Shown: one piece after another, positions 1-64,000 of the stretch
How the letters are laid out: every line of letters starts with the position of its first letter
Numbering within the stretch: position 1 is the stretch's first letter
Assembly: GCA_951812755.1 (NCBI GenBank)
Contig: OX638329.1
Location: forward strand, 2,589,339 to 2,653,338
Direction of reading: 5' to 3'
Length of the DNA: 64,000 bases
Source: an uncultured Latescibacterota bacterium
GTDB lineage: Bacteria > Latescibacterota > UBA2968
Made by a program: the position numbers and the translations under genes
Notes under the pieces: generated by a model
Seen by the model: only the letters and a program-made list of their open reading frames with translations
What the model was told of the DNA's origin: nothing
Database searches by the model: none

Positions 1-1782
1 GGGTTGACGGCGATTACCTTGACCTTATTGACGTTTACGACCTTGTCTTTTACCTCGGTGCAGACTTCGTTGAAGTTTTACAAATTGCCCCGCGACAATG
101 AGCCATCTTATCAGGGGGCACTCGTGCGCGACCGATCCTGGCGGGGGATGCAGGAATCCGTGCTCAATTATCTCAATAGCGCTTTTGAAGGCCGCGCCGA
201 TATTGTGCCGCGATCGTGGTATTTGTCACAGGTTCGGGGCGAGCGCGCTTATGTGAATTTTTCTCGTGTAACAGAGGCCACCGCCGATATGGGTCCCAAG
301 GAGATTTATGTCGATTTTGATGTGGGCATTACCACGGGGAAAGACAGTTTTGTCAATGCGTTGTTGGGGCTTACGCCGGACGAACCCAAAATTACCGGGG
401 TTGATCGCTATTTGATGAGCGGGCGGTGGTTTGAGCCCGGAGAAGAATTCGTTTGCCTGGTACCCAATGATCTGGCCGAGCTTGTCGGTATTTTTCCCGA
501 GGATGCAGGAACGGCTAAAATTGAAATGCAGGGACAGGTTTTTACGGTGATTGGCATTCTCGATTCTGAAATGTTTAACAAGTTCAAAGATCTGGACGAT
601 GAAAAACTGACCCCTGTTGATACAGTGAAAGAAAAAGACGATTTGGCAGATGCGCAGGATCAGGACCCGCGGGTCGTCGCGGCTGCGCCTATTGAGACCT
701 TTACCCATTTGGAATCGACCAATGTGCTCGTCGTGCCCTATGAGTATATTCGGGATATTGGGGGTGTGTTGGCTTCGGTGGCGATTGCGAATTTCAAAGA
801 TGAGAGCGGGCAGCCCAAGTTGAATTTTGTCCCCGACATCGAGGAGTTTATGGCGCGCGTGTCTTTGACGATGTTTGTGGGCAAGGATGATGGTGTAACC
901 GTTTATAGTTCGATTGGTTCAACGTCGCTTTCTGGATTGGGCAATTTGTTTATTCCGATCTTAATTGCGGCGCTTATTGTGCTCAATACTATGATGGGTG
1001 CTGTGTATGAGCGTTTCCGGGAGATCAGTATTTATTCTTCGGTGGGATTGGCCCCCAATCATATTGCCGCACTTTTCCTCGCGGAGGCCGGCGTATTTGC
1101 CACACTCGGGGCAGTTATGGGATATTTGATTGGACAGGTTCTGGTGCTCATACTTTACAATGAGGGATTGTTGGGTGGCCTGGAATTAAATTATTCGTCC
1201 CTGTCTGCAATTTCCGCCACGTTGATTGTGATGGCAACGGTATTTCTTTCCGCGCTTTATCCAGCGAAGAAAGCTGCGGATATGGCCGTGCCCGATGTGA
1301 CTCGCAAATGGGAATTTCCCGATCCGGATGGTGACAAGTGGGTATTTGATTTTCCCTTTACCGTAGGCGGTGCCGAGGTATTGGGCATGTATTCTTATTT
1401 GACCCGGGTTTTTGAATCTTATGGCGAGGGGTCGGTGGGTGATTTTGTTGCAGACCATGTGAAATTCTGGTCTGAGGATCACGAGGGAGAACCGCAATAC
1501 AATATTGACCTGACAGCCTGGTTGGCACCTTATGATCTGGGGATTAGCCAGGAGGTGCAGTTAAAAGCCATTCCAACAGGTGAGCACAATATTTATAAAA
1601 TTGAAGTGGTGATCAATCGCTTGAGTGGCGATGTGGCGTCCTGGAAACGGATCAATCGCGGGTTTTTGAATGTGTTGCGAAAGCGATTCCTGGTCTGGCG
1701 TACAATTCCGGGCGACATGAAGTTCAATTATGCAGAAGACGGACGCCGGGTTTTGTCTGGCGAAGTCGCGGCAATAGCATAA
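1..1782 (+). CDS. FtsX-family ABC permease, C-terminal part (cut by window edge)
   Basis: The frame is open from the first base, so the true start lies outside the window; about 593 residues are visible. The visible N-terminus is hydrophobic and is followed by a large soluble (probably periplasmic) domain of about 290 residues. Three membrane segments of the FtsX core then follow at about residues 313-425, including a loop with the sequence RFREISIYSSVGLAP that is typical of MacB/FtsX permeases. A further soluble domain of about 150 residues follows the last membrane segment, which is unusual because FtsX proteins normally end there. It probably works with an ABC ATPase encoded upstream, in lipid, lipoprotein or peptide handling. 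The substrate cannot be told. The next gene starts 37 bases downstream on the same strand. Confidence 0.75.
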   Translation, partial: GLTAITLTLLTFTTLSFTSVQTSLKFYKLPRDNEPSYQGALVRDRSWRGMQESVLNYLNSAFEGRADIVPRSWYLSQVRGERAYVNFSRVTEATADMGPKEIYVDFDVGITTGKDSFVNALLGLTPDEPKITGVDRYLMSGRWFEPGEEFVCLVPNDLAELVGIFPEDAGTAKIEMQGQVFTVIGILDSEMFNKFKDLDDEKLTPVDTVKEKDDLADAQDQDPRVVAAAPIETFTHLESTNVLVVPYEYIRDIGGVLASVAIANFKDESGQPKLNFVPDIEEFMARVSLTMFVGKDDGVTVYSSIGSTSLSGLGNLFIPILIAALIVLNTMMGAVYERFREISIYSSVGLAPNHIAALFLAEAGVFATLGAVMGYLIGQVLVLILYNEGLLGGLELNYSSLSAISATLIVMATVFLSALYPAKKAADMAVPDVTRKWEFPDPDGDKWVFDFPFTVGGAEVLGMYSYLTRVFESYGEGSVGDFVADHVKFWSEDHEGEPQYNIDLTAWLAPYDLGISQEVQLKAIPTGEHNIYKIEVVINRLSGDVASWKRINRGFLNVLRKRFLVWRTIPGDMKFNYAEDGRRVLSGEVAAIA

Positions 1783-1819
1783 CGCGCAGATTTTGTGAAT
1801 TTCCTTCTGGGAGGCAATT

Positions 1820-3871
1820 TTGGCAACCGAACCACGAGATACAGAAGAAACAAAAGAGGATCTGACAGAATTCGAACAGATTATGCCAGAGGACGCGCCT
1901 TTTGAGGATGGCTTTGGCTGGAAGACGATATGGGCGACGGCGTTCGTTGGGATTGTTATGTTACCCGGGGCGATTTATTTGGGCCTGGTGACCGGGCAGA
2001 GCATGGCTGGCGCGTCTGAGTGGGTGACGATTATTCTCTTTTTAGAGATTGCCAAGCGCTCTTTTGTTCGGCTCAAGACACAGGAAATTTTGATCATCTA
2101 TTGGGTCGCTGCAGGGCTGTTGGGCATTGGGGTAAAACTCGGATCTGGCGCGCACCTGTACGGCGGGCCTTTTGGAGGGTTGATCTGGGATCAGTACTTG
2201 ATTCAGTCACCCGCAGCCAAAGGTCTGGATAGTTATATCCCAAATTGGGTGGCACCGTCTTTGGATTCGCCGGTTTATGCCGAGCGCACATTTGTGCATC
2301 CCGACTGGATTTTGCCAGTGATGATTCTGTTTCTGGTCATGATTATCAATCAGGCTGCGCGGCTGTCCTTTGGGTATGTGATGTTCCGCATTACCAGCGA
2401 TATCGAGCAATTGCCTTTTCCGCTGGAGCCTGTTCAAGCACGGGGTGTCACCGCACTGGCTGAAACATCGGCCAAAACCGAGGGTTGGCGGTGGCGCGTG
2501 TTCAGCACGGGAACGTGTATTGGTCTGGTCTGGGGATTGCTCTATGTGGTTGTGCCCACATTGTCTGGCATTTTTCTGACGGAGACCGTTCAGGTTCTGC
2601 CCATTCCATTTATCGATTTTACAGCCGAAGTAAAAACCATATTGCCCGCTGCCGTGTTTGGCATAGGGACGGATTTGGGGCATTTATTGTATGGTTTTGT
2701 CCTGCCGTTTTACGTGGTGGTGGGATCGTTTATCGGTGCTGTGCTTGCCAATCTGGTAATTAATCCAGTCCTTTATCACCATGAAATTTTGACCCGATGG
2801 GCACCGGGTATGACGGCGATTCCCGCAAGTATTTCCAATCGTTTCGATTTCTGGCTGAGCTTTGGGATTGGTACTTCAATCGTGATCGCACTCACCGGTT
2901 TTTATATGATAGGCAAAACCCTGCTGGAACAGCGCAAGCTGAAACAGGAAACAGGACATCATTCGATAAACATTAGTATGGAGGATTTGCCCGAGGGCCG
3001 GGGTGATATGCCGATGAAGTGGCCCCTTGTTTTGTGGGTCATGGCTTCTTTTGCCGCCATTGGGCTGTGCCAGTGGCTCGTGCCAGAGTTTCACTGGGGA
3101 TGGCTGGTTTTCTTTGCGTTTATTTATACGCCTGTTTCGTCTTATATCGGTGCTCGGATGATCGGTCTTACGGGCAGTCCTTATGGAGCGAGCATTCCCT
3201 TTATTCGAGAAGCAGCCATTTTGTTGTCGGGTTATAAAGGTATGGCGGTGTGGTTTGCCCCCATTCCTCTGCACGACCACGGGCTGGCTGTGCGGCAGTT
3301 TAAGCAACTGGAATTGACCAAAACGAAGATTGGTAGTTATCTCAAAATGGTCGTGGTTACGATGTTTGTGATTTTCATTTGCAGCTTTATATTTTACGAG
3401 TTCATCTGGCGGTTGGGACCCATTCCATCTTCCACATATCCTTATGTCCAGCTATTTTGGCCCTATGAAGCTACGATGCAAACCGTATGGCTTAAATCGA
3501 CTTTGCCGCCCGGAGAAGTACAGGGTGCTGTAGGTATGGATCTTTTAAGAGAAATTATTATCCCCAAATACATTCTCACAGGATTGGTTTCTGGTGGACT
3601 TCTCTATCTGGTACTGGTCGCAGCCAAGGTTCCCGTGCTGGCGTTTTTTGGTTTTGTGAATGGCCTGGCGCAATGGCCGCACTTTGTCATTTTGAATTTT
3701 GCCGGGGCGATGCTGGGGCGATATCATTTTCAAAAGCGGTTTGGCGAGTCCAAATGGAAGGCTTACGCGCCTATTTTAGTGGCGGGTTATTCCTGCGGTA
3801 TGGGGCTTATTGGTATGACCTCAATTGCCGTGGCTTTGATATCCAAAGCCGTGTCTCAGGTGGTTTTCTGA
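1820..3871 (+). CDS. OPT-superfamily (oligopeptide-transporter-like) membrane protein
   Basis: The protein has 683 residues and more than a dozen hydrophobic segments. The first one carries LPGAIYLGLVTGQSMAGAS and is followed by EWVTIILFLEIAKRSF, a pattern I associate with the OPT transporter superfamily. Charged N-terminal residues 1-30 are probably cytoplasmic. The start is a TTG at 1820 with a GGGAGG ribosome site at 1809-1814; no ATG lies in a better position. Homologues in planctomycetes and related phyla are usually called OPT transporter or DUF6785/DUF6784. The substrate (peptide or metal chelate) is unknown. It lies close behind the FtsX permease and may share its transcript. Confidence 0.7.
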   Translation: MATEPRDTEETKEDLTEFEQIMPEDAPFEDGFGWKTIWATAFVGIVMLPGAIYLGLVTGQSMAGASEWVTIILFLEIAKRSFVRLKTQEILIIYWVAAGLLGIGVKLGSGAHLYGGPFGGLIWDQYLIQSPAAKGLDSYIPNWVAPSLDSPVYAERTFVHPDWILPVMILFLVMIINQAARLSFGYVMFRITSDIEQLPFPLEPVQARGVTALAETSAKTEGWRWRVFSTGTCIGLVWGLLYVVVPTLSGIFLTETVQVLPIPFIDFTAEVKTILPAAVFGIGTDLGHLLYGFVLPFYVVVGSFIGAVLANLVINPVLYHHEILTRWAPGMTAIPASISNRFDFWLSFGIGTSIVIALTGFYMIGKTLLEQRKLKQETGHHSINISMEDLPEGRGDMPMKWPLVLWVMASFAAIGLCQWLVPEFHWGWLVFFAFIYTPVSSYIGARMIGLTGSPYGASIPFIREAAILLSGYKGMAVWFAPIPLHDHGLAVRQFKQLELTKTKIGSYLKMVVVTMFVIFICSFIFYEFIWRLGPIPSSTYPYVQLFWPYEATMQTVWLKSTLPPGEVQGAVGMDLLREIIIPKYILTGLVSGGLLYLVLVAAKVPVLAFFGFVNGLAQWPHFVILNFAGAMLGRYHFQKRFGESKWKAYAPILVAGYSCGMGLIGMTSIAVALISKAVSQVVF

Positions 3872-3978
3872 GATAAATAACGATGGTGGAACTTTTATCC
3901 GGGCATGTGTCGTCTAATTTGTTGCGATATATGCCCGGTTTTTATAGGCATTTTTTAACCCTTTCAAAGGAGCAGATT

Positions 3979-4500
3979 ATGCAGAGGTTTCGACTCTTCG
4001 GTTTTTTGGCAGTGGCAATGCTTATGGTCTCGTCCTCCGATATGTGGGCACAGCCTCAAAGAGGCGGTCAAGGGCAAGGGCAGCGCGGTCAAGGGCAGCG
4101 CGGAGGCGTTCAGGTGCAGCGTTTTTTGCCGGTTGAACAGGCGCTGACGTATCTGGCGTTTAACGAGAATGTCGGTCTGAGCGATGAGCAACTCGTCAAG
4201 GTGCGCGCGTCACTTAAAGGAGTTTATGCAAAACGACAGGAGTTGCAAAGAAGCCTGCGCGGAAGTAATGATCAGCAGGCGGCCATGCAGAAAGTGCGCG
4301 CACTGCGAATGGAAATGATGCAGGGCCTGACAGCCATTCTCAATGAGGATCAGACAAAGGTATTTCAAGAACAGATGCAGCGAATGGGGCAGCGCGGGCA
4401 ACGTGGGGGGCAGGGGCAGCGCGGACAGCGCGGAGGACAAGGTGGTCGTGGTGGTGGTCGTGGTGGTGGCGGTGGTGGTGGCGGTGGTGGCGGAGAGTAA
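3979..4500 (+). CDS. Secreted Spy/CpxP-like protein with Gln-Arg and poly-Gly tracts
   Basis: The protein has 173 residues. I place the start at ATG 3979 because AAAGGAG lies at 3967-3972 and a signal peptide follows at once (MQRFRLFGFLAVAMLMVSSS, cleavage near residue 24); an upstream in-frame ATG at 3883 has no ribosome site. The mature protein opens with Gly-Gln-Arg repeats, then has a helical middle part (about residues 50-125) with VGLSDEQLVKV and ILNEDQTKVF, which resembles the LTxxQ helices of Spy/CpxP periplasmic chaperones. It ends in Arg-Gly and a nearly pure glycine run. The Gly tail is encoded by GGT/GGC repeats that may slip. A periplasmic chaperone or metal-sensing role is inferred only from the helical part. 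Confidence 0.6.
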   Translation: MQRFRLFGFLAVAMLMVSSSDMWAQPQRGGQGQGQRGQGQRGGVQVQRFLPVEQALTYLAFNENVGLSDEQLVKVRASLKGVYAKRQELQRSLRGSNDQQAAMQKVRALRMEMMQGLTAILNEDQTKVFQEQMQRMGQRGQRGGQGQRGQRGGQGGRGGGRGGGGGGGGGGGE

Positions 4501-4538
4501 AGCAGAGGCCCTCTGCTTGTTTAGTGTTGGAGATATCA

Positions 4539-4578
4539 AAACGCGGGTTTCTTTGAAGAAGCCCGCGTTTGTTTTTTT
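4539..4578 (+). terminator. Rho-independent terminator after the Spy-like gene
   Basis: A 9-bp perfect stem (4539-4547 with 4562-4570) encloses a 14-base loop and is followed by G and a run of seven T. A smaller 6-bp hairpin directly after the stop codon (4502-4516) may add to it. Confidence 0.8.
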
Positions 4579-4640
4579 GGCGCGCTTGTTTATCGGAAAA
4601 AAATGGGTTACATTATCTCACATTGCAATGGGAGGGTTCT

Positions 4641-5996
4641 GTGACACCTGAGTCTATCAAACATATCAAGCGGCCTTTTTCATTTGCGGTTGTGAGTGAT
4701 ACGCATTTTGTAACGCGAGATTTTATCGGACAGGCATTTGACGCGACAAGACCGCTCAGTACTGAGGGGTATGTGGAGAATGTGACCTATTCGCTTGCGC
4801 CTATGATGGATGCATTGCGCCATCTCAAACCGGATTTTATAGTTTTGACCGGCGATGTGGCCGAACCCCCGCTGGATCCAGAACGCCACTGTGAGAATCT
4901 CAAGGCTGCACTGGATTTTTTTGGCACCTGCGATATTCCCATAGTCGTCGCTCGCGGCAATCACGATGGTACTTCGACTTTTGATGAGGTTGTGGGGCCG
5001 CGTATTGCACAGTTTTTAGGCGAGGCGCCCAAAGCGCATTATTTTTCCTTTGAGGTAGATGTTTGCCAATTTATTGTTCTGGATACGCCGTATTGGAATA
5101 CTGAGCAATGTCAGTGGCTCGATGCCGTGTTAAAAAAAAATGCTTATACACCATTGTTTTTGCTGGGGCATCATCCTATATGGCCGGTAGCACGCGCTTT
5201 TTTTTATAATCGCGATTTTCAGACGGACATGGTCAATCTTTTGTCTCGGCACGCGATTGATGCCTATTTTTGTGGGCACTCACACAATCAAAGTATTGTG
5301 TTGCACCGCACGCCTCATTTGCCGGTGTTGCAGTGTATGGGTGCTCTGGTTGGGTTGTCTGACGCACCGCCGCTTCCGCTCAACCGAGTTCAGGCCCTTT
5401 TGCCCACGTCCGATGATCTTATGGCTGTTTGGCCCGGATATATTGAAAATACGGCTCCGGGGTGGTTTATGGGATATGTTGCACAGGGCCAGGCGCGTGT
5501 GGAATGGCATCATATTAACCGCGGGGCCGAAGCTCTGGTGCGCTGGTTTCGCCCTGGAGACATTCAGACTTTTTGGACAATGGACCCCGCGCCACCAGCT
5601 CAACTCATTGAAGCAAATTTGGGGCGTATTCGCCAGGGAATGCTCCGTTTTTGTGCCTGGGATAGTATGGGAGATGCGCGCGTATTTCTCAATGGGAACG
5701 AGATTGGCCTTTTGCCGCGTGCAGATAATTTTACGCCCAGTCGCCTGTCTTTACCACCCAACGCGCTCGCTTGTTTGCAGATGGAAAATAAGGTGCGTAT
5801 TGAACCGGCAGAGGACAGTGAGATAACGCTTGGCAATCTGGTTCTCGAAGTGGTATTACCCGGTGGTCGTTATGTGCGGTCGCTGGTTTTCGAAGATATT
5901 TATACGTGGTCTAACCGGTGGGATGAGTATGAATATGAGACACTGCAAAAGATGCAACCGGGACGACCGTTGAGGACAGTGTTGGCTTTCAGGTGA
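4641..5996 (+). CDS. Calcineurin-like metallophosphoesterase
   Basis: The 451-residue protein starts at GTG 4641, six bases behind GGGAGG (4630-4635); an ATG 72 bases upstream has no ribosome site and would read through the terminator. The binuclear-metal motifs of the family are present in order: VVSDTHF, GDV, GNHD, GHHP and GHSH, all within the first 230 residues. The C-terminal 200 residues hold a second, probably beta-rich domain that I do not recognise. There is no signal peptide. The substrate could be a cyclic nucleotide, a phosphodiester or a phosphoprotein. Its stop codon is embedded in the ribosome site of the yyaL-like gene, so the two are probably translated together. Confidence 0.8.
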
Positions 5997-6003
5997 GGAT
6001 GTG

Positions 6004-8028
6004 ATGACCGACAAAAGAGATACCAATAGATTGATCCGCGAGACCAGTCCGTATTTATTGCAGCATGCACACAATCCCGTTGCGTGGTTTCCGTGGGGCG
6101 AGGAGGCGTTTGAAAAGGCTGTTGCCGAAGATAAGCCCATTTTTTTGAGTGTGGGATATGCGGCTTGTCACTGGTGTCATGTGATGGCACACGAATGTTT
6201 TGAAGACGAGGAAATCGCGCAGATTATGAACGCGCATTTTGTCAATGTGAAGGTCGATCGAGAAGAGCGGCCCGATGTCGATGAAATTTATATGAATGCA
6301 GTACAGGTTATGACCGGTTCCGGTGGGTGGCCTATGAGTGTGTTTTTGACACCGCAGGGCGTTCCGTTTTATGGGGGCACATATTTCCCGCCTGAGAGCA
6401 GGCATAACATACCGGGCTTCCCCCATGTCCTGGAATCCGTTGCCAGGCATTATCGGGAAAAGGGGGATAATGTCGCGGATGTAGCGAATCGGTTGCACGA
6501 GCACTTGCGGGCGATGACGCATATTGATGCGTTGGCAGAAGGCCTTAGTGAGGCGGATTTTGACGGTGCGTTTCAAAAGATCAGATCGAATTTTGATTTT
6601 CAAAATGGCGGGTTTGGCACGCAGCCCAAGTTTCCCAATTCGATGAATCTCGATGTGTTTTTGCGAACTTATTTGCGTACGGGGAACGAAGAGGCACTTG
6701 CGATGGTGATATTGACGCTTGAAAAAATGGCGCGGGGAGGCATTTACGATCAGCTCGGCGGGGGATTTCACCGCTATTCTGTGGATAGTCGCTGGTTGGT
6801 ACCCCATTTTGAGAAGATGCTGTATGACAATGCATTGCTCGCACAGCTTTATACGCAGACTTATCAGGTGGCGAAACAACCGCTTTTTGCGCGTATTGTC
6901 AGGTCAATTTTGGATTATACGCGCCGAGAGATGACCGCGCCAGAAGGCGGCTTTTATTCTACGCAAGATGCCGATAGCGAGGGGGAAGAGGGCAAGTTTT
7001 TTGTGTGGACGCCGCAGGAGGTGATGGATTTATTGGGCGAAGAAGAAGGGGCGGCGTTTTGTCGGTATTTCGATGTGACGGCGCGCGGCAATTTTGAAGG
7101 TAAAAATATTCTGAATATTCCGCATGTTTATGAGGTGGATGAAGACGCAATGGCACGCGGATGTGCGATTTTGTTTGAGGCGCGAGAAGAGCGCGTGAAA
7201 CCCGGGCGCGATGAAAAAATTCAGGTGAGTTGGAACGGGATGATGATTTCGGCTTTTGCACAGGCGTATCGGGCGTTTGGCGATTCCGTTTATCTGGATA
7301 GCGCGTCAGATGCGGCTCGGTTTATTCTGGAGAATATGTGTACGGATCGCGGGCTTTTATTGCATACCTATACAGATGGTCGCGCGCGTTTCAATGCCTA
7401 TCAGGATGATTATGCCTGTCTGGTCCTCGGGTTAATTGATCTGTACGAGGCGAGTTTTGAGCCTTCTTATCTCGTTGCTGCCCGGGATTTTATGGAGGTG
7501 ATGATTGATCAGTTTTGGGATCGGGAAGATGGCGGGTTTTTTTATACGGGGAGAGATCACGAGGAGCTGATTGTGCGGTCAAAAAACCCCTTTGACAATG
7601 CGACTCCCTCTGGCAATTCAACGGGGGCGATGGCACTGCTGCGATTGGGAACGTTGCTGGAGCGCGAAGATTGGCGGGATATGGGTGCCCGTATTTTGCA
7701 TCTTTTTGGCAGGCATATTCAGGAGGTGCCTTCGGGCTTTGGCAATATGATTTGTGCCCTGGATCTCTATTTGCAAGGGTCAGTTGAAGTCGCTGTTTTG
7801 GGGGATCGAGACAGAGCGGATACGGTTGCTCTGCTTGATGTGGTGAATAAAACATGGCGACCCAATGTGGTTTTATGTGGGGGAAGTGATCCCGTGCCCG
7901 ACGCTATTCCGCTTTTGAAAAATCGCGGCATGATCGACGGACGCGCCACAGCTTATGTCTGTCGCAATTTTGTCTGTTCAGAACCCGTTACAGATGCCGA
8001 GGCACTGGAAAAATTACTGGATGAATAG
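6004..8028 (+). CDS. YyaL/Spermatogenesis-associated-20-like protein (DUF255, thioredoxin-like)
   Basis: The protein has 674 residues, close to the family's usual 670-700. Residues 1-170 form a thioredoxin-like domain with the signature [12 protein letters not shown], the CHWCH motif (a CxxC) and [11 protein letters not shown]. The rest is the alpha/alpha-toroid part of the family, with [17 protein letters not shown] and [12 protein letters not shown] prefer ATG 6004 over GTG 6001 because GAGG at 5995-5998 is then at a normal distance. The family's biochemical role is not established; a redox or carbohydrate-related function has been suggested. It probably forms an operon with the phosphoesterase. 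Confidence 0.9.
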
Positions 8029-8062
8029 AGTTTGGGATACTAATTTGACGGAGGCGTCAACG

Positions 8063-8329
8063 ATGAAAAAATATCACGATGTAAGAGACCTTCATTTTGA
8101 TGGTGATGAAATGGTTGTAACCATTGATGGGCAAAAGAGAAGGTTTATGCTCAGTGAGATTTCACTTGCATTGGAGAAGGCATCTGTTGAAGAGAGAAAT
8201 ATGTATGAAATTTCTCCTTCGGGTTATGGTATTCACTGGCCGTTAATTGACGAGGATTTATCAATCGATGGCTTGCTGGGCATTGTTCACGCACCACAGA
8301 CAATATTGACAGGAAAGCAATACGTTTAA
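8063..8329 (+). CDS. DUF2442 family protein
   Basis: The 88-residue product starts at ATG 8063, eight bases behind GGAGG (8050-8053 region). It shows the DUF2442 hallmark GYGIHWPLIDEDLSIDGLL near its C-terminus. Members of this family often sit beside DUF4160 proteins and are suspected to be the antitoxin-like half of small modules; no DUF4160 partner is next to it here. The spacing from the yyaL-like gene is 34 bases, so it may be cotranscribed. Confidence 0.8.
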   Translation: MKKYHDVRDLHFDGDEMVVTIDGQKRRFMLSEISLALEKASVEERNMYEISPSGYGIHWPLIDEDLSIDGLLGIVHAPQTILTGKQYV

Positions 8330-8369
8330 CCGTTAATCCTACCACACTCCTACAATGAAAGGATATGTT

Positions 8370-8915
8370 ATGGCAGATGTTTTGATTATAGGCGATGGAC
8401 CTGCGGGGTTGAGCGCCGCGTTGTTTTTGACGAAGAATGGTCAGAATGTGACGGTGTTTGGGCAAGATGGAACGCCGATGCACAAGGCTATGCTCTACAA
8501 TTATCTGGGTATTCCCGAGATAACGGGCAGTGAGTTTCAGCGGGTAGGTCGAGCGCAGGTCCAGAATTTGGGCGGCAAAATTGAGGATGTAGAAGTGACC
8601 AATGCCGAAAAGACCGATGGTGGGTTTGCCGTTACAACGGCGGATGGAGGCCGGAGAGAGGGGAAGTATCTCATTTTAGCCACCGGCACAAATACCAAAT
8701 TGGCCGAGGATCTGAGTTTGGCTAAGGAGAACAAGGGTATTGTTGCAGATGGAGATGGTCGCACTTCGGTTGAGGGGCTTTTTGCAGTGGGTTGGAATAC
8801 GCGTCTCATCCGTACGCAGGCGATTATTTCCGCAGGGCAAGGTGCCGCAACTGCGCTGGAAATTTTATCGCTCGAAGCAGGTGAAGATTTCCATGACTTT
8901 GATGTTGTTGAATAA
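8370..8915 (+). CDS. Short FAD-dependent thioredoxin-reductase-like protein
   Basis: The protein has 181 residues and starts at ATG 8370 with AAAGGA at 8358-8363. The N-terminal dinucleotide-binding motif GDGPAGLSAALFL is intact, and the family's second FAD motif is seen in the EGLFAVGWNT region near residue 145. Classical thioredoxin reductases are about 310 residues long with an inserted NADPH domain carrying CxxC; both are missing here, with the sequence running directly from one FAD half to the other. It may be a single-domain FAD protein that depends on another reductase. Similar short proteins exist in other bacteria and archaea, so it is probably not a degraded gene. Confidence 0.7.
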   Translation: MADVLIIGDGPAGLSAALFLTKNGQNVTVFGQDGTPMHKAMLYNYLGIPEITGSEFQRVGRAQVQNLGGKIEDVEVTNAEKTDGGFAVTTADGGRREGKYLILATGTNTKLAEDLSLAKENKGIVADGDGRTSVEGLFAVGWNTRLIRTQAIISAGQGAATALEILSLEAGEDFHDFDVVE

Positions 8916-8951
8916 GTGGTCCATTCAATCAATCCTATTAACAGAGCCGTC

Positions 8952-8990
8952 ATCGCGGCATGTTTTTAAGCCGCGATCCAGAGGTTTTTT
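8952..8990 (+). terminator. Possible terminator hairpin
   Basis: A perfect 8-bp stem (8952-8959 with 8970-8977) with a 10-base loop is followed by seven other bases and then six T. The gap before the T run makes it weaker than the one at 9062. Confidence 0.35.
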
Positions 8991-9061
8991 GTCTGTCATG
9001 GCGGCGTGATGTTAAGCTGCTGTCCAAGATGTTTTGGTATAAGGTGAGATAAATTTTTCCG

Positions 9062-9116
9062 GGAGGTTCCAGGCATGCCCTATACAGATAGACGGGTATC
9101 TGGAACCTCCTTTTTT
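9062..9116 (+). terminator. Rho-independent terminator
   Basis: The arms 9062-9071 and 9101-9110 form a perfect 10-bp stem with a 29-base loop, directly followed by six T. It probably ends transcription from the yyaL/DUF2442/FAD-protein genes. The region 8916-9161 holds nothing else that I can see. Confidence 0.75.
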
Positions 9117-9161
9117 GGTCCTGAATGAACGAGATCTAAATGAATGGAAGGAGGAAATAGT

Positions 9162-9365
9162 ATGGCTGGACAAGGTTCGGGTGGCAATGTTCTTGCAGCT
9201 TTGTGTAGCTTTTTTATACCGGGATTGGGTCAGTTGCTTCAAGGGCGTTTGCTTATTGCCCTTTTTCAATTTGTTCTGGCGGCCATCCTGTGGTTTATCT
9301 GGATGGGCTGGGTGATTCACCTGTGGTCGGTTTTGAATGCGGCTCGGTGGAGACCAATAGATTAA
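9162..9365 (+). CDS. Small membrane protein with PGLGQL motif (TM2-like)
   Basis: The 67-residue product starts at ATG 9162 behind a strong AAGGAGG (9148-9154). It has two hydrophobic segments, the first with FFIPGLGQLLQGR, a motif found in many tiny bacterial membrane proteins loosely called TM2-like. There is no catalytic motif. It lies 12 bases before the enolase-superfamily gene and is probably cotranscribed, but no functional link is known. Confidence 0.65.
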   Translation: MAGQGSGGNVLAALCSFFIPGLGQLLQGRLLIALFQFVLAAILWFIWMGWVIHLWSVLNAARWRPID

Positions 9366-9377
9366 GAGGATTTTCCT

Positions 9378-10490
9378 GTGAAAATTGATGCCGCGGAAAT
9401 TCGATATGTCGAGTTGCTACTGATTTCACCGTGGCGCACGGCTTATGGTGAGGATGCGACGATTCATTCGGTGATGGTTAAACTCTCGGGTGGAGGAACC
9501 TCTGCCTGGGGTGAGGCTACGCCGTTTTACGCGCCGACTTATTCACCCGAGTCAGCCCGATCTGTTTATGAGACGGCGCGGGAATTTTTTTTGCCCCAAA
9601 TTGTTGGCGAAACACTCGATTCGGCGGAAGAAGTGGTGGAAAGACTGTCGATTTTTAAGGGCAATCCTTTTGCCAAAGCGGCTGTAGAGACCGCGTGGTG
9701 GGCATTGGATAGCAAGTTGAAGGGCATACCACTCTGGCAGTCGCTGGGTGCGACTGATCCGACGGTGGCATGTGGTGCTGATTTTGGTGTGCAGGATACG
9801 ATTGATGAACTTTTATCGCTGATCCAGGGTGCTGTGGATGTGGGATATCCGCGTATTAAATTGAAGGTGAAGCATGGATGGGATATTGAGATGCTCAAAG
9901 CCGTGCGCTCGGCTTTTCCCGATCCCGTGATTCATGTGGATTGCAACTCGGGATATGATTTGAATGTAGATTTTGATACGCTCAAGGCATTTGATCAGTT
10001 CAATTTGGCGATGATCGAACAGCCATTGGATCATCTGGACTTGATTGAGCACGCGGAGTTGCAAAGCCAAATTGAGACGCCTGTTTGTTTGGATGAGTCG
10101 GTCAAACGCCCGCGGGATTTTGAACTCGCTCTGAAAATTGGCGCATGTCGCGTGATCAATGTAAAACCCGGTCGCGTGGGAGGCTTGTTAAATGCCGTGA
10201 AAATTCACGATATGGCGCGCGATGCGGGCATAGATGCGTGGGTGGGTGGGATGCTGGAGAGCGGTGTTGGTGCCGGGATTTGTGCGGCGTTGGGCACGTT
10301 GCCGGGATTTAACTATCCAGCAGATGTGTTTCCATCGCGCAAGTTCTACATTGAAGATATTACAGATCGGTGGATTGTGCAGGATGAGAATTGCAATGTG
10401 GTACTGGACGAGACGCCCGGCGTTGGGTTCGATCCAGTGCTCGAACGTCTGGAGAAGGTGACGGTTATGAAGGCGGTTGTAGAGGTGTAA
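9378..10490 (+). CDS. menC: Enolase-superfamily o-succinylbenzoate synthase / N-succinylamino-acid racemase type
   Basis: The 370-residue protein starts at GTG 9378 with AAGAGGA at 9364-9370. The catalytic residues of the OSBS/NSAR group line up almost number for number with the Amycolatopsis enzyme: K163 in the KxK motif (KLKVK), metal ligands D188 (HVDCN), E214 (IEQPL) and D239 (CLDES), and K263 (NVKPG). OSBS makes o-succinylbenzoate in menaquinone synthesis, while NSAR racemises N-succinylamino acids; sequence alone cannot separate them. No other menaquinone gene is in the window, so a racemase role is as likely, and the symbol is only the family name. Its last 26 bases overlap the antitoxin gene on the other strand. 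Confidence 0.8.
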   Translation: MKIDAAEIRYVELLLISPWRTAYGEDATIHSVMVKLSGGGTSAWGEATPFYAPTYSPESARSVYETAREFFLPQIVGETLDSAEEVVERLSIFKGNPFAKAAVETAWWALDSKLKGIPLWQSLGATDPTVACGADFGVQDTIDELLSLIQGAVDVGYPRIKLKVKHGWDIEMLKAVRSAFPDPVIHVDCNSGYDLNVDFDTLKAFDQFNLAMIEQPLDHLDLIEHAELQSQIETPVCLDESVKRPRDFELALKIGACRVINVKPGRVGGLLNAVKIHDMARDAGIDAWVGGMLESGVGAGICAALGTLPGFNYPADVFPSRKFYIEDITDRWIVQDENCNVVLDETPGVGFDPVLERLEKVTVMKAVVEV

Positions 10491-10731
10491 AAGCAATTTT
10501 CACAATTTTACCTTCTTTTGCTTCGGCAATTGACTGACGCAAATGATCTGCATTGACAGGGTTTGAAAGCAGGTATAACGTTTCCTGCCAAGAATTAAAT
10601 TCTTCCAGAGATAGGAGAACGGCTTTCTGGCTTCCCTCTCCACAAATAATCATTGGTTCAGCATCGGCTGTAACGCGCTCAATAACGCGACTCAGGTCAT
10701 TTTTTGCTTCATTTACAGTGATGGCATTCAT
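10465..10731 (-). CDS. YefM/Phd-type antitoxin without a toxin gene
   Basis: The 88-residue product has the Phd/YefM layout: an N-terminal DNA-binding part (NAITVNEAKNDLSRVIERV), a central hydrophobic VLLSLEEFNSWQETLYLL and a C-terminal toxin-binding tail with HLRQSIAEAKEGK. The toxin (YoeB/RelE-like) normally follows directly, but here the gene runs into the 3' end of the enolase-family gene, overlapping it by 26 bases, and no toxin frame exists. It has its own good promoter, so it is probably expressed as an orphan regulator or antitoxin in trans. Confidence 0.8.
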   Translation of the reverse strand: MNAITVNEAKNDLSRVIERVTADAEPMIICGEGSQKAVLLSLEEFNSWQETLYLLSNPVNADHLRQSIAEAKEGKIVKIAFTPLQPPS

Positions 10732-10765
10732 AAATTCGCCTCAATCTGAAGAGTTTGTCTCTACA

Positions 10766-10794
10766 AATATACTGTAATTGTAACACCCGGTCAA
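10766..10794 (-). promoter_or_regulatory. Sigma-70-type promoter of the orphan antitoxin
   Basis: On the minus strand TTGACC (10789-10794) and TATATT (10766-10771) are separated by exactly 17 bases. Transcription would start about 30 bases before the antitoxin ATG. Confidence 0.65.
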
Positions 10795-10809
10795 TCCGGT
10801 TCACTTCAT

Positions 10810-11697
10810 TTAAGCAAGCGCAAATTTGCTCTCTATTGGTTCTACGGTGACAGATACGGTGAGCGCGTGTTGACCACCGCCCTGGACCACACCTTTGAGG
10901 GGGGTGACGTCGGCAAAGTCTCGGCCCCAGGCTACGGTGATGTGCCGGTCGTCGGGCATGAGGTTGTTGGTCGGATCAAAGTCGATCCAGCCGTGATTGG
11001 GCAGGTACACAGAGAACCAGGCGTGGGAAGCATCTGCGCCAATCAGGTAGTCTTTGCCGGGGGAGGGCAGGGTTTCAAGGTAGCCGCTGATATAGCGCGC
11101 GGCCAGATCCATAGCGCGGAGGCAACCGATAGCCAGATGGGCAAAGTCCTGACACACGCCTTTGCGATGTTTGAATACATCGGATAATGGCGTGGATATG
11201 GTGGTAAATCCAGGTACGTATTCAAAGTCGTTGTAGATGCGTTGGGTGAGGTCGCTAACCGCTTCGATGAGGGGACGATTTTTGGTAAATGAAAGTGCTG
11301 CATATTTTGCCAATTCGGGTTCGGTAGAGACTTTGGGAGAATCGAGTACAAATTGGCGTACTGAAAGAAGGGTGGGATCGGTTGTGGTTTTGAGGATGTG
11401 CTGTACGGTTTCCCAGGGCACATCACTGGTCAATTGGGTTTGTGATGCGATCTGTACATCGCTTTTGGCTGTGACTGAGAGGATATTGTGGGGTTGTTCG
11501 ATGGAGAAATAGGCGGTGCGGTTGCCAAAAAAATCTTTTCGCTCGCGAAAGGATGCTGGCTGTGGATCGATGGCGATGTGGCTATTCAAGCATGTCTGAT
11601 TGAAGAAACTGCGCGGGGTCAATCGGGCTTGATTGTGGCACAGGCTTACGGTCTCCGCATATTCGTAGTGGGTCTGATGTGTGATGCGATAATTCAT
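10810..11697 (-). CDS. Transglutaminase-like cysteine peptidase of an alpha-E/ATP-grasp operon
   Basis: The 295-residue protein begins with the bacterial transglutaminase N-terminal beta domain (YRITHQTHYEYAETV) and then has the papain-like core. The catalytic triad is seen as Cys in GVCQDFAH, His in ASHAWFSVY and Asp in DFDPTNN. There is no signal peptide. In operons with alpha-E and circularly permuted ATP-grasp proteins, these enzymes are proposed to cut or exchange peptide or amide bonds made by the ATP-grasp ligase (Iyer and colleagues' amidoligase work). Its ATG overlaps the stop of the preceding fused gene by four bases, so the two are translationally coupled. It is the last gene of the operon. 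Confidence 0.88.
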   Translation of the reverse strand: MNYRITHQTHYEYAETVSLCHNQARLTPRSFFNQTCLNSHIAIDPQPASFRERKDFFGNRTAYFSIEQPHNILSVTAKSDVQIASQTQLTSDVPWETVQHILKTTTDPTLLSVRQFVLDSPKVSTEPELAKYAALSFTKNRPLIEAVSDLTQRIYNDFEYVPGFTTISTPLSDVFKHRKGVCQDFAHLAIGCLRAMDLAARYISGYLETLPSPGKDYLIGADASHAWFSVYLPNHGWIDFDPTNNLMPDDRHITVAWGRDFADVTPLKGVVQGGGQHALTVSVTVEPIESKFALA

Positions 11698-14240
11698 GCG
11701 CCAAAGTTCCGGTGTGTGGGTGCCAATTGTTTTGTATTGCGCGCGTGGCTGAAGTATGTGTGAGAGAGTATTTCCGAGGTTTTTCTGACTTGTGTCTCCA
11801 AATGTGAGAGGAGAGGGTCAAGACCTCCGCGTGCCAATGTGGTCGGATCAGACAGACGCAGTTGGGTGGATGCGTCGAGTATGAGGCGTTCTTCTTCGCT
11901 GAGCCGATGGTGATTTTGCAAACGCGGCAGTTGTGCCATGTGGTCGGCCAGTTGGCTCATTTGATAGGCCAATGTCCGGGGGTTGCTTTCGTCGTGCAAA
12001 AGCAATTCCAGCACGGTTTCCCTGCTGATATAGGTGCGATGGCGGCGCCTGTGTGTGATGAGAGTTTCGGTGATAGAAAGCACAGATTCGAGTACCAACT
12101 GGTCTTCAAGACCTCCAGCGGGCACTGTGGTATCTTCAGGGTGCAGGTGGGCCAGAGTACACCTCAGCAGGGCAATCTGAAGGAGAATGCGTTCGATGCG
12201 CCGGCCCGTGTCGAGCAAATGCCAGCCGAGTTCGCGGGTCATGCTTTCCTGCGTGAGACCGGTGAAGGCGAGCAATCCGGTGAGCACCTGATTGAGTGCA
12301 TTTTGTACATTGAGAAGTTCAACGTTCTTGCGTACCTGGGTCCATTGCGATTCAATGCCATCAATAACGCGCCAGGTATCGGTTGACCATCTGTCGCGAA
12401 TGACAAATGCCGCTTGAACAAGAGCGCGGATGGTAAAGGAAAGGCTTCCCTGTCGCGTGTCGTCGTTTATGACAGATAGAATTTCTTTTTCAGGATTTCG
12501 CAATCGGTCATCCGCGCCTGTGCCGACAAAACCTGGGAATGTATCGGTGGTACAGGTCAGCGCGTGCAAGAGGGAGACGCGACAGGCATTGTCTTCATTC
12601 TTGCGGCGATCTGTGAGATTGTTCACAATGGCGCGAACGAGTCGAATGCCGCCTTCTGCGCGTTCGGCATAACGCCCCACCCAAAACAGATTCTCGGCGG
12701 CGCGGCTGGGCAAAACATAAGATGTGGAAGAACCACCTGTTTGCTGCCAGAGACTGGTGTAGGGTTCGGGTTGGTCGTCAATTACCCAAGTGTCTTTGCT
12801 GTGTGCAAATGTATGCGTAGGGACGACAAAATTACCGCGCTCGGGGGATCTGCGCGTGAGGCCTCCGGGCATTACTGCATAAGTATTTTGGTGGGAGACG
12901 GCAAAGGTGGTGAGGGTGGTGTAGCGAGATTCGAGATGGCCGTTGACCAGGGAAGGTGCTGTTGCAAAGCTGACGTGTTCCAGGCCTGCGTAACGGGTGG
13001 GATTTGCCTTGATGCGATCGCGCCAGACTTCGCGCTCAGCGCGGCTGAGCAAGGCGCCGAAAACGCGGGGGGTAACGGATTGCCGATCAATTGGACAGAG
13101 AACCAGACTGTCGAGATGGTCGAGCACATAGTCCATTTCTCGCGCTTGCCCACACCACCAGGTGGCTACCGAGGGCAGTATGAGGTCTTCTCCCAGCAAG
13201 TGTCGCGCAATGCCGGGTAAAAAGGCCATCAAGCCCGGATTTTCGAGTACGCTGCTACCCAGAGGATTGGCAATGGCAACGTGCCCATTTCGCACGGCAT
13301 CGAGTAGCCCGGCAACGCCGAGTTGCGATTCTTCGTTGAGTTCCAATGGGTCGCAAAAATCGTCATTGATGCGGCGCAAAATGATATCGACGGGATGCAA
13401 GCCATCGATGGATTTGAGCCACACGCGCCCATCGCGTACGGTGAGATCATCGCCTTGCACAAGGGTATAACCCAGATAAGCCGAGAGATACGCATGCTCA
13501 AAATAGGTGGCGTTAAAAGGTCCCGGGGTCAGCACGACGATCCGGGGATTTTCTTTATCGTGAGGGGCAATTTCAGACAGGCTGGCTTGAAAGGTGCGAA
13601 AAAAATCGGCCAGGCGCCGCACATTGCAGTTGTTGAACAAGGTGGGCATAATGCGCGACATCGCAGTTCTGTTTTCGAGCGCGTATCCCAGGCCCGAAGG
13701 CGCCTGTGTGTGGTCGTACAAAACCCACATCTGTCCATCGGGTCCTCGTGCGAGATTGGCGGCATAGACACGCAATTGATGTTCGGATGGCAAAAATATA
13801 TCTTTGCAGGATCTCAAAAAACTGGCGTGATTGTAGATGAGTTCAAAAGGCAACAGGCCCTCTCGGATGAGTGTTTGGGGACCGTATATGTCTTTGAGCA
13901 CGAGGTTGAGTAATTCGGCGCGTTGAGATACACCCCGCGCAATATGGGTCCAGTCATTGGCCTGAAGTAGCAGAGGTATGGGATCGAGTTCCCAGGGGTG
14001 GTGCAAGCCATCGGGGTCGCTGTGTACATTGTACGTAACGCCGTTTTCGCGCAGCAACAATCGCGCTTCCCGGTCGCGGCGCGCCAGTTCTCTGCTGCCC
14101 ATGCGTTCTATTGCGCGAAAAAAGGGATGCCAATGGGCGCGTACCCCGTCTTTTTGGTCCCACATTTCGTCGTAAGAACCGGGTTCAAGGGCGTACCCTT
14201 CGGACATAATATCGGCAATTTCAGGTGGGGTTTTGGACAA
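11694..14240 (-). CDS. Fused circularly permuted ATP-grasp and alpha-E protein
   Basis: The 848-residue protein joins a circularly permuted type 2 ATP-grasp domain (about 1-500) to an alpha-E helical domain that begins near residue 511 with SRAAENLFWVGRYAERAE. Compared with the separate ATP-grasp protein of the same operon, the metal/nucleotide motif [10 protein letters not shown] has become LYDHTQAPSG, and the glycine-rich loop [10 protein letters not shown] has become CPIDRQSVTPR. This suggests that the fused ATP-grasp cannot bind ATP normally. PSGxxYxLENR and TPGPFNATYFEHA remain, so the fold is probably kept. It may be a regulatory or scaffold partner of the active ligase. The loss of function is my inference from alignment by eye. 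Confidence 0.85.
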   Translation of the reverse strand: MSKTPPEIADIMSEGYALEPGSYDEMWDQKDGVRAHWHPFFRAIERMGSRELARRDREARLLLRENGVTYNVHSDPDGLHHPWELDPIPLLLQANDWTHIARGVSQRAELLNLVLKDIYGPQTLIREGLLPFELIYNHASFLRSCKDIFLPSEHQLRVYAANLARGPDGQMWVLYDHTQAPSGLGYALENRTAMSRIMPTLFNNCNVRRLADFFRTFQASLSEIAPHDKENPRIVVLTPGPFNATYFEHAYLSAYLGYTLVQGDDLTVRDGRVWLKSIDGLHPVDIILRRINDDFCDPLELNEESQLGVAGLLDAVRNGHVAIANPLGSSVLENPGLMAFLPGIARHLLGEDLILPSVATWWCGQAREMDYVLDHLDSLVLCPIDRQSVTPRVFGALLSRAEREVWRDRIKANPTRYAGLEHVSFATAPSLVNGHLESRYTTLTTFAVSHQNTYAVMPGGLTRRSPERGNFVVPTHTFAHSKDTWVIDDQPEPYTSLWQQTGGSSTSYVLPSRAAENLFWVGRYAERAEGGIRLVRAIVNNLTDRRKNEDNACRVSLLHALTCTTDTFPGFVGTGADDRLRNPEKEILSVINDDTRQGSLSFTIRALVQAAFVIRDRWSTDTWRVIDGIESQWTQVRKNVELLNVQNALNQVLTGLLAFTGLTQESMTRELGWHLLDTGRRIERILLQIALLRCTLAHLHPEDTTVPAGGLEDQLVLESVLSITETLITHRRRHRTYISRETVLELLLHDESNPRTLAYQMSQLADHMAQLPRLQNHHRLSEEERLILDASTQLRLSDPTTLARGGLDPLLSHLETQVRKTSEILSHTYFSHARNTKQLAPTHRNFGA

Positions 14241-14275
14241 GACGACTGAACTCCGTACAAAAAAAGAGGAAGATT

Positions 14276-15235
14276 TCAGGTGGTCGTGGAGGAGGGCGCA
14301 GTTGCGAAGAAGGTCTCGAAAATTGCGTTGTCAAGCCGGTTGAGGCGCGTTTGAAATGCGTCGAGGTATTCGTGCAGACCCCGCGAAATAATTTCATCGA
14401 TACTGGTGTAATCCAGTTCGGCAAGCAGGCGCCCCAGTACTTGTTCGGATGTGTTTTGGAAAGAGCCTTCGGGTGTACCCGATATGGTGCGCAACGATTG
14501 ATTTGCCCTGAAAAGACAGTATCGAATGGCGCGGGGATATTCGCGGTTTAAGATCAAGAAATCGATTACATTGTGGGGGTCGATAGGGCCAAATTGCTTG
14601 CGATACATTTCGAGGGCACTGGCAGATTTGAGCAATGCCGCCCACTGAATATTGTCAAAGAGCGTGCCCACATCTCCAACTTCGGGCAATAAAAAAAAGT
14701 ATTTGACATCGAGGATGCGCGAGGTTTTATCGGCGCGTTCTAAGTCCCGACCCAGTTGAGCAAATTGCCATGCTTCATTGTGAGACATAGTGTTGCGTTG
14801 AATGCCTGTGAACAGGTGACTGGCCGTGATGATATCTGTAAAGTAGGCATGGGGAGCATCCTGTGCCTGGGGTTTGTCGGTGTTTTGTACCTGCAAGTAG
14901 AATTTGTTAATCTGTTCCCACATTTCCGTTGAAATAATTTCTCGGATAGAACGCGCATTTTCACGGGCGTTTTGCAAGCAGGAGAGAATGGAGTTGGGAT
15001 TTACGGGACTAAATGTCAGGAAGTCGATGACGTTGGCCTGATTGTCCGTTGCGTAGTTTTCGTAGAACAGGTGCTGATCACCTGTGGTGAGCACAAGCGG
15101 TTCCCACTGTCCTTTGGCTTCAACGGGTAAGTCGAGCATCAAGTGGCAATTGACCTCGATAAAGCGGGCGACATTTTCGGCGCGTTCAAGATAGCGGCTC
15201 ATCCAGTAAATGGATTCTGCTGCGCGGCTTAACAT
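14276..15235 (-). CDS. Alpha-E domain protein
   Basis: The 319-residue, mostly helical protein opens with the alpha-E signature SRAAESIYWMSRYLERAENVARF. The duplicated E-containing motif of the family recurs in GRDLERADKTSRILD near residue 170. Alpha-E proteins (formerly DUF403) are almost always encoded next to circularly permuted ATP-grasp ligases and transglutaminases, and are thought to make or hold the peptide tag. It lies 15 bases behind the ATP-grasp gene and 35 bases before the fused gene, inside one operon. Confidence 0.9.
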   Translation of the reverse strand: MLSRAAESIYWMSRYLERAENVARFIEVNCHLMLDLPVEAKGQWEPLVLTTGDQHLFYENYATDNQANVIDFLTFSPVNPNSILSCLQNARENARSIREIISTEMWEQINKFYLQVQNTDKPQAQDAPHAYFTDIITASHLFTGIQRNTMSHNEAWQFAQLGRDLERADKTSRILDVKYFFLLPEVGDVGTLFDNIQWAALLKSASALEMYRKQFGPIDPHNVIDFLILNREYPRAIRYCLFRANQSLRTISGTPEGSFQNTSEQVLGRLLAELDYTSIDEIISRGLHEYLDAFQTRLNRLDNAIFETFFATAPSSTTT

Positions 15236-15250
15236 AAGATGGCTCGTGCG

Positions 15251-16732
15251 TTACTGTTTTTGTGACAGGTACCTATACGGGACAAACGGATCGTCACTGT
15301 CGTATAATACCCAGGTGTCTTTGCTGCCCCCGCCCTGTGAAGAGTTGACGACCAGAGATCCTTTTTTTAGTGCCACGCGCGTCAAGCCGCCGGGCAAGAC
15401 ATAAATATCTTCGCCATTGTAGAGGACATAGGGCCGCAAATCGACGTGCCTGCCTTCAAAGTGGTCATCTACCAGAATAGGGCTTCGCGAGAGTGCAATG
15501 GTGGGCTGTGCAATATAATTGCGTGGGTTTTTGGTGATGCGGTTGGCAAAGTCTTCGCGTTCGGCTCGTGTGGAATTTACGCCAATGAGCATGCCGTATC
15601 CGCCCGACTCATTGGCGGCTTTGACCACAAGGGTGTCCAGGTTTTCGAGTACATGCTGGCGTTGCTTGTCGTCCCAACAAACATAGGTGGGCACATTGGG
15701 GAGCAGGATGTCTTCGTTGAGATAATATTTGATGATTTGTGGCACATAAGCATATACGACCTTGTCGTCGGCAACACCTGTGCCGGGCGCATTTGCAATG
15801 GCTACCTGACCGTTTTTATAGACCTCCATGAGTCCGGGCACGCCCAGCATGGAATCGGAGCGAAAGACTTTTGGGTCGAGAAATCCGGCATCAATACGCC
15901 GATAAATTACGTCAATGCGCTGGAATCCACGGGTCGTTCTCATCGCCACAAAACCATCGGCAACGACGAGGTCCCGCCCTTCGACCAATTCGACACCCAT
16001 TTGTTGGGCGAGAAAGGCATGTTCAAAATAGGCCGAGTTGTAGATGCCGGGTGTGAGTAAAACGACCGTTGGCGATGTGACATGAGGAGGGGCCAAAGAA
16101 CGCAATGTGTTGAGCAATTGAGCGGGATAGTCATCGACATGTCGCACATGAGAAGCTTCAAATACTTCCGGAAATATGCGTTTGAGAATCTCCCGATTTT
16201 CAAGCACATAAGACACGCCCGAAGGACAGCGCATATTGTCTTCGAGGATGTAAAACTGGCCGTCTCTATCGCGCACGAGGTCAATGCCGGAAATGTGACA
16301 CCATACATCTTTGGGTGGCGAAAGGCCAATGCAGGGTTTTAGAAATTCTTGGGCTGTGTCGATGACGTAGCGGGGAATGATGCCGTCTTTGAGGATTTTT
16401 TGATCGGCGTAGATGTCGCAGAGAAAGAGGTTAAGGGCCTGGATGCGCTGCTTGAGCCCTTTTTCGATGTACGTCCAATCGGTATGAGAAACGATGCGCG
16501 GAATGATGTCGAAGGGAAAAATTTTTTCAACGCCGGCTTCGCTGCCATACACGTTGAACGTGATGCCCATGTTCATCAAGGCCAGTTCGGCGGCTTGGTG
16601 GCGTTTTTGGAGTTCGTCTTCGGAGAGTTCGCCGAGTTTTTCAAGGAGCACTCGCGCGCCGGGATGGGGACTGTTCGGAGATTCAAAGAGTTCGTCGTAA
16701 AATCCACCGAGTTCATAAGATGAGAAGTCCAT
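15251..16732 (-). CDS. Circularly permuted type 2 ATP-grasp protein (DUF404/DUF407)
   Basis: The 493-residue protein is the stand-alone ligase of the operon and its first gene. It keeps the motifs expected of a working enzyme: [18 protein letters not shown] near residue 160, [16 protein letters not shown], and the ATP-binding loop [12 protein letters not shown] near residue 370. The family is predicted to form amide bonds between a carboxylate and an amine. No ribosome site stands out, although the leader is short. Upstream lies a 324-base divergent intergenic region. A proteasome-like Anbu peptidase, often found with these genes, is absent here. Confidence 0.88.
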
Positions 16733-16842
16733 GTGTTCACCATCCAGCGAAAGAACGGCTTACGTGACGTGGCGACAAAAAAATAATAAGGCGGTGGAGA
16801 GCACAAGTCAATTGTTTTTTGGGTGAACGACGGGTTGGGATT

Positions 16843-16897
16843 TTAGGATGAGCAGGATGAAAGGCGGGAGGTATCCGCAGATGGTCGCAGATAAGAA
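16843..16897. repeat. Composite intergenic repeat (families D and A)
   Basis: A unit of the type GGATGAGCAGGATGAAAGG (16845-16863) is followed by TCCGCAGATG..CGCAGAT (16873-16889). The same two sequence families mark gene ends elsewhere in the window (57640-57675; 35835-35882; 54960-55007), but here the copy lies between two divergent genes. Nothing coding is seen in 16733-17056. Confidence 0.6.
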
Positions 16898-16979
16898 GCG
16901 AGAGGCTGGTGACTGGTGGGTTGGGTTTTTCACGCTTGGAAACCTTCTGTTCTGTATTTTGAGAGAGGGAGGGAAAGGA

Positions 16980-17008
16980 TTGCTTGATTTGCGGTTTTAA
17001 TCTATTAT
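16980..17008 (+). promoter_or_regulatory. Probable promoter of the Rieske gene
   Basis: TTGCTT (16980-16985) and TATTAT (17003-17008) are 17 bases apart, with a start expected near 17015 and a leader of about 40 bases to the Rieske ribosome site. Confidence 0.45.
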
Positions 17009-17056
17009 CTTTCTTCTACTATAGACCAGTATTATTATTTTCGAGGAGGTATGGTT

Positions 17057-18904
17057 ATGGCTATCGCTACTCAAAGTTTCCAGGACCGACTCATGGACGG
17101 GGATATGACCCTGGATGTTTCTCCGGAGGTGGATCCGAGCAATCTGGTGTATTACAAATTGTGCTCTGCTGATGATTTTGAAGAAGGCGAGGGGAAGCCG
17201 TTTACGGTGGAGGGCACCCACATCGCCGTTTTTCGCTACGAGGGGGAGTTCAATGCGGTAGATAATCGCTGTCCGCACATGGGATATCCGATGTCCGAGG
17301 GCAGCGTTCGGGATGGGGTCCTGATTTGTCACTGGCACCACTGGGAGTTCGACCTTAAGACGGGCGGCTGTTTCATAACCTCCGGAGCTGGAAACGATCT
17401 GAAGAGCTTTCCCGTGGAGGTGTGGGACGACGGGTGTCTGTACGTGGGGCTTGCACCAGGCGAAAAAGAGGCGGCCAGACGCCGGCGGATTGACCGGGGG
17501 AAGTATATTCTTGAGCAGGGCCTAAAAGATCGGAGCTCGCTCCTGATTGCCAAGGCGATTGCCGCGCTAAGGGCTGCGGGCGCCACGCCGCAGGAGATGA
17601 TCCAGCAGGGACTTTTTTACGGGGCATATAAATCGAATGAGGGCTGGTCATCGGGGGTGGCCATTTTGACGCTGGCTGCAAATATGTGGGAAGATGTAGA
17701 TGAGAAGGACCACAATCTTTTCCTGGTCCACGGGCTGACGCAGATTTCCAGACGCACATCAGGAGGTTCGCGGCGGCAGGGTTTCCCTTTGCCCAAAACA
17801 TCGGATGAACCGGATTTGGCGACCCTCAAACGCTGGTTCCGGCGGCTGGTAGATCAGCGCAGCAGCAGCGCAGCACAGCGTATTCTGATGACCATGTACG
17901 ACCGTGGATATTCATCAGAAGAGATTGCAGATGTCGTTTTTACCACGGCGACGGATTTCTATTTTACCGGGGACGGTCACGCGCTCGATTTCGCGAATAA
18001 GATGTTCGAGGCCTTAGATTATGTGGATTGGGAAGGGGCGAATGAAATTTTGCGACCGATTGTGGTGGATTTAGTGGGCAGGGAACGACACGAGGAGACC
18101 GCCCGGTGGGAAGACAGCGTGCCGGTCCTGGAAGATATTTTCACCCGTCTGGACGAGATGTGGGAAGCGAACCAGGAGAATGAGGCACCGCTGGATATTT
18201 CAGCTTTTACGCAGACACTGCTGGGGGAGGAGTTCGAGCCGATTGTCGCCGAGATCGAAGACAAACTGCGCGAGGGTGTGAAGCCCACGGATATCTGCCG
18301 GGCGATGACCTATGCCGGGGCCATCCGCACGGCGCGGTTCCACCTCAAGAACGAGGGGGACTGGCACGATGTGGCGAATATTTATTCTTACGCCCATGCC
18401 CTCTATCGCGCTTTCCACCTGGCGCCGAGCAAAGAGCTTTTGCGCGGCATTTTCCACGGCGCTGTGTTTATGACCTATTTGCGCTGGCTCAACATGCCAG
18501 CGGCTCGTCTGCCCAGGGAAGGACAGCGGCTGGACGAGACGTTCGCGTCTGAGGACAAGATGTTGGACCGGCTACAGGAGTTTGCGGATTTCCAGAAGGT
18601 CTTCGAAGCTGAGGTGCTGGTAAGCCAGTACCTGGAGGAAGGATACGATATCGCGAAGCTCAGGCATACTTTGGCCCATATTATGCTGCGCGAGGATGCG
18701 GAGCTGCACATGTTCCAGGTGCTGGAGGTGGCGTTCCGGCACTACGACCTGTCGGACGATCCGAAGGAAAAGCGTATGCACCTGCTGGCGGCGACCCGGT
18801 ATATTACCGCCCAGAAGGTGATGAAGGGAATTCTGTGGTCCACGGAGAACGCGGAGCGGCTGCAGCGCGGGGAACTGCTAAGCGAGAGGGATGATGATAA
18901 TTAG
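17057..18904 (+). CDS. Rieske 2Fe-2S protein with a long helical C-terminal region
   Basis: The 615-residue protein starts at ATG 17057, seven bases from GAGGAGG (17043-17049); ATG 17051 would touch the ribosome site. Residues 30-130 form a Rieske domain with the ligands C72, H74, C91 and H94 (RCPHMGYP and CHWHHWEF). The following 480 residues are largely helical with no motif that I recognise; they include histidines (for example in LFLVHGL and FHGAVFM) that could bind a metal or a cofactor. It is not a ring-hydroxylase alpha subunit by any motif I can see. The codon choice is visibly richer in GC and CTG than its neighbours. It is transcribed alone, between a divergent promoter and a terminator. 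Confidence 0.75.
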   Translation: MAIATQSFQDRLMDGDMTLDVSPEVDPSNLVYYKLCSADDFEEGEGKPFTVEGTHIAVFRYEGEFNAVDNRCPHMGYPMSEGSVRDGVLICHWHHWEFDLKTGGCFITSGAGNDLKSFPVEVWDDGCLYVGLAPGEKEAARRRRIDRGKYILEQGLKDRSSLLIAKAIAALRAAGATPQEMIQQGLFYGAYKSNEGWSSGVAILTLAANMWEDVDEKDHNLFLVHGLTQISRRTSGGSRRQGFPLPKTSDEPDLATLKRWFRRLVDQRSSSAAQRILMTMYDRGYSSEEIADVVFTTATDFYFTGDGHALDFANKMFEALDYVDWEGANEILRPIVVDLVGRERHEETARWEDSVPVLEDIFTRLDEMWEANQENEAPLDISAFTQTLLGEEFEPIVAEIEDKLREGVKPTDICRAMTYAGAIRTARFHLKNEGDWHDVANIYSYAHALYRAFHLAPSKELLRGIFHGAVFMTYLRWLNMPAARLPREGQRLDETFASEDKMLDRLQEFADFQKVFEAEVLVSQYLEEGYDIAKLRHTLAHIMLREDAELHMFQVLEVAFRHYDLSDDPKEKRMHLLAATRYITAQKVMKGILWSTENAERLQRGELLSERDDDN

Positions 18905-18939
18905 GACAGGGCTTAGGTGAAGGCAGAGGGCTGAACAGA

Positions 18940-18972
18940 CAGTAGCAGGCAACATCCTGCTACTGTTTTTTT
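18940..18972 (+). terminator. Strong Rho-independent terminator after the Rieske gene
   Basis: A perfect 10-bp stem (18940-18949 with 18956-18965) with a six-base loop is followed by seven T. It separates the gene from the convergent Gfo/Idh gene whose stop lies at 18979. Confidence 0.85.
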
Positions 18973-18978
18973 GTACCA

Positions 18979-19974
18979 CTATCTGATCGTCAGAAATTTT
19001 CCACCTTGTCGCGCCGATTTTTCGGCTGTAATGCAGGCATTGGCAACGGCGAGGGTATCGTCTGTTGAGATCGGGTTTTCTTCGCCGCGCGAGAGTGCAT
19101 CGATCATATTTTCAACAAATGCGTGATTGGTTGAAGGAGGAAGTTTGGGTTCGTAAGTGCCCGATTTATTGGAGACAATGAGCACATGGTCGTCGGCATA
19201 GGCGCGCAAGTGTGCCGAACCTTCGGTGCCCATGATAATAAATCGCGTATCGCCAAAAGACCGCGCATCGTTTGGGGTGAGCCAATCGGCAGTGGCGGTG
19301 GCAAGTGCGCCATTATCGAGTTGAAACGACGCCTGGACGTGATCGAATGTGAGGCCCGTGTTGATGTGTTTTTTGAGTGTGCCGAGCGCGTGAACACCCG
19401 TGTATTCTGCGCCGGTGAGCCAGCGGACTTGATCTACGCCGTGGCCTGCCAGGTCGTGGAATGTGCCCACATATTTGTCTGCATCGAAGTAGAGCGCAGG
19501 GGGATTTGCACCGAGTTTGTGAGGATGCGTGGTGATGAGGCTCACGAGGTCGCCCAGATCGCCGTTTTGAATCGCCTGTCTCAGGGCGATAAATGCTCCA
19601 TAACTGCGGGAAGTGAAAAAGGTGGAGAGTTTGATATTGTTTTTTGCAACAGCCGTTTTGATGCGTTGTAATTCTTCTGTCGTTCGACAGAGCGGTTTGT
19701 CGAGTAGCATGTGGACGCCAGCTGCGGCACACGTTTCAATGACATGCGTTTTTTCGTGATGCGCGAGTCCTTCTATTACCAGGTCGGGTTTTGCTTTTTC
19801 GAGCATCAGGTCGAGTGTGGCAAAGCGGGTGATGTTGTGGTCTGCGGTATATTTTTCGCAAAGCGCGTCATCTGATTCTACAATGCCGACGATTTCGCCA
19901 TTTGGCGCATTGATCGCCGAGTGAAACATACCACTTATATGTCCGTAGTGCATGCCCATAATACCGATTTTCAT
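18979..19974 (-). CDS. Gfo/Idh/MocA-family oxidoreductase
   Basis: The 331-residue protein starts with a NAD(P)-binding strand-loop (KIGIMGMHYGHISGM) in which the usual GxGxxG is altered. It has the family lysine motif as LLDKPLCRT (normally EKP) near residue 97. The second half is the alpha/beta dimer domain, with DLAGHGVDQVRW matching the family's HxxD-type catalytic motif. A GGAAGGA site lies upstream of the ATG. The substrate, probably a sugar or cyclitol, is unknown. It is the last gene of the long minus-strand run. Confidence 0.82.
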   Translation of the reverse strand: MKIGIMGMHYGHISGMFHSAINAPNGEIVGIVESDDALCEKYTADHNITRFATLDLMLEKAKPDLVIEGLAHHEKTHVIETCAAAGVHMLLDKPLCRTTEELQRIKTAVAKNNIKLSTFFTSRSYGAFIALRQAIQNGDLGDLVSLITTHPHKLGANPPALYFDADKYVGTFHDLAGHGVDQVRWLTGAEYTGVHALGTLKKHINTGLTFDHVQASFQLDNGALATATADWLTPNDARSFGDTRFIIMGTEGSAHLRAYADDHVLIVSNKSGTYEPKLPPSTNHAFVENMIDALSRGEENPISTDDTLAVANACITAEKSARQGGKFLTIR

Positions 19975-19987
19975 AATAGCGTCCTTC

Positions 19988-20761
19988 CTACGTTCGCCAC
20001 CTGCGCGATTCGAGTACCGTATGTGTTAAAAAAAGAAAAAAAGCCGCAGCACTTACAAAAAATACCACGTCGTGGGTATCGACGACACCGTGAATCATGT
20101 CTCGGGTGTGTTCGATGAGGGAGAGAAATTTCAAAATAACAAAAAATATGTCGCTGGCAAAACGCGCGGCCCAGTCGATAATCCACAATAGAATTAAAAA
20201 GAAAAAAGACAACACAGCCGCGATAATCTGATTCTCAGTCAAAGACGATGCCAAAATGCCCACACTGATAAATGTGGCGCCAATCAGCACCACAGCCAGC
20301 GCACCAGAAAAAATGGGCCCCCAGTCCAATTGCGAGTACATAGACAACACGCCAATATATCCGAAGGCCATCACTTCGATTAGCAAATACAGTACATAAC
20401 AAGCGAGAAATTTGCCTATCAAAATTTGTGCCGAAGTAATCGGTGAAGTCATCAACAACTCATACGTGCCCCCGCGTTTTTCCTCGGCATAGAGACGCAT
20501 CGTAAGCATTGGAATCACAATCATCCAGATAAAGGTCTGAAATTCAAAGAATGGCGTGACAACCTCGGTATTGACGTTTAGTAGCATTTTTTCTTCGCGT
20601 TCTGCCAATTTCAGATATACGGTCATATCGTGAAATTCGAGCAACTGGTTGCGAAAAACAAAGCCGCTAAATAGCAAAAACACGCCGGCCATGACATAAG
20701 CAATTGGCGAGCCAAAATACGACCGCATCTCTTTGCCAAAAATCGCCATTATATTGCCCAT
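19988..20761 (-). CDS. ABC-2 type permease (GldF-like)
   Basis: I place the start at ATG 20761, giving 257 residues; it overlaps the stop of the ATPase gene by one base (TGATG), and the protein then opens with MGNIMAIFGKEMRSYFGSPI, as GldF-type permeases do. A longer frame upstream lies entirely inside the ATPase gene. There are six predicted membrane segments. Together with the ATPase it resembles the GldA/GldF pair known from Bacteroidota gliding genes and from many other phyla where its cargo is unknown. A GldG-like partner, which often follows, is not present. Confidence 0.82.
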   Translation of the reverse strand: MGNIMAIFGKEMRSYFGSPIAYVMAGVFLLFSGFVFRNQLLEFHDMTVYLKLAEREEKMLLNVNTEVVTPFFEFQTFIWMIVIPMLTMRLYAEEKRGGTYELLMTSPITSAQILIGKFLACYVLYLLIEVMAFGYIGVLSMYSQLDWGPIFSGALAVVLIGATFISVGILASSLTENQIIAAVLSFFFLILLWIIDWAARFASDIFFVILKFLSLIEHTRDMIHGVVDTHDVVFFVSAAAFFLFLTHTVLESRRWRT

Positions 20762-21687
20762 CACATCCTCTCTTCGCGCATGGTCAGTGCTTGAAAAATT
20801 TCTTCCAAAGACATCGCCTCTCGCTTCATTTCCACCAGCCCCATACCCAATTCGACAACGCGCGCCGATACTGCGGCACTCAAATCCGCTTCTACTGACC
20901 AATGGACATGCAGACCATTGTTTGTGCGCGTCACGTCGCTAACCCCTTCAATAGTGGCAATGGCTTTGGCCGCAATATCCACATCGCCCGATATCCGAAC
21001 AAAAAATCGCGTTGTGTCGCGCATATGAGCCGTGAGATTTTCAGTAGTATCGACAGCGACAATTCTGCCTTCGTGAATAATGACCACGCGGTTGCAGGTC
21101 ATTTCAACTTCGGGCAAAATATGCGTGCTCAAAATCACCGTGCGCTCCTGGGCAAGTTCGCGGATCAATTGTCGCACCTCGATGATCTGATTGGGATCGA
21201 GACCCGAAGTCGGTTCGTCCATGATGATTACTTCGGGGTCGTGCAATATCGCCTGTGCAAGCCCTACCCGCTGTCGATATCCTTTGGACAAATGACCGAT
21301 GAGTTGCTCGGTGCGATCCACAATCCCGCATTGAACGACAACTTCATCAATTCGCCGTCTGGCTTCTTTTGGCGCAACACCCTTGATTTTAGCGATAAAC
21401 TCCAGGTATGTACGCACGCGCATATCGCGATACAGGGGGGGCAATTCGGGCAAATACCCAATGCGTTTTTTGACTTCTAATGGATTGTCAAAAATATCGT
21501 AGCCGGCAATGCGCGCCGTGCCTTCTGTGGCGGGCAAAAAACAGGTGAGTACGCGCATGGTCGTGGTTTTGCCTGCGCCATTTGGCCCCAAAAAACCGAC
21601 AATTTCGCCTTTACCCACCTGAAACGAAATGTCGTCAACTGCGGCAAACGCGCCGTATCGCTTTGTCAGGCGATCAACTTCTATCAC
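20761..21687 (-). CDS. ABC transporter ATPase (GldA/NatA-like)
   Basis: The 308-residue protein has Walker A GPNGAGKTTT (about residues 34-43), the signature LSKGYRQRVGLAQ, Walker B VIIMDEPTSGLDP and an H-loop in ILSTHI. A C-terminal extension of about 80 residues is typical of the NatA/GldA branch. It pairs with the permease encoded directly downstream. The MoxR and DUF58 genes upstream often accompany this transporter type, which suggests a joint role in cell-envelope assembly or regulation. Confidence 0.88.
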   Translation of the reverse strand: MIEVDRLTKRYGAFAAVDDISFQVGKGEIVGFLGPNGAGKTTTMRVLTCFLPATEGTARIAGYDIFDNPLEVKKRIGYLPELPPLYRDMRVRTYLEFIAKIKGVAPKEARRRIDEVVVQCGIVDRTEQLIGHLSKGYRQRVGLAQAILHDPEVIIMDEPTSGLDPNQIIEVRQLIRELAQERTVILSTHILPEVEMTCNRVVIIHEGRIVAVDTTENLTAHMRDTTRFFVRISGDVDIAAKAIATIEGVSDVTRTNNGLHVHWSVEADLSAAVSARVVELGMGLVEMKREAMSLEEIFQALTMREERM

Positions 21688-21730
21688 GTCTTGCTCCTTG
21701 GTTTTAAGCTATCAGCGGCAGTGGTTAAGG

Positions 21731-21817
21731 GTAAGAGGTGAGACGTAAGAAGTGAGACGACCACCCAATCCCGCAAGCCCACAATTCTTAATTCTCAATT
21801 TTTAATTCTTAATTTTC
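21731..21817. repeat. Composite repeat (families C and B) covering the DUF58 stop codon
   Basis: Read on the minus strand, the block runs from AATTAAGAATT-type heptads (21817-21783), through a GGGTGG linker, to GTAAGA/GTGAGA-type heptads (21759-21731). The stop codon of the DUF58 gene and its last residues lie inside the first part. The same order of parts occurs at 49268-49334. Confidence 0.75.
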
Positions 21818-22683
21818 TTCGCCCGCATCCTGAAAAATTGCATCAATGGTTCGTGATACGCCCCTTGAGTCGAAATATTCACGGCGTCTAAGCCCATGCG
21901 CCGAAACAACGCTTCGCGGTCATCGCGCTCTTTTCGCGTCAGCTTTTGAAATGCCTCGCGCACTGCGGCATCGCCAAAATCGACCATGATGCCTTCGCCC
22001 GTCTCGGCATCTTCCAACTCCACAATGCCAATAGCAGGCAGGTCGTACTCCCGCGGATCTTCCAGTGCTATCGCTACCAGATCATGACGCCGATTGGCAA
22101 CGCGCAATGCTTTCTCATAGTCAGAAGCGAAAAAATCTGATACCAGAAACACGACACTGCGCCGATAGGTCACGCGATTTAAATATTCCAATGCCGTATC
22201 GATATTTGTACTGCGTCCTGAGGGCTGAAAATACAACAACTCTCGAATTACGCGCAGCACATGCTTTTTGCCTTTTTTAGGGGGAATAAATAATTCGACT
22301 TCGTCGGTAAAAATGATCAGTCCCACACGATCATTATTCTGAATTGCGGAAAAGGCGAGCAAAGCACAAATCTCAGCACCTATCTCGCCTTTCATTTGCG
22401 CCACCGTTCCAAAGTCACCAGACGCACTCGCATCCACCATCAATATTACGGTGAGTTCGCGCTCCTCATCGAACACCTTGACAAAGGGATCACCCATACG
22501 CGCTGTCACATTCCAGTCAATTGTGCGAACATCATCGCCGGGCTGATATTCTCGCACTTCCGCAAACGCCATGCCCCTGCCTTTAAATACCGAATGGTAT
22601 TCGCCGGCAAAAATTGTATTTACCAGATTGCGCGTGCGCAACTCAATGCGTTTCACTTTTTTTAAAATTTCAGTTGGAATCAT
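21802..22683 (-). CDS. DUF58 domain protein
   Basis: The product has 293 residues from ATG 22683; GTG 22698, which overlaps the MoxR stop as GTGA, is a possible alternative. It carries the DUF58 signature REYQPGDDVRTIDWNVTAR followed by a von Willebrand A-like fold with the MIDAS-type VDASASG. DUF58 proteins work with MoxR ATPases, probably as metal-dependent adaptor or chaperone proteins. The tail KKIKN and the stop are written by the intergenic AATTAAG repeat, so the original C-terminus may have been slightly different. Confidence 0.88.
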   Translation of the reverse strand: MIPTEILKKVKRIELRTRNLVNTIFAGEYHSVFKGRGMAFAEVREYQPGDDVRTIDWNVTARMGDPFVKVFDEERELTVILMVDASASGDFGTVAQMKGEIGAEICALLAFSAIQNNDRVGLIIFTDEVELFIPPKKGKKHVLRVIRELLYFQPSGRSTNIDTALEYLNRVTYRRSVVFLVSDFFASDYEKALRVANRRHDLVAIALEDPREYDLPAIGIVELEDAETGEGIMVDFGDAAVREAFQKLTRKERDDREALFRRMGLDAVNISTQGAYHEPLMQFFRMRAKKIKN

Positions 22684-22694
22684 GGGAAAAACTA

Positions 22695-23690
22695 TCACGG
22701 CACTTCAACGTGATCGAATATTTGGCGTGCGATTTCTTCGGAGTTAATTTCTTCGGCTTCTGCCTCGTATGTCACCAGTACGCGATGGCGCAATACGTCC
22801 ATGCCAATGGCTTTCACATCTTCGGGAGTCACATAGCCGCGGTGGCGCAAAAACGCATGCGCTTTGGCAGCACGGGTCAGGGCGATAGACGCGCGTGGCG
22901 ATCCGCCAAATTCGATCAGGGCACGCAAATCACCCAGACCATAAGCTTCTGGATCGCGAGTAGCCAACACGAGATCGACGATATAATCTTTGATTTTATC
23001 ATCCACGTAAATCTCATCGGCTACGCTTCGCGCGCGAATGAGATCGTCAGTTGTTATGACTGTCTCAATTCGAGGAGTTGTATCGCGGCTCATGCGATCG
23101 ACAATGGTGCGTTCTTCCTGTTTATTGGGATATGTTACCCGCACTTTTAGCATGAAGCGATCAACCTGTGCTTCGGGCAGTGGATAGGTTCCCTCTTGTT
23201 CGATGGGATTTTGCGTGGCCAGCACCAAAAAGGGATCGGGCATGGCAAATGTTTCGTTCCCAATGGTAACTTGACGCTCTTGCATGGCTTCGAGCATGGC
23301 ACTTTGCACTTTTGACGGTGCGCGATTGACTTCATCTGCGAGTACGAGTTGGGCAAAAATAGGCCCTTTTTGAGCCACAAATTCACCCGTCTCCCGGTGA
23401 TAGATCATTGTGCCAATCAGGTCTGCGGGCAATAGATCGGGTGTAAATTGAATGCGTTTAAAAGACGCCTGAATCGCCTGAGATAATGAATTGACGGCTA
23501 AAGTCTTGGCAAGACCGGGAACGCCTTCGAGCAAGACATGGCCGTTGCACAATAGGCCAATTAACAATCGCTCAATCATGTCCTGCTGTCCGACAATGAC
23601 CTTGCCCACCTCGGCTAATAACCGATCGACAAATGCGCTTTCGCGCCCAACTCGTTCATTGATTAATTGAATATCTTGTCCAACTGTCAT
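22695..23690 (-). CDS. MoxR-family AAA+ ATPase
   Basis: The 331-residue protein has Walker A GVPGLAKT, Walker B LVLADEVNRAP, sensor 1 LATQNP and the MoxR-typical EGTYPLPEAQVDRFML. MoxR ATPases act as chaperones for the maturation or activation of envelope and metal-containing complexes, together with VWA proteins. The DUF58 gene overlaps or directly follows it, which is the normal arrangement. Confidence 0.92.
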   Translation of the reverse strand: MTVGQDIQLINERVGRESAFVDRLLAEVGKVIVGQQDMIERLLIGLLCNGHVLLEGVPGLAKTLAVNSLSQAIQASFKRIQFTPDLLPADLIGTMIYHRETGEFVAQKGPIFAQLVLADEVNRAPSKVQSAMLEAMQERQVTIGNETFAMPDPFLVLATQNPIEQEGTYPLPEAQVDRFMLKVRVTYPNKQEERTIVDRMSRDTTPRIETVITTDDLIRARSVADEIYVDDKIKDYIVDLVLATRDPEAYGLGDLRALIEFGGSPRASIALTRAAKAHAFLRHRGYVTPEDVKAIGMDVLRHRVLVTYEAEAEEINSEEIARQIFDHVEVP

Positions 23691-23710
23691 TGGATCACTC
23701 TCGACTTATT

Positions 23711-23746
23711 GAATTAGGAATTAGGAATTAAGAATTAAAAATTAGG
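23711..23746. repeat. AATTAAG-type heptad repeat (family B)
   Basis: About five units of GAATTAG/GAATTAA lie between the lipoprotein and moxR genes. This copy starts 44 bases past the lipoprotein stop and does not overlap a coding end. Confidence 0.65.
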
Positions 23747-23789
23747 AAGCGATGTACCTGTCTGCCTCCTGCTTGCGCGTGTCCCGCCC

Positions 23790-24278
23790 TCACTCCTCAA
23801 TGGCATTTATTGGTTTGGTACGCAACCACTGCTCGGGCGTTTTGCCCAAATTTTCGATTGAAAATTTGGCGTCATCCACTAACTCAGAGTTTGGATAGGT
23901 GTCAATCACCTGTTGGTAGGCCACTCGCGCCTGTTTGTAATCGCCGAGTTGATCGTGGATATAGCCAATCATAAATTGTGCCTGTACACAATATCGGCTC
24001 TGCGGAAATCGCGCGATCAGGATTTCGTATCGCGCAATGGCTTCCTGGTGTTTTTGTTGATTCATCAATACCCTTGCCAGGGCCTGTAGTGCCACCTCAG
24101 CACGAGGGTCGTCGGGAAAGCGCGTCAGAAATTCCGCCAATTTGACTTCGGCCACGGGATACGACGCCATATCGTGCGTGGCCTGTTCGCCCTCTCGAAA
24201 GAGTAAATCCGCAGATTGTTCTTGTGCCCCACAGGCGACAAATAGTGGCAGAAAAAATAAGAATCGAAATCTGTGCAT
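23790..24278 (-). CDS. TPR lipoprotein (BamD/YbgF-like)
   Basis: The 162-residue protein has a lipoprotein signal peptide with the lipobox LFVAC (Cys16). The rest is two to three TPR-like repeats with the pattern FPDDPRAEVALQALA and GDYKQARVAYQQVIDTYP, as in BamD and in the YbgF C-terminal domain. It is shorter than BamD (about 245 residues), so it is probably an accessory TPR lipoprotein. AGGAGG stands seven to eight bases before the ATG. Confidence 0.75.
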   Translation of the reverse strand: MHRFRFLFFLPLFVACGAQEQSADLLFREGEQATHDMASYPVAEVKLAEFLTRFPDDPRAEVALQALARVLMNQQKHQEAIARYEILIARFPQSRYCVQAQFMIGYIHDQLGDYKQARVAYQQVIDTYPNSELVDDAKFSIENLGKTPEQWLRTKPINAIEE

Positions 24279-24364
24279 CTTTGCCGACCTCCTTTGCTTA
24301 TTTATACTTTTTCAAAAACGTTTTTGCCCAACTCGAGTTCCGTTTTTTTTTTCAGACAGTGCAA

Positions 24365-25660
24365 TCAAATTAGACGGTGTATATTAAAAAAACGTCCTAT
24401 TTTCGTCAAGATTTCTGTGCGTTTGAGAAGCAAAGACGGGATGCCTACCAATACCAGTCCACCGTATTCCACCCATTGGACCCAGGCGGCTTCTTCCCAT
24501 ACGCCATGGGCCTGGTATTGAATTAAAATGTGATAGGATAAAACTACCAGTAGTGAGAAAGCAATCCAGGGCGGATGTCGATAAAAAACGAGAAATGGGA
24601 TTAACCACAAGACATACCATGGATGGAGCGTGGGGGTGAGTAGAACAAAGGCGACCGCAGTCACATATGCACAGTGCAACAAAGGGACGCGCTTCCAAAT
24701 CAGCAACAGCACAACACTTGAAAAGAGCAGGGCAATGATGCCGCGTGCAATTTGTCCACTGCCACAAAGTAGAATGAGTATATCAAATACCGCGCTGTTA
24801 AACGACCAATGTTGGGCATAAGTGCCCAGGCTACCCAAAACAGATGCGCCGGTCCACGCATAGGGCAAATATCCCAGAAGCACGACACAGGGTACCATGA
24901 GCAGTGCCGACCAATTGGTTGGCCGCCACCCTTGCCAGCGCACAAAATTCGGTAAAAAAATAAGGGGAAAGAATTTTACCAAAACAGCCCCACCCAGCGC
25001 ACTTACCGCGATGCGATCTCGCCCTTTTAAGAATAGATACAACGCAGCCAGCAAAGCGACGATACCCAGCGATTCAATATGTCCATTTCCTGCAATTTCC
25101 ACTACGACCAGAGGATGCCAGAAGTAAATCAAAACCCATTGTGTCCGCTGTTCAAAATGTCTGAGCAAACAGACTATAAGCCATCCCGCAATCAGGTCGG
25201 CACATGCGAGTAGCACCTTGATGCCCAGTATGCCACCCGAAATGCCATACCCCACCCAGAATGCTATTTGGGCGATGGGCGGATAAATGGTGGGCAATTC
25301 GGGGTGATTAATTTTAGGAAAAATGAGCGCGTCTCTTACCTGCGCCAACTCTTGTGCTGCAGGTGCAAACCGGTAGGGATTGATGCCCGCCCACTGTACG
25401 CGTCCATCCCATACATAGCGATAAATATCATCGGACAGCGCGGGGATGGAAAACAAAAGGCTAAGCCGAAACACAGCCGCAGCGATTACAATAGCCGTTA
25501 ATGGCACATATTCACAATGCCAGACTGCAATGAGATAGGCCACAGATGCAATGCCAAAAAGCACAAAAAAAACCGGCACTTGCTTGCCCAATGCCGGCAT
25601 CGCAGCAAAACTGCTCGTCATGACCAACCCCATCAAAAGGGGCACGATCCACCGCTGCAT
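24365..25660 (-). CDS. GT-C type membrane glycosyltransferase (GT87/DUF2029-like)
   Basis: The 431-residue protein has about eleven hydrophobic segments. Near residue 75 it has SDDIYRYVWDGRVQWAGINP, the acidic first-loop motif of polyprenol-phosphate-dependent GT-C mannosyl- or arabinosyltransferases. HPLVVVEIAGNGHIES in the middle is also typical. It probably moves a sugar from a lipid carrier onto a glycan or lipid outside the inner membrane. The acceptor is unknown. Confidence 0.72.
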   Translation of the reverse strand: MQRWIVPLLMGLVMTSSFAAMPALGKQVPVFFVLFGIASVAYLIAVWHCEYVPLTAIVIAAAVFRLSLLFSIPALSDDIYRYVWDGRVQWAGINPYRFAPAAQELAQVRDALIFPKINHPELPTIYPPIAQIAFWVGYGISGGILGIKVLLACADLIAGWLIVCLLRHFEQRTQWVLIYFWHPLVVVEIAGNGHIESLGIVALLAALYLFLKGRDRIAVSALGGAVLVKFFPLIFLPNFVRWQGWRPTNWSALLMVPCVVLLGYLPYAWTGASVLGSLGTYAQHWSFNSAVFDILILLCGSGQIARGIIALLFSSVVLLLIWKRVPLLHCAYVTAVAFVLLTPTLHPWYVLWLIPFLVFYRHPPWIAFSLLVVLSYHILIQYQAHGVWEEAAWVQWVEYGGLVLVGIPSLLLKRTEILTKIGRFFNIHRLI

Positions 25661-25683
25661 AAATATCTCTCAGCGCAATATGT

Positions 25684-26595
25684 CTATGACCGCTGGCCTT
25701 GTCCAATGAGCCGCCGGTGCGTGTTAATTTGCAAAACGATTTTGCCCTGCTTAAATACGCGAACCGTTCCGGTTGACTCAGAAATAGCCAGGGCGATGGC
25801 CCGGGTGGTTTTGGTAATCGCCGCCGCCGCCACATGCCGTGCGCCCAACCCCTTGGGCAAAGTGAGACCGCGCACACTCGCTGAAATATAGCGCCCTCCG
25901 GAGAGAATAACGCCATCTTCCCGAATGATAAAGGCACCATCCATCAGCGATACTTCTTTGACACCTTCGTGAACATCGGGATTGCAGATATTTTTTTCTT
26001 TATCGGAATATCCACGAAAAGGATCAAATGTCATGGACCGCGAATGGTGCAAAACCCGTTTGGAATCGCCTATGACAAATAAGGTACCGACCGGTTCGCC
26101 TTCGCGACCTTCCTTACCAATATCGATGGAAAGATCAAGCGTGGTTTTGATAACTTTGAGTGGTAAATCGTCCGCTATGGCTGAGATTTTTGCCGAATCG
26201 TATATATCAAACCCAATACTGGTATCCATCACCGTTATTGCATCCACACCCCGCGAAGCCAGCATATGACTCAGGCATACCAATCGCGCATCCCTGCGAA
26301 TATACCCACTCTCCAGGCCTCTGATAACGCATTGTCGCAACTGTTCGAAGTGCGTGTCATTGCCCAGGCGATAATCATAAGTCAAACGCTGTACACCCTT
26401 CTCTTCAACACCTTTCAAAAAGTGTTTTTTTCGCGTAACAATCAGGACCTGGCAGGTGGTGTTCAACTTGAGAACATCCGTGTGGCTCACGTCGGAATTG
26501 GCCACGAGCAGGATCATATCCGCGCAGGTTTCCCGAGCCAAATTTTTGGCGGTACTCAGCAAGGACTGCGTGTGATTTTTGTGGAAATTAACCAT
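25684..26595 (-). CDS. DacZ-like diadenylate cyclase (c-di-AMP synthase)
   Basis: The 303-residue protein has a DAC domain at about residues 155-290, with the DGA motif at 219-221 (MDGAFII) and the RH motif at 253-254 (GLGARHVAAAAIT). These residues bind ATP and metal in DisA and CdaA. The N-terminal 130 residues form an alpha/beta domain similar to archaeal DacZ, and there are no membrane segments (unlike CdaA) and no helix-hairpin-helix domain (unlike DisA). c-di-AMP controls potassium and osmolyte transport in most bacteria. It lies two genes downstream of radA, which recalls the radA-disA order of Firmicutes. The activity is predicted from motifs only. Confidence 0.8.
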   Translation of the reverse strand: MVNFHKNHTQSLLSTAKNLARETCADMILLVANSDVSHTDVLKLNTTCQVLIVTRKKHFLKGVEEKGVQRLTYDYRLGNDTHFEQLRQCVIRGLESGYIRRDARLVCLSHMLASRGVDAITVMDTSIGFDIYDSAKISAIADDLPLKVIKTTLDLSIDIGKEGREGEPVGTLFVIGDSKRVLHHSRSMTFDPFRGYSDKEKNICNPDVHEGVKEVSLMDGAFIIREDGVILSGGRYISASVRGLTLPKGLGARHVAAAAITKTTRAIALAISESTGTVRVFKQGKIVLQINTHRRLIGQGQRS

Positions 26596-26654
26596 AAAAC
26601 GCTTTTGTGAGAAGGTTATTCTGGCCTTGTGAACATGTCTAAAACAACTATTTA

Positions 26655-27278
26655 CTACCGCCGGGACGAGAAGCGTCGCCGCCGACCATAAGTCACATTC
26701 TCTCGTTCCTGGGATATGTTATGTGATGTTATGCCCCCTCCCCGTTCTAAATCCAAAAATTCCCCAGGAATATGTTTGGTCAATACGGTTGGGCCACAAT
26801 CGTAGAAATGCACGCCACTCTGATGGGCGCGTGTCGCAGCAATGCGTATGACCGCCCCTCGGCGTCCGGGCCTGGCACTTAACCTCGCAGCGACATCGGC
26901 GTCAAATGACAAATGAACATAATCGCGATCATCTGGTGCCAAGCCTTCGGACAACAATCGCTCAACATCGGTAGAATCCACGCCTTTGTACAAAAATTCG
27001 GGAGGTTCTGATGGATCGAGGCCCAGGTCGATGGAAAAGCTGTGTCCATAACGCGCTCGAATGCGGTTTTCCACAATCTCGAAACGTTGCTTTTCTCCAT
27101 CATAAACCACTTTTTCAATATCTTCAAGGGTAAATGTCGAATCTCGGTCTTGAAATGTACGCAAAACCGCGTCGAGATCGGCAAATCCATAGCGATCGAC
27201 TTGTAGTCCAAACTCATCGGGCCTGTGCCGCAACATCAATGACAACAATTTTGAAATATATACAATTCTCGGTGCCAT
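26655..27278 (-). CDS. kptA: RNA 2'-phosphotransferase Tpt1/KptA
   Basis: The 207-residue protein has the Tpt1 layout: a winged-helix N-terminal part with SKLLSLMLRHRPDEFGL and an ADP-ribosyltransferase-like C-terminal part with IRARYGHSF, FLYKGVDS and VHLSFD. Tpt1 removes a 2'-phosphate from RNA using NAD, giving ADP-ribose 1''-2''-cyclic phosphate. Bacteria have no tRNA splicing of the fungal kind, so its substrate here is open. It lies between radA and the c-di-AMP synthase gene in the same direction. Confidence 0.9.
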   Translation of the reverse strand: MAPRIVYISKLLSLMLRHRPDEFGLQVDRYGFADLDAVLRTFQDRDSTFTLEDIEKVVYDGEKQRFEIVENRIRARYGHSFSIDLGLDPSEPPEFLYKGVDSTDVERLLSEGLAPDDRDYVHLSFDADVAARLSARPGRRGAVIRIAATRAHQSGVHFYDCGPTVLTKHIPGEFLDLERGGGITSHNISQERENVTYGRRRRFSSRR

Positions 27279-27302
27279 GCATTTTCTCCGTAATAATAAT
27301 GT

Positions 27303-28676
27303 CTATGAAAAAACCACATCTTGCGCAGCATCCACATCCTGAACGCCAATCAGCGACAGGCCATCGGGAATGCGCGTCCCACTCAAATTTGTTTTGGCGG
27401 CAACACATTGGGTGAAGCCCAGTTTGCGTGCTTCGGCCATTCTGCGTTCAATTTGACTAACCGCACGCACTTCTCCGCCCAGCCCCACTTCGCCAATTAC
27501 AACCGTATCTCGGGACATCTGCCTGCTGCGAAAGCTCGACGCCATAGCCATAGCCACGCCCAGATCGACAGCAGGTTCATCAATACGCAAGCCTCCTGCG
27601 ACATTTAAGAAAATATCTTCAGCACCCAATTGCAGTCCCGACCGTTTTTCGAGTACGGCAATTAAAATTGCCATCCGTCGCGCATCAAATCCCGTGGCCA
27701 CGCGCTGCGGGTACCCAAAATTGCTGCGACTGACCAATGCTTGTACTTCGACCAGGATGGGACGCGTGCCTTCAATTGTGCAAACAATGGCTGTGCCTTC
27801 TCTATCGGCTTCGCGTTCGGGCAAAAATACCTGTGAGGGATTATCTACTTCGACCATCCCCCGATCACACATCTCAAAAATGCCGATTTCATTTGTCGAG
27901 CCAAATCGGTTCTTTGCCGCTCGCAAAATGCGAAACGCACCGTGCTGTTCACCCTCCAGATAAAGCACGGTATCGACGATATGTTCGAGCACACGCGGTC
28001 CTGCAACCGTGCCTTCTTTGGTGACATGTCCGATCAAGAAAATCGATGTGCCCGTGCGTTTGCCCAATGCCACCAGTTTTGCAGAAGATTCTCTGACTTG
28101 TGCCACACTTCCGGGTGCGCTTTGTAGATCCGGGCTAAAAATGGTCTGGACTGAATCGACCACAACTGCGACGGGCTGCATCTCTTCGATATAGCCGCAA
28201 ATCAAATCGAGATTGGATTCAGAAATCAAGTACAATTCATCGGATAGCGCGCCGATTCTTTGGGCTCGCATCCGCGTTTGACGAGGGGACTCTTCTGCGG
28301 ATACGTACAGTGTCTTCATACCCGAAAACGCGAGTTGTGCAACGCCTTGCAATAGCAATGTGGATTTGCCTATGCCGGGATCGCCGCCGACAAGCGCGGC
28401 CATGCCGGGCACAATGCCGCCTCCCAATGTGCGGTCAAATTCGCCGATAGCTGTCTCTATGCGGTCTTCTCGGCCGCCCACCACTTCCGTGATCGGCTGC
28501 GGCGGATTTGCTTTGACCCATTCGCCCGCGCGTCTGGTTTGTTTTGCCTCGGGTGATGTCTGTTCTTCGACACAGGTGTTCCACTCGCCACAGGCTACAC
28601 ATCGCCCAAACCATCGTCCCGAATCAGCACCGCATTGTTGACATACATACCGCACGCGCACTTTGCCCATGGGCAT
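27303..28676 (-). CDS. radA: DNA repair protein RadA (Sms)
   Basis: The 457-residue protein has an N-terminal four-cysteine zinc finger (CQQC at 12-15, CVAC at 26-29), a RecA-like ATPase core with Walker A GDPGIGKS, the RadA-specific KNRFGSTNEIG motif and a Lon-type C-terminal domain. RadA drives branch migration and processes recombination intermediates. It starts five bases behind the dnaB stop. Confidence 0.96.
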   Translation of the reverse strand: MPMGKVRVRYVCQQCGADSGRWFGRCVACGEWNTCVEEQTSPEAKQTRRAGEWVKANPPQPITEVVGGREDRIETAIGEFDRTLGGGIVPGMAALVGGDPGIGKSTLLLQGVAQLAFSGMKTLYVSAEESPRQTRMRAQRIGALSDELYLISESNLDLICGYIEEMQPVAVVVDSVQTIFSPDLQSAPGSVAQVRESSAKLVALGKRTGTSIFLIGHVTKEGTVAGPRVLEHIVDTVLYLEGEQHGAFRILRAAKNRFGSTNEIGIFEMCDRGMVEVDNPSQVFLPEREADREGTAIVCTIEGTRPILVEVQALVSRSNFGYPQRVATGFDARRMAILIAVLEKRSGLQLGAEDIFLNVAGGLRIDEPAVDLGVAMAMASSFRSRQMSRDTVVIGEVGLGGEVRAVSQIERRMAEARKLGFTQCVAAKTNLSGTRIPDGLSLIGVQDVDAAQDVVFS

Positions 28677-28681
28677 ATTCC

Positions 28682-30052
28682 TCAGGGAAATTCGCGATAG
28701 ATTTCGGGTTCTTCAAAGCGAAGGCACTCAGCTACAAAAGTTAAAAAGACGTTGCCAATCGGACCGTTGCGCTGCTTGCCCAAAATGACCTCGGCCACAC
28801 CTTCTTGTGTATTGCCCTCTTCATCTACAATGCCATACACTTCGGGGCGAAAGAGAAACATCACCACATCCGCGTCCTGTTCTATCGAGCCACTTTCGCG
28901 CAAATCGGCCAATTGTGGTCGCTTATCCGTGCGACTTTCCACAGCTCGCGACAATTGCGCGCAGGCAACGATCGGAATATCGAGTTCTTTGGCGAGGGCT
29001 TTCAGGGACCGCGAGATAGAGGCGATTTCCTGTTCGCGGCTGCCAAAATTTTCAGATGTGGTCATCAATTGCAGATAATCGACAATGATTAACTCAATAT
29101 TGTATTCGGATTTTGCGCGGCGCGCTTTGGCACGCAGTTCCATTACGGAGATAGCGGGGGTGTCATCAATGTATATAGGGGCTTCAATGAGTTTTCCCGT
29201 CCAATTGGCTAATCTATCCCATTCATCTTCTGATAGCCTGCCCGTTCGCAAACGGTGTGAATTTACACGCGCTTCTGCACACAAGAGTCGCTGTGCGAGT
29301 TGCTCTGTTGCCATTTCCAGCGAAAAATACAGTACGGGTGTGTTGCTCTTCACGGCGGCATTGCGCGCCATGCACAATGTAAGTGCTGTTTTGCCCATCG
29401 ATGGCCTCGACGCCAGGATGATCATATCCGAAGACTGTAAGCCCGCTGTGATCTCATCGAGCTCCGTATAGCCCGTGGTCACGCCCGTCAGCGCGCCGCC
29501 ATGTTCACGCGCTCTATCAATGGCTTCATAAACCTCGGTAAGTGCAGATCCAAGGGGCATGACACCTTGGCCTAATTCGCCTTCGGCAATTTGAAAGACC
29601 CGTTGCTCTGCGCGGTCGATGAGTTCGCGCACATCCTCAGTTTCTTCATAGCTTTCGGTAAGCGTTTGTGTCGCTGCGGCAATTAACCGCCGCCGTTGCG
29701 CTTTTTCCAGCACGATCTGCGCGTGGTATTCGGCATTGGCTGCTGTCGCCATTTCACTCGCCAGTTCGGCAATCAAAATCGCGCCGCCGACATCGTCGAG
29801 TTGGCCCCGGCGCCCGAGTTCTGCGGTGAGTGTTACCTGATCGACAGGCTCGCCGCGCTCTGACATTTTTTGAATTGCCGCATAGACTTTTCGATGTGGG
29901 GTATGGTAAAAAGCCGTTTCGTCTCCCAATACTTCGACCACGCGATTGATTGCCATATTGTCAATCAACATTGCGCCCAACACAGCGCGTTCGACTTCGA
30001 GTGCCTGGGGCAGTGCGCGTTCAGCCGTATTCAATGTCGGATTTTCGACCAT
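28682..30052 (-). CDS. dnaB: Replicative DNA helicase DnaB
   Basis: The 456-residue protein has the DnaB N-terminal helical domain (PQALEVERAVLGAMLIDN) and a RecA-like motor with Walker A SRPSMGKTALTL, Walker B IELIIVDYLQLM and the DnaB motif LKALAKELDIPIVACAQLSR. There is no intein. Its ATG overlaps the stop of the uracil-DNA glycosylase gene by one base. Confidence 0.96.
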   Translation of the reverse strand: MVENPTLNTAERALPQALEVERAVLGAMLIDNMAINRVVEVLGDETAFYHTPHRKVYAAIQKMSERGEPVDQVTLTAELGRRGQLDDVGGAILIAELASEMATAANAEYHAQIVLEKAQRRRLIAAATQTLTESYEETEDVRELIDRAEQRVFQIAEGELGQGVMPLGSALTEVYEAIDRAREHGGALTGVTTGYTELDEITAGLQSSDMIILASRPSMGKTALTLCMARNAAVKSNTPVLYFSLEMATEQLAQRLLCAEARVNSHRLRTGRLSEDEWDRLANWTGKLIEAPIYIDDTPAISVMELRAKARRAKSEYNIELIIVDYLQLMTTSENFGSREQEIASISRSLKALAKELDIPIVACAQLSRAVESRTDKRPQLADLRESGSIEQDADVVMFLFRPEVYGIVDEEGNTQEGVAEVILGKQRNGPIGNVFLTFVAECLRFEEPEIYREFP

Positions 30053-30723
30053 TAAATTTCAGTTCCATCGTAAAGTTTGCGAACCAGTTTCAAATCTTCC
30101 CACGCAGGGCGCTTCCACTGTGTATTTCTCAACAGGGCAGCGGGGTGATATGTGGGGACCAGTTTCGCGCCCTGATATTCAAAAATTTTCCCCCGCAAAC
30201 GCCCCATCGACTCGGTGGTCTGCAACAGGGTTTGTGCGGCAAAACGGCCAAGGGTGCATATTACAACGGGCGCAATCTGTTCAATTTGCTGTAGCAGATA
30301 AGGCTGGCAGGCGGCAATCTCATCGGGTTTGGGGTCCCGATTATTGGGCGGCCTGCATTTGATGACATTGGCGATATAGACGTCTTCGCGCGTCAAACCC
30401 ATGGCTTCGATCATTCGCGTCAACAATTGTCCCGCAGCTCCCACAAAAGGTAGCCCCTGCCGATCTTCTTCTGCGCCGGGTGCTTCGCCGATAAATACGA
30501 GGTCTGCATCAGTACGGCCGCTGCCAAATACGACTGAGGTGCGCGTTCGCGCTAATCCGCATTTTTGACAGCTACAAGCCTCTTGACTCAAAATAGTCAG
30601 GGAATCACTGTCCGATCCTCGATCATTCATCCGCGCAATTGAGGCGGGCGCATAAGCGATTTCCCGCGCTAAAAAATCGCGTGCGAGCGCGAGAGTTTCC
30701 AACAGATCGGGGGATTCATTCAT
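30052..30723 (-). CDS. Family 4-type uracil-DNA glycosylase
   Basis: The 223-residue protein starts at ATG 30723 inside the last codons of coaBC; a longer reading frame would lie within that gene. It has [17 protein letters not shown] (the catalytic loop region), [12 protein letters not shown] and [10 protein letters not shown], all typical of family 4 UDG. Four cysteines (SCQKC near the start, C in IKCRPP, C in IAACQP) probably hold a 4Fe-4S cluster. It removes uracil from DNA in base excision repair. Confidence 0.9.
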
Positions 30724-31921
30724 GCGCGTTCTCCCAACGCGACGCCAGCCAATCCAAAATGCGGTCTGCCACATCGCGTTTGGACATCAGTGGCAATGCG
30801 ACAGGTTCCCGATGGGGTTCGATAAAAGTTACGACATTGGTATCGACAGCAAACCCTGCACCTTCCACATTCAATTCGTTCAACACAATCAGGTCAAGGT
30901 TTTTCTCATGGAGCTTTTTGTGGGCATTTTCCAGCGCGTGATCAGTCTCCATTGCAAACCCGATCACGACCCGATCTCCCTTGTTTTTTCCCAGGGGAAT
31001 TAAAAAATCTTCATTGGGCAGAAGATGAAGGGACAGATCACCATCGCGTTTTTTAATTTTTGATTTGGATACATGTTCGGGGCGAAAATCGAGCACCGCT
31101 GCGGTCATAATTAGCGCGTCGGCCTTCTGATATGCGCGGGTGGTCGCTGCTTTTAAGTCGGCAACTGTGCGGACATATTCGACCTTTACACCGGCGGGTG
31201 CGGGGAGTTCTGTCGGTCCGCTGATCAACGCGATCTCGGCACCTCGGCGGTGCGCTTGTTCGGCAATAGCATAGCCCATTTTGCCCGTTGAGCGATTGGT
31301 GATAAAACGCACGGGGTCAATGGGTTGCTCTGTCCTGCCCGCTGTCACTACAATGCGTTTCCCCGCAAGTGATTGCGTCGCGCCCATCATACTGCTGGCC
31401 TCATCCACAATCTCATGGGGTTCGGCCATGCGTCCCATTCCCTCGGCACCCGAGGCGAGCAATCCCGCCCCCGGCCCAACTACCCGATAGCCGTCTTTTT
31501 TTAAGAACTCGATATTTTGTCGTACAGCACCGCGTTCCCACATTTGGGTTTCCATTGCCGGGGCGAGTAAAACAGGTGCTTCTGCAGCCAACAATGTACA
31601 GGTCAACAGGTCGTCGGCCAACCCATGGGCCAATTTGCCCATGCAATTTGCAGTTGCTGGCGCGACAATGATCAGATCGGCCCACTTGCCCAAATGCACA
31701 TGGATAACATCGGGGTCGCCATCCGACGGAAACAAATCCGTATAGACGCGATGGTGTGAGAGTGCTTCAAAAGTGAGGGGTTGCACAAACTTCTGTGCAG
31801 CGGGCGTCATGACCACCCGAACCTCTGCGCCTGCATTCTGAAGAAGACGCAATAAGAATACGCTTTTATAGGCGGCAATTCCACCGCTAACGCCCAGAAG
31901 AATCCTCTTTCCCGCCAGCAT
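30716..31921 (-). CDS. coaBC: Phosphopantothenoylcysteine decarboxylase/synthase CoaBC
   Basis: The 401-residue bifunctional protein has a flavin-dependent CoaC half (about 1-185, [14 protein letters not shown]) and a CoaB half (about 190-400, [19 protein letters not shown] and NRSTGKMG). It performs two steps of coenzyme A synthesis. Two positions of the decarboxylase half differ from E. coli Dfp: PAMN is PAME, and the catalytic-flap ACG is ASG. As far as I recall, an acidic residue and Ser at these places also occur together in Bacteroidota CoaBC, so the enzyme is probably active. The gene overlaps both neighbours (rpoZ by 35 and udg by 8 bases). Confidence 0.93.
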
Positions 31922-32114
31922 AGGTCACCTGAATTTTCTTTTCTATAATTCGGTCCAGTGCAATGGTTGTTATTTTTTCTTCACCTTCGGGCACACCCGC
32001 AACCAGCCGGACTTTATTCAGCCTGCGCGCTTCTTTTGATGCCAACAACACGGCTTGATAGGAATTCATATCCTCTTCAACTGTTAATTCCTCAGTGAAA
32101 AATACGTTTGACAT
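31887..32114 (-). CDS. rpoZ: RNA polymerase omega subunit
   Basis: The 75-residue product starts at ATG 32114 with AAGGAG eight bases upstream. NSYQAVLLASKEARRLN matches the conserved N-terminal helix of omega. The place between gmk and coaBC is the classical one. The 3' end overlaps coaBC by 35 bases. Confidence 0.85.
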   Translation of the reverse strand: MSNVFFTEELTVEEDMNSYQAVLLASKEARRLNKVRLVAGVPEGEEKITTIALDRIIEKKIQVTYAGGKEDSSGR

Positions 32115-32192
32115 AATGCACTCCTTATCAGAAATGGGATTCTCGTACCTCAATAACGGGCTGGAGATAGGTCGGGAACATAGTCGGAGTTT

Positions 32193-32846
32193 TTAGAGAT
32201 TCAATCCACTCAAACACATCCGCCGTGTGCGCCGTCGCTCTGCGCGAATAATAGCGAGTAAATCGGCGATGGCCTTTTCCAATTTGTCATTTACGACAAC
32301 GTAGTCGCTGTTTTTGGCCTGAACGAGTTCAGAAACGGCATTTTCCATACGCAAGCGAAAGGCCGACGTGCTTTCAGACTGTCGTGCATTGAGGCGCTCT
32401 GCAAGCACATCGAGAGAAGGCGGCACGACAAATACGGTTACACAGCGATCTCCCAGGACCTCATTCCACGCGGCCACGCCTTGCACATCCACGTCCATTA
32501 ACATCACCTGTCCGCCGCTCATGGCTTTTGCAACCGCGTCGAATGTTGCGCCGTAAAGATGTCCGTGTACTTCGGCAGACTCGACAAAATCGCCCCGCTT
32601 TTGCATGGCCTCAAATTGTGCAACTGTCACAAAATGACGGGCAAGACCCTCTACTTCGTCATCGCGTGGTGGTCGCGTTGTTGTCGTCACACACCGCCGC
32701 ACGCCGGAATCTGCACGCAAAACCCCCTGGCACATCGACGTTTTTCCCACTCCCGATGGCCCGGCGACGATCACGGCAAATGCGTTGGGACTATCGCTCA
32801 ACTTTTGTCTAATCTGTCCAACATCAGTTTCTTCTGATTTAATCAT
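32193..32846 (-). CDS. gmk: Guanylate kinase
   Basis: The 217-residue protein has the P-loop GPSGVGKT, the GMP-binding TTTTRPPRDDEVEG and the lid region. It converts GMP to GDP. It sits nine bases behind yicC and 78 bases before rpoZ, the order yicC-gmk-rpoZ-coaBC being widely conserved. Confidence 0.95.
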   Translation of the reverse strand: MIKSEETDVGQIRQKLSDSPNAFAVIVAGPSGVGKTSMCQGVLRADSGVRRCVTTTTRPPRDDEVEGLARHFVTVAQFEAMQKRGDFVESAEVHGHLYGATFDAVAKAMSGGQVMLMDVDVQGVAAWNEVLGDRCVTVFVVPPSLDVLAERLNARQSESTSAFRLRMENAVSELVQAKNSDYVVVNDKLEKAIADLLAIIRAERRRTRRMCLSGLNL

Positions 32847-32855
32847 CCGCGATTT

Positions 32856-33728
32856 TTACTCGATGTTTTGAACCTGTTCTTTAAGTTTTTCAATTTCTTC
32901 TTTGATATCTACGACCACATGGGCTATCGTCGCGTCACCCGCTTTGGATCCCAGGGTATTGGCTTCTCTGAGCATTTCTTGCAGCAAAAAATCGAGACGC
33001 CGACCAACGGCTTCCTTGCGGTTGAGCATATCGAGAAACTGTGCGTTGTGGCTGTGAAAACGCACGCATTCTTCTGTTATGTCGCTGCGATTGGCCAAGA
33101 GGGCAATTTCCATCAATACCCTGCTCTCGTCAATTTGTTCAGGCGTTAATAATTGCGCCAATTTTTCCTCTAATTTCTCCCGAACAGTTTCTACTCGCTC
33201 GGGTGCGAGTTCTTCGACGCGCTGGAGAAATTCGTCGAGCACTAAAATGCGCGTGCGAAGATCACAGGCGAGTTTTTCACCTTCTGCCAGGCACATGGCC
33301 CGGCAGGCATCAATGGCCTGACTGAGTGCAGCAGATACCACTTTCCAGAGGGCGTCAGAATCGAGCTCGGGAATTTCAAATGCGAATATTTGAGGCAATT
33401 GGGCAATTTGCATCAAATCGATATCGCCTGATATATCCGCGCGAATTTCTTTAATTCCTTTGAGATACGCAGATAGGACTTCGGGCTTAAGAATGGGAAT
33501 GCCCTGCTCTGATGCAGTACCCTGCAAGGTGATACTCACATCGAGTCGCCCTCTTGAAAAGACCGACAAAACCCGTTCTTTGATACGAGGCTCAAGCTCA
33601 GACAAAGAACGGGGCATGCGTACCATTACATCGCCATAGCGTCCATTGACCGACCGAATTTCAACAATAACACGTCCCACTCCCCCTTCTGCAACGCCCT
33701 TTCCAAAACCGGTCATGCTGGCGATCAT
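32856..33728 (-). CDS. yicC: YicC-family endoribonuclease/adaptor protein
   Basis: The 290-residue protein begins MIASMTGFGKG, the hallmark of the family, and ends with the DUF1732 region (EMLREANTLGSKAGD). I choose ATG 33728, with a GTGGGAG-like site upstream, over a GTG four codons earlier. YicC has been linked to RNA decay in E. coli. It is the first gene of the long minus-strand run. Confidence 0.92.
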   Translation of the reverse strand: MIASMTGFGKGVAEGGVGRVIVEIRSVNGRYGDVMVRMPRSLSELEPRIKERVLSVFSRGRLDVSITLQGTASEQGIPILKPEVLSAYLKGIKEIRADISGDIDLMQIAQLPQIFAFEIPELDSDALWKVVSAALSQAIDACRAMCLAEGEKLACDLRTRILVLDEFLQRVEELAPERVETVREKLEEKLAQLLTPEQIDESRVLMEIALLANRSDITEECVRFHSHNAQFLDMLNRKEAVGRRLDFLLQEMLREANTLGSKAGDATIAHVVVDIKEEIEKLKEQVQNIE

Positions 33729-33793
33729 ACCCGCTCCCACCTTCTGGCAAATGTAGAAAAAAATGTCTTAAACAATGGATTAGAAAGCTAAAA

Positions 33794-33822
33794 AAGATAC
33801 TCAATTTATATATCGTTGTCAA
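33794..33822 (-). promoter_or_regulatory. Promoter of the yicC-gmk-rpoZ-coaBC run
   Basis: On the minus strand, a perfect -35 TTGACA (33817-33822) stands 17 bases from TATCTT (33794-33799). Transcription would start about 60 bases before the yicC ATG. Confidence 0.65.
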
Positions 33823-33906
33823 TCAAACTGGATCAGACTACGATTTTAAGGTTGTCAATCGCATTTTCCCGCTGAGGTGATCTCGAGTTGTGTTTCTACA
33901 CTTTGA

Positions 33907-33935
33907 TTGACCTCAACGAGGTAAGACGGTATATT
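33907..33935 (+). promoter_or_regulatory. lepA promoter P1
   Basis: TTGACC (33907-33912) and TATATT (33930-33935) are separated by 17 bases, the same hexamers and spacing as the antitoxin promoter at 10766 and the putative sRNA promoter at 53957. Confidence 0.65.
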
Positions 33936-33961
33936 CTTATGCTTTATGGCGTTTATTGAAC

Positions 33962-33970
33962 TGCTATACT
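33962..33970 (+). promoter_or_regulatory. Possible extended -10 promoter P2 of lepA
   Basis: TGCTATACT fits an extended -10 element (TGnTATACT) without a clear -35 box. Its start site would fall in the palindrome at 33972-33995. Confidence 0.4.
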
Positions 33971-33971
33971 G

Positions 33972-33995
33972 ACGTTGTGCTGCGCAGCACAACGT
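33972..33995. other. Perfect 24-bp palindrome in the lepA leader
   Basis: The two 12-base halves, ACGTTGTGCTGC and its complement, are exact inverted copies with no spacer. In RNA this forms a hairpin of at least ten pairs about 50 bases before the lepA start; in DNA it could be an operator at the start site of P2. No T run follows, so it is not a terminator. Confidence 0.7.
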
Positions 33996-34043
33996 TCACG
34001 CGCCTTCATATACTACTTCTCGGACTTGTTGAAACGCAAAAAT

Positions 34044-35843
34044 ATGAATCTTCAGAATATTCGAAATTTTTCCATCATCGCGCACATTGACCATGGAAAA
34101 TCAACTCTGGCTGACCGGTTGCTCGAGCAGACGCAAACTCTGAGTAAATTTCAGATGCAAGATCAGGTGCTCGACAGCATGGATCTCGAGCGCGAGCGGG
34201 GGATTACCATTAAATCGCACGCCATTCGCATGGATTACACGGCGCCAGATGGCCAGATTTATGAACTCAACCTCATCGATACACCGGGCCATGTCGATTT
34301 CTCTTATGAAGTCTCGCGCAGCCTCACCGCATGTGAAGGTGCGCTGCTCCTCGTTGACGCGGCCCAGGGGGTGGAAGCCCAAACCGTTAGCAATGTCCTC
34401 CTCGCTATGGAGCACGACCTGTTCATCATTCCCGTGATTAACAAAATTGACTTGCCCGGTGCCGAAGTAGATCGCGTGGTCATGCAACTCCACGACTTGC
34501 TCGGTGTAGAAGAAGAGGAAATTGTCAAAATCAGTGCCAAAGAGGGCATTGGGATTGATACACTCTTGAGTGCCATCATCGATGAGATACCGCCCCCTGA
34601 TGGGAACCCGGATGCGCCCCTCAAGGCCCTCATATTCGATTCTATTTTTGATCAATATCGCGGTGTCGTGGCTTATGTGCGCGTTTTTGATGGCGTTTTG
34701 AAAAAAAATATGCCCATCCGACTTTTTTCGACTCGCCAAAATTACGACGCCGAAGAAATTGGCACCCTCAAACTCAAACGCATCAAACAACAAAGCCTTA
34801 GCGCTGGCGAAGTCGGATATCTCATCGCGGGGATAAAAGATCTTGAAGACGCTCGAGTCGGAGACACTGTCACCGGTGCTGAAAATCCCGCTATTCATCC
34901 CTTACCCGGCTATCAGGAAGTCAAACCCATGGTTTTTGCCGGGCTTTATCCCGTATTATCAGATGATTTTGAAAACCTTCGCTCTGCACTCGAAAAACTG
35001 CGCCTGAACGATGCGTCATTGTCCTACGAACCCGAAACTTCGACAGCACTCGGTTTCGGGTTCCGATGTGGCTTTCTCGGTCTGCTCCATATGGAAATTG
35101 TCCAGGAGCGACTGGATCGCGAATTTAACATAGACATCATTACTACTGTGCCCAATGTCGAATATCGCGTGCGTCTGACCAGTGGCGAGCATATCGATGT
35201 GCAAAATCCCGCTGAGATGCCCCCTGCGGGAAATATAGAAGATATTGCCGAACCCATGCTCGATGCCCAAATTCTGGTGCCCTCTGAATATGTGGGCAAT
35301 ATCATGCGTATTGCACAAGATCGTCGGGGCCATTATCGGACGACCGAATACATTGACCCCACACGCGCCCTCTTGCGCTATGATCTGCCGTTATCCGAAA
35401 TTGTAATTGATTTCTACGACCGTCTCAAGTCGGTCTCGCGCGGTTATGCCTCGTTTGACTACGAATACAAAAAACATCAGGTAGCGGATCTGGTCAAACT
35501 CGACCTGCTCATCAACGGCGAACCTTTAGACGCACTTTCTGCAATTGTTCACCGCGACAAAGCCTATGAATGGGGGCGTGCGTTGAGCCAAAAACTCAAA
35601 GCACTAATCCCACGCCAGCTCTTTGAAGTCGTTATTCAAGCGGCAATTGGTGCCAAAGTAATCTCGCGCGAAACCGTGCGTCCCTTCCGCAAAAACGTCA
35701 CTGCCAAATGTTATGGCGGCGATATTACCCGCAAGCGCAAACTCCTCGAGCGTCAAAGAGAGGGCAAAAAACGCATGAAACAAGTTGGCGCAGTAGAAAT
35801 CCCACAAGAGGCATTTCTCGCTGTTTTGCAGATGGAAGTGTGA
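34044..35843 (+). CDS. lepA: Elongation factor 4 (LepA)
   Basis: The 599-residue protein has G1 [10 protein letters not shown]3 DTPGHVDF and G4 NKIDLPGA of translational GTPases and the LepA-specific C-terminal domain ([20 protein letters not shown]). I start at ATG 34044, which gives the standard [19 protein letters not shown] beginning and the usual 600-residue length; a frame extending to 33975 would run through the palindrome. The ribosome site is weak. The stop TGA is the first triplet of an intergenic repeat. The gene is followed by lepB, as in E. coli. Confidence 0.96.
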
Positions 35844-35882
35844 TCCGCAGATGACGCAGATGAACGCAGATGAACGCAGATA
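35835..35882. repeat. CGCAGATGAACG-type repeat (family A) at the lepA stop
   Basis: Three units of CGCAGATGA(A) follow directly on the lepA stop codon. The 20 bases ending in the first unit, including the stop, are identical with the 20 bases at the end of the ybbP-like gene (54988-55007, other strand), although the two genes are unrelated. Confidence 0.8.
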
Positions 35883-35915
35883 TCCGATCCGCCTGGGATG
35901 GAATATATAATGTAG

Positions 35916-35936
35916 GAACGGGTTTCAAACCCGTTC
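35916..35936. repeat. REP-like palindrome before lepB
   Basis: Two 10-base arms (GAACGGGTTT and its complement) flank a single base, seven bases before the lepB ATG. Very similar palindromes occur between genes in many bacterial genomes as far as I recall. It would form a tight hairpin in the lepB leader. Confidence 0.6.
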
Positions 35937-35942
35937 ACAATT

Positions 35943-36626
35943 ATGAAAAAATCCGTGACTATTGAATATATCAAAGCCATCTTACTCGCGTTTACACTCG
36001 CGCTTTTTATTCGCATATTTGTCGTGCAGGCATTTCGCATTCCTTCAGGATCGATGGAAAACACTTTGCTGGTCGGAGATTTTTTGCTGGCGAATAAATT
36101 TATTTACGGCGCTCGCATTCCCTTTACCGACATTCGCCTGCCTGCGTGGTGCTCGCCAGCCCCCGGCGATATTGTCATTTTTCAGTATCCCAGAGATCCA
36201 TCCCGCGATTTTATCAAACGCATTGTTGCAGGCCCCGGGCAGAAAGTTGAAATAAAAGATAAACTCCTTTATGTTGACGATAAACGCGCGATTGACCCGT
36301 CCAAAGCCAAATATATAGATTCTGTTATTCTCAAACGGAGATCGGTGGCCAATACGCGGGATAACTACGGGCCTAAGATCGTGCCCGAAGACTGCTATTT
36401 TGTGATGGGTGACAACCGCGACAGCAGTGAAGATAGTCGATACTGGGGCTTTCTCAAGCGCGATCTCATTCGAGGTCAAGCATTTCTTCTCTACTGGTCC
36501 TGGGCACCAGATGATCGCGTCCCCGCATATAGCAACGTGACGTCTCTGCTCAGTATTGTGTTCTATAATCTGTTCCATTTTCCAGAGCGCGTGCGCTGGC
36601 AACGCATTGGTATGCTCGTGGAGTGA
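35943..36626 (+). CDS. lepB: Signal peptidase I
   Basis: The 227-residue protein has one N-terminal membrane segment (about 10-30), the catalytic serine S37 in IPSGSM, the catalytic lysine K92 in DFIKRIVAGPG and the family box GDNRDSSEDSRYWG. It cleaves signal peptides outside the inner membrane. No good ribosome site precedes the ATG; the palindrome takes its place, so initiation may be controlled by that hairpin or depend on lepA. Confidence 0.94.
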   Translation: MKKSVTIEYIKAILLAFTLALFIRIFVVQAFRIPSGSMENTLLVGDFLLANKFIYGARIPFTDIRLPAWCSPAPGDIVIFQYPRDPSRDFIKRIVAGPGQKVEIKDKLLYVDDKRAIDPSKAKYIDSVILKRRSVANTRDNYGPKIVPEDCYFVMGDNRDSSEDSRYWGFLKRDLIRGQAFLLYWSWAPDDRVPAYSNVTSLLSIVFYNLFHFPERVRWQRIGMLVE

Positions 36627-36717
36627 AATTCATATATAACTGCCGGTGAGCGTGCAGTATTGCGATGCACCTCTGGAATCAATTTTTTCTGAAAAATATT
36701 TCGCTGAGGAGGTTTCT

Positions 36718-36936
36718 ATGGCTTCATCGACAGATCCACAAGTACTCATTCAACAGGTGCTTCACAAACTACAGTTGCTTCCACCTGAACGCCTTGCAAC
36801 GGTTGAAGACTTTATCGACTTTCTCTACCAAAAAGATCGGGATCGAGAATTGACTCAGGCTGCATCAATGACCGCTGAAGCCAGTTTTAATCGGGTATGG
36901 AATAATCCAGAAGATGCAGACTACGACAACCTATAG
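36718..36936 (+). CDS. DUF2281-like antitoxin
   Basis: The 72-residue product starts at ATG 36718 with GAGGAGG at 36706-36712. The part QLLPPERLATVEDFIDFLYQ is typical of DUF2281-type antitoxins. It overlaps the MazF-like toxin gene by 23 bases, which is the usual toxin-antitoxin arrangement and supports the assignment. Confidence 0.75.
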   Translation: MASSTDPQVLIQQVLHKLQLLPPERLATVEDFIDFLYQKDRDRELTQAASMTAEASFNRVWNNPEDADYDNL

Positions 36937-37261
36937 CTTTGGCGACATTGTTCTGGTGCCGTTCCCCTTTACCAATCAAACCAGGCACCAAAAACGTCCT
37001 GCAGTGATTATCAGTACATCCGCTTACAATGCCACCAAACCAGATGTAATCATTATAGCAGTTACAAGCCGAGTTAAATTAGTGCAAGCACTGGGGGAAT
37101 TTTCGATCAGCGACTGGCAGCAAGCCGGGTTGCTAAAACCTTCTGTAGTAAAGCCGGTAATCACCACGATCGAAAAAGGACTGATAATAAAGAAGTTGGG
37201 AAAACTTCAACAGGCTGATCAAGACCAACTTCGGCAGATAGTCAACACTATTATTGGCTAA
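36914..37261 (+). CDS. MazF/PemK-family endoribonuclease toxin
   Basis: The 115-residue protein shows the PemK/MazF fold motifs GDIVLVPFPFTNQTRHQKRP and VIISTSAYN near the N-terminus, and LKPSVVKP in the middle. Toxins of this family cut mRNA at short sequences. It is coupled to the antitoxin upstream by a 23-base overlap. The pair sits between lepB and hypothetical genes. Confidence 0.85.
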   Translation: MQTTTTYSFGDIVLVPFPFTNQTRHQKRPAVIISTSAYNATKPDVIIIAVTSRVKLVQALGEFSISDWQQAGLLKPSVVKPVITTIEKGLIIKKLGKLQQADQDQLRQIVNTIIG

Positions 37262-37274
37262 AAGCGGTTTTATT

Positions 37275-37532
37275 ATGGCTACTTCCGTTATGACGACCTC
37301 CAAAATTAAAAAAACACCACGATTTGCGATTTGTCTCAATAACGAAGGCTATGAGGCTTCGCTCGAAGTCGGAAAAGTGTATCGCATCATTCCCGATCAA
37401 GAGGCTGCTATTCATGGATATATCCGCATGGTAGATGAAAGTGGTGAAGATTATGCTTTTGACGCCAACCGCTTTCACAAGCTCGAATTTCCGCCCAGAG
37501 TTGAAGCAACACTGGATGCTGCTCTGCACTAA
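37275..37532 (+). CDS. Conserved small hypothetical protein
   Basis: The 85-residue product contains RFAICLNNEGYEASLEVGK and YIRMVDESGEDYAFDANRF, a pattern I have seen in short proteins of cyanobacteria and other phyla without a known role. It starts 13 bases after the toxin gene, with a poor ribosome site, so translation may depend on the upstream genes. No membrane segment or signal peptide is seen. Confidence 0.6.
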   Translation: MATSVMTTSKIKKTPRFAICLNNEGYEASLEVGKVYRIIPDQEAAIHGYIRMVDESGEDYAFDANRFHKLEFPPRVEATLDAALH

Positions 37533-37620
37533 ACAGGAAGCTGCTTGTCCCAATCCACATGGAAGTATTGTTTTATATAGATGTTGAAGGAGCAATATGT
37601 AAGAAAAAAAGAGGACGCTT

Positions 37621-38382
37621 ATGTACTTAGCCGCTCTAATATTTCTTGCAATCCCTATTTCGTCATTTGCCCAGAATAACTCAGACGACCATACCCATGT
37701 GGATTCATTGCGTACACGCATTGCAAATGAACTGCGTTCTTATGACATGATAAGCAATGTTGATTCGATTGGAGAAAGAGAAATAGAAACACACAAGTAC
37801 TTCATAGATAAACGCGAAGAACCTATAAGACAATTTGGTAGAGGCAGACATCTCGCGGTGAAAATGCCGGATGTAATTGTTCTTGGTAAGGTAGAAGCTA
37901 TTAGGCATTCAGGTGCGTTTTTGGACTATGGTAGAACCGTCAGTGTTCGGGTTGTGCGCTCTATTACAGGACCTCATAAACCTGGAGAGATTGTTCACAT
38001 TAAACAGGTTTCGGGCATAAAATTTCACGAAACACCAGCGGGTCGATTAAGAGATCAATTAAGAAGAAGAACATCTAGCCCATTTTTTCAAATATCCCTC
38101 ACTTCTGACCCAGAGTTTCACGTTGGTGAAAAGGTCCTTGTATTCTTAACTAAAACGCCTTATGCATTGCATTTTGTGTTATCAGACACGGAAGTTGCAG
38201 AAATCGATAAAGAGCGATGGAAGATGCTGTGGTATAAAACACATCTGAGCGTGCCCAATGAGTATGAGTTACAAACCCGTATGAAAGCACGATACAAAAT
38301 TGATGGCGATAAGATTCGATGGTTTGAAAAAAACAAAGACCTTGGGGCTGTAATAAAAGAACTCCAGAGCTATTTAGAATAA
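37621..38382 (+). CDS. Secreted hypothetical protein
   Basis: The 253-residue protein starts at ATG 37621 with GAGGA at 37611-37615. Residues 1-18 (YLAALIFLAIPISSFAQ) look like a signal peptide. The mature part has a beta-rich stretch around residues 80-180 with VRVVRSITGPHKPGEIVHI and HVGEKVLVFL, a pattern of secreted proteins whose residues resemble an OB- or Ig-like domain, but I do not recognise a family. The codons are more AT-rich than those of the neighbours, suggesting acquisition together with the nearby toxin-antitoxin genes. Confidence 0.55.
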   Translation: MYLAALIFLAIPISSFAQNNSDDHTHVDSLRTRIANELRSYDMISNVDSIGEREIETHKYFIDKREEPIRQFGRGRHLAVKMPDVIVLGKVEAIRHSGAFLDYGRTVSVRVVRSITGPHKPGEIVHIKQVSGIKFHETPAGRLRDQLRRRTSSPFFQISLTSDPEFHVGEKVLVFLTKTPYALHFVLSDTEVAEIDKERWKMLWYKTHLSVPNEYELQTRMKARYKIDGDKIRWFEKNKDLGAVIKELQSYLE

Positions 38383-38450
38383 GTGTCTGACGCTTGTTTT
38401 TTACGGTGCGCTGCTGATCGGGCATTGGCATGATCGTGGCGTGAAATGTT

Positions 38451-39560
38451 ATGCATCTCAGCCTTTACATTCATATCCCATTTTGTCACTCTCGCTGTCC
38501 GTATTGCGATTTTGCATTTGTCGTGGGAAAAAATCACATGGCAAAGCGCTATACGGATGCGGTGATTGCCGAAATGCAAAACCGCATGCAATCCCTCGAA
38601 ACGCCACCCGTGTTCAATACGCTGTATTTTGGGGGCGGTACGCCTTCGGCAATACCACCTAAGCAATTGGATCGGATTCTGACAAGTGCGAAAAATGCGA
38701 TCGCTCCCGATGCAGAGATTACGGCGGAGGCCAATCCAAATGACCACAGATACTTTGACAAATTATATGAACACGGCATCAACCGCTTGAGCCTGGGCGT
38801 GCAGGCATTTACAGATCGCGCACTCAAAGCACTTGGCCGATTTCACACGGCATTAGATGCGACAGCGGCGTTTCAAGCCGCCCGCGGTGCAGGGTTAAAA
38901 AATATAAGTATTGACCTTATGTACGGCGCGCCGGAACAGACGCTTGAAGAATGGGTAACGAGTATTCAGAGAGCCATAGATCTGGGGCCTGAACATATCT
39001 CGGTGTATGGACTCACAATTGAGCCTCAGACCAATTTTGCGCGCCGCTTTCAAAAGGGGAAATTGGTTGTGCCGCCTGAAACCGACCAGGCCGAGATGTA
39101 TATGTATGCTATTGACCAACTCGAAGCCGCTGGATACGCACATTACGAAATTTCCAATTTTGCCCGACCGGGATTTGCGTCGCGTCACAATCTCAATTAC
39201 TGGCATGATCGCCCCTATCTGGGCGTTGGTTTATCTGCACATTCGTATCTCGACAATCGGCGATTTTGGAATGTGCGCGATCTCACGACTTATATGCAGC
39301 ATATTGAGGCAACCGGATTTGCAGTGGAAAGAGAAGAGCAGCTTACACCGACGCAACATCTGCTGGAGCGCATTATGCTGGGGTTGCGCCAGCGCCGGGG
39401 GCTTCGTGCAGATTTTTTGAGCCATCCCAAAATTCACAAACAGTACATCGCGATGACAAACCAGCACTTGCTGGAACGAACTGACAACCGCGTTCGCCTG
39501 ACGCGGCGAGGTCTCTTGTTCGCCGATCTGGTATGCACCGAACTCGTTAGAGAACTATAG
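38451..39560 (+). CDS. hemW: HemW-like radical SAM protein
   Basis: The 369-residue protein starts LYIHIPFCHSRCPYCDF, with the radical SAM cluster cysteines C12, C16 and C19. YFGGGTPS and SLGVQAF follow, as in HemW, and a HemW-type winged-helix C-terminal domain is present (GLRQRRGLRADFL). HemW is a heme chaperone, formerly called oxygen-independent coproporphyrinogen oxidase; true HemN has extra motifs not seen here. It is followed directly by thrB. Confidence 0.88.
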   Translation: MHLSLYIHIPFCHSRCPYCDFAFVVGKNHMAKRYTDAVIAEMQNRMQSLETPPVFNTLYFGGGTPSAIPPKQLDRILTSAKNAIAPDAEITAEANPNDHRYFDKLYEHGINRLSLGVQAFTDRALKALGRFHTALDATAAFQAARGAGLKNISIDLMYGAPEQTLEEWVTSIQRAIDLGPEHISVYGLTIEPQTNFARRFQKGKLVVPPETDQAEMYMYAIDQLEAAGYAHYEISNFARPGFASRHNLNYWHDRPYLGVGLSAHSYLDNRRFWNVRDLTTYMQHIEATGFAVEREEQLTPTQHLLERIMLGLRQRRGLRADFLSHPKIHKQYIAMTNQHLLERTDNRVRLTRRGLLFADLVCTELVREL

Positions 39561-40460
39561 ATGGAATTTCGCATCCGCCTGCCCGGTTCCACTGCCAATC
39601 TCGGTCCCGGTTATGATGCACTGGGTATGGCTTTGTCCATTTACAATTATGTCGGGATAAAAACCCGTTCCCAACCGGACGTGTTGTTTAGCATTGGGGG
39701 TAAAGGCGAAGGTATTTTGCCTGCCGATGAGGAGAATCTCTTCTATCGCGCCGCGCAATTCACCGCCCAACGCGCAGGCAAAGCACTGCCCGGAATCGTT
39801 ATCCACATGTACAACAACGTGCCCCTTGCCCGGGGATTGGGTAGCAGTTCAACCGCCATTGTCGGCGGTGTTATTGCGGCTAACTACCTTTTAGGTGAAC
39901 CTTTTTCACAGATGGAGATACTCGATATTGCCACGGCTATTGAAGGGCATCCGGACAATGTCTCGCCCTGCTTGCTCGGCGGTCTCACAGCCTCTATTAT
40001 GGATGGCAACCGCGTTGCATGTGTGCGCGCCCTGCCCCCTGAAGAATTGCGCGCCGTGGTCGCCATTCCCGAATTCGAACTCAAAACCGAAGATGCCCGC
40101 AATGTCTTGCCCGACACCATTTCTCATCGTGACGCCGTTTTCAGCACAAGCCGAGCATGCTTTGTTACCGCAGCGTTGATCACGGGAAATTTTGAGCATC
40201 TCGCCGTTGGCATGCAAGACCGTTTGCATCAACCCTATCGGGCGAAACTTATTCCGGGCTTTGATCAGATACTCGCAGAAGCGGTCAAAGCAGGGGCATG
40301 GGGTGCTGCGCTTTCGGGCGCGGGGCCGACCCTTGTCGCGCTTACAACCCAAAATGCCGACGCTATCGGACAGGCTATGATCGGTATTTGGGCTAAAAAA
40401 AACATACGGGCGCGTTATCAGATCCTCAAAGTTGATCCATCGGGAGCCACAGTCACATGA
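39561..40460 (+). CDS. thrB: Homoserine kinase (GHMP family)
   Basis: The 299-residue protein has the GHMP motifs LPGSTANLGPGYDALG at the start, the ATP loop PLARGLGSSSTAIVGG near residue 90, and the C-terminal GAALSGAGPTLVAL. It phosphorylates homoserine in threonine synthesis. It starts one base after hemW and overlaps the SLBB gene by four bases (ATGA), so all three are probably cotranscribed. Confidence 0.9.
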   Translation: MEFRIRLPGSTANLGPGYDALGMALSIYNYVGIKTRSQPDVLFSIGGKGEGILPADEENLFYRAAQFTAQRAGKALPGIVIHMYNNVPLARGLGSSSTAIVGGVIAANYLLGEPFSQMEILDIATAIEGHPDNVSPCLLGGLTASIMDGNRVACVRALPPEELRAVVAIPEFELKTEDARNVLPDTISHRDAVFSTSRACFVTAALITGNFEHLAVGMQDRLHQPYRAKLIPGFDQILAEAVKAGAWGAALSGAGPTLVALTTQNADAIGQAMIGIWAKKNIRARYQILKVDPSGATVT

Positions 40461-42184
40461 TTATTTCTATGGCATATCCAGGGCACTATATGCGTCTTGT
40501 TTATATCGCGCTTGTGGGCTTGCTTATTTTTGACTTTGCGCTTTACCCTTTCGCTGCACGCGCGCAATCTCGCCGTCGCGACTCGCGTCAAACCGAAGAA
40601 AAACCAGAACGGCGAGAACCCACCAGACCTTTTGCAGCGCCTTCTCTTGAAAAAACAGAGGGAGAAGCTACGACACTGGTTGAAATCAAAAGTATTGGCA
40701 AAGCGGCCTATGACGCGGTTATTCGCTCGGGTCGCTATATTGTCGGGCCTGGCGATGTTTTTGCCGTGGTTGTAAATAGAGGTGAAGAGATCGAGACTTT
40801 TGAAGTGCTCGTCAGCGCGAGCGGCAGTTTGCCTCTTCCGTCTATCGGTCCTGTTCCCGTTGCGTTTTTATCGCTTACAGAAGCCGACCGCGCCATCCAA
40901 TCGGCGATCAAAAAACGCTTTCGTCAACTCGATATCTCCATCAGCCTCGCGCAACTCCGCACATTTCCCATCAATGTGGTTGGCGAAGTACATATACCCG
41001 GTGCCGTTGCGGTCAATGGCGTAGAACAGGCATCGCAACTCATCCTCAAAGCCGGGGGCCTTATTGATGATCCAGACCGCAGGGGCTCCAGCCGCAATAT
41101 CCAGATTATGCGCCTTGATGAAAATGGACAGTGGCACAATACGGGACGCCGGGTCGATCTCGAGCTGTGGAACCGCACGGGAGACGCACGGTACAACCCC
41201 TTCATGCTCGATGGGGAACAAATCGTGGTGCCCGTTGCCAACAGTGATTCTATCTATGTTACAGGAGCGATACAACGGCCCGGTAGTTATGAATTCGCGC
41301 CCGGTGATCGCGTGTCCGATCTCATTGTTCTGGGGAATGGCTTGCGCGCCCATTTTCCTCCAAAGCGCGCCCACCTTTTGCGCCTGTCAAAAGATGATGA
41401 GTGGGCACCCATAGATATTGATCTCCCGCGTGCGCTTGCAGGTGTCCCCGAGGCCAATATCCCCGTACAAATAGGTGATAAACTCTATGTTATCGGCGAA
41501 ACAAAACGGGTTTATGTCGAAGGCGAAGTGCAATTTCCCGGGACTTTTCCCCTTAAAGAGGGGCTTCGCCTCAAAGAATTATTACAACGGGCCGAACTCA
41601 CACCCGAAGCGTCCGTAGTTCAGGCGTCTCTTATTCGCAAAGTCAATTATGAACAGACCACAACAGAAGACGATCCCGTGCTTGACCGATTGCTCGGCAT
41701 TCCCCGCACACAGCGCACCGATGCCGAAGAGGCCCTTATTACCCTCAAAACCCAGCAGCTTTCGGGGCGTTTGCCCATTGATTTTGTAGCGATCATGGCT
41801 GGCGACGAGCGGCACAATATCCTCCTGCAAGATGGCGATGTCGTTCGCGTTCCCCGATTTATACCTTCTGTGCGCGTGACAGGTGCGGTCGTCGCACCGG
41901 CGAATATTCCTTATGACGCAGCACTTACGGTTGGCGGTTATATCGATCTCGCTGGCGGTTTTAACACGCGCGCAAAACGAAAAGATATCATTATTGTTGA
42001 GGGCAATACCGGCAATGCCATAGACGCCACAGCAGAATCGCTCGTGCGTCCTGGTGATGCGATTTTTGTCCCCCCACGAGAGATCGTGCCGGGGCAGGGT
42101 TATCGCATCACGCGAGAAGCCATTGCAATGCTCGGTTCTATTGCATCGCTGGTCTTCACCATTGTTCTGATCTACGAACGCTGA
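40457..42184 (+). CDS. SLBB-domain polysaccharide export protein
   Basis: The 575-residue protein has an N-terminal hydrophobic signal segment (about 11-35), a polysaccharide export domain near residue 95 (RYIVGPGDVFAVVVNRG), then at least three SLBB domains (INVVGEVHIPGAV, IYVTGAIQRPGSYEF, VYVEGEVQFPGTFPL) and a final one (VRVTGAVVAPANIPY). A C-terminal membrane segment (about 550-572) is unusual for Wza-type outer-membrane proteins but occurs in related export proteins. It works with the Wzz-like protein encoded eight bases downstream. No lipobox is seen. Confidence 0.85.
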   Translation: MIISMAYPGHYMRLVYIALVGLLIFDFALYPFAARAQSRRRDSRQTEEKPERREPTRPFAAPSLEKTEGEATTLVEIKSIGKAAYDAVIRSGRYIVGPGDVFAVVVNRGEEIETFEVLVSASGSLPLPSIGPVPVAFLSLTEADRAIQSAIKKRFRQLDISISLAQLRTFPINVVGEVHIPGAVAVNGVEQASQLILKAGGLIDDPDRRGSSRNIQIMRLDENGQWHNTGRRVDLELWNRTGDARYNPFMLDGEQIVVPVANSDSIYVTGAIQRPGSYEFAPGDRVSDLIVLGNGLRAHFPPKRAHLLRLSKDDEWAPIDIDLPRALAGVPEANIPVQIGDKLYVIGETKRVYVEGEVQFPGTFPLKEGLRLKELLQRAELTPEASVVQASLIRKVNYEQTTTEDDPVLDRLLGIPRTQRTDAEEALITLKTQQLSGRLPIDFVAIMAGDERHNILLQDGDVVRVPRFIPSVRVTGAVVAPANIPYDAALTVGGYIDLAGGFNTRAKRKDIIIVEGNTGNAIDATAESLVRPGDAIFVPPREIVPGQGYRITREAIAMLGSIASLVFTIVLIYER

Positions 42185-42192
42185 CAATAAAT

Positions 42193-43374
42193 ATGGAATC
42201 TGAACGCAATATCCTCGATCATATTTACGTTCTCGTGCGCTGGCGGCGCATGATTCTCATGTGTTTTTTTGCCGTTACACTGGTGACAGCGGGCATTTCT
42301 CTGATCTTGCCCAAAGCCTACCGCGCTTATGCCAGCGTTTATCCCCCACAAGATACCGGCAGTGGCTTAGGGGGACTATCTACTCTTTTGCAAGAATTGC
42401 CCCTCAATTTGATGGGATTGGGCGGTGAGGCCGTATCCGCCACAGAATTTGTTCCGGTCGTTGAAAGCGAAAGCGTGCGCCTATCTGTTGCAGAGCGCTT
42501 TGATCTCGCCAGGCTTTATGGTGCCAGCCATCAAAGCGAATTGCTCGATATGATATCCAATCGCCTGCATGTAGATCTCTCTCGCGAGCAATTTCTCACG
42601 ATTTCCTACGAAGCCGACACCCCAGAACAGGCGGCAGAATTGACCAATGCTTTTGTTGAAGAACTCAAAAACGCGCTTGAACGACGCAATCAAAACAAAA
42701 CGCGCACCTATCTGGCGTATCTCGAAGAGCGGCTCAAAGAAGCCGAACAGGACATGCTCGAAGCCGAACGGCACTATCGGGATTTTCAGAATAAGCACAT
42801 GGTATTAGACGTTGAGACCCAGATCAAAACACAGTTGGAAACCGCTTCCACTCTCATCGGCTCGCTGGCAGAACTGATTATCAAGCGCGATGTCCAATCA
42901 CGACGGATGACCGCAGACAATCCCGAACTGAAAAAACTCGATATGGAAATTCAGATCACGCGCGAGGTGCTTGATGATTTGCTTATGGGCCAATTTCCCG
43001 ATAGTCTGCACAAGGGCGATTCGGGTGGACAATTGCCAGAGATTTTCAAACCCTTCCGACAATTGCCCGAATTGGGCTTGACCGCGGTGGCACTCATCCG
43101 CGATATTCAAATACAGAACGCCATCTATCAGTTTGTCAAACAAGAGTACGAAAAAACGCGATTTGAAAATGAAAAAGGTACTCAGGTGGTCACGGTCCTG
43201 GATTATGCGCGACCTCCTGATACGCGCAGCTATCCGCGTCGTAGTCTCATGGTCGCCATTGCGGGAGGCCTTAGCCTGGTATTGAGTTGCTTGTTTGCCT
43301 TTGTATTTGAAGCTTTGAGGAATCTGACCCCGGAAAATCGGGCCAAACTCGATGCCATATCAGAGGAATTGTGA
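42193..43374 (+). CDS. Wzz-type chain-length determinant protein
   Basis: The 393-residue protein has membrane segments at about residues 19-38 and 350-372 with a long periplasmic coiled-coil between them (about 155-290), as in Wzz proteins. The first part contains KAYRAYASVYPPQ, the start of the Wzz domain. There is no C-terminal tyrosine kinase domain, and no such kinase or Wzx/Wzy gene is in the window, so the rest of the pathway must lie elsewhere. Confidence 0.88.
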   Translation: MESERNILDHIYVLVRWRRMILMCFFAVTLVTAGISLILPKAYRAYASVYPPQDTGSGLGGLSTLLQELPLNLMGLGGEAVSATEFVPVVESESVRLSVAERFDLARLYGASHQSELLDMISNRLHVDLSREQFLTISYEADTPEQAAELTNAFVEELKNALERRNQNKTRTYLAYLEERLKEAEQDMLEAERHYRDFQNKHMVLDVETQIKTQLETASTLIGSLAELIIKRDVQSRRMTADNPELKKLDMEIQITREVLDDLLMGQFPDSLHKGDSGGQLPEIFKPFRQLPELGLTAVALIRDIQIQNAIYQFVKQEYEKTRFENEKGTQVVTVLDYARPPDTRSYPRRSLMVAIAGGLSLVLSCLFAFVFEALRNLTPENRAKLDAISEEL

Positions 43375-44462
43375 GTAAGCGAGATATGTATATGTCTGAA
43401 AATCTGAATACAATGCAAAAATTGTCTCGAGATTCTACAATTCTCACCACCACAGTTGGGTCTTATCCACTGCCCGACTGGCTCGTGGCAGCACCGAGTG
43501 AAACTGCTGTTGTGGATGCCACGCGCGTTATTTTTGATACGCAGCGTCAAGCCGGGATTGATCTGCCCACCGATGGCGAACTCTACCGTTTTGACATCAA
43601 CCATCCCGAGACCAATGGCATGATCGAATATTTTGTGCGCCCTATGGGTGGTACGCGCGCTGATTTTGGACGCACTGAGGTCGAGGAATTTCGCCAGCGA
43701 CAATCCATGGACTTTCGCGCTAAACCCGCTGCTGTTGTCGATGACGCGCTCTCAGAGGGTTCTCTCGATTTGTTATCCGACTGTTTGCGCGCTGCAACCG
43801 TCGCAGGTGGCCCCTTCAAATTTACGCTTACCAGCCCCTATATGCTTGCCCGAACCTTGCTCGACAATTACTACGGCGATTTTGAAGCCCTGCTCATGGG
43901 GGTGGCCAATGTGTTGGCCGATCAGGTGCGCGGCCTGCCATGCGCCTGTGTACAGGTCGATGAAGCCAATATTCCGGGTAACCCTGAAGACGGACCTATC
44001 GCAGCGAAGGCGATTAATACAGTACTCGATGCGATTGATCCCGATACTGAAAGAGCTGTTCACTTTTGTTTTGGGAATTACGGTGGGCAGACCATCCAAC
44101 ACGGTGCATGGCGCGCGCTTATCGATTTTCTCAACGATCTGCACACCGATCACCTCGTGCTCGAACTCGCTCATCGCCCGGATGATGATCTGGTTGCTCT
44201 AAAAGAAATTGATCCGCGCATCAAACTCGGCATTGGCGTGGTCGACATCAAAATCAATCACGTTGAAACTGCCGAACAGATTGCCCGGCGCCTCGATCAC
44301 GCCGAAAAAGAACTCGGCCCGGGGCGCATTGCATTTATTCATCCCGATTGCGGGTTCTGGATGCTCAAACGCTCGGTGGCCGACCTCAAGATTACAGCCC
44401 TCGCACAGGGCAGAGATCTCTATTTGGGGAAAGCAAAAGCAACCACAGATGAACACGGATAA
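43371..44462 (+). CDS. MetE C-terminal-domain-like protein (cobalamin-independent methyltransferase family)
   Basis: The 363-residue protein corresponds to the catalytic half of MetE. It has TTTVGSYPLP near the N-terminus, DEANIP, the zinc ligands in VHFCFGNYGG (His, Cys) and the last Cys in HPDCGFWML. Full MetE is about 750 residues; single-domain forms may use another methyl donor. The GTG start overlaps the wzz stop as GTGA. The final residues TTDEHG and the stop are written by a CACAGATGAACACGGAT-type repeat, so the natural end was probably near the GKAK residues. Confidence 0.82.
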   Translation: MSKRDMYMSENLNTMQKLSRDSTILTTTVGSYPLPDWLVAAPSETAVVDATRVIFDTQRQAGIDLPTDGELYRFDINHPETNGMIEYFVRPMGGTRADFGRTEVEEFRQRQSMDFRAKPAAVVDDALSEGSLDLLSDCLRAATVAGGPFKFTLTSPYMLARTLLDNYYGDFEALLMGVANVLADQVRGLPCACVQVDEANIPGNPEDGPIAAKAINTVLDAIDPDTERAVHFCFGNYGGQTIQHGAWRALIDFLNDLHTDHLVLELAHRPDDDLVALKEIDPRIKLGIGVVDIKINHVETAEQIARRLDHAEKELGPGRIAFIHPDCGFWMLKRSVADLKITALAQGRDLYLGKAKATTDEHG

Positions 44463-44470
44463 ACACAGAG
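44442..44470. repeat. CACAGATGAACAC-type repeat (family A relative) over a stop codon
   Basis: The units CACAGATGAACACGGATAAACACAG lie across the last six codons and the stop of the MetE-like gene. They are a degenerate version of the family A unit seen at 35835 and 54960. Confidence 0.65.
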
Positions 44471-44518
44471 GGTAAGGCGAGAAGCAGGGGCTGGGGATTA
44501 AGGGCTGGTAAGTTTTTT

Positions 44519-44552
44519 CCCCTTCCTCTCAGGAAGGGGCCGGGGGTAGGTG
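44519..44552. repeat. REP-like hairpin
   Basis: The arms CCCCTTCCT (44519-44527) and AGGAAGGGG (44531-44539) form a perfect 9-bp stem with a 3-base loop, followed by a CCGGGGGTAGGT box. This arrangement is known from dispersed repeats in several phyla, as far as I recall. It lies in the 128-base gap before the NHL giant gene, which otherwise shows only repeat sequence. Confidence 0.6.
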
Positions 44553-44590
44553 CCTTTGACGCAGTTGTATCCCGTTCCATACATTCTACC

Positions 44591-47500
44591 ATGCGATATA
44601 TTTATATATTTTTTTTTAGTCTCCTGATCTCGGAAGCAGGTGTTTTCGCTCAGACACGCGGTACGATTGTTACTATTGCCGGTGGTGGTTTGGAAGATGG
44701 CGATAATATACTGGCAACGGATGTTGTGCTCAATCGTCCGCTCGGAATTGCGCTTGATGCACGAGGCAATCTCTATATTGCGGATACGGATAATCACCGC
44801 ATCCGACGGGTGGATGCACTAACAGGTATCATCACAACAGTCGCGGGTACTGGAGAACCGGGGTTCTCGGGCGATGGCGGGCCGGCGACAAGTGCATTGC
44901 TCAATACCCCCAATGCTATTGCAGTTGATAGCGCAGGCAATATTTATATCAGCAGTGGTGGCACGAGTGAAAGTGATGTTCACAATCGGCGCATTCGGCG
45001 CATTGATGCTTTTGGTATCATCACTACGGTCGTGGGTACGGGCGAAGGTGGTTTCAACGATCCGGTACCTGCGCTACAAGCCACGTTCCACGAAATTGTC
45101 TCGCTGACGATGTTGGGCGACATAGCTCTTTTAATCTCCGATAGTCTCGATGAGAATGGACAGGGCAACAACCGCGTGCGACAATTTGATCTGGCGAATA
45201 ATACCATAGGCACAATCGCGGGCAATGGCAGTAATCAGGCGTCAAATAATCAGGATGGTAGGCAGGCAACTCGGGCGGGTTTAACCCCTGGACAATTGGC
45301 TGTGACGGGCAATGGCGATCTTTTGGTTGCTGATTTTAATAATGGACGCATTCGCCGCATTAGCAGGGCAATGCAAGATACAATCGTCGTTGCCGTGATC
45401 AATACCGTAGCCGGACGGGGAGCGACCTCTGCGGAAGAACTGTCAGAAGATCTCTATAAGGGCGATGGTGGGCCAGCAACAAGGGCTTTATTTTTTTCTC
45501 CTTTGGGCGTTGCTGTCGATGAAGCTGGCAATATCTATATCGGCGATACGGGCAATAATCGCATTCGCGTGGTCGAAGCAGGAACGGGCAATGTGCTGAC
45601 GATCGCGGGAACGGGTATTGCGGGCGCGGGGCCTGAAAATACACTCGGTCTTCTGTCTGATCTGGGGCAGCCCACGCATTTGCTGGTTGATAGCAATGGC
45701 GATCTTCTCTTTATTGACGCTTTCAACAATCGCATCCGCAAACTGCGCGATCCCGCGTTTCGGATGCCTCTTTTCAATGCTGTTTCCACGGATATCATCT
45801 TTGGCAGAGTTAGCGTCGGTGATCCCGCTGTGCGCAGTTTGCGCGTTGAAAATCGAGGCAATTTGTCCGTCCGGGTTGAAACAGCTATTTCCGATAACCC
45901 AGGGTTTCGCGTTTTGTCAGAATTGCCCTTCGAAGTCGGTATCGCACAAATCGCTGAAATTGAGATTGTATTTGATCCTGTACAAACAGGTGTGGCGAGA
46001 GGTGTTATCACTATTACCACCAATGACTCGCGCACACCTTCTGCCACGGTCAATGTGCAGGGATGGGGAGATGCCGCCAATATCGGACTCTTTCCATCCG
46101 ATGTTTTAATTTTTGATCGCACCGCTATTGGGCAATCTCAAACGTTGTCGGTACGCATTTCCAACCTTGGTGCTGGCGTGCTGGTTATTCCCAATGCCAC
46201 TACGACCGACTCGCAATTTGTTGTCGAACAAACTGATGTTCTCCGCATTGAATCCGGACAAAGCCAGCGACTTCCCATTATCTTCCGCCCACAGTCCGAA
46301 GATCTCCAACAAGCTGTGCTGACCATTTTTAGCAACGCGCCGGGAAACCCTACTGTTAGACTCCAATTGCAGGGCATTGGGCAAAGTACCCAGCCCGGCG
46401 GATTCGTCGATGTGGCACACAACACGGGTTTGGGAGACACGGGTGCGGGATTTGGCGCGGCCTGGGCAGATTTTGACAACGATAATGATCCCGATCTCTA
46501 TCTCGTACGCAGCAGAGAACCCAACCGTTTATATCGCAACGACGGTGTGGGCTTCACAGATATTGCGTCCGCTTTGGGTGTTGGCGATTCCGGAGATGGC
46601 AGCGCGGGGATATGGGGCGATGTGGATGGCGATGGAGATCTCGATCTTTACGTCACCAACTTTGGCGATCCCAATCGCTTGTATCGCAACGATGGTGCGA
46701 GATTTACAGATATTGCCGCCACTTTTGGGGTTGACGACTCCGGAGATGGGTATGGCGCGGCCTGGGCAGATTACGATCGCGATGGGGATCTCGACCTCTA
46801 CGTTGCCAATTTTGGTGCGAACCGCTTTTATCAGAACAATGGCAATGGTTTTTCCGAGCGTTCTGATAGTCTGGGCATAGGCGATATAGAAAGTGGGATT
46901 CAACCCACCTGGGGCGATTTCGACAATGATGGAGACCCCGATTTGTTTTTGGCAAATAGCGGACCCAACCGCCTTTTTCGCAATGACGGCGAGCAATTCA
47001 CGTCCGTAGAAAATGTTTTTAGCCCGGTTGATACCGGGCCGAGTTTTGGCGCGACCTGGGGTGATTTCGACAATGATGGAGACCTGGATCTGTTTATCCC
47101 TTATTTTGGCGCAGATAATAGATTTTATACAAACGAAGGCAATGGCGTGTTCCGAGATCGCGCGCCGGAAATGATGCTCAATCACGATGGCCGAGGTAGA
47201 GGCGCAGTATGGGGGGATTTTGACAATGATGGTGACCTCGATCTGTATGTGACCAATAGCTCTCAGCCCAATTTGTATTACCAAAATGAGGACGGACGTT
47301 TTTTAGAGATGTCTGACTCTTTGGGCGTTGCCTTGAATGCCGATAGCCGCGGTGTTGCCCTTGCTGATTACGACAGTGATGGGAAACTCGATTTTTATGT
47401 CGCTGTACAAGACAGCTCAGATGCTCTCTTTCGCAATCGCGAGGCGGATGGTAACTGGATCGCAATTCGGCTTCGCGGTACAGAAAGTAGCACCGATGCG

Positions 47501-49288
47501 ATTGGCACGCGCCTCAAAATTGAATTTAAAGACGGGGATAGTAATAACCGCCACGCCATTCGAGAAATAACAGGTGGTGCCTCCTTTTTGTCGCAGGACG
47601 CGTTCTTGCCCACATTTGGCGTGGGCGAAGCCGAAAAGATCGAAGTACTCTCCCTGCGCTGGCCCAGTGGTATTGTGCAGCAATTTCGCAGTGATACCGA
47701 CGATTTATCGGTCAATCGCGTTATAGATATCACCGAACAATCACCCCCGCCCCCTGCTCGCGTTCTTTTGTTTGCAGATCCGAACAATCTGCTGGCTAAT
47801 GGTATCTCCGAAATCGAACTCATCGCACAGATTGTTACGATAGACAACAGGCCTTTGCCCACCAGCGACCAGGCGGTTAAATTTCGCATTGAGAGCGGCA
47901 GTGGTCTCATTATTTCTTCTGAGAGGTCAGAGCCAGCGAGCGGAGATTCCGTCGCGGTGCGCGATGGCGTGGCGTATGCGCGTTTTCGAGCGGGGTCAGA
48001 TCATGGGCGTGTTGTCATCGTTGCCGAAAGTGCGGGTCTGGAATCCGGGCGCGCTGAAATTGAACTCATCAAACCTTTTGCAGAAGATGCCCTGACTATG
48101 CGTACTGTTGCCGGTTCGGGTGATGAGATCGGTGGATTTCAAGGCGATGGTGGCGCAGCTATCGAGGCAAGCCTTCAGCAACCACAAGATGTATTGGTCG
48201 ATTCGTCGGGCAATATTTATATCGCGGACACAGAGAATCATCGCATTCGTTTCGTGAGCGTGGAAACAGGTATCATCCAGACCATTGCGGGATCGGGATA
48301 TGCGGAAGATCTTGCCGCCCCGCGCGGCCTGGTCTATCAGAGCGATTTGTTGATCAGCCAAATGGGTAATCACGTTGTGAGCACGGTGCAAGATGAGGTA
48401 TTGTTCGCCTTTGCCGGAATAGGAATCGGTCAGTTTGGGGGTGATGGGGGGCGTGCTTTAGATGCCAATTTGAGAAGTCCCACAGGGCTTGCCATTGACC
48501 CGCGTGGTAATATCTATATCGCCGATACGGATAATCATCGCATTCGCAAAGTCGATTCTCGCGGTATTATTACGACGATTGTAGGCAGTGGCGATCCAGA
48601 TCAGGGAGCATTTTTTGGCGATGGCGGCGCGGGTACACAGGCGCGCTTAAATCGCCCGAGTGCGATTGCCATTGATCAGAGTGGTAATATTTATATCGCC
48701 GATACGGATAATCATCGCATTCGCAAAGTCAATTCCCACGGTATTATTACGACGGTTGTGGGAACGGGACAGAATGGATTTTCTGGCGATGGCGGCGCGG
48801 GTACACAGGCACGACTCAATTCTCCGCAGGGCATTGCCGTTGATGATCAGGGATATCTTTTTATTGCCGATACGAATAATCACCGCATTCGCTTGCTCGA
48901 TTTGAACAGCGGTCTGATACAGACTGTCGCGGGCACGGGGTTGGAGCAGCTCGATTTTGAAGAAGGCGATGCTCTCGCCGTAAGTCTCAATGCCCCGCAT
49001 GGTTTGGCTCTTAGTCCAACGGGCACCCTGCTGATTGCAGATGCGGCAAATCACAGAATACGAGAACTGTCCGTTCTATTTGATTTGGCCCTCTCAGCGC
49101 CTGCTGTTCCACAGGCAAAATCTTTCGATTTCAATGCCGATGGTCGGTTCGATTTCAACGATTTTCGGATCTTTGTCAACGCTTTTGACTCTGCCGATAC
49201 GCGCTTTGATCTCAATGCCGATGGCCGGGTTGGATTCGGTGATTTCCTGTACTTTGCCAGGGTTTATGAATTAAGAATTAAGAATTAA
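44591..49288 (+). CDS. Giant secreted NHL / FG-GAP / ASPIC-UnbV protein with dockerin-like end
   Basis: The 1565-residue protein has a signal peptide (1-21). Domains in order are: NHL beta-propeller repeats (about 24-400, units such as NLYIADTDNHRIRRVD); a choice-of-anchor D-like domain (about 405-600, NRGNLSVRV); FG-GAP/VCBS calcium-binding repeats (about 600-955, WGDFDNDGDLDLY); an ASPIC/UnbV domain (about 955-1045); an Ig-like domain (about 1055-1150); a second set of NHL repeats (about 1160-1495); and a C-terminal pair of Asp-rich loops, FDFNADGRFDFNDF and FDLNADGRVGFGDF, resembling dockerin or EF-hand motifs. It is probably a cell-surface or extracellular adhesive or binding protein. The final LRIKN and stop come from an AATTAAG repeat. 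Confidence 0.85.
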   Translation: MRYIYIFFFSLLISEAGVFAQTRGTIVTIAGGGLEDGDNILATDVVLNRPLGIALDARGNLYIADTDNHRIRRVDALTGIITTVAGTGEPGFSGDGGPATSALLNTPNAIAVDSAGNIYISSGGTSESDVHNRRIRRIDAFGIITTVVGTGEGGFNDPVPALQATFHEIVSLTMLGDIALLISDSLDENGQGNNRVRQFDLANNTIGTIAGNGSNQASNNQDGRQATRAGLTPGQLAVTGNGDLLVADFNNGRIRRISRAMQDTIVVAVINTVAGRGATSAEELSEDLYKGDGGPATRALFFSPLGVAVDEAGNIYIGDTGNNRIRVVEAGTGNVLTIAGTGIAGAGPENTLGLLSDLGQPTHLLVDSNGDLLFIDAFNNRIRKLRDPAFRMPLFNAVSTDIIFGRVSVGDPAVRSLRVENRGNLSVRVETAISDNPGFRVLSELPFEVGIAQIAEIEIVFDPVQTGVARGVITITTNDSRTPSATVNVQGWGDAANIGLFPSDVLIFDRTAIGQSQTLSVRISNLGAGVLVIPNATTTDSQFVVEQTDVLRIESGQSQRLPIIFRPQSEDLQQAVLTIFSNAPGNPTVRLQLQGIGQSTQPGGFVDVAHNTGLGDTGAGFGAAWADFDNDNDPDLYLVRSREPNRLYRNDGVGFTDIASALGVGDSGDGSAGIWGDVDGDGDLDLYVTNFGDPNRLYRNDGARFTDIAATFGVDDSGDGYGAAWADYDRDGDLDLYVANFGANRFYQNNGNGFSERSDSLGIGDIESGIQPTWGDFDNDGDPDLFLANSGPNRLFRNDGEQFTSVENVFSPVDTGPSFGATWGDFDNDGDLDLFIPYFGADNRFYTNEGNGVFRDRAPEMMLNHDGRGRGAVWGDFDNDGDLDLYVTNSSQPNLYYQNEDGRFLEMSDSLGVALNADSRGVALADYDSDGKLDFYVAVQDSSDALFRNREADGNWIAIRLRGTESSTDAIGTRLKIEFKDGDSNNRHAIREITGGASFLSQDAFLPTFGVGEAEKIEVLSLRWPSGIVQQFRSDTDDLSVNRVIDITEQSPPPPARVLLFADPNNLLANGISEIELIAQIVTIDNRPLPTSDQAVKFRIESGSGLIISSERSEPASGDSVAVRDGVAYARFRAGSDHGRVVIVAESAGLESGRAEIELIKPFAEDALTMRTVAGSGDEIGGFQGDGGAAIEASLQQPQDVLVDSSGNIYIADTENHRIRFVSVETGIIQTIAGSGYAEDLAAPRGLVYQSDLLISQMGNHVVSTVQDEVLFAFAGIGIGQFGGDGGRALDANLRSPTGLAIDPRGNIYIADTDNHRIRKVDSRGIITTIVGSGDPDQGAFFGDGGAGTQARLNRPSAIAIDQSGNIYIADTDNHRIRKVNSHGIITTVVGTGQNGFSGDGGAGTQARLNSPQGIAVDDQGYLFIADTNNHRIRLLDLNSGLIQTVAGTGLEQLDFEEGDALAVSLNAPHGLALSPTGTLLIADAANHRIRELSVLFDLALSAPAVPQAKSFDFNADGRFDFNDFRIFVNAFDSADTRFDLNADGRVGFGDFLYFARVYELRIKN

Positions 49289-49334
49289 GAATTGGGTGGG
49301 TGGCCGTCTTACATCTTACTTCTCACCTCTCACC
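49268..49334. repeat. Composite repeat (families B and C) over the NHL-gene stop codon
   Basis: Three to four AATTAAG heptads (49269-49294) contain the stop at 49286-49288. A GGGTGGGTGG linker and a CTTACATCTTACTTCTCACC part (49310-49329) follow and end 12 bases before the tsaC start. It has the same part order as 21731-21817 read on the minus strand. Confidence 0.75.
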
Positions 49335-49345
49335 GATTTTTAACT

Positions 49346-49966
49346 ATGATAGCACTTCCAACCCTTCAAAATATTAATCAGGCTGCCGATATTATTAAAA
49401 ACGGCGGCCTGATTGCCTATCCGACCGAGACTGTGTATGGCCTGGGAGCTGATCCCCATAACGATGAGGCTGTTCAGAAGATTTTCACTGCCAAAGGACG
49501 TGCGGAGGACAAGGGGATTATTCTCTTGATTCGCGGTGTAGATGATCTTTCAACGCTTGTTCGCACTGCCTCTCCGACAGCTCAAATACTCATTGAGGCA
49601 TTTTGGCCGGGACCGCTCACCCTTGTTTTTCACGCCAACCGCGATCTTTCACCCGCCTTGCTCGGCGGACGCGATACAATAGCTCTCCGCCATTCGAGTT
49701 CGCCCATTGCCACCCGATTGCTCACTGCGCTTGGCGGACCTCTTACGAGCACGAGTGCCAATCGCTCTGCCGAACCACCGGCGCGTTCGGCTTGTGAAGT
49801 AGAAAACGCACTCGGCGATCATCTCGATCTTATTCTCGACGGTGGGCCTTCTGCCAGCACGCTCCCTTCTACACTTGTCGATGTTTCTACCGACCACGCA
49901 ATTCTCCTGCGCGAAGGTGCTGTTTCTGCTCAAAAACTCAGATCGCATATTCATTTTAAAAAATAA
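49346..49966 (+). CDS. tsaC: Threonylcarbamoyl-AMP synthase (TsaC/Sua5 family, short form)
   Basis: The 206-residue protein has the YrdC-domain motifs YPTETVYGLG, KGRAEDKGIILLI and STSAN. It makes threonylcarbamoyl-AMP for the t6A modification of tRNAs that read ANN codons. I use ATG 49346; an in-frame start at 49292 lies inside the repeat. There is no clear ribosome site, and most of the leader is repeat sequence. Confidence 0.9.
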   Translation: MIALPTLQNINQAADIIKNGGLIAYPTETVYGLGADPHNDEAVQKIFTAKGRAEDKGIILLIRGVDDLSTLVRTASPTAQILIEAFWPGPLTLVFHANRDLSPALLGGRDTIALRHSSSPIATRLLTALGGPLTSTSANRSAEPPARSACEVENALGDHLDLILDGGPSASTLPSTLVDVSTDHAILLREGAVSAQKLRSHIHFKK

Positions 49967-49993
49967 AAGGCGAGGAGAAAAATCTCCTCGCCT
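49958..49993 (-). terminator. Rho-independent terminator of the porin gene (minus strand)
   Basis: A perfect 11-bp stem (49968-49978 with 49983-49993) with a 4-base loop is followed, on the minus strand, by a T-rich tract across 49967-49958. The structure begins two bases after the tsaC stop, and the hairpin may also protect the tsaC message. Confidence 0.8.
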
Positions 49994-50021
49994 GATCACG
50001 AACACGGGAAGCAATATTTAC

Positions 50022-51221
50022 TTAAAATGAAACATTGCTCATCACATAAGCCCAGTGCATGTCCTCGTTCAATCGGCCTAATGCTTTAATGGCATCTCGC
50101 GCTATGGCAAATGTATAACCGGCGGCAAAGGTCACATTTTCGCTGTATTGATAGGAAAGCGTTAAATCGATTTCATCGGCCAGATGTCCCGATTCCAAAT
50201 CGCCTTTTTGGGCGAGGAAGAACACATGTCCGTCCGCTGCCAAACGCAACTGCCCTTCTTCATCCAGCGGTACAGATGCTTTTATGGCAAAGTCCTGCAG
50301 GCCGCGATTCCGGGTGTGTACGGGAATGTTGAGAAATAAATCGGCAAAACCGTAGTATTTGTGATTGGTTGCAAAGAGCGTATCAAATGATTTCCATTTG
50401 CTGTCTTTGAAATTGCCGTCGCCAGACAAATAATCATACCACAGGGTCAGACTGCCATTGCCCAGCGTTGTGCCCAGCCTGCCGCCGAACATAAATGCCG
50501 AGCCATTTGGCCCACGCCGTTCGCCTGTTTGAAAAGAGCCTTCTGCGCGGTAGGTCAAGTTCGACTTTTCGCCGTAAATGCGCGCGCCGAGTGTCCATAG
50601 CCGCGTATTATCACTTCTATTGGAGCCTTCGGGGGATACGTGATGGTAGATGCCATAAAAATCTGCAGATGTGTTCGTTCCCGATGCTGTAGCATACAAA
50701 GCGGCCAGATAAGCATTGCCGCTTATACCTTTGGCTGTGGTATCAGATAGACGAACACCTACCCCTTGAATTGTGCCCCATTGGGGTTTGACGGTCATGA
50801 GAACACCATCGAATGTACGTCCTTGTTGTGCCCATTCAACTGCGCCGATTATCCGCTGCCCACCCAATCCTATTGCCTGTCGTCCAATGCGGAGGGATAG
50901 GGCTGTGTCGCCCATATCTTTGATATCCATATACGCCTGATGGAAGTCGAAATTGTCGGCGTTATAATCGGTGAAGGTATCGCTTTCTTCACCCCACAAC
51001 CGCACATCCTGCAATTGGATAAACACATTCACATCCTGCTCTAAACTCGCTGTGATATTCAGCCGAGCACGCATGGATGTGAATACATCGTACCCATTGC
51101 CAACGGGATCTCGAAATTCCGTGCGAGGACGAATTTGTCCTCCAAACTCGATATCTGTGGCTTCAACACCACTTGCTATAACGACAATTATCGCTATACC
51201 AACTAACCATCTCAATAGCAT
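50022..51221 (-). CDS. Alginate-export-like outer-membrane beta-barrel protein
   Basis: The 399-residue protein has a signal peptide (about 1-21) and an amphipathic beta-strand pattern throughout. It begins IEFGGQIRPRTEFRDP and has LRIGRQAIGLGGQRIIGAVEW, as in the alginate_exp/AlgE-like family. It probably forms a specific outer-membrane channel, possibly for an anionic oligosaccharide, and ends in phenylalanine (NVSF) as barrel proteins should. It has its own promoter and terminator. AGGAGG lies five bases before the ATG. Confidence 0.8.
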   Translation of the reverse strand: MLLRWLVGIAIIVVIASGVEATDIEFGGQIRPRTEFRDPVGNGYDVFTSMRARLNITASLEQDVNVFIQLQDVRLWGEESDTFTDYNADNFDFHQAYMDIKDMGDTALSLRIGRQAIGLGGQRIIGAVEWAQQGRTFDGVLMTVKPQWGTIQGVGVRLSDTTAKGISGNAYLAALYATASGTNTSADFYGIYHHVSPEGSNRSDNTRLWTLGARIYGEKSNLTYRAEGSFQTGERRGPNGSAFMFGGRLGTTLGNGSLTLWYDYLSGDGNFKDSKWKSFDTLFATNHKYYGFADLFLNIPVHTRNRGLQDFAIKASVPLDEEGQLRLAADGHVFFLAQKGDLESGHLADEIDLTLSYQYSENVTFAAGYTFAIARDAIKALGRLNEDMHWAYVMSNVSF

Positions 51222-51264
51222 ATCAGCCTCCTGAATACAAATCTTTCAAATAGAAATCACACCC

Positions 51265-51293
51265 ATTATAATATACTATAAGAGTTTAGACAA
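51265..51293 (-). promoter_or_regulatory. Promoter of the porin gene
   Basis: TTGTCT (51288-51293) and a perfect TATAAT (51265-51270) are 17 bases apart on the minus strand. The start would be about 35 bases before the ATG. Confidence 0.7.
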
Positions 51294-51320
51294 TATAAGC
51301 TAAGCAAAAAACAATCTGTT

Positions 51321-53495
51321 TCACAACAAAATTCCCTGAACGGGTTCTTCGACGAGTCCAGCCCGAATGCGTTGCGATAGGGTCGTGTGTCGCTCTGCAA
51401 CCCGATTGTTGCGAACGGCCATTCCCAGAGCCTGTTTTGTGCCTACCAGCACGACCAGTTCTCGCGCCCGCGTAATGGCTGTGTACAACAAGTTGCGCTG
51501 TAACATCATATAGTGTTGTGTGGTCAAAGGCATTACCACGGCGCGAAATTCTGCGCCCTGGCTTTTGTGTACACTCATGGCATAGGCCAGTACCAACTCA
51601 TCCAACTCCGAGAACTCGTATTCTAAGACGCGGTCCTGAAATCGTACGCGCAATATATCATCCTCTATTCCGTGAACGCGCCCAATATCCCCGTTAAAAA
51701 CATCGCGATCGTAGTTATTTCGCACCTGCATCACTTTGTCGCCCACCCGAAAGCGGATACCGCCCCGCGTCATTTCTTGGCCTTTGGGATTTAACTTGTC
51801 TTGTAAAACCCGGTTGAGATTGTTCGCGCCGGTTTCGCCCCGATACATGGGTACGAGTACTTGAATATCTTCAATACTGTCCAGACGATATGTGTGCGGT
51901 AAGCGTGCAGCACACAATCCGCAAATAGTCTCGACGACTTGATCGGGTTCAGAGACTTCGATAAAAAAGAAATCCGCATCGCGGTCATTCCGCACTTCTG
52001 GCATCTCACCGCGATTAATCAAGTGGGCATTGGTAACAATATGGCTCGTTTGTGCCTGCCGAAAGATCTCGTTGAGTTCCACGACTTCTACAGTGCCAGA
52101 CGCAATTACATCTTTCAACACATTCCCCGCACCAACCGATGGCAACTGATCGACATCGCCTACCAGGACCACCGAAGCACTGATTGGTACAGCGCGCAAC
52201 AGACTGTTCATCAGAACCGTATCGACCATGGATATTTCATCGACAATCAGGGCCTCGATCTCCAAAGGGTTATCAAAATTTTTCTCAAACGCCATTTCAG
52301 ATGGACTAAACTTCAGCAATCTGTGGATGGTTTTTGCCTCATATCCGGTTGCCTCAGACATCCGCTTGGCTGCTCTTCCCGTTGGTGCTGCCAGTGCGAT
52401 TGTTTTCTTTCGCGCTTCTAAAAGCGCGATGAGTCCCTTAATGGTCGTTGTTTTGCCCGTTCCCGGGCCACCTGTTAGGACCAGCAAATTGTGCGATAAT
52501 GCCTTTTCCAATGCCAATTTTTGACGGGGCGCGAATGTTACCCCATCGCGCTGTTCTATGGCTTTGATCTCTGCCGGGATATTGCCGAGTTCTATGCGTT
52601 GCACCTGGGATAATTGATAGCACCGCGTTGCCGCGCCCTGTTCGGCATAGTACAAATGCGGCAAATATACCCGCTTGTCATCTACCACAATCGATTCTTC
52701 GGAGAGCAATTGTGCTATGCACGGTGCGATTGCATCGATGGGCACGTCGAGTGCTTTGGCACACGATTCGATGAGGGCGTCTTCGGGCAAGAAAACATGT
52801 CCTTCTTTGTCTGCTGCTTCATTGAGGACATGCAAAAGACCGGCTTGAATGCGCCGGTCTGAATGTGCGGGGATGCCCATTTTTTGCGCGATGCGGTCTG
52901 CCGTCAAAAATCCAATGCCCCATACATCTACCGATAGGCGATAGGGATTTTCTTTAATCAATTCAACGGCTTCATGCCCGTACTTTTTCCATATTTTTAC
53001 GGCGTATCCCGTGCCCACTTCGTGCGATTGCAAGAATAGCATCACATTGTGGATCTCGCGCTGGTCTTCCCAGGCTTCGATAATCCACTTTGCGCGTTTG
53101 GCTCCCAATCCCTCGACTTCGACCAATCGCTCGGGATCGCTTTCGATGACATCGAGAGCTTCTTTCCCAAAGTGATCCACAATTCGCTTTGCCGTGACCG
53201 GCCCGATGCCTTTGATTAATCCCGAACCCAAATATCGCCGCATTCCCTCTACGGTAGATGGATATACGGTCTGGTAGGATTCAATTTTGAACTGCGCGCC
53301 ATATTGCTTATGGGTTGTCCATTCGCCTTCCAAAACCACGGTTTCGCCCGGGTTGATCGACAGCATTTCACCCACAATGGTCGCCAGGCGCTCGTTGTAG
53401 GCGGCAGATCCCTCTACCTGCAAACGGGCAACAGTGTATCCGTTTTCTTCGTTTTGAAATGTAATGCGATCCACAATTCCGCGAAGCTGAGCCAT
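51321..53495 (-). CDS. recD2: RecD2-type DNA helicase
   Basis: The 724-residue protein has the RecD2 layout: an N-terminal OB-like domain, helix-hairpin-helix motifs (GSGLIKGIGPVTAKRI, GLGAKRAKWI) and a superfamily 1 motor with Walker A LTGGPGTGKTTTI, DEISMVDT, VGDVDQLPSVG and the C-terminal MSVHKSQGAEF. RecD2 acts in DNA repair and replication-fork handling without RecBC. It is monocistronic, with its own promoter. Confidence 0.94.
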   Translation of the reverse strand: MAQLRGIVDRITFQNEENGYTVARLQVEGSAAYNERLATIVGEMLSINPGETVVLEGEWTTHKQYGAQFKIESYQTVYPSTVEGMRRYLGSGLIKGIGPVTAKRIVDHFGKEALDVIESDPERLVEVEGLGAKRAKWIIEAWEDQREIHNVMLFLQSHEVGTGYAVKIWKKYGHEAVELIKENPYRLSVDVWGIGFLTADRIAQKMGIPAHSDRRIQAGLLHVLNEAADKEGHVFLPEDALIESCAKALDVPIDAIAPCIAQLLSEESIVVDDKRVYLPHLYYAEQGAATRCYQLSQVQRIELGNIPAEIKAIEQRDGVTFAPRQKLALEKALSHNLLVLTGGPGTGKTTTIKGLIALLEARKKTIALAAPTGRAAKRMSEATGYEAKTIHRLLKFSPSEMAFEKNFDNPLEIEALIVDEISMVDTVLMNSLLRAVPISASVVLVGDVDQLPSVGAGNVLKDVIASGTVEVVELNEIFRQAQTSHIVTNAHLINRGEMPEVRNDRDADFFFIEVSEPDQVVETICGLCAARLPHTYRLDSIEDIQVLVPMYRGETGANNLNRVLQDKLNPKGQEMTRGGIRFRVGDKVMQVRNNYDRDVFNGDIGRVHGIEDDILRVRFQDRVLEYEFSELDELVLAYAMSVHKSQGAEFRAVVMPLTTQHYMMLQRNLLYTAITRARELVVLVGTKQALGMAVRNNRVAERHTTLSQRIRAGLVEEPVQGILL

Positions 53496-53548
53496 ATAGA
53501 ACCTCGACGAACATGTTCTCCCATCAACTCAATCGGAGTAGTAGAGGA

Positions 53549-53577
53549 ATTATACGACACTTGCCACGGTTTTACAA
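53549..53577 (-). promoter_or_regulatory. recD2 promoter
   Basis: TTGTAA (53572-53577) and TATAAT (53549-53554) are separated by 17 bases on the minus strand, and the start would be about 45 bases before the recD2 ATG. Confidence 0.7.
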
Positions 53578-53670
53578 GTTGTATCAAATTTGCAGTACAC
53601 AGAATGTATAAAATTCGTATATTGTTGAAACACAACATTTAACGGCTACGTCACAACGGAAAAGAGGTTG

Positions 53671-53765
53671 ACCCGAAAGCTATTGACACACCGCATGTAC
53701 CTGTCGGTGTGATCTGGGGTCCTCGCGCCGTCCCGCCAAGAACTCGCGCGAGGGCCTTTCTTTTT
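53671..53765 (+). other. Structured element ending in a terminator, no ORF
   Basis: A perfect 7-bp hairpin (CACACCG with CGGTGTG, 53686-53710 region) is nested within GACCC/GGGTC arms. A second hairpin of 11 pairs with one G-U (53718-53728 with 53746-53756) is followed by TTTCTTTTT. The GGTCC of the second stem overlaps the closing arm of the first, so the two folds compete. No gene lies upstream on this strand within 50 kb in the same transcript or downstream before 54251. The terminator is well supported; what is terminated is unknown. Confidence 0.5.
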
Positions 53766-53821
53766 GGTACACGAGATGGTTGCCTTCGGGCCAACTATGT
53801 TACAAATTAACTTTTATAAAA

Positions 53822-53950
53822 AACAAAAAGCACCTACTCGTCCCTCTACCAAATCGCCAAAGGGAACAAGCAGGTGCCTCGTGGACTGGTATGGCAACCC
53901 TGCTGAAACGCTGTGCGTTCCGAAAATATTGTTTTTTTTACAGGCCAGTC
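53822..53950 (-). ncRNA. Putative small non-coding RNA of about 130 nt
   Basis: A strong promoter (53957-53985) on the minus strand would start a transcript near 53950. It ends in a 16-bp hairpin (53830-53845 with 53861-53877) followed by a T-rich tract (plus-strand A-rich 53829-53816), a good intrinsic terminator. The 5' GACTGG can pair with CCAGTC in the middle, and GGAACGC ACA GCGTTTC forms a 7-bp stem between them. There is no coding frame. I could not match it to 6S, SRP, tmRNA or RNase P RNA. Confidence 0.55.
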
Positions 53951-53956
53951 GGGAAA

Positions 53957-53985
53957 AATATAGCCAATCTTATATTTGGGGTCAA
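53957..53985 (-). promoter_or_regulatory. Promoter of the putative small RNA
   Basis: TTGACC (53980-53985) and TATATT (53957-53962) are 17 bases apart on the minus strand, identical in hexamers and spacing to lepA P1 and the antitoxin promoter. Confidence 0.65.
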
Positions 53986-54022
53986 GGGAGAAGTGTGAAG
54001 GAAGAAGTGTGAAGGGTGAAAA
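53986..54022. repeat. GAAGTGTGAAG-type repeat (family C relative)
   Basis: Repeats of GAGAAGTGTGAAG lie directly upstream of the small-RNA promoter on its strand. They resemble the GTGAGAAG heptads at 54866. Confidence 0.55.
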
Positions 54023-54035
54023 TTTCGCTGTTGGA

Positions 54036-54051
54036 GCGGCATCCCTGCCGC
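54036..54051. repeat. GCGGCA palindrome
   Basis: GCGGCA TCCC TGCCGC forms a 6-bp stem with a 4-base loop, a REP-like motif in the gap before the MITE-like element. Confidence 0.5.
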
Positions 54052-54066
54052 GAATTTGAGTAAATA

Positions 54067-54222
54067 ACTGACGTTACGCAGGTCTGGGTTTTTGTCATGC
54101 TGAGCGGAGTGGAACGGAGCCGAAGCATCTATTCCACCTGCGCTATGAGTAGATTTTTCGACTCCGCTGCGCTCCGCTCAAAATGACAGGCCCATTATAT
54201 TGTGTCTATGCGTAACATCAGT
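54067..54222. mobile_element. MITE-like element, 156 bp
   Basis: The ends are inverted repeats of 14 bases with one mismatch (ACTGACGTTACGCA at 54067-54080 and the complement of 54209-54222). A second, inner pair of imperfect arms begins GTCATGCTGAGCGGAG (54094) and GTCATTTTGAGCGGAG (complement ending near 54186). The element is flanked by a 5-base direct repeat AAATA (54062-54066 and 54223-54227), which looks like a target-site duplication. It carries no gene, so a transposase would have to act in trans. It ends 28 bases before the tesA-like start. Confidence 0.65.
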
Positions 54223-54250
54223 AAATAAGTAGAAATATGAGGATAAAAAG

Positions 54251-54883
54251 ATGAAGCGGTTTCTTATTGTTATTTTGCTCGGATTGATATGGACAGTTCA
54301 TGCTGAAGAAGATCGCAAGGTGATTTTGTTTTTAGGGGATAGCCTGACCGCGGGTTATGGTCTGGATAAAACGCAGGCTTTTCCCGCGCTGATTCAGGCG
54401 AAGATCGATTCGCTTGGGTGGGCGTTTAATGTGGTTAATGGTGGATTGAGTGGCGAAACATCGGCGGGAGGGTTGCGGCGGGTCAACTGGTTGTTGCAGC
54501 GAAAAATCGATGTGCTGGTGCTGGCATTGGGTGGCAACGATGGCTTGCGGGGGATTCCCACGACTGAAATGCAGCAAAATTTGCAGGGGATTATAGATCT
54601 CGCAAAAGAGAAGTATCCAGATATTCAGATCATACTTATGGGTATTGAAGCACCGCCGAATTTGGGAGAGCTATATACGACGGCTTTCCGCGCGGTGTTT
54701 CCGGCTCTATCTGAAAAGAATCGCGTGCTTTTGATACCCTTTTTATTAGAAGGGGTTGGCGGGGTTCCAGAACTGAATCTGCCAGACCGCATTCATCCCA
54801 ATGCTGAAGGGCATCGGATTATAGCGGAAACCGTGTGGCGTGTGCTTAAACCGGTTTTAAAAAAAGTGAGAAGTGAGAAGTAA
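54251..54883 (+). CDS. tesA: TesA-like GDSL esterase/lysophospholipase
   Basis: The 210-residue protein has a signal peptide (1-18) and the SGNH blocks FLGDSLTAGYGL (catalytic Ser), NGGLSGETS, LGGNDGLRG and DRIHPN (Asp, His). It probably hydrolyses thioesters or lysophospholipids in the periplasm. GAGG lies 10-12 bases before the ATG. It is near ybbA and ybbP, as in E. coli, although here it faces them. The last residues VRSEK and the stop are written by GTGAGAAG-type repeats. Confidence 0.87.
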   Translation: MKRFLIVILLGLIWTVHAEEDRKVILFLGDSLTAGYGLDKTQAFPALIQAKIDSLGWAFNVVNGGLSGETSAGGLRRVNWLLQRKIDVLVLALGGNDGLRGIPTTEMQQNLQGIIDLAKEKYPDIQIILMGIEAPPNLGELYTTAFRAVFPALSEKNRVLLIPFLLEGVGGVPELNLPDRIHPNAEGHRIIAETVWRVLKPVLKKVRSEK

Positions 54884-54895
54884 GAAGTGAGAAGA
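54866..54895. repeat. GTGAGAA/GTAAGAA heptads (family C) over the tesA stop codon
   Basis: Four units of GTGAGAAGTGAGAAGTAAGAAG type contain the stop codon at 54881-54883. A CCCCACCCAACCGCC tract follows, the complement of the GGGTGG linker seen in other composites. Confidence 0.75.
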
Positions 54896-54959
54896 CCCCA
54901 CCCAACCGCCCAAAGGCTGGTGCTTCATCACACGTCACAGTTCACAGTCTCTCTTTTTT

Positions 54960-55007
54960 ATCTGCGTTCATCTGCGTTCATCTGCGTTCATCTGCGGATC
55001 ACACTTC
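54960..55007. repeat. CGCAGATGAACG-type repeat (family A) at the ybbP stop
   Basis: Read on the minus strand, three exact 10-base units CGCAGATGAA follow on the stop codon (54999-55001). The 20 bases around the stop are identical to those around the lepA stop. Confidence 0.8.
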
Positions 55008-57560
55008 GCTTCGCAAAATTTCGAGTGGAGGACGATCGGCTATGCCGCGGCTGTTGAGCATGCCGACAAAGATGGTGAGCGCGGTGACGAGGGCAAAGAC
55101 ACTGGCAATGGCCGCAGTGGGCAAGGCAAAGTGAATGTCGAACATAAAGACGGTGACAGCCCAGGCACCGCCAATAGAGAGTATGAGTCCCGTCAGGGTA
55201 GCGAGTGCGCCCAGGAAGGTGTATTCCAGCAAGAGTATGCGGCGAATCTGTTTTTGAGATGCCCCCAAAGTACGCAGCAAAACGGCTTCTTGGATGCGCT
55301 GATAGCGGCTGGTGGTGACTGCGGCGGTTAGCACAATGAGGCCGGTAATCACGCTAAAGAGTGACATGAAGCGCACGACAAAGGCGATTTGTGAGAGTAC
55401 ATCGTCAACGGTTTTGAGAATGAGGCCGAGGTCAACAGCCGAGACATTGGGGTATTGTTGAACCAGTGTGCGTTGCAACACAGCGGATTGTTCTGTTGTG
55501 TTGATGCGCGTGGTCAAGACGTGAAACTGCGGAGCGGATTCGAGCACGCCTTTGGGAAAGACGATAAAAAAGTTTGGCTGGATGCGCTGCCAGTCAACTT
55601 CTCGCAGGCTTTGTACTGTGGTCTGAACGGGCACGCCCTGGATGTCGAGGGTGAGGGTATCGCCAAGCGAGACGCGAAGCGAGCGGGCAATGTCGCGTTC
55701 AAAAGAAATAGGGATGGGTTCTTCTGTCCAGTCCTCATCGATCCAGGTGCCGCGTACAAGGCGTTCTGAATCGAAGAGGTGATTGCGATAGGTCGAGCGA
55801 TATTCGCGCTGAATTGCCCAGCGCCGCACGTCGTGTATTCTACCGTAGGAACGCGCCTCTTGACCTTTGATGCTCTTCAGACGCATGGTGACGACGGGGG
55901 CATGGTGGATGACGGGTAGATTCTGTTTGCGAAGCAACGCGCTTACACCTTCAATCTGATCGGTTTGCACATCGACGAGCACAAAGTTGGGACGGTTGTC
56001 GCCCCCTGCGATGGCAATTTGAGCGAGCAGGGCGTGTTGCACAATATAGAGCGTGGTGATGAGAAAGGTGCCCAGGCCCAGAGCGAGCATTAGAATCGCG
56101 GTCTGATTATGCGGGCGGTAGAGATTGGCCAGGCCCTGTCGCCATACGTATTGCCAGGTTGTGGGAAAGAAATGGCGAACGGTTTTGATGATGAGCCACG
56201 ATACCCCCATGAGCAGTCCAAAGGCGGCGCCAAATCCAATTGCAATGCCAATCCCAACGCTGATACTGCTGGTTTGCACAATACCCAATCCCGCGACTAT
56301 GAGACAGATCCCGCTGATGGTCATCAGTTGCAGGGGATCTATTTGGGATCGCGCGTTTTCAAAAGATGCCCGCAGGGTGTGCAGGGGCGATGTTCGGCGA
56401 ATGGGCAACAGGGGGAGCAGTGCAAAGAGCAGCGACAGACTCAGGCCAATGCCAGTGCCCTGAATAATCGCCCAATAGGAGAACTGAATATCGAGTTCAA
56501 TGGGCAGGATTTGTTCGAGAACACTCGGCAAGAGATACTGAATACCCACACCGAGGAGAGAGCCACATCCCGTGCCAATAAGACCCAGCGCGATGGCCTG
56601 GATGGCGTAAATGCAGAGGACCTGATTCGATTGCGCGCCCATGCAGCGCAGGATGGCGACGGTTGTTATTTTTTGACGGGTGTAAACGTGAATGGCACTG
56701 GCAACGCCGATACATCCGAGTAAGAGTGCGGCAAAGGCGACGAGACTGAGGAAGATATAGAGGTTGTCCAATATGCGGTTGAGGCGTTGTTGGCGACTCA
56801 TAACGGTTTCGGTACGCAAATTTTGATCTCCGCGATAGGGGCGAAGTTCGCGCTGGATGGATCCGATTCTCGTGCCGCCATCAAACTTGAAATAGGCTAC
56901 ATAAGACGCCAGACTGCCAAATTTGATAAGGTCCGTTTTTTCGAGATGCGATAAGGGGATGTACACGCGCGGTGCGACTGTGGCAAAGGCCATGGCCTCG
57001 CCCGATATTTTTGTGATGCGCCCGCCAATGACAAAGGTGTGGTTGCCAATTCGCACAGAATCGCCGACCTGAACGCCAAATTGAACGAGCAAGCCGTCGT
57101 CGAGCAGCGCGCGATGTGTATGCTGAAAGGTGCTTGCCGCTTGTAGTGGATCGGTTTCAAATGTGCCGTAATAGGGAAAGTCGCCTTGTAGCGCGCGCAC
57201 CTGTACCAGGCGGGTGCCGCCATTTTGGGGAAAGTAGATCATCGAGGCAAAGCGCACTTCTCGGGATTGTTCCCCACCCCATGAGTTGAATAGAGAATCA
57301 ATAACAGGCGCGAAAGCGCGCTGGCTGCTGACGCGCAAATCGGCACCTAAAAGTGTGCGCGCTTCGTTTTCGACAACGCGTTGGAGATTATCGCCCAAAG
57401 CGCGAACGGCCACGAGGCCACCCACACCCAGCAATATACAGGAAATAAAGAGTAGCAATCGGCGGCGATACGTGCGGCTATCGCGCCAGGCCATGCGCCA
57501 GGTCCAGGCGTTGAAGAGCGGGGAGGAGGTCTGATTTTTAATGCTGGTGATTCGATCCAT
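54999..57560 (-). CDS. ybbP: YbbP-like FtsX permease
   Basis: The 853-residue protein has about ten membrane segments: one near the N-terminus (about 32-55), two FtsX cores (about 265-390 and 730-840) and a middle group (about 415-510), the layout of YbbP-type duplicated FtsX permeases. TTVAILRCMGAQSNQV and AVLLRTLGASQKQIRR are the paired FtsX loop motifs. It works with the YbbA-like ATPase encoded upstream, and the pair is thought to extract membrane lipids or hydrophobic compounds, with TesA nearby. The final residue pair EV and the stop touch a family A repeat. Confidence 0.85.
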   Translation of the reverse strand: MDRITSIKNQTSSPLFNAWTWRMAWRDSRTYRRRLLLFISCILLGVGGLVAVRALGDNLQRVVENEARTLLGADLRVSSQRAFAPVIDSLFNSWGGEQSREVRFASMIYFPQNGGTRLVQVRALQGDFPYYGTFETDPLQAASTFQHTHRALLDDGLLVQFGVQVGDSVRIGNHTFVIGGRITKISGEAMAFATVAPRVYIPLSHLEKTDLIKFGSLASYVAYFKFDGGTRIGSIQRELRPYRGDQNLRTETVMSRQQRLNRILDNLYIFLSLVAFAALLLGCIGVASAIHVYTRQKITTVAILRCMGAQSNQVLCIYAIQAIALGLIGTGCGSLLGVGIQYLLPSVLEQILPIELDIQFSYWAIIQGTGIGLSLSLLFALLPLLPIRRTSPLHTLRASFENARSQIDPLQLMTISGICLIVAGLGIVQTSSISVGIGIAIGFGAAFGLLMGVSWLIIKTVRHFFPTTWQYVWRQGLANLYRPHNQTAILMLALGLGTFLITTLYIVQHALLAQIAIAGGDNRPNFVLVDVQTDQIEGVSALLRKQNLPVIHHAPVVTMRLKSIKGQEARSYGRIHDVRRWAIQREYRSTYRNHLFDSERLVRGTWIDEDWTEEPIPISFERDIARSLRVSLGDTLTLDIQGVPVQTTVQSLREVDWQRIQPNFFIVFPKGVLESAPQFHVLTTRINTTEQSAVLQRTLVQQYPNVSAVDLGLILKTVDDVLSQIAFVVRFMSLFSVITGLIVLTAAVTTSRYQRIQEAVLLRTLGASQKQIRRILLLEYTFLGALATLTGLILSIGGAWAVTVFMFDIHFALPTAAIASVFALVTALTIFVGMLNSRGIADRPPLEILRSEV

Positions 57561-57562
57561 GG

Positions 57563-57594
57563 GAATTGAGAATTAGGAATTAAGAATTAAGAAT
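57563..57594. repeat. AATTAAG heptads (family B) before ybbP
   Basis: Four units of GAATTGA/GAATTAG/GAATTAA type lie two bases upstream of the ybbP ATG on its strand. They follow a GGGTGG linker and the family D repeat that ends the ybbA gene, so the whole ybbA-ybbP gap (57561-57653) is composite repeat. Confidence 0.7.
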
Positions 57595-57639
57595 GGGGGC
57601 TGGTTGGGTGGACTGACCACTGGTTTTGGGTGGCGGGGT

Positions 57640-57675
57640 ATCCTGTTCATCCTTTAATCCTGCACATCCTGATCC
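57640..57675. repeat. GGATGAACAGGAT-type repeat (family D) over the ybbA stop codon
   Basis: On the minus strand the units GATCAGGATGTGCAGGAT, TAAAGGATGAACAGGATA run across the last codons and the stop (57654-57656) of the ybbA-like gene. Confidence 0.75.
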
Positions 57676-58343
57676 ACTTTGCCACCTTGCAAGCGGATGA
57701 TGCGCTGCGTGCGTGCGGCAAGGTCGTGGTCGTGCGTGACGAGGATGAGGGTTGTGCCCGCTTCGCGGTTGAGGTCAAAGAGCAGCTTGGCGATGGTATG
57801 ACTGGTGTCGGCGTCGAGGTTGCCCGTGGGTTCGTCGGCAAACAAGATGCGCGGTCGGTTGATAAAGGCGCGTGCAATGCCCACGCGCTGTTGTTCGCCA
57901 CCCGAAAGCTGAGTGGGATAATGCGTCAAGCGGTCGCCCAATCCCACGCGGTTGAGCAATTCTTTTGCTTCTCCGAATACACCGTTTTTACCGCGTAATT
58001 CGAGGGGTACCGCGACATTTTCGATGGCGGTGAGGGTGGGGATGAGTTGAAAGCTCTGGAAGACAAATCCCACATATTCATTTCGCACGGCGGCGCGTTG
58101 GTCTTCGTCGAGGCTGTCGAGGGCCAGGCTGTGAAGGGTGACTGTGCCCGATGACGGGCGATCAAGTCCAGCACATAAGCCGAGTAGTGTGGTTTTTCCA
58201 CTGCCCGAAGGTCCCACTATCGCACAGGTTTGGCCTTTGGGTATGGTGAATGTGACGTTGTCTAAAACGGTGAGCGGATGCTCCCCGCTCGTGTAGGTGC
58301 GGGTGAGGTTTTGAACTGCGAGGGCTGCGTTTGGATGGCTCAT
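57654..58343 (-). CDS. ybbA: YbbA/LolD-like ABC transporter ATPase
   Basis: The 229-residue protein has Walker [12 protein letters not shown], the signature [15 protein letters not shown], Walker [13 protein letters not shown] and the H-loop VTHDHDL. LolD/YbbA-type ATPases pair with FtsX permeases, here ybbP downstream. I start at ATG 58343. The tail DQDVQD and stop are written by a family D repeat, and the leader is a family B repeat, so the gene is framed by repeats at both ends. Confidence 0.9.
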
Positions 58344-58390
58344 AATTCTCAATTTTTAATTTTTATTGCGTCTCTCATTCTAATTCTTAC
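58343..58390. repeat. AATTAAG-type repeat (family B relative) before ybbA
   Basis: Degenerate units (AATTCTCAATTTTTAATTTTTATTG and CATTCTAATTCTTAC on the plus strand) touch the ybbA start codon and may supply its weak GAG ribosome site. Confidence 0.55.
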
Positions 58391-58453
58391 CTTTGTGAGA
58401 CCTCAAAACATAACATAGTGTTCCATTATGTGCAAAAAATGAGTGGAGGAGAC

Positions 58454-59638
58454 ATGCAAGCTGAGATTGTGATGATTGGAACGGAATTGTTGTTGGGCGA
58501 AATTGTAGATACCAATGCCACGATGTTTGCCAAAGCACTGCGCGATATTGGAATGGATTTGTTGTATAAAACTACTGTGGGAGACAACGAAAGTCGAATT
58601 GTCGGTGTTTTGGATATCGCGCTGGATCGGTCAGATGTGATTTTGACATCGGGAGGCATTGGTCCTACAGTGGATGATATGACGCGGCTATGTGTGGCGC
58701 GCGCAACGGGACGCAAGCTCGTTTACAGTAAGGTATTGGAAAAGCAGATTGCGTCGCGGTTTCGCAATTTTGGTCGTGAGATGGCAGATAATAATAAACG
58801 ACAGGCGTATATTCCCGAAGGCGCAATGCCTCTGGAAAATCCCATGGGTACGGCGCCTTGTTTCTTGAGTGAAGATGCTAAAGGGCGCGGCTGTGTGATT
58901 TCGCTTCCGGGTGTGCCGAGAGAATTGGATTATATGTTGCACAAGGTCGTGATTCCAATTTTGATTGACCGCATGGGCGGGAGCAAAATTACAAAGGTGC
59001 GCGTGTTGCGAACATGTGCGGTGGGCGAGAGCAATATTGATCGTACGATTGGGGATCTGATGACCGAGAGCAATCCAACGGTGGGATTGGCGGCGCATGC
59101 TGGGCAGACCGATGTGCGCGTGGCGGCGAAAGCGGATACAGAGGAAGATGCCGATGCGTTGATCGCGCCGATGGAAGCAGAGCTCAGGAAACGGTTGGGC
59201 GTTGCGATTTACGGCACGGGGAAAGAGACCGTAGCCGAAGTTGTGGGTAATTTGTTGCGGGAAAAAGGGTTGACAATTGGGGTCGTAGATACGCTGACAG
59301 ACGGCCAAGTCGTGCGGGAGTTTGAAGAGAATGGTGCAGAGGATGTGGTGGTCGCGCAAAGGGATGCGAATATGGATGGACAGGGTGATCCTCGCGCTTT
59401 GACCGAAGCGATGGCTCAAGAGATTGCGCCTGAGGGTGGTGTGGGGCTGGCAATGGTTGGTCCTTATGAAGGGGGCGCGACATTTATGGCTGTTTATGGA
59501 TCTGATCCGCAAGCGCGGACTTGTATTGAAAGCCGCCGCTTTCAGGATTCAGATCACATCCGCCGATGGTTGGTGATTCAGGGGTTGGATCTGGTGCGCC
59601 GAGCGGTGCTGGGCAAGTTGGCTTCACCAGCGGATTGA
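58454..59638 (+). CDS. CinA-family protein with degenerate C-terminal deamidase domain
   Basis: The 394-residue protein starts at ATG 58454 behind GGAGGA (58445-58450 region). Residues 1-165 are a molybdopterin-binding-like (COG1058) domain with IGTELLLGEIVDTNA and TSGGIGPTVDDMT. The rest aligns with the CinA C-terminal domain, but the catalytic ESCTGG of NMN deamidase is replaced by VDTLTDG, and the Gly-rich final motif is also changed. The N-terminal ADP-ribose pyrophosphatase-like activity may remain, whereas deamidase activity is unlikely. Confidence 0.82.
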   Translation: MQAEIVMIGTELLLGEIVDTNATMFAKALRDIGMDLLYKTTVGDNESRIVGVLDIALDRSDVILTSGGIGPTVDDMTRLCVARATGRKLVYSKVLEKQIASRFRNFGREMADNNKRQAYIPEGAMPLENPMGTAPCFLSEDAKGRGCVISLPGVPRELDYMLHKVVIPILIDRMGGSKITKVRVLRTCAVGESNIDRTIGDLMTESNPTVGLAAHAGQTDVRVAAKADTEEDADALIAPMEAELRKRLGVAIYGTGKETVAEVVGNLLREKGLTIGVVDTLTDGQVVREFEENGAEDVVVAQRDANMDGQGDPRALTEAMAQEIAPEGGVGLAMVGPYEGGATFMAVYGSDPQARTCIESRRFQDSDHIRRWLVIQGLDLVRRAVLGKLASPAD

Positions 59639-59662
59639 GTTTGAACAAATAGGAGGGATGTA

Positions 59663-59790
59663 GTGCAAAACGATGAGTCTTTGTCTTATTCAAAGAGTGG
59701 TGTCAATATTGATGAAACAGATGCTGTTAAAAGAGATATGGCTTCAAATATCGGGCGCGGCGATTCGGGAGTGCTCAATAAATTGGGGGC
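59663..59790 (+). pseudogene. purM 5' fragment (AIR synthetase N-terminus)
   Basis: A strong AGGAGGG (59651-59657) precedes GTG 59663, which opens a frame reading NDESLSYSKSGVNIDETDAV and VLNKLGA. This matches the beginning of phosphoribosylformylglycinamidine cyclo-ligase (PurM), which should continue for about 300 residues. After about 44 residues the match ends, the frame continues for ten unrelated residues and stops at 59827. The remaining gene is missing; the next bases belong to the end of another gene. The ribosome site suggests the fragment is still translated. Confidence 0.65.
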
Positions 59791-59933
59791 AAATGCAGGC
59801 TTTTGCGCAGGCTGTACAAAAGGGTGAGTCAGGTTCACCAACCCTGCGAGATGCGTGTCAGGCGATGGTGGTATGCGAGGCTATTTGCGATAGTATTGAG
59901 CGAAAAGCCCCAGTGGATGTCGAACTTTCGTGA
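59790..59933 (+). pseudogene. Gfo/Idh/MocA oxidoreductase 3' fragment
   Basis: In another frame, from about 59790, the sequence reads MQAFAQAVQKGESGSP and CQAMVVCEAICDSIERKAP, typical of the last 50 residues of a Gfo/Idh/MocA protein, and ends at TGA 59931-59933. The rest of that gene is absent. It is joined directly to the purM fragment near 59782-59795, so a deletion (or an assembly join) has fused two gene ends. Confidence 0.65.
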
Positions 59934-59942
59934 GTATTACAC

Positions 59943-60343
59943 ATGATGAAAACGTATGCGCTCATTTTGTTCATTATATGCGGTTTGTCGAGCATCTGTC
60001 CGGCTTATGAGCTTATTGGGACGGAAGAGTTGTCGAAAGAGCTTGTCGCGCGGCATTACTCTATCAATCCCAACCTCGACGCAGAGACGATATCCCGCGC
60101 TTGATAGAACAATACCTGACGGATGACAATTCGATAACGCTTTCCCTAACATTGCCACCGAAAGAAATATCGTCATCGCAAGAAAAAACATCATTTAGAA
60201 CCCTGTTATACTATGCGTTTATCTTATGGGTATTGGCAGGTTTTGTATCGCTGCTTGTCGCACTGTTGGTATGGGGTGTAAAAAAAAGGCGCAGAAAGTT
60301 CTCCGAAGAGGTAGATGAATATGTTTCTGAAAGTGATGCTTAA
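59943..60343 (+). pseudogene. M16 peptidase gene with an internal deletion
   Basis: The first 47 codons (MMKTYALILFIICGLSSICP and ELIGTEELSKELVARHY) match the N-terminus of the intact M16 gene at 61746, and the last 88 codons (DDIPRLIEQYL ... membrane segment ... KKRRRKFSEEV) match its C-terminus. About 1.1 kb that would encode the middle, including the HxxEH zinc motif, is gone. The join near 60078-60082 shares CGC with both parental sequences and shifts the frame, so the N-terminal piece stops at 60102-60104. Its 3' end overlaps the next gene by 29 bases. Confidence 0.85.
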
Positions 60344-61670
60344 CATTGTACTGTGTTATGTGGTTGGCATCCTGCCAGCTTCTGCAGAGATTTCTAACCA
60401 CCAAATTTTTTATCGCCAGGACAAACGCGCCCCATTGACCAAAATTGAGATCGTCTTTCTCGGCGCGGGAAGCTATCGGGAACAGCCTTCTCAGACTGGC
60501 CTTGTGCAGACAGTTTCAAAGTTAATTTGGGAGTCTGGAAAAAAGCATGGGCATATAGATCAATTGGCGGTATTAGGCACTGATTTGTATGTCTCTTCCA
60601 AAAAAACATCCCTGACCGTATCCATTTACACCCTGTCTGAGAATTGCGCCAAGTCCATAGAAATAGTTCGCGATGTTATATATAATCTCGAGTTTTCTGA
60701 GACCGACCTGGAAGATGTCAAAAAACTAAAGGCTGTTGATTACCAGAATAGTTTCAGGAGAAGACCTTATAGTTTTATGAGAAATTTTGCACTTGCAGAA
60801 ACAAGGGGTATAAAGAAGTACAAGTTCTTAAAAATGCTGGAGAACCTTTCTGCAAAGGATGTCAGGCAATATTATGCTCGGCTTCTGAAAACAGAAGTGG
60901 TGTTTTTCAAGGCGCTTTCAGACCGAGATTCCACCGAGATCGCCCAAATGCTTCGGCCGATTACAGAAGAACGGGAGAATCTTCTGCTACAACAGGCAGG
61001 TGGGTTTGTACATTCATTGGCATATCCAGCAATTGATCATCCTTCTGGTCCTTCGGCTTTTGTCTTTGATTTAAACAGCAAGAGTATTATGTGTTATTGG
61101 CTGATCCCCTGTGGGATAATAGATGAAAAAGATTATCTCCCATCAATGATATCCGATGCTCTTGGGGGCTATCGTGCTCAAGGGTTGCTCTATGAATATT
61201 TTAGAAAAGAGTTGGGACTGGTCTATGGTATTGGTAGCGATTATCAATCGGAAGAATATATCAGGTTTCTCGAAATTTACTCCGATCCCCAGTTACATAA
61301 TAGCGAAGATTTGATCGCAAAAATGTCCGATTTCCTCCGAGGGCTTCTCGACAACCCTCGCGTTTGGGAGAGGATAAAAGAACTGCGTGAAAGTCGCGAT
61401 GTTGCCGATGCCCATGTCCATGAACGATTGACACCGCAGCGAAGACTGGACAATGAGGTATATAGAGCCATTTACAACAAACCTATCCGCAAAGGTGGTT
61501 ATAAGTCGATTACCGATGCGGAGGTGCGTGCCTTTCTCGAAAGATTTTTTGTACCGCAGAATATGGTCATGATCTTTCAGGGGCCCAAAGATCATATTAT
61601 AGATGTTCTAAACACCCATTGGCCCGAGGTTGATGTTCAGGTGCATAGTGTGGAGAGTTTGCTCAAATAA
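60315..61670 (+). CDS. M16-family peptidase-like subunit without zinc site (copy 1)
   Basis: The 451-residue protein has a signal peptide (1-24, ending ILPASAE) and an M16 two-domain fold, but no HxxEH motif, as in the non-catalytic partner subunits of M16B heterodimers. PLTKIEIVFLGAGSYREQP is the first strand region of the fold. It belongs with a catalytic subunit, but the one next to it (59943-60343) is destroyed. The intact catalytic gene follows 75 bases downstream and may serve instead. Confidence 0.8.
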   Translation: MNMFLKVMLNIVLCYVVGILPASAEISNHQIFYRQDKRAPLTKIEIVFLGAGSYREQPSQTGLVQTVSKLIWESGKKHGHIDQLAVLGTDLYVSSKKTSLTVSIYTLSENCAKSIEIVRDVIYNLEFSETDLEDVKKLKAVDYQNSFRRRPYSFMRNFALAETRGIKKYKFLKMLENLSAKDVRQYYARLLKTEVVFFKALSDRDSTEIAQMLRPITEERENLLLQQAGGFVHSLAYPAIDHPSGPSAFVFDLNSKSIMCYWLIPCGIIDEKDYLPSMISDALGGYRAQGLLYEYFRKELGLVYGIGSDYQSEEYIRFLEIYSDPQLHNSEDLIAKMSDFLRGLLDNPRVWERIKELRESRDVADAHVHERLTPQRRLDNEVYRAIYNKPIRKGGYKSITDAEVRAFLERFFVPQNMVMIFQGPKDHIIDVLNTHWPEVDVQVHSVESLLK

Positions 61671-61745
61671 ATAACAGCATCCACCGATGGAAAGTCAGCA
61701 TCAATCCCAGTCAGATATTTCCAACTTTTACTGTGAGATTCAAAC

Positions 61746-63218
61746 ATGAAAAAAATTTATGCGTTCATATTTTTCCTTGTATGCGTCTTGCCGACGAGCT
61801 ATTGCCCTGCCTATCAACTTATTGGGACGGAGGTGATGTCCAAAGAACTCGTCGCACAACACTACACCATCAATTCCAATCTCGACGCCGTGATCGTTGT
61901 GGACCGGACAATCCCGACCTTTGAATATCATACCTACTACAGTGCTGGATCGGCAGATGAAGAGGAGGGGAAGCAAGGACGAGTACACTTCTTAGAGCAT
62001 CTCATATCGGGCACTGGAAGCCATGAATATGGAAAACTCAACCAGATCGTTATTGAGAATGGAGGGCAAAAAAGCGCTGCTACTTCTTATCATGTTACGC
62101 GCTTTATACTGAGATTTCCAAAGGATAAGTTTGACCTTGCAGTTGAGATAGATCGCGATAGATATTACGACACAGTGATCAACGAAGAAGTCGTTGAAAA
62201 GGAAAAGAAAATTGTACTGACGGAACGAAGCCGCAGACGGGCAAGTGCAACCCGCGGATCTTTGAATATTTTTTTTGGTTTAATCTATGGGAAGAAAAAT
62301 TTTGATGGACTTGGTACTGAGGCTTTTATTAAACAACTCGATCCCGTTGATTTGAAAGATTACTATGAGAATTTTCTGCGTCGCCAAAAGAGATTGGTCG
62401 TTGTGATTGGCGATGTAGATATCGATCATGTCCTGACCAAATTGGACGACGCTTATAGCAATGAGCAAATATCAGGCGAATCGGTGATCGAATTACCTGA
62501 TCCGCACTATCCCAGCTATGAAGTGCTTGGAAGAAGATTAAAACGCACTGTGAAAAGTCTCAGTCTTACCAGGTTCAGGAAGGGCTGGTACATACCCAAT
62601 TTAGGCCATCGCGACTATGCTGGGCTGCTCATTTTGGAGCGCATTTTGGAGAGATCTTCAAATTCATTGAAATCTTCTATGGTTGATTCAGGGCTTGCAA
62701 AATCTTTCAGTATGTCGGTTAACAGCTATAAAGGATTTGGTTTGATAAGTTGCTATGCAGAATTGTCTCATGATACGTCCAGAAATAAGCTCCATACCGT
62801 TATTGATGCAGAATTAGAGAAACTGAAGTCCATCTCTGAAGCAGAACTCAATGCGGCTCGGAACCAGCAGTTGACCTCAATGTATTCCGCATTTTACAAT
62901 CGCTTGAGCATGGCTTCTTCATTTGGGCGGGCATTTGCTTCTGCCAACGACCCCCTCTTATATCCTAAACTGATAAAAGACATCGAATCCATTCGCAGAG
63001 ACGACATTCCGCGCATCATCAATCGATATTTGAGAGACTATAATTCGATAACTCACTCTCTAACGGTACCCGAAAAGAAAGAGCTTCTTCCGAGAATCCT
63101 ATCGGAGTATAGAATTCCAGTATTGGCATTGGCAGGCGTAGGTTTTCTAATGCTGTTGGGAGGTTTTATCGTAATGCTGGTATGGGGTGGAAAAAAATTA
63201 CACAGGAAGTTTTCTTGA
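61746..63218 (+). CDS. Membrane-anchored M16 zinc peptidase (catalytic subunit)
   Basis: The 490-residue protein has a signal peptide or N-terminal anchor (1-22), the inverted zinc motif HFLEH at 81-85 and acidic residues of the third ligand region at about 147-160 (NEEVVEKEKKIVLTE). A C-terminal membrane segment (about 455-478) with a basic cytoplasmic end follows. It is probably a periplasmic processing peptidase held at the inner membrane. It is the catalytic half of a duplicated pair. Confidence 0.88.
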   Translation: MKKIYAFIFFLVCVLPTSYCPAYQLIGTEVMSKELVAQHYTINSNLDAVIVVDRTIPTFEYHTYYSAGSADEEEGKQGRVHFLEHLISGTGSHEYGKLNQIVIENGGQKSAATSYHVTRFILRFPKDKFDLAVEIDRDRYYDTVINEEVVEKEKKIVLTERSRRRASATRGSLNIFFGLIYGKKNFDGLGTEAFIKQLDPVDLKDYYENFLRRQKRLVVVIGDVDIDHVLTKLDDAYSNEQISGESVIELPDPHYPSYEVLGRRLKRTVKSLSLTRFRKGWYIPNLGHRDYAGLLILERILERSSNSLKSSMVDSGLAKSFSMSVNSYKGFGLISCYAELSHDTSRNKLHTVIDAELEKLKSISEAELNAARNQQLTSMYSAFYNRLSMASSFGRAFASANDPLLYPKLIKDIESIRRDDIPRIINRYLRDYNSITHSLTVPEKKELLPRILSEYRIPVLALAGVGFLMLLGGFIVMLVWGGKKLHRKFS

Positions 63219-63225
63219 AAGGCTA

Positions 63226-64000
63226 ATGAATATGTTTCTGAAATTGATGGTTAGTTTTGCTATGTGCTACGCGGTTGGCGTTCTGCCCACGTATGCCGAA
63301 ATTCCCAACCACCATATTTTTTATCGCAATGACAATCGTGCGCCATTGACCAGTATTGAGATTGTATTCCTCGGCGCGGGAAATAACCAGGAACCACCTT
63401 CTCAGATCGGGCTTGCAAGAACAGTATCAAAATTGATTTGGGAGTTGGCAAAAAAGCAGGGGCACCTGGATCAACTGGAAGCATTGGGTACACGCCTTAA
63501 TATCCCTACCAGTACCCTATATCAGACAATATCCATTTATGGCCTGTCTGAAAACTGTGGCAAATCTATAAAAATAGTCCGCGACTTCATATATAATCTC
63601 GAGTTTTCTGAGTCAGACTTGCAAGATGCCAAAAAATTAATGGCTACTGATTACGAAAACGATCTCAGGAAAAATCCCCGTACGCATATGAGAAATTTTG
63701 CCCTTTCACAAACAACAGGGATAAAGAAGTACAAGTCCTTAAAAGCTCTCAAAAATCTCTCGTTTGAGGATATCAGGCAATATTGTGATCAGCTTTTGAA
63801 AACAGACGTGATGTTTTTTAAGGTAATCTCAGACCTCGATTCCACTGAGGTTGCGATGTTGCTTCATCCAATTACAGAAAAACGAGAGACAGGTGGATTT
63901 GTGCATACCCTGGGATCCCCAACAATGGATTCTAAGATTGGCCCTACGGCTTTTGTCTCTGATTCAAACCTAAAGACTGTTGGGTGTTATTGGCTGATCC
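63226..64000 (+). CDS. M16-family peptidase-like subunit without zinc site (copy 2, cut by window edge)
   Basis: The frame from ATG 63226, seven bases after the previous stop, stays open to the window end (258 residues visible). It is a close relative of the gene at 60315: both begin MNMFLK and share AEIxNHxIFYRxDxRAPLT and IKKYK. This makes the region a tandem duplication of a catalytic/non-catalytic M16 pair. No HxxEH is seen. The gene runs beyond the window. Confidence 0.85.
   Translation, partial: MNMFLKLMVSFAMCYAVGVLPTYAEIPNHHIFYRNDNRAPLTSIEIVFLGAGNNQEPPSQIGLARTVSKLIWELAKKQGHLDQLEALGTRLNIPTSTLYQTISIYGLSENCGKSIKIVRDFIYNLEFSESDLQDAKKLMATDYENDLRKNPRTHMRNFALSQTTGIKKYKSLKALKNLSFEDIRQYCDQLLKTDVMFFKVISDLDSTEVAMLLHPITEKRETGGFVHTLGSPTMDSKIGPTAFVSDSNLKTVGCYWLI

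Follow-up and report, generated by a model that had tools for sequence, protein, structure and literature searches.

A terminated RNA between recD2 and tesA of an uncultured Latescibacterota bacterium: probable representative of a family of transcription-termination switches present in two phyla

A terminated RNA in a gene-free region

What is the short RNA that appears to be transcribed and terminated on the minus strand between recD2 (51321 to 53495, minus strand) and a tesA-like gene (54251 to 54883, plus strand) of an uncultured Latescibacterota bacterium: a free small RNA or the leader of a gene? Within the window, i.e., the whole stretch of 64,000 nucleotides that was analyzed, the first-pass annotation had proposed a new small RNA at this place, and the gene positions agree with it that the region is free of genes. 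The parts that it described were found again. Its promoter (TTGACC-17-TATATT) was recovered on the minus strand by a promoter scan at 53985 to 53957, with the −35 box TTGACC at 53985 to 53980, a spacer of 17 nt, and the −10 box TATATT at 53962 to 53957. There were 15 promoter-like sites in 8 kb compared with 9.0 ± 3.2 in shuffled sequences, and the promoter alone is therefore weak evidence. The transcript, which had been estimated at about 130 nt, comes to ca. 138 nt (53950 to 53813, minus strand), taking its start from the promoter and its end at the U tract; it is delimited by sequence and folding and by covariance-model matches in relatives. Folding of 140 nt gave −54.1 kcal/mol (z = −5.68), a value that none of 200 shuffles equaled. 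In this fold, GACUGG at the 5′ end (P1 5′ strand, 53945 to 53950) pairs with CCAGUC in the middle of the RNA (P1 3′ strand, 53884 to 53889), as the annotation had suggested for a closing pairing. The clear internal stem is a 7-bp inner hairpin (P2, GGAACGC/GCGUUUC, 53905 to 53921), and the terminator hairpin is a strong one, with a stem of ca. 16 bp (5′ arm GCACCUGC..., 53862 to 53877; 3′ arm, 53830 to 53845) followed by the U tract UUUUUGUUUUUU (53814 to 53829). Both arms are backed by folding and covariation, and the 5′ arm also by the duplex register described below. A simple terminator scan did not return this terminator because its loop exceeds the limit of 8 set in the scan.

Searches against known RNAs

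A comparison with Rfam and a search for covariation in relatives, the two computational checks that the annotation had proposed, were both carried out and both favored a new structured RNA; the second is reported with the structure. The covariance models of Rfam 15 gave no match in the window at the gathering threshold, and with relaxed thresholds over 401 nt the matches were all subthreshold, with E values of 4.2 or worse. At 11 homologous loci there were four matches at E ≤ 1, none of them on the RNA, and nothing fell on it in the search of the neighboring stretch. The RNA type is absent from Rfam 15, the RNA family library searched. Two known RNAs were rejected as candidates: the bacterial small SRP RNA (RF00169), which was found at another place in this genome, and 6S RNA (RF00013), for which 21 genomes gave no match. 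No tRNA or tmRNA was found within the window, and a plasmid search left the RNA without a match. The literature searched on riboswitches, Latescibacterota RNAs, “Armatimonad-” and DUF1854 contains no account of this RNA; supplements and subscription journals were outside its scope and might hold an unnamed motif. The nearest match was the orphan variant Gd4v, as described in the available text of PMC9788692.

Distribution in two phyla

Among 60 genomes (relatives and its own) searched with blastn, 11 gave a match: nine of the 11 members of the genus, the genome of the window included, and two more genera of the same family, in which the identity was 73 to 78%. The family was represented by 15 genomes, 11 of them with a match. 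These relatives retain the promoter, the stem and the terminator; such conservation means that the RNA is not a chance feature and bears out what the first-pass annotation had said about a random occurrence being improbable.

Beyond this range we used covariance models, none of which contains the promoter. With the first of them (R1), made from 11 sequences, the RNA was also recognized in three further members of the class (G021, G022, and G024). A pattern scan of a genome collection yielded 106 stretches, all 106 of which were rescored with R1 and nine accepted as members. One of the nine belongs to another phylum, an Abditibacteriaceae MAG (JAFAZH010000036.1; 50.8 bits, E = 6e-11) that NCBI places in Abditibacteriota and whose phylum under GTDB we take to be Armatimonadota. 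With the later models R2 and R3, run over 291 genomes of this second phylum, 17 genomes had matches at E ≤ 0.1, of which 16 remained at E ≤ 0.01. After reading the sequences, 30 of the 33 R3 matches were accepted, in 13 of the 291 genomes, and those in G206, G268 and G270 were set aside as nonmembers. One genome of this phylum carries six copies, another four, and a complete one three. On the Latescibacterota side, R3 gave matches at E ≤ 0.05 in 17 of 64 genomes, and 14 were accepted. The 44 verified copies are the sum of these 14 and 30, with the nine of the window's genus each counted singly. Some weak matches (L168, L174 to L176, L189 to L192, and L273) stay outside the 44, and G012 (L039/L167; E = 4.4e-5 with R3) stays outside the accepted set. 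Other weak model matches were judged false, being terminator-only matches or missing the motif (L040 to L043, L166, L169 to L172, L185, L187, L188, and L217 to L219). Viral contigs gave 16 pattern matches and no members by model, and R3 gave no match in the phylum to which an Acidobacteria-titled MAG belongs (396 genomes, in a run without a positive control).

Conserved structure and competing pairings

P1 is paired in all of the 22 sequences aligned (100% of cells; consensus GRYUGR/YCARYC in most), with compensatory changes in four of the six base pairs, i.e., the covariation that the annotation had proposed to look for. Taking P1 and the terminator together, 95.1% of the cells are paired vs 85.4% in column shuffles, of which 0 of 500 reach the observed figure, and 38 to 46% in slid controls; the alignment of the 22 rows followed a model that already contains this structure, which biases the figure in favor of the pairing. 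On the 3′ side of the P1 5′ strand there is CC in most sequences and, a few bases further on, an A-rich stretch with C-N-A at its end, predicted to be single stranded (A..AAAAACNAUA, 53927 to 53939 in the window). In a relaxed form this motif is present at 36 of 36 loci, within the first 30 nt of the RNA. It should be noted that these loci (30 from the second phylum and six from Latescibacterota, with the window's genus represented once) are not 36 independent events, since many of them stem from closely related genomes. P2 forms a hairpin in family f1, where it varies with compensation, and is absent or different elsewhere. Upstream, TTGAC or TTGAT is found 34 to 41 nt before the first base of P1, again at all 36 loci. 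Promoter and RNA evidently move as one module, with the transcript beginning at P1.

The P1 loop contains a segment of the form GCAGG-nnnn-CGCG, which reads AGCAGG-nn-UGCC in the window (53893 to 53904) and has CGUC in family f4. Its complement comes after the P1 3′ strand, as CGCG-CCUGC, GGC-n-CCUGC or GACG-CCCGC, and doubles as the terminator 5′ arm. The antiterminator (or pseudoknot) and the terminator would therefore be mutually exclusive. The copy in the window is intact, with both AGCAGG/CCUGCU and UGCC/GGCA able to pair. When the best duplex between P1 loop and terminator arm was sought, the register was the same in nearly all of 26 sequences. In L194 an insert shifts the best duplex to an overlapping segment, in L197 and L196 the duplex continues past the common register, and L193 was left out because its P1 3′ strand was not located by exact match. 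With the register set by hand in 18 sequences, 153 of 162 cells pair, which was reached by 0 of 5,000 shuffles. Four positions are doubly changed (compensatory), a count that 547 of 5,000 shuffles also reach. For single sequences, the duplex had p < 0.05 against dinucleotide-shuffled loops in only 5 of 26. What argues for the loop/arm pairing is the common register together with the covariation, and not any one sequence.

Genes downstream of the RNA

The nearest downstream ORF is co-directional with the RNA at 30 of 35 loci by script and at 34 of 35 after a check by hand (at one of the 36 the contig ends and gives no call), and the nearest upstream ORF is so at 14 of 36. Four of the five exceptions proved to be gene-calling errors: L197 and L198 (the same as L242 and L243) precede an ABC exporter, and L209 and L038 precede a small HTH-like ORF. 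G014 is the true exception, with no co-directional gene nearby. The distance from the RNA to the start codon is mostly 10 to 110 nt, rising to 146 to 251 nt in the ABC group and to 316 to 317 nt before recD2 in the window's genus.

The first gene could be assigned at 29 of the 30 second-phylum loci. It codes for a GNAT acetyltransferase at 12 of them (eight by Pfam and four by plain similarity), an ABC exporter at six (two of them tested, and with DUF1854 directly behind in L227, which was tested, and visibly in L236), a methyltransferase at three, and an uncharacterized protein of 554 to 565 aa, followed by a GCS2 ligase, at two. Single loci have DUF4037; an APH/EcKL kinase followed by DUF4037; a radical SAM protein followed by GNAT-, methyltransferase-, ABC exporter- and DUF1854-like genes (read by eye); PPDK_N; MutS2; and a PpiC-like protein (read by eye). 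Among the Latescibacterota, G021 has two ABC exporters and DUF1854 behind the RNA (the first exporter and DUF1854 were tested), and G013 has a DUF4037-like protein with a score below the curated cutoff. In family f4 (G022 and G024; L037 and L038), an HTH-like ORF of 59 to 60 codons with a Shine-Dalgarno-like stretch and a weak RWP-RK match lies ca. 45 nt behind the RNA. Modifying enzymes and exporters make up most of these genes, but MutS2, PPDK_N, uncharacterized proteins and recD2 are also among them. An ABC exporter extended by an additional part at its N terminus, accompanied by a DUF1854-like gene one or two genes on, is found in both phyla (L200, L207, L227, and L236), and we regard the same exporter behind the RNA in both as the strongest single sign of cis regulation. 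Against the cyanophycin-associated ABC family of NCBI these proteins score 600 to 644 bits vs a cutoff of 880, so they are relatives rather than members of it. Two DNA-related enzymes, MutS2 (G099, L239) and recD2 (window's genus), occur among the resistance-type genes.

Proposed mechanism and alternatives

We consider it probable that the RNA represents an unlisted family of cis-acting, riboswitch-like switches of transcription termination, located most likely at the start of mRNAs that often code for drug-modifying or drug-exporting enzymes. The sequence directly shows the promoter, P1, the terminator, the two segments that compete and the position as a leader. Features by which riboswitches are recognized are found here: a conserved structured RNA with covariation in distant lineages (two phyla, four of six P1 pairs), a place in the 5′ leader of protein genes (the 30 or 34 of 35 loci given above, G014 not among them), and an expression platform whose alternative fold uses the conserved domain (153 of 162 cells, with weak significance in single sequences). 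Transcription would begin at the first base of P1, which would fold as it emerges, its loop offering GCAGG-nnnn-CGCG or GCAGG-nnn-GCC. This segment would pair with the next stretch (CGCG-CCUGC or GGC-n-CCUGC) while the terminator 3′ arm is still to be transcribed, and an H-type pseudoknot, or antiterminator, would result. By default, the more stable terminator would reclaim the segment and the transcript would stop near 130 nt, and a signal that stabilizes the fold made of P1, the A-rich motif and the pseudoknot would let RNA polymerase read into the downstream gene. Since the terminator would reclaim the segment unless the fold is stabilized, inducing compounds would turn the gene on; this ON direction is suggested by the way in which guanidine-IV and other switches with a pseudoknot work. 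The chances that the signal is a small molecule seem evenly balanced, and perhaps it is a toxic or antibiotic-like compound, to judge from the GNAT, APH-like, DUF4037, methyltransferase and ABC exporter genes. A bolder version, unlikely in our opinion, is a new riboswitch class that would sense an antibiotic or toxic natural product (or a common chemical core) directly and would, in two phyla with few cultured members, induce a set of exporters and drug-modifying enzymes; promoter and fixed +1 start would belong to one module copied before up to six different operons per genome. If the proposed switch is right, one intergenic region of an uncultured bacterium would have given a new class of RNA switch with its 44 verified copies. 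The ligand would reveal how these bacteria sense chemical attack, which an RNA of 140 nt makes directly testable, and there would be a lead to the functions of DUF1854, DUF4037 and several orphan GNAT proteins.

The main rival to a toxic compound as the signal is one based on a protein or on RNA polymerase itself, i.e., a leader switch driven by an RNA-binding antiterminator or a put-like RNA acting from a fixed +1. It would account for the fixed distance between promoter and RNA at 36 of 36 loci, for an A-rich motif so close to the 5′ end, and for the diversity of downstream functions. However, no conserved regulator gene was seen beside the RNAs, and metabolite switches typically have such a compact pseudoknot that overlaps a terminator, which makes this explanation somewhat unlikely. 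Decidedly less likely still is a free trans-acting small RNA, in which the terminated transcript of 130 nt would itself be the product, acting on mRNAs by pairing or on a protein by binding. The RNA has indeed its own promoter and strong terminator and a conserved single-stranded A-rich stretch, and there is no close co-directional gene in the window's genus and none at all in G014. Nevertheless, up to six copies per genome stand before different genes, a co-directional gene follows directly at 34 of 35 loci by the hand check, and the RNA contains a competitor of its own terminator; its 5′ leader position and this competing segment make the trans-acting reading probably wrong for the family. 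G014 and, arguably, the window's genus are the only cases in which no gene follows that the RNA could control in cis. What stands from the “new small RNA” of the first-pass annotation is a new structured RNA that has a promoter and a terminator of its own, and what probably falls, for the family, is the free trans-acting gene.

Comparison with known systems

The cis-acting termination switch that we favor resembles the fluoride (crcB), ZTP (pfl) and preQ1-I riboswitches, in which the terminator 5′ arm lies within the aptamer pseudoknot and the ligand-bound fold excludes termination; unlike them, it matches no Rfam family and precedes other genes. In the available text of PMC11611296, these three are counted among the switches in which a pseudoknot or kissing loop arises upon binding. 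With the guanidine-IV (mepA/GGAM-1) riboswitch and Gd4v, as far as the available texts go, the RNA shares a 5′ hairpin, a pseudoknot to the terminator hairpin, a terminator platform and several gene families, including efflux and GNAT genes (PMC7736828, PMC9788692, PMC12186494, PMC11611296). In the guanidine-IV logic given in two of these texts, a ligand-stabilized pseudoknot averts termination and the gene is ON (PMC12186494, PMC11611296). The common outline and the GNAT genes (PMC9788692 and PMC12186494, available texts) could make the RNA a divergent relative of these switches, but several differences render this very unlikely. The guanidine-IV partner, in the available description of PMC12186494, is a loop within the terminator stem, whereas here the partner is located at the base of the 5′ arm, in its paired part. 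The present RNA also has its conserved A-rich stretch, it has no Rfam match in any mode (in a release that may not include guanidine-IV), and no sugE, mepA or transaminase is found among the tested genes behind it. Finally, neither of its two phyla is among those in Table 1 of PMC7736828 or in the available text of PMC9788692.

The ermK, tetM, lmo0919 and bmrCD attenuators (PMC5418344, available text) also combine a terminator and an antiterminator in the leader of ABC, methyltransferase or comparable genes, and the present RNA, with such a pair of structures and resistance-type genes behind it, would fit ribosome-dependent attenuation by a leader peptide, of the erm or lmo0919 type. Such ribosome-dependent attenuators need a translated leader frame, according to the same text, whereas upstream of the terminator in 27 RNAs there is no conserved start codon or short reading frame (ATG is present in 2 of 27, and the GTG or TTG frames are not shared among them). 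The leader-peptide attenuator was rejected, and we consider it exceedingly improbable. The aac/aad aminoglycoside riboswitch (Jia et al. 2013), a disputed case in the available text of PMC5418344, likewise precedes, as a leader RNA, genes of the acetyl- or nucleotidyl-transferase type; it is proposed there to unmask a ribosome binding site, whereas the present RNA has an intrinsic terminator.

The locus in the window's genus

The switch of the window is intact and so probably in use. Its next co-directional gene, recD2 (51321 to 53495, minus strand; TIGR01448), starts 316 nt away and has a promoter-like site of its own at 53577 to 53549; at this distance, the local target is uncertain. That recD2 is the target in this genus is possible, and we put it forward tentatively; the RNA may also have a role here as a free terminated RNA. 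It is not essential in the genus, as G005 and G008 lack it. G005 keeps recD2, tesA and, between them, a second conserved hairpin element (element 2), which is followed directly by the start of tesA (L265, G005:C226:3000-4258); the remainder of the neighborhood is retained. In G008, the recD2-like and tesA-like matches are far apart.

Element 2, recognized by its conservation, is located between the RNA and recD2 (53688 to 53766). It has ca. 78 bp and is nearly invariant in the genus, with a hairpin, the conserved loop GAGUYYUUGGCGGGACG (minus strand) and a conserved flank; on the plus strand it resembles a terminator. G013 and G014 have two copies of it behind the RNA, and others are located elsewhere in G002, G005, G008, G013 and G014. 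On the minus strand it precedes recD2, a permease-like ORF (G002 and G008, by eye), an APH_6_hur kinase (G014) and a DUF4037-like gene (G013), and one copy in G013 is near a glyoxalase-family gene. It may be a second leader element. A repeat of ca. 170 bp is inserted at 54055 to 54228, between tesA and the promoter of the RNA; G002 matches the window on both sides of this stretch but not in it. The repeat has inverted ends (CTGAYGTTACGCA) and is present in ca. 40 copies in its own genome.
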